Source of the DNA: an uncultured Rhodanobacteraceae bacterium
GTDB taxonomy: Bacteria; Pseudomonadota; Gammaproteobacteria; Xanthomonadales; Rhodanobacteraceae
Length of the DNA stretch: 13,598 nucleotides
NCBI GenBank assembly: GCA_913053815.1
Contig: CAJXGK010000020.1
Span: forward strand, 1 to 13,598
Direction: 5' to 3'
The notes under the pieces were generated by a model. It had not been told where the DNA came from, did not search any database, and saw nothing but the letters and a program-made list of their open reading frames with translations. The translations under genes were made by a program, and so were the position numbers. This document shows positions 1-13,598 of this stretch, piece after piece; positions within the stretch are counted from its first letter, which is position 1; every line of letters begins with the position of its first letter.

Positions 1-1
1 C

Positions 2-2125
2 GAGGCTATCGTGGTGGGTACTGCGGTAATCATCACTCTAGCATTGACGTTGTTCGCATCCTGGGCGATTGGTTTCACCATCAATCGGGTATCACTGTTT
101 GCGTTGATTTTCTCGATCGGAATTCTGGTTGATGATGCGATTGTGGTAATCGAGAACATTCATCGACATATTGCGCTGGGTAACCACAAGCTGCTGCAGA
201 CGATTCCGCAGGCTGTGGACGAGGTGGGCGGCCCCACGATTCTGGCCACTCTGACGGTGATTGCCGCACTGTTGCCGATGGCTTTCGTAGGTGGGTTGAT
301 GGGACCGTACATGCGCCCGATACCTATCAACGCCAGTGCCGGTATGTTGATATCGCTGGTCGTTGCGTTTGTGGTGACGCCGTGGATGGCCCTGCACTTG
401 CTGCGCAAGGTGGCCAAACAGCATGAGGATCATGCCACCGGGGCGGGTCATGCCCAGGAGTCCAAGCTCGACCAGAGCCTGTATAAACTATTTAATTATG
501 TAATGACGCCGTTTCTCAGCAGCCCCAAGGCACGTCGGAATCGCCGTCGTCTGTTCATGACGATGGGTATGCTGGTGGTGCTAGCTGCGAGTTTGGTGGT
601 CGTCAAGGGAGTCATTCTGAAGATGCTCCCCTTCGGCAACAAATCGGAATTTCAGGTGGTCTTGAATATGCCGGCTGGAGCCACCTTGGAGCAGACCAAC
701 CGGGTGCTGCTCGATATGACTCATGTCCTGGACAAAGTGCCGGAAGTCACCAATTACGAGGTGTATGCCGGGACCTCTGCCCCCATCAACTTCAACGGAC
801 TGGTGAGGCAGTATTACCTGCGCTCATTGCCCTATCAGGGTGATATCCAGGTCAATCTGATCAATAAACATGAGCGTGAGCGACAAAGTCACGTCATTGC
901 CATGTCGGTACGCCCGGCCATCGCGCGGATTGCCAAGCGCTTCGGGGCCCATGTGCAGATAGTTGAAGTGCCTCCCGGACCACCGGTAATGGCCCCAATT
1001 GTAGCTGAAATATACGGACCTAATTATCAACAACAACAAAAGGTTGCCTTACAAATAGAGAGCTTATTCGAAAAAACACCGGGTATTGTCGATATCGACA
1101 GCAGTGTCGAAAACCTTAAAGCCCGGCGTAAACTGGTGCTCGTGGATAAAACCCGGGCGGCGACGCTGGGGGTCTCCCAAGCGCAGATCGTCAAGGCTAT
1201 TCAGGCCGGTATGCATGGTGATCCGGTCACCTATCTTGAAGATGGCCATGCCCGTTATCCAGTGCCCATCGTTCTGCGACTTCCGGAGAGCAGTCTTGGC
1301 TCGATGAACAACGTGTTGAATTTGCGGGTTCGCTCCCGTTTCGGTCAGCTTATTCCTTTGTCCGAAGTGGTGCGGGTGGTGAGTGCCCCACTCGATCAGG
1401 CGATTTACCACAAGGATTTGTTGCCCTATACCTTTGTTACCGCAGACGATGCAGGTAGCGAGGACAGTCCCTTGTATGGGATGTTCCGCCTGGTGAGCGA
1501 AATTGCCGGGCGCACGTTTGCCGGCTATCACCTCGACCAGTACTTCATTGGTCGGCCTGCCAATGGGGCACATTTTTCCATCCATTGGAGCGGTGAATGG
1601 ACTATCACCTATGAGACCTTCCGCGACATGGGTATCGCGTATGGGTTTGGCTTGATCCTGATTTACCTGCTGGTGGTTGCGCAGTTTCGAAGTTACCTCG
1701 TACCGCTGATCATCATGGCCCCGATTCCACTGACCATCATTGGCGTGATGCCAGGACACTGGTTGCTTGGAGCACAATTTACGGCGCCTTCAATGATCGG
1801 TATGATCGCTCTGGCCGGTATCATCGTCCGCAACTCGATTCTGTTGGTGGATTTCATCAATCATGCGGTGCAGTCCGGCAAGCCTTTGGATACGGCGGTG
1901 ATCGAATCCGGTGCGGTGCGAGCGAAACCCATCATTTTGACAGCCATCGCGGCGATGTTGGGAGCGTTCTTTATTCTTGGTGATCCCATCTTCCAGGGTC
2001 TAGCCGTGTCGCTGATCTTCGGGGTGTTTATTTCCACTATATTGACCCTGCTGGTTATTCCGGTGCTGTACTTCAGCTACCTGCAGCATCATGGTGGCCG
2101 GGTACCTGGGACGGTAAAAGCCTAG
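2..2125 (+). CDS. RND-family efflux permease, 5' end outside window
   Basis: This is the inner-membrane pump of a tripartite, proton-driven efflux complex; about 707 residues are visible of the usual roughly 1040-1080, so the N-terminal third is missing. The frame is open from base 2, ahead of the first GTG at 11, so no start is inside the window. Seen: TM4 with GILVDDAIVVIENIH, whose adjacent aspartates (bases 131-136) are the proton-relay pair of HAE-type RND pumps; a second large periplasmic loop between roughly residues 210 and 540; and the C-terminal membrane bundle with GIIVRNSILLVDF and RAKPIILTAIAAMLG, both family signatures. The substrate cannot be told from this part. The membrane-fusion partner is probably upstream, outside the window. 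The gene ends cleanly with TAG at 2123. A local AT-rich patch near 1001-1080 is reported separately. Confidence 0.93.
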   Translation, partial: EAIVVGTAVIITLALTLFASWAIGFTINRVSLFALIFSIGILVDDAIVVIENIHRHIALGNHKLLQTIPQAVDEVGGPTILATLTVIAALLPMAFVGGLMGPYMRPIPINASAGMLISLVVAFVVTPWMALHLLRKVAKQHEDHATGAGHAQESKLDQSLYKLFNYVMTPFLSSPKARRNRRRLFMTMGMLVVLAASLVVVKGVILKMLPFGNKSEFQVVLNMPAGATLEQTNRVLLDMTHVLDKVPEVTNYEVYAGTSAPINFNGLVRQYYLRSLPYQGDIQVNLINKHERERQSHVIAMSVRPAIARIAKRFGAHVQIVEVPPGPPVMAPIVAEIYGPNYQQQQKVALQIESLFEKTPGIVDIDSSVENLKARRKLVLVDKTRAATLGVSQAQIVKAIQAGMHGDPVTYLEDGHARYPVPIVLRLPESSLGSMNNVLNLRVRSRFGQLIPLSEVVRVVSAPLDQAIYHKDLLPYTFVTADDAGSEDSPLYGMFRLVSEIAGRTFAGYHLDQYFIGRPANGAHFSIHWSGEWTITYETFRDMGIAYGFGLILIYLLVVAQFRSYLVPLIIMAPIPLTIIGVMPGHWLLGAQFTAPSMIGMIALAGIIVRNSILLVDFINHAVQSGKPLDTAVIESGAVRAKPIILTAIAAMLGAFFILGDPIFQGLAVSLIFGVFISTILTLLVIPVLYFSYLQHHGGRVPGTVKA

Positions 2126-2129
2126 CTAT

Positions 2130-2142
2130 AGACTGGCAGTCT
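2130..2142. other. Perfect 6-1-6 palindrome between the RND gene and umuD
   Basis: AGACTG-G-CAGTCT is a perfect inverted repeat 5 bases after the RND stop codon and about 117 bases before umuD. It could be a small hairpin at the end of the RND transcript (AGACT/AGTCT with a 3-base loop) or an operator. No T-run follows it, so it is not a standard intrinsic terminator. Confidence 0.35.
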
Positions 2143-2210
2143 TGAGGGTGTGAGCCCCGGCTGGTTTGGGGTAAGCAGGTCGTTCCAGTCGCTGCCATCG
2201 GACGGAAGAG

Positions 2211-2219
2211 TGCTATGCT
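2211..2219 (+). promoter_or_regulatory. Candidate extended -10 for umuDC
   Basis: TGCTATGCT matches the extended -10 pattern TGn-TATnnT about 40 bases before the umuD ATG. No good -35 is seen 16-18 bases upstream. I looked for an E. coli-type LexA box (CTGT-N8-ACAG) between 2126 and 2258 and found none, so SOS control of this umuDC copy is not shown by the sequence. Confidence 0.25.
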
Positions 2220-2258
2220 TGATTTGCGCTTCGCATTTCAAGCTAAGAGTATTGTTAT

Positions 2259-2837
2259 ATGTCTGCTTCCTCATCGCACGGTGGTGCCCGCCCCGGGGCC
2301 GGTCGCAAACCGGCCCGTGAATCGACCCGGCAAGTCCGGGTCCCGCTAAGCCAGGTCCCCATTGTCCGGGCCTATATCGATGCCAATCGCCAGCCTGCGC
2401 TGGCTCGTGATCCACAGCCGGTCAGCCTGATTCCTTCCACGGTCGCTCTGACGGTGTTCGCCAGCCGAGTACCGGCAGGCTTTCCAAGCCCTGCCGATGA
2501 TTATGTTGAAGATGTAATCGACCTGAATCGGCATCTGATTATTCAGGGGCATGAACCGGCCACCTTCATGGTGCGGGTGGAGGGTTGGTCGATGATTGGT
2601 GCAGGCATTCATGACGGGGATGAGATCATGGTCGACCGAGCCCTGACCCCCCGTCAGGGCGACATTGTTGTGGCCATCGTCAACGGTGATCTGACCGTCA
2701 AACGGCTCGGTAAGGTGGGCAATGAACTGGCGCTGCTGCCAGAAAACCCGCATTTTAGACCCAGAATTTTCAAGGGAGAGGAAACATTGGAAATCTGGGG
2801 GGTGGTGACTCGTTGCCTGCGGAAGTTGCGCCGATGA
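2259..2837 (+). CDS. umuD: UmuD-like S24 self-cleaving protein
   Basis: UmuD is cleaved by itself on RecA filaments to UmuD', which joins UmuC to form DNA polymerase V for translesion synthesis. The S24 peptidase domain is clear: an Ala73-Gly74 cleavage site in [13 protein letters not shown], the nucleophile Ser111 in [10 protein letters not shown], and the general-base Lys148 in GDLTVKRL. The Ser-to-Lys spacing of 37 equals that of E. coli UmuD (Ser60, Lys97). At 192 residues it is about 50 longer than E. coli UmuD. The extra N-terminus carries [13 protein letters not shown], a basic Gly/Arg motif seen in many long UmuD homologues and perhaps DNA-binding. The start has only a weak ribosome site (AAGAG, 2245-2249). 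Its TGA overlaps the umuC ATG. LexA itself is unlikely because no helix-turn-helix is visible and umuC follows. Confidence 0.92.
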
Positions 2838-4141
2838 ATGGTATGCCTTCAGGGCGTATCGCGCTGGTCGATGTGAATAACTTCTATTGCTCGTGCGAAC
2901 GGGTTTTTCGCCCGGACCTGGAGGGTGTACCGCTGGTGGTGTTATCGAATAACGACGGTTGCGTGGTCGCCAGGAGTGCTGAGGTCAAGGCCCTAGGAGT
3001 GCTGGTGGGGACCCCATGGTTTCAATTGCGCGATCTGGCCCAAAAACACGGCATCCTGGCCTTCAGCTCAAATTACACGCTCTACGGTGATATGTCCTCA
3101 AGAGTGATGCGCGTCATCAGCCAGTTCAGTCCGGAGCAGGAAATCTATTCGATTGACGAGGCTTTTCTCGATTTCAGACACCCGCCCCACTTGCCGTGGG
3201 TGACCACCGGCCAAGCCATTCGTGCCCGGGTGCGGCAATGGACCGGATTGTCGGTGTGTGTGGGTTTCGGCAGTACCAAGACCCTGGCTAAACTTGCTAA
3301 CCATGTAGCCAAACACAATCCGCAATGGCAGGGAGTTTGTGATCTGGGTGCATTAGCATCCCGGGATCTGGAATCCTTGCTGGCCACGATTGAGGTTCGT
3401 GAGGTCTGGGGAGTCGGCCGGCGCTTAGCGGTACAGTTGAGTGCTGCCGGGGTGCACAGTGTTGCCGACCTGCGGGCTTGTGACCCCCGGTGGATACGGT
3501 CGCGCTTCTCGGTCGTGCTCGAACGCACACTTAGAGAGCTCCAGGGCCGACCCTGTCTTGGCCTGGAAACCATGGCGCCGACCAGGAAGGAGATCATTAC
3601 TTCCCGCAGTTTTGGCTGTCCCATCTACCAGCTTGATGAACTTGCTGAAGCCGTACGGGAATATATGGCCCGCGCCGCGTGCCGATTGCGCCAGCAGGGC
3701 AGTGTGGCTGCCGCTGTGGGAGTATGGATCGAGACCAACCGGTTTCGTGAACAGGATCGGCAATATTCCCCATCGGCAACATGGCCTCTGGTGGTACCGA
3801 CAGATGATACCCGGTTACTCACCCAGACCGCTCAAGCGGTGCTACGGACAGTCTTCCGTTCCGGCTATCGTTATGTCAAAGCCGGTGTCATGCTGCTTGA
3901 TTTGCGGGCGCGTGGGGATCTCCAGCAAGGTGACCTGTTGGGGGTCGAGTCAGCGGCCATGGTGGCACGGCGTGCCGCACTCATGGCAACCCTGGACCGG
4001 GTGAATGCCAAGTGGGGGTCGGGGACTCTGGGAATCGGTAGTGCAGGATTAAAGAGTGACCGGCGCTGGACGGTGGCTCGCGGCAAACTGTCGCCAGCGT
4101 ATACTACCAAGTGGTCGGAACTGCGCCGGGTAAGGGCCTAA
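2834..4141 (+). CDS. umuC: UmuC, Y-family DNA polymerase V catalytic subunit
   Basis: This is the polymerase subunit of Pol V, which copies past DNA lesions with low fidelity when bound to UmuD'. Motifs in order, numbered from the 2834 ATG: metal-binding Asp13 in [15 protein letters not shown], the nucleotide-binding [11 protein letters not shown], the catalytic Asp108-Glu109 in [10 protein letters not shown], the helix-hairpin-helix [10 protein letters not shown], and the little-finger domain with [14 protein letters not shown]. The C-terminus [12 protein letters not shown] matches the UmuC tail. Length is 435 residues against 422 in E. coli, so it is full length. An in-frame TTG at 2813 exists, but the ATGA overlap with umuD and GGAAG at 2821-2825 favour 2834. 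The position of the E. coli clamp-binding QLNLF reads QQGDLLG here, which may bind the clamp weakly. No dinB-type tail is seen. Confidence 0.95.
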
Positions 4142-4982
4142 GGGTTGATTTTCGTGCCAGCTTGGAATCATGAAATTCGACTTATGGGATCTCGAAAAAC
4201 TGATTGCACGGCTCGATTGCCACCTGGTGTCCGCGCTCCCTCCTTGCCTATCCATAAGAGACTTCCCGTCAACTCCCGCTGCTTGATGCTCGGGTCTTGA
4301 GCTTTGAGGCCATAGCAGGTCATGATGTTGTTTCTCTTTACTGAGTCGTGCGTGTCCGTGCGGTGCGCTGTGGCAACGGTTGTCAGACGGCATGTCCATA
4401 AACCGTCTTGTTGAGCCGCTGAAGCGGGTTTGAGCCAGGGTATTCCATCGCAGCCGGAGATCTCTTTCTCTCATCGGTATCGTCGGTGTTCGGGGATTGG
4501 CCGCAATCCGAGGTGATGTTCGGTAGGAGCCCGGGTGACCCGTGGTCTACCGCTTCGCGCTGCCGGGGAAGATGTGAGTGTCCTGGCAGATTTTATAAGC
4601 CATGTCGGCTAGATGGACGGTGTGCTTATCGGCCTGGGCGGCCCCATGGGGTGCTTCAGCCACGCTGCCACATCGTAGGCTTCATCATGGGCCAGTATCC
4701 CGACCATGGCCGCACGCGTTGCTTGGCGATCGCTACCCGAAGTTTGCCGTACGGTATCTGGCACGCCGTCTGCTGAATTCAGATCGGTTCGGGTGTCCGC
4801 TCTCAATTTCATGACTTGACGTAATTCTACGGGTCTGGACGTGTCCATCACGGCTTGCACAGTTGGGTGGGCGGCAGTCTAGGGATGACCTATTTGATGC
4901 ACGTCGCTTTGGGTGAGTGCGGGGGCGCAACGCAGTATGGGTTGATATTGACTTATACTCATCTTTTCAGGGAAGCCAACTC
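4142..4982. other. 840-base stretch without a convincing gene
   Basis: All six frames are broken by stops and no reading frame matches a family I recognise. The longest frames (4049-4474 on -, 4486-4776 on +) have compositions typical of chance frames. Two short minus-strand pieces look somewhat protein-like. One is a 51-codon ORF at 4168-4323 that starts MTCYGLKAQDPSIKQREL and has AAAGAG upstream. The other is at 4609-4860 and ends near DEAYDVAAWLKH, loosely like the tail of a c-type cytochrome domain. Neither is supported well enough to call. The stretch may be a decayed gene; the last about 60 bases are the qmcA promoter region. Confidence 0.5.
4954..4959 (+). promoter_or_regulatory. Candidate -10 for the qmcA-nfeD operon
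   Basis: TATACT lies 23 bases before the qmcA start codon in an AT-rich patch (4941-4968). A convincing -35 is not seen at the right spacing, so this is a weak call based on one hexamer and position. Confidence 0.3.
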
Positions 4983-5909
4983 ATGGGTCTCTTCTTCGCA
5001 TTGATTATTGTCGGGGTCGCCGGCATTGTTCTGTTTAAGATGGTGCGGATCGTACCACAGGGCTACGTCTGGACCGTGGAGCGTTTCGGCAAGTATGTGA
5101 TTACGCTGACGCCAGGATTACACCTGCTGGTTCCGTTTATTTATACGATCGGGCGCAAAGTTAACGTCATGGAGCAGGTTCTAGATGTGCCCAGTCAGAA
5201 TGTAATCACCAAAGACAACGCCGTGGTTACGGTGGATGGGGTGGTGTTTTTTCAGATATTGGATGCGGCCAAGGCCGCCTATGAAGTAGCCAATCTGGAG
5301 CGCGCTGAAATAAATCTGGTCATGACCAATATCCGTACTGTATTGGGTTCTCTGGATCTCGATGAGTCACTGTCCAAGCGCGACGAAATCAACGCCCGGC
5401 TTCTGCATGTGGTTGACGAGGCCACCCGCCCTTGGGGAGTTAAGGTTAATCGCATCGAATTAAAGGATATCCAGCCGCCGCGGGATCTGGTTGATGCGAT
5501 GGCCCGGCAGATGAAGGCCGAACGTGAAAAGCGCGCCAACGTTCTCGAAGCGGAAGGATTCCGCCAGGCGGCGATTCTCAAGGCCGAAGGGGAGAAGCAA
5601 GGGGTGATCCTTACGGCCGAGGGCAAGCGTGAAGCGGCATTCCGTGAAGCTGAGGCCCGTGAACGACTGGCTATGGCTGATGCCAAGGCTACGGAGGTGG
5701 TTTCTGCAGCGATTGCGCAAGGTGATATCAACGCTTTGAACTTTTTCGTGGCTACGAAATATATTGATGCACTGAAAGTTTTCGGTAATTCACCTAATCA
5801 GAAGACCCTTTTGTTGCCAATGGAAACGACCGGCATTCTGGGGTCACTCACGGGTATTACCGACTTGATCAAGGATGTACAGGCCCGGAAGCCTGGCAAA
5901 GGAGGCTGA
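4983..5909 (+). CDS. qmcA: QmcA-like SPFH/band-7 membrane protein
   Basis: This is a stomatin/paraslipin-type protein that anchors in the inner membrane and forms large ring assemblies; E. coli QmcA has been linked to membrane quality control with FtsH. Residues 1-20 form one membrane helix. Then comes the SPFH domain (about 22-190), beginning [16 protein letters not shown] and containing [13 protein letters not shown] and [13 protein letters not shown] long Ala/Glu-rich coiled coil follows (about 175-245), then a conserved C-terminal part. Length is 308 residues against 305 in E. coli. An in-frame upstream start exists at 4917, but ATG 4983 has GGGAAG at 4970-4975, 7 bases away, and starts exactly with the membrane helix. 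The next gene, five bases on, is the NfeD partner, as in E. coli qmcA-ybbK, which supports the assignment. Confidence 0.93.
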
Positions 5910-5914
5910 TCCCT

Positions 5915-6418
5915 ATGGCTGGTTTTCCGGTGCATTATATCTGGTGGTCCGTGGCATTGATATTGGCTGCCGCTGAGGTATTGACACCTGGTTTTTTTCT
6001 GCTTTGGATCGGTATCGCCGCCGCGGTGATGGGGGGGGTGTTGTTTCTTTTCCCGGGCCTGGGTGCCCTGCCTCAGGCATTGTTATTTATTACCCTGGCA
6101 TTTGTGTCGTGCATGATCTATTGGCGTTTTGTATTACCACGGCTGCGTGACAGTGACGACCCCGAAGCCGAGCTGCTTAATCATCGTGCAGACCGTCTGC
6201 TGGGCAAACGCTTGGTGCTGGTCAGTCCGATTCTCAACGGGCGCGGTAAAGTCGGAGTGGGTGACGGCCAGTGGCTGGCGGAAGGTCCTGATTTGCCCCA
6301 GGGGAGTGAGGTCGAGGTGGTGGCGGTGGAGGGTGGGCTGCTGAGGGTTCGTGCTGTTGCCGCCGATAGCACTGCAGGCTCTGATTCACCAGCACCGGAC
6401 ACCGGGGAAGAACCGTAG
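5915..6418 (+). CDS. NfeD-like membrane protein (YbbK type)
   Basis: This is a short NfeD-family protein, the usual operon partner of SPFH proteins; it is thought to interact with or stabilise the SPFH assembly, and the detailed role is unsettled. Seen: two to three membrane helices in the first about 72 residues (WWSVALILAAAEVLTPGFFLLWIG, then the PGLGALPQALLFITLAF region) and a soluble OB-fold domain from about residue 90 (LLGKRLVLVSPILNGRGKVGVGDGQW, then GSEVEVVAVEGGLLRVRA). It lacks the N-terminal protease domain of long NfeD proteins, as expected for the short class. AGGAGG at 5900-5905, nine bases before the ATG, is the best ribosome site in the window and lies within the end of qmcA, so the two are cotranscribed. 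Length is 167 residues; the last about 20 are an acidic, Ser/Pro-rich tail. A strong hairpin follows. Confidence 0.9.
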   Translation: MAGFPVHYIWWSVALILAAAEVLTPGFFLLWIGIAAAVMGGVLFLFPGLGALPQALLFITLAFVSCMIYWRFVLPRLRDSDDPEAELLNHRADRLLGKRLVLVSPILNGRGKVGVGDGQWLAEGPDLPQGSEVEVVAVEGGLLRVRAVAADSTAGSDSPAPDTGEEP

Positions 6419-6452
6419 CGAGCGGTCCGAGTGCAAGGTGCCCCAGTGCGAT

Positions 6453-6483
6453 CTCCTCGCCTATCCTATAGATAGGCGAGGAG
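6453..6483 (+). terminator. Perfect 13-bp hairpin after qmcA-nfeD
   Basis: CTCCTCGCCTATC (6453-6465) and GATAGGCGAGGAG (6471-6483) are exact reverse complements separated by the 5-base loop CTATA. It lies 35 bases after the nfeD-like stop, where an operon terminator is expected. There is no T-run on either strand, so it may be a T-less terminator, an RNA 3'-end stabiliser, or a protein-binding palindrome. Confidence 0.55.
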
Positions 6484-6816
6484 TAAGTAAGGATGTAACG
6501 TAGCCATCGGGCCGCGCAGTGGGTTTATCGAGGTGCTCCACTGCCATTAACATAAAGGTGTTTTCATCTAGCTGGCAGACTTGCATCATCCGTGATTAGA
6601 CAACCTGAAAGGTGGGTGGGGGGAGTTCCCAAGGAATATCGATACCGACTGTTCGGCATGCACTCCATTCAGCAAGCTGTGACCTATAATATGGAATATA
6701 TGGATAGGGGCTCAACAGCCATAGCCTTACCGGGAATAGGTCGCGAGAACTCTCGGTACAGATGGCGCGCGGATCGCAGGGTGCTGATAAGGTGCGATAG
6801 AAGACGTCTACGTGTG
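6484..6816. other. Intergenic stretch between nfeD-like gene and H-NS terminators
   Basis: No supported gene. It holds a 7-bp stem with a 15-base loop (GCAGTGG 6516-6522, CCACTGC 6538-6544), a consensus TATAAT at 6685-6690 without a -35, and a compact palindrome CGAGA-AC-TCTCG near 6743. A + strand frame at 6592-6855 runs through the H-NS terminator and has no family resemblance, so it is treated as chance. Confidence 0.5.
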
Positions 6817-6849
6817 AAAAAACAGATGCCGACATGGAGCCGGCATCTG
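6817..6849 (-). terminator. Intrinsic terminator of the H-NS-family gene (distal)
   Basis: Read on the minus strand, a 9-bp GC-rich stem (CAGATGCCG, 6849-6841, pairing with CGGCATCTG, 6831-6823) is followed at once by six T (6822-6817). This is a textbook rho-independent terminator about 55 bases after the H-NS stop codon. Confidence 0.82.
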
Positions 6850-6853
6850 CCAT

Positions 6854-6883
6854 AAAAAATATTCGTAGCTGGGTGCGAATATT
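6854..6883 (-). terminator. Second terminator-like hairpin after the H-NS-family gene (proximal)
   Basis: On the minus strand AATATTCG (6883-6876) pairs with CGAATATT (6865-6858) around a 10-base loop, and the T-run continues through 6854. The stem is AT-rich and weaker than the next one downstream, so the two form a tandem terminator 20 bases after the stop codon. Confidence 0.5.
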
Positions 6884-6903
6884 CAGGAGTATGCAAGACC
6901 CGC

Positions 6904-7224
6904 TCAGATAAGCAGATCCCTATCACTGCTGCCTGCGGCCAGGGCATTTTTGAACCAGTGCGGGCGTTTACCGCGGCCACTCCAGGTTTGCTCGTGGTCG
7001 TCCGGGTTGCGGTATTTCGGTGCAACCACGGATTTGCGCCCAGTACGGCGGCCCCGGCCGGGGTAGATATCCCCAATGGTCAGGCATTCCTCTTTCAGCA
7101 TTGTTTCAATACGCTCGCGCACGATGGATATGTTCTGCTTAGCCAGCTCAGTTTGGCGGTATTTGGCTTTTTCGATCAGTTCATTGAGTTGTCTTTGATT
7201 CAGAGTTTCAAGATCTACGGTCAT
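6904..7224 (-). CDS. H-NS-family nucleoid-associated protein
   Basis: This is a small DNA-binding protein that coats AT-rich DNA and silences transcription, often of acquired genes. The 106 residues show the family layout: an N-terminal coiled-coil oligomerisation region (about 1-47, Glu/Lys/Leu-rich), a short basic linker with GRGRRTGRK (56-64), and the C-terminal DNA-binding domain with VAPKYRNPDD and the AT-hook-like core TWSGRGKRPHW (80-90). The tail ALAAGSSDRDLLI is typical of beta/gammaproteobacterial H-NS proteins of the BpH3/Xanthomonas kind rather than the enterobacterial form. A ribosome site AGGAG (7235-7231) lies 6 bases from the ATG. It is transcribed alone: its own upstream AT-rich region (7245-7260) and tandem terminators flank it. 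H-NS family members often repress themselves, and the AT-rich leader fits that, but this is inference. Confidence 0.95.
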   Translation of the reverse strand: MTVDLETLNQRQLNELIEKAKYRQTELAKQNISIVRERIETMLKEECLTIGDIYPGRGRRTGRKSVVAPKYRNPDDHEQTWSGRGKRPHWFKNALAAGSSDRDLLI

Positions 7225-7250
7225 TTTCGTCTCCTGTGAAGATAGTCTAT

Positions 7251-7256
7251 AGTATA
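7251..7256 (-). promoter_or_regulatory. Candidate -10 for the H-NS-family gene
   Basis: On the minus strand TATACT (7256-7251) sits in an AT-rich stretch about 27 bases before the ATG. No good -35 is seen at standard spacing. The location and the AT-rich surroundings are the only support. Confidence 0.35.
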
Positions 7257-7330
7257 AATAAGTTAAGGGGTGGAGCAGCCAGCGTTATAGACCAGCACAT
7301 ATATAGTCTGGATCAAAATGCCGAGAAAGA

Positions 7331-7357
7331 AAAGCCCTGGTAGTCTGTCGGACTAGG
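7331..7357 (-). terminator. Likely terminator downstream of proS
   Basis: On the minus strand CCTAGTC (7357-7351) and GACTA plus CCAGG (7345-7336) can pair with a small bulge around the loop CGACA; a pyrimidine-rich tract GCTTTTCTTT follows. The stem is short. It lies about 185 bases after the proS stop but only 7 bases after the stop of the small ORF at 7364. Confidence 0.4.
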
Positions 7358-7363
7358 AATGAA

Positions 7364-7588
7364 TCAGATGTATAAGTAGGGTAGCAATTCGAACTGACTA
7401 AAATTATCGGTAAACATACCGGCTATTCGTTCCAAAATACTCAGGAGTTGTTCCCGATTTCCCAGCCGCTTAGCTAGATGTGATAAGCCCGGCAGGCTGT
7501 CGGCTATTGTTCTTTTGGGATACTTGTTAACGCATGCTGAATCAAGTCTGTATTCGTTCAAGGAGCGTAGTGTAATCAAGGTATTCAT
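7364..7588 (-). CDS. Possible small protein downstream of proS
   Basis: This is a 74-codon frame overlapping the last 47 bases of proS in another frame. The part beyond proS reads like a real protein: [19 protein letters not shown] and [16 protein letters not shown] form amphipathic helices. It loosely recalls the N-terminus of DciA/DUF721 proteins, but I cannot claim homology. The start is unclear: ATG 7588 has no ribosome site and there is no other good in-frame start before the protein-like part. Its stop lies right before a terminator-like hairpin, which supports the idea of a terminal gene or gene remnant in the proS transcript. It could equally be a chance frame. Confidence 0.27.
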
Positions 7589-9242
7589 TGTCCGGACGAT
7601 GGCGGGCACGATATTCGTAAAGTCCTTGTTTCAGGCCACGTTCGCTGACTACGATACGCTGGGGTATACCAATCAATTCCATATCTGAGAACATCGGTCC
7701 AGGACGCAGCCCCCGATTGTCGAGTACGACTTCGATATTTCTGTTCTGCAGATCCTGATATAGGGATTCGGCAGCATCCTGCACTTTCGTACCGTGTTGA
7801 GTGTTAATTGGACAAATTGCCACGCTCCATGGAGCCATGGAAGTTGGCCAGATAATACCCGCCGCATCATGGTTTTGTTCAATTGCTGCGGCGACAATGC
7901 GACTAATCCCGATCCCGTAACATCCCATGAGGGGGGTTCTGGCATGACCCTGATCATCGGTCACTACGGCGTGCATGGACTCGGCATATTGTGAGCCCAG
8001 TTGAAAGATGTGTCCTACCTCAATGCCGCGGATAATGCTCAGGTATCCGCCACCATCAGGAGCCAGGTCACCGGCGACGACGTTGCGGATATCGGCAATC
8101 TGCTCCGGTTCGGGTAGATCGCGGCCCCAGTTTACACCGCTATAGTGAAACCCGGTTTGATTGGCCCCCACCACAAAATTGGCCATATTGGCCACCTCAA
8201 GGTCGGCCACTACACGGATGGGCCGGTGTGGCGAGAGCGGTCCAATAAAACCAGGGGTGGTACCGAGATAGTGGTCAATGTCTTCTTCGTTGGCCATACG
8301 GTATTCGGTCAGGTTGAGCCGTCTGGCCAGTTTGATTTCATTGAGGGTGTGGTCACCCCGTAGCAGTGCCAGGATAAATTCCGACCCGCTCATTAGGGCG
8401 ATAGACTTGACCGTTTTACAGAGGGGTAAGTTGAGTAGTTCCGCTATCGCCTCACAGGTTTTCTGGGTGGGTGTGGGCTGCTTGTACAGTGGTTCGGTGG
8501 GTGATTCGCGAAGTGCATTGGATGGCTTGGCCTGAGCCATTTCGATGTTGGCGGCATAATCGGATTCACTGGCAAAAACGATGGCGTCCTCACCACTGTC
8601 GGCAAGTACGTGAAATTCATAGCTGGCTTGTCCACCGATCGCTCCGGTATCGGCCTTCACTGCGCGAAAACGCAGTCCCAAGCGGGTGAAGATACGGGTA
8701 TAGGTGGCAAACATATTGCGGTATTCTCGGGCCAGACATTCCTGATCGAGATGAAACGAGTAGGCATCTTTCATCAGGAACTCGCGGGCTCGCATCACTC
8801 CGAAACGAGGACGGATTTCATCCCGGAACTTGGTTTGGATTTGGAAGAAGTTGACGGGCAATTGGCGATAACTTTTCAGCTCGTTACGGGCAAAGTCGGT
8901 AATGACTTCTTCATGGGTGGGCCCGTAACAGAAAAACTGCTTCTTGCGGTCCTGGAGCTTGAGAAGCTGACCTCCGAATTTCTTCCAACGCCCGGTTTCT
9001 TCCCACAGCTCCCGGGGTTGTATCGATGGCATGAGCATTTCAATGGCTCCGGATCGTTCCATTTCCTCACGCACCACGGCTTCAACCTTGCGCAGAATAC
9101 GCAAGCCCAGCGGCGTCCAGGTATAGATACCTGCGGCCAGTTTGCGTAGCATCCCCGCACGCAGCATTAATTGGTGGCTGACAATTTCAGCATCAGCGGG
9201 TGTTTCCTTGACGGTGGCGAGATGGAATTGGCTCAGGCGCAT
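7542..9242 (-). CDS. proS: Proline--tRNA ligase
   Basis: This enzyme charges tRNA-Pro with proline in the cytoplasm and clears mischarged Ala-tRNA-Pro. It is the bacterial class II form with an inserted editing domain. Seen, numbered from ATG 9242: the N-terminal [19 protein letters not shown]; the helix [27 protein letters not shown] (about 107-117); class II motif 2 in [20 protein letters not shown] (about 140-159); a YbaK-type editing insert (about 225-400) with CKTVKS, Lys276 matching the editing lysine, and [10 protein letters not shown]; motif 3 in [13 protein letters not shown] (about 440); and an anticodon-binding domain to the end. The 566 residues match E. coli (572). The longer TTG start at 9251 is rejected because homologues begin at MRxSQ. 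The ribosome site is poor. It is probably transcribed alone or with a short downstream frame. Confidence 0.97.
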
Positions 9243-9275
9243 GAATGGCAACGGGTTGGGTTGGAAGGATTGCGA

Positions 9276-9281
9276 ATTGTA
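9276..9281 (-). promoter_or_regulatory. Candidate -10 for proS
   Basis: On the minus strand TACAAT (9281-9276) is one base off the -10 consensus and lies 33 bases before the proS ATG. The corresponding -35 region is poor. Confidence 0.3.
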
Positions 9282-9312
9282 ACCTGTCAGTGCACGGGAA
9301 TGGTTGACACGC

Positions 9313-9325
9313 TACTCAGTGAGTA
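9313..9325. promoter_or_regulatory. Perfect 13-base palindrome upstream of proS
   Basis: TACTCA-G-TGAGTA is an exact inverted repeat about 70 bases upstream of the proS start. On the + strand a consensus TTGACA (9304-9309) lies 3 bases before it. It has the size and symmetry of an operator half-site pair. No + strand gene starts nearby, so its target, if any, is more likely proS. Confidence 0.35.
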
Positions 9326-9641
9326 CTGTGAGCGACTGTGGGGGTATCGAAGGCCGGTATCCGATTCGTGTTGGGATCTGGATACAACACGGGGAATCTC
9401 TAAAAACCGTCACGAGCGGACTGAGTGCAAACAGGTGTCCAGGTAATGCGGGCCGGTACGGGTGGTGTTGACGACGTCTTGGGAGTTAATCTAGCGATAC
9501 AGGATAGGCGTGAGTCCGTTTGGAGGAAGCGCGTGCCGTTGCAGCAGGTTGAAGGTCTGGAAACGAATGGTGGGGATTGAGCCCCCATCGTGCCGAAACA
9601 ACCCTACCCAGGGTAGACAGAGCAAATAGCCCGCGCATAAC

Positions 9642-10079
9642 TCAGGAAAGATGGCAGTATGCCGCAATCTCTGCCTGGGTAGCCTTGAGCTGTTTTGCGC
9701 GCTGCTTGGTATCGATCGCTATCGATTTGCCCTTAGCGCTGAGGGTGTTAAGTGCCTGTTTGCTTTCCAGAAGACGCAGGTTTTTGTGTAGCCCGTCGCA
9801 ATACTTGGTGCGGTTGGAGCGAGTATCGGCCATGGCTACCCTGTTGCCCGCTTGCCGCAGTCGATGGTTGGGAACAAGATTTCGGGATGGGATAGCGGTG
9901 TTGCCACCTATCTTGGTACTGCTGTTGATGAGCAGTACCTTGTAGGGGATGCCTTGGGAGGGTGGAGATTGCGAAAAATTGCGAACTCCACCATTGTCGA
10001 TCCAGGTGTAAACCTGGGCAACGGCCAGTGGAACCCAAAACAGCAGTAACATAACAGTAAAGAGAATGGAGCGGCGCAT
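9642..10079 (-). CDS. Secreted DUF4124-domain protein
   Basis: This is a small exported protein of unknown function. From ATG 10079 it has a signal peptide, MRR followed by the hydrophobic SILFTVMLLLFWVPLAVA, with a likely cut between Ala21 and Gln22. Immediately after comes QVYTWIDNGGVRNFSQSPP, the hallmark of DUF4124 (pattern vYkWvDxxGvxhfsxxPP). The remaining roughly 100 residues are basic, with Lys/Arg-rich helices near the end, and match nothing I recognise. An in-frame start further upstream (10163) would put 28 unlikely residues before the signal peptide, so 10079 is chosen; its ribosome site (AGCGAG) is weak. Length is 145 residues. It is divergent from pssA with a shared 117-base control region. 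Location is predicted to be the periplasm. Confidence 0.8.
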   Translation of the reverse strand: MRRSILFTVMLLLFWVPLAVAQVYTWIDNGGVRNFSQSPPSQGIPYKVLLINSSTKIGGNTAIPSRNLVPNHRLRQAGNRVAMADTRSNRTKYCDGLHKNLRLLESKQALNTLSAKGKSIAIDTKQRAKQLKATQAEIAAYCHLS

Positions 10080-10100
10080 AGATAGCTCGCTGCGATGGTA

Positions 10101-10118
10101 TGCGGTAACTCTACCGCA
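10101..10118. promoter_or_regulatory. Perfect 7-4-7 inverted repeat in the divergent promoter region
   Basis: TGCGGTA-ACTC-TACCGCA is an exact inverted repeat in the 117-base gap between the DUF4124 gene (-) and pssA (+). Its place between divergent genes suggests an operator that controls one or both, or a leader hairpin. Confidence 0.4.
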
Positions 10119-10148
10119 ACTGCTGGGTACCGGCATGTGAAAGGGTAG

Positions 10149-10175
10149 GCAGTGTGGCGGCATGGTTTACACTGC
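10149..10175. promoter_or_regulatory. Inverted repeat just upstream of pssA
   Basis: GCAGTGT (10149-10155) and ACACTGC (10169-10175) are exact reverse complements around a 13-base centre, ending 21 bases before the pssA ATG. The right arm includes TTTACACT, which could double as a promoter element. It may be an operator or a leader hairpin near the start codon. Confidence 0.35.
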
Positions 10176-10196
10176 TATTGAAATCGAGACCCATCC

Positions 10197-10973
10197 ATGA
10201 ATGAACTACCCACCCGCTTCACCTCATCCCGCCGAGGCATCTATCTGTTGCCGAACCTGTTCACAACTGGAGCGATGTTCGCGGGTTTTTACGCCATTGT
10301 GGCGGCTATCGATGGTTATTTCGCACATGCCGTGGTCGCAGTGTTCGTAGCGGCCATTTTAGATGGCCTGGATGGACGGATTGCCCGTCTGACGCATACC
10401 CAGAGTGAGTTCGGTGTGCAATACGACTCGTTGTCGGATCTGGTCAGCTTCGGCCTGGCCCCCAGTCTTGTGTTGTACACCTGGTCCCTGGCAGATTTGC
10501 ATCACTACGGACCGGTATGGGGCAAGATCGGCTGGACGGCGGCCTTTCTGTATACAGCTTGTGCGGCGTTACGACTGGCTCGGTTTAACACCCAGGTTGG
10601 AGTTATTGACAAGCGTTATTTTCAGGGGTTGGCCAGCCCCGCTGCGGCAGGATTGGTCATGAGCTATGTATGGGCCGCATCAAGCCTTGGCTTTTCCGGC
10701 GGCACACTGGTTTTTCTGACCCTGGCCCTGATCGTGCCAACGGGTTTACTTATGGTAAGCCGTTTTCGTTACATCAGTTTCAAAGCCTGGCCGGTAGGTG
10801 AAAAAGTACCCTTTCTGGCTATTTTGGTGGTGGTGCTGGTGCTGGTAGCGCTGACCATTGACCCGCCACGGGTATTGTTTGTGGTATTCCTTCTCTATGT
10901 GTTGTCCGGGCCGGTGTGGACCATATGGGTGCGGGCCACACATCGCCGCCGGCGTCGAGGTACTCGTGCCTGA
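10197..10973 (+). CDS. pssA: CDP-diacylglycerol--serine O-phosphatidyltransferase
   Basis: This integral membrane enzyme makes phosphatidylserine from CDP-diacylglycerol and serine, the committed step to phosphatidylethanolamine. The CDP-alcohol phosphatidyltransferase signature is complete: Asp56, Asp59-Gly60, Ala63-Arg64, Gly73, Asp77 and Asp81 in DGLDGRIARLT and GVQYDSLSD. The N-terminus RRGIYLLPNLFTTGAMFAGFYA is typical of the type II (Bacillus-like) PssA, not of the peripheral E. coli PssA, which belongs to another superfamily. Six to eight hydrophobic helices are visible, and the protein ends in a basic tail, THRRRRRGTRA. Length is 258 residues. ATG 10197 begins MNELPTRF; the ribosome site is weak. 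The TGA overlaps the ATG of the next gene, so it leads a three-gene operon with a holD-like gene and rimI. Confidence 0.95.
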   Translation: MNELPTRFTSSRRGIYLLPNLFTTGAMFAGFYAIVAAIDGYFAHAVVAVFVAAILDGLDGRIARLTHTQSEFGVQYDSLSDLVSFGLAPSLVLYTWSLADLHHYGPVWGKIGWTAAFLYTACAALRLARFNTQVGVIDKRYFQGLASPAAAGLVMSYVWAASSLGFSGGTLVFLTLALIVPTGLLMVSRFRYISFKAWPVGEKVPFLAILVVVLVLVALTIDPPRVLFVVFLLYVLSGPVWTIWVRATHRRRRRGTRA

Positions 10974-11527
10974 TGGCAGCTATGAACACGGTGAGGCCAC
11001 CTCTTTCCGCATGGCGGGATCGATGTCTGCGCGAGCTGGGTGTACTGCCGCTGCACCTGCGCCAGGCGTCAGTTACCACGACGGTCCCTATTGAGGGGGC
11101 GCCGCGGGTTGGGGCAGAAAAGTCATGGGCATTCAAGCCGCCGGCTACAATTCCGGATGTCGCCTTAGCTTCCCCACCCCCTACCAAGCAGAAGGTGCCG
11201 TTGCTGATTATTTTGCCTGTTGGTGCCGCATCGCAGCCGCACCAGCAGACCTTGTTACGCAATGCTTTGCTGGCCTTACCAGCAGAAATGCAACGGGCAC
11301 CCTGGCTTGAGGCCAGTGCAGCGGAAGCGCAGATTGGGGCTGCGCAGGCCTATCTCGTATTGGGTCAGGAAGCCGCAGCGGTGCTGGAGCGGACATTGCC
11401 TCGGAGGGGGGCCGATAGCTGTCTGATCGTCCATGCCGACGCCCCTGGCGATATTCTGGCCGAGCCTGCTCGCAAACGCGGCTTGTGGTTGGCGGTAAAA
11501 ATACTGTTGCGGGGGCGGTCAGTGTAA
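10973..11527 (+). CDS. holD: Probable DNA polymerase III psi subunit (HolD-like)
   Basis: Psi links the clamp loader to chi and SSB in the replicative holoenzyme. The assignment is from context and weak similarity: rimI follows directly with an overlap, as holD-rimI do in E. coli. The N-terminus LSAWRDRCLRELGVLPLHLR resembles the psi start (W-x-LxxLGIxxWxLR), and the C-terminal SCLIVHADAPGDILAEPARKRGLWLAVK matches the psi pattern with a conserved LAxPxxKRxxW. The 184 residues are longer than E. coli psi (137) because of a Pro/Ala-rich middle (about 50-100) and fast divergence, which is usual for psi. The start at 10973 is taken from the TGATG overlap with pssA; ATG 10982 is possible. If not psi, it is an unknown protein tied to rimI. 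Confidence 0.62.
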   Translation: MAAMNTVRPPLSAWRDRCLRELGVLPLHLRQASVTTTVPIEGAPRVGAEKSWAFKPPATIPDVALASPPPTKQKVPLLIILPVGAASQPHQQTLLRNALLALPAEMQRAPWLEASAAEAQIGAAQAYLVLGQEAAAVLERTLPRRGADSCLIVHADAPGDILAEPARKRGLWLAVKILLRGRSV

Positions 11528-12012
11528 TGGTTGCCGTACTCGTCAGAGAACCCTTGCAGATCCGCCGGATGCAGCGTGAGGACCTCGCTCAGGTTGCCTT
11601 CATAGAGGCTATGGCCTACGAATTTCCATGGAGCCCGGGTATTTTCCGCGATTGCCTGCAGGCCGGCTATCACTGCTGGGTACTGGTTACCGGCCATCAT
11701 GTTTGCAGTTATGGCGTGCTATCGGTGACTGCTAGGGAAGCTCATTTGCTTAATCTCTGTGTTGCGCCTGCCGAACAGGGACTCGGTCTTGGTCGGCGGA
11801 TGCTGTCACGCATGCTTGATATGGCCCGTTGGCATGACACGGACAAGGTTTTTTTGGAGGTGCGTCCTTCCAACCGGCGAGCCGTCCGGTTGTATGAAAA
11901 GTATGGGTTTACCCGTATCGGCAAGCGTCCGCGTTATTACCCGACACGCCAGGGACGTGAGGATGCCATGGTGATGGTACTGAACCTGCACCCTCCACAG
12001 GGGAGTGGCTAA
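11527..12012 (+). CDS. rimI: Ribosomal protein S18-alanine N-acetyltransferase
   Basis: RimI is a GNAT enzyme that transfers an acetyl group from acetyl-CoA to the N-terminal alanine of ribosomal protein S18. Seen: the substrate-loop FPWSPGIF (33-40), the acetyl-CoA pyrophosphate-binding loop EQGLGLGRRML (83-93), the catalytic Glu111 in FLEVRPSNRRAV and Tyr123 in RLYEKYGF. The Glu-Tyr spacing of 12 equals that of E. coli RimI (Glu103, Tyr115). The C-terminal RYYPTRQGREDAMVM is diagnostic of RimI within the GNAT family. Length is 161 residues against 148 in E. coli, with a short extra N-terminus and tail. The ATG at 11527 overlaps the TAA of the holD-like gene (TAATG), with a G-rich stretch upstream as ribosome site, so translation is probably coupled. 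It converges on the following minus-strand gene. Confidence 0.95.
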   Translation: MVAVLVREPLQIRRMQREDLAQVAFIEAMAYEFPWSPGIFRDCLQAGYHCWVLVTGHHVCSYGVLSVTAREAHLLNLCVAPAEQGLGLGRRMLSRMLDMARWHDTDKVFLEVRPSNRRAVRLYEKYGFTRIGKRPRYYPTRQGREDAMVMVLNLHPPQGSG

Positions 12013-12014
12013 AA

Positions 12015-12094
12015 CCCTGAATCCGGTTGTTTGTTTATTCGGGAGCCGTGGGGATTTTGCAGTAAGTGAGGGAGGATGACTGGCAGGTCACTTA
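12015..12094. other. Hairpin-forming gap between convergent genes
   Basis: The 100-base gap between rimI (+) and the minus-strand synthetase holds two potential stems: CCC(T)GAAT (12015-12022) with ATTCGGG (12037-12043), and TAAGTGA (12063-12069) with TCACTTA (12088-12094). Neither is followed by a strong T-run. They are the only terminator candidates for the two converging transcripts. Confidence 0.3.
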
Positions 12095-12112
12095 ACTGAA
12101 ATGGGTAAGCCC

Positions 12113-13598
12113 TTATTCGCTCAGCCTCTCAACCTGCTTGCGCAACACTGCGACTTGTCGGCTCCATTCCCCGAGTCGATGGTGTTCCTGTTCGACAACC
12201 TCGGTTGGGGCGTTAGCGACAAAACGCGGGTTGCCAAGTTTACCCCGACACTTGCCGATTTCCTGCTTAATACGGTGGATCTCCTTCCGTAACCGGGCCT
12301 GCTCGGCAGCGATGTCAATCAGGCCTTCAAGAGGCAGGTGGGCCTTGGCTCCGAGCAACGGCGTGGCGGCCGAAGCCGGTGGGGTCGTATTTCCCGGAAG
12401 TATCTCGATACGTTCGATGCGACACAGTGCCTGCAGCATGCTCTGGATCGCGGTGAATCGTTCCGGGTTATCCAGGCGGCCCTCAATCAGCAACGGCACT
12501 GGACGTCCGGGAGCGATACTCAGCTCACTGCGCAGGCTGCGGACCTGGGTCACGGCTTCGATTAGGGTGTTGATCTCAGTAACGGCTGCTTGCGTTATCG
12601 CGGGCTCGGCTGCGACGCTATCCGCAGCAGGAAGGGTCGCCGGTTGGCTCGGATTGGGGTAACACCGTTCCAGGATACTGTTCTGCTGCAATTCGAGTCG
12701 CGGTGCGACTTCATGCCAGATTTCTTCGGTGATGAAGGGAATAAGCGGATGCAGTGCGCGCAGAATACCTTCGAGGACGGCCAGCAGAGTGTGCCGGGTT
12801 GACGCCGCGGCGGCTACGTCGCTGCCATTGAGTGCCAGCTTGGCCAGTTCCACGAACCAGTCGCAGTAGTCGTTCCAGACGAACTGGTACAGGTCTTGGG
12901 CCAGCAAGTCGAAGCGGTAGCTCGAAAAGTTTTCCGCAACACTCTGCATCGTGTCCCGGAAGCGGTTGTCAATCCATCTCTCGGCGGCGGTGTGCAGAAC
13001 CGGCTCGTCATGGGGGGTGAATCCCTCGGTATTCATCAGTACAAAGCGGGCGGCGTTCCACAACTTGTTGCAGAAGTGTTTGTAGCCTTCGGCACGCTTG
13101 AGATCGAAGTTGATGGTGCGGCCGTAGGTGGCCAGGGCCGCGAAGGTGAAGCGCATGGCATCGGTGCCGACTGCCTGGATGCCATAGGGGTAGTCTTTGC
13201 GGATGCGCTTTTCGACCTTCTTGCGAACCTGTGGAATCAGTAGCGAGGCGGTAGATTTTTTCACCAGATCTTCGAGGCCGATGCCGTCGATCAGGTCCAG
13301 CGGGTCGAGCGTGTTGCCCTTCGACTTGGACATCTTGGCGCCGTCCTTGAGCACCATACCCTGGGTCAGCAGATTGGCGAACGGCTCGTCTGTGTGGACC
13401 AGCCCCTCGTCGCGCATCAGTTTGTGGAAGAAGCGCGCGTAGAGCAGGTGCAGAATGGCGTGCTCGATGCCGCCGATGTATTGGTCGACGGGCAGCCAGT
13501 AGTGCGCCCGCTCGTCGAGCATCGCCGTATCGGCGCCCGGCGCGCAATAACGCGCGTAGTACCACGAGGACTCGACGAAGGTGTCGAAGGTGTCGGTC
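12113..13598 (-). CDS. valS: Valyl-tRNA synthetase C-terminal part fused in frame to a leucyl-tRNA synthetase segment; partial
   Basis: The frame is open to the window end, so the start is missing; ATG 13522 is internal. From about 13310 down to the TAA at 12113 the protein is Val[18 protein letters not shown], the [22 protein letters not shown] block, [17 protein letters not shown], the anticodon-binding domain ([15 protein letters not shown]), and the C-terminal coiled coil ([18 protein letters not shown]). About 399 residues after KMSKSKGN match the E. coli length. Before that point (13313-13598) the protein is Leu[38 protein letters not shown] and FHKLMRDEG are LeuRS catalytic-core signatures absent from ValRS. 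The switch sits at KMSKSKGN (13313-13336), shared by both families. No frame break is seen. A real protein of this kind would pair a LeuRS active site with a ValRS anticodon domain, so an assembly chimera is more likely. The ValRS identity of the 12113-13310 part is certain. Confidence 0.9.
13300..13336 (-). other. LeuRS/ValRS junction at the shared KMSKSKGN motif
   Basis: These bases encode [12 protein letters not shown]. Upstream on the minus strand the protein follows LeuRS (GMVLKDGA then KMSKSKGN); downstream it follows ValRS ([10 protein letters not shown]). By hand count GC is 164 of 258 bases (64%) on the LeuRS side (13341-13598) and 149 of 260 (57%) on the ValRS side (13041-13300), so composition also steps here. 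Confidence 0.85.

Follow-up and report, generated by a model that had tools for sequence, protein, structure and literature searches.

The minus-strand open reading frame at positions 12113-13597 of the window (the whole of contig C20, 13598 bases) encodes LeuRS as far as the motif KMSKSKGN and ValRS from there on. Judged from sequence comparisons, this frame is almost certainly not a real feature, and would instead consist of parts of two genes from two species that were spliced together at a contig end.

The open frame at the end of contig C20

Contig C20 is one of 437 in a draft genome that totals 2355805 bases, with a completeness of 81.08% and a contamination of 3.59%. The frame comprises 494 codons and runs off the contig end. 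It is matched by two NCBIfam models, TIGR00396 (leuS_bact) over residues 1-305 (170.1 bits, model positions 485-767) and TIGR00422 (valS) over residues 65-473 (263.8 bits, model positions 506-860). Both scores fall below the curated cut-offs of 548.4 and 612.1 bits, respectively; a break at a contig end lowers any such score. LeuRS chains of solved structure align from the first residue of the frame, with 1h3n_A reaching 100.6 bits from residues 1-84 alone, and the solved ValRS chains find their best stretch further along, at residues 141-489 for 1gax_A and 172-443 for 4xkz_A. An earlier note on this DNA had reported a switch from LeuRS to ValRS at KMSKSKGN, and the model matches and chain alignments agree with that reading.

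The putative foreign leuS segment occupies 13313-13598 on the minus strand (95 codons and one base), ends in the KMSKSKGN codons at 13336-13313, and reaches the contig end; it is recognized by its identity to the leuS of genome G674 and by its third-position GC. The join zone, at 13310-13336 on the same strand, consists of the KMSKSKGNT codons, which are nearly alike in leuS and valS, and is placed by the best single breakpoint. The 3' part of what appears to be the genome's own valS, including the stop codon, lies at 12113-13312 on the minus strand, an assignment based on identity to the valS of genome G010 and on TIGR00422. The neighboring gene is rimI, at 11485-12012 on the plus strand (TIGR01575, 125 bits against a cut-off of 86.4), which sits inside a stretch collinear with G010.

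The two pieces also differ in composition. GC is 62.8% in the LeuRS piece, 59.1% in the ValRS piece, and 55.3% in the 47 codons from about the join, and third-position GC is 0.905 in the LeuRS piece versus 0.707 in the ValRS piece. The rise from 57% to 64% GC given in the earlier note was thus right in direction and roughly right in size.

Elsewhere on the contig, an RND efflux permease gene at 2-2125 is cut at the other end of C20, with the first third missing (ACR_tran positions 358-1018 of 1021). At 2259-4141, an S24 peptidase gene overlaps a gene for an IMS-family polymerase with DUF4113, a pair that looks like an ordinary umuD-umuC type.

The ValRS half is native to the genome

Among the matches listed, the nearest genome by ValRS is G010, a member of the same genus that is 99% complete and carries a full-length valS frame of 1028 codons on its contig C5. 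DNA identity to this gene is 92.5% over the window's ValRS half (1102 of 1191 bases), protein identity is 92.9% (369/397), and the alignment, taken from the contig end, begins at the KMSK codons. Window positions 9460-13336 are collinear with G010 at an 85% match, and the ValRS side is therefore native; by its position within this collinear stretch, rimI would anchor the 3' end of valS in this genome. What the window lacks, compared with the full-length G010 ValRS, is the part upstream of KMSKS, in place of which it has leuS sequence. The ValRS of G010 carries TGFDIIFFW upstream of KMSKS, and that of a further genome, G448, carries both LDTWFSSALWPF and TGFDIIFFW there. The upstream part encoded by contig C20 is therefore not ValRS, as had been claimed from the sequence alone.

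Differences from G010 are denser near the motif, with 16 over the 120 bases that open the ValRS side, counted from the KMSK codons, compared with 93 in 1218 overall. Six of the first seven of these differences, counted from the motif, are changes from A/T to G/C. Just inside the ValRS half, the 37 bases at 13308-13272 depart from G010, the nearest sister, and are identical to the valS of G008 and G011, which belong to the same genus. The excess may be ordinary variation, or related strains may have been joined in a second short switch; either way, it says nothing about where the LeuRS half came from.

The earlier note had proposed that the assembly be searched for the missing pieces. Our searches of the genome's own assembly found neither the 5' part of valS nor the 3' part of leuS, and they also returned no second valS. 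The other class I synthetase fragments in the assembly are a leuS start (C54) and two pieces of ileS (C63 and C160), and weak matches to class I core or ValRS models occur on C36 and C137. The genome's own leuS and ileS are, like valS, broken at contig ends, which may be chance given about one contig end per 2.7 kb. The G010 stretch that lies beyond valS (locus L127, 7268-8001) corresponds to an internal part of contig C2 (14633-15366 of 20374), so this search supplied no contig-end link to the broken valS.

The LeuRS half is most unlikely to be the genome's own leuS

The start of the genome's own leuS lies at the end of contig C54, where it covers TIGR00396 positions 1-139. It is 91.7% identical to the leuS of G010 (453/494), which is a full-length frame of 968 codons on contig C3, and it sits in a 2.6-kb stretch of C54 that is collinear with G010 at 84%; a thioredoxin-like gene, identified by eye, adjoins the leuS start in both genomes. 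The LeuRS half of the window, by comparison, is only 73.6% identical to G010 leuS (176/239). Third-position GC is 0.905 in the window's LeuRS half, 0.628 in the genome's own leuS start, and 0.618 in G010 leuS. The leuS start and the window piece cover different parts of the gene, and the comparison is thus made through G010 rather than directly. Because of the gap in identity to G010 and in third-position GC, it is most unlikely that the LeuRS half of the window represents the leuS of this genome.

G010 itself contains a second, truncated LeuRS frame, at 1482-3239 on the minus strand of locus L128 (contig C121, 4464 bases). This frame covers model positions 1-551, breaks off after FFHKLMRD, and is 65% identical (365/559) to the main LeuRS of G010; either a further splice or a contig of foreign origin may account for it.

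A donor within the same order was rejected. In a scan of the LeuRS piece against 398 genomes of the order, 375 of which gave a match, the best identity among the matches listed, with the window excluded, was at most 81%; one or two candidates were scored in nearly every genome. A scan of the class with residues 1-200 as query (369 genomes, the genome's own included, and 366 with a match) gave G674 as the best place after the window. This genome belongs to the same class, probably the Gammaproteobacteria judging by the names of close loci, but lies outside the order, and its leuS is a complete 864-codon frame with a third-position GC of 0.916. To the left of KMSK, the window and G674 leuS agree at 247 of 261 bases (94.6%), and the LeuRS piece agrees with the G674 protein at 90/95 residues. 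About 95 of the 864 codons of this leuS are represented in the window, which lacks the C-terminal part of LeuRS. In G674, the sequence that matches the window's valS half, at 72%, lies on a separate contig (C12). When a 5001-base donor region was compared with the genome's own assembly, the only matches were 312 bases in C20 and a 74% match that corresponds to the native leuS on C54.

These comparisons support a bacterium from another order within the class as the source of the leuS half. As the ValRS half fits G010, and the LeuRS half fits G674 but not G010, the two halves of the frame derive from different organisms; the two sides were matched to different genomes through relatives rather than through the source genomes themselves. 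The comparisons with G010 and G674 thus uphold the earlier interpretation of the frame as a misassembly between leuS and valS, with the refinement that the leuS half would come from a bacterium of another order, so that two species have been joined as well as two genes.

The join at the KMSKS motif

Agreement between the window and the two reference genes changes at the motif. In 30-base steps taken from the contig end, agreement with G674 leuS is 27-30 bases until the motif and 26 at the motif, then 17, 8, 11, and 11, and agreement with G010 valS is 4-15 bases before the motif and 24-28 from the motif on. The best single switch from G674 leuS to G010 valS falls at 13319-13310, about 280 bases from the end of C20, as expected from the claim that the join lies near the contig end in a stretch that leuS and valS share. 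In the 30 bases from 13328, G674 leuS matches 26 and G010 valS matches 27.

We also compared the 21-mers of the LeuRS piece with 123 other loci, a set that was chosen partly for likeness to the window sequence and that does not include G674. Up to 10 loci shared the 21-mers that start at the contig end (13598-13592), up to 6 those at 13480-13475, and up to 9 those at the motif (13357-13330); 13462-13460 and 13419-13418 gave single-locus matches, and all other positions gave none. Sharing of 21-mers at each end of this piece is expected if an assembly path crosses and halts at ambiguous nodes.

Recurrence of the hybrid in other genomes

The hybrid did not recur in another genome or locus among the 369 genomes of the class and 146 loci searched. 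In the class scan, the window scored 461 bits and the next place 214 bits, and no other hybrid was present among the matches listed, where a close hybrid would be expected to rank near the top. Among the 146 loci, many of which overlap, both halves were found in six, all of them copies of this window. A match over residues 2-199 on contig C41 of G448 was considered as a second hybrid and proved to be an ordinary ValRS with its own core. Among the papers listed in a literature search, titles and abstract openings likewise mention no natural LeuRS-ValRS hybrid.

Explanations for the join

We hold with very high confidence that the two genes were joined artificially at the end of the contig. The assembler is the most likely cause, and this reading includes the case of a chimeric library molecule. 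In the proposed mechanism, the path from the contig interior would trace the native valS back as far as KMSKSKGN and, because the codons of this motif are nearly alike in leuS and valS, could pass at that point into leuS from another bacterium, one of high GC within the same class. It would then run for about 260-280 bases and halt at the next stretch common to several leuS genes. A path that enters a foreign leuS at the motif and halts at a well-shared stretch would explain both ends of the segment. When metagenomes are assembled with de Bruijn graphs, a sequence shared by two species becomes a node with two incoming and two outgoing paths, and a chimeric node left unpartitioned yields a contig that changes species at that point, as described in the parts of the MetaVelvet-DL report consulted (PMC8171044). 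The window resembles the chimeric contigs described there in that the species changes at a common sequence (PMC8171044). It differs in that the shared stretch connects separate gene families, leuS with valS, so that the gene changes as well.

The same sequence would result if a chimeric molecule, joined at the shared motif during library amplification, had been faithfully assembled. Template switching at short identical stretches would create such a join, and the tail, at 286 bases, is comparable in length to a read or fragment. The end of the contig at a 21-mer shared among leuS genes, however, suits a graph node better than the random end of a fragment, and we consider this special case of an artificial join rather unlikely. 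We infer that the join was made in assembly rather than in a library molecule, and that both source organisms were present in one sample.

A genuine recombinant gene, in which a leuS segment gained by horizontal transfer entered valS by recombination at KMSKS and brought together the catalytic half of LeuRS and the anticodon-binding half of ValRS, is very improbable. Compatible with such a gene are the open frame, which stays in register, and a leuS source from another order, which transfer would permit; but an open frame is also expected wherever the two genes are joined in register at KMSKS, and beyond the open frame we found nothing in favor of the real recombinant synthetase that had been raised as the alternative to misassembly. 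The contig stops about 280 bases past the join, at a 21-mer common to 9-10 of the 123 other loci; no hybrid tops the searches in other genomes and loci; and of the 5001-base donor region the assembly holds only the 312 bases in C20, apart from the 74% match of the native leuS. Nor does the assembly contain a second valS, and such an event would leave the genome with none, unless one lies in the missing part of a draft that is 81% complete. Slightly less probable still is a splice of the genome's own leuS with its own valS. The own leuS is indeed broken, stopping at family-model position 139 where C54 ends, and the searches recovered no 3' part of it. This candidate was nevertheless rejected on DNA identity and third-position GC, as the own leuS start and the window piece differ in their identity to G010 leuS (91.7% versus 73.6%, compared through G010) and in third-position GC (0.63 versus 0.905).

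Significance

If it were true, a recombinant class I synthetase of this kind would combine a core that activates leucine with recognition of valine tRNA. As an artificial join at the contig end, the frame has no biological significance, and it serves as a clean example of a motif shared by paralogues, KMSKS, joining two genes and two species. An in-frame splice at a contig end could lead automatic annotation to report a new hybrid enzyme. Where two genes seem to be fused at a shared motif close to the end of a contig, comparison with a sister genome should come before the fusion is believed.
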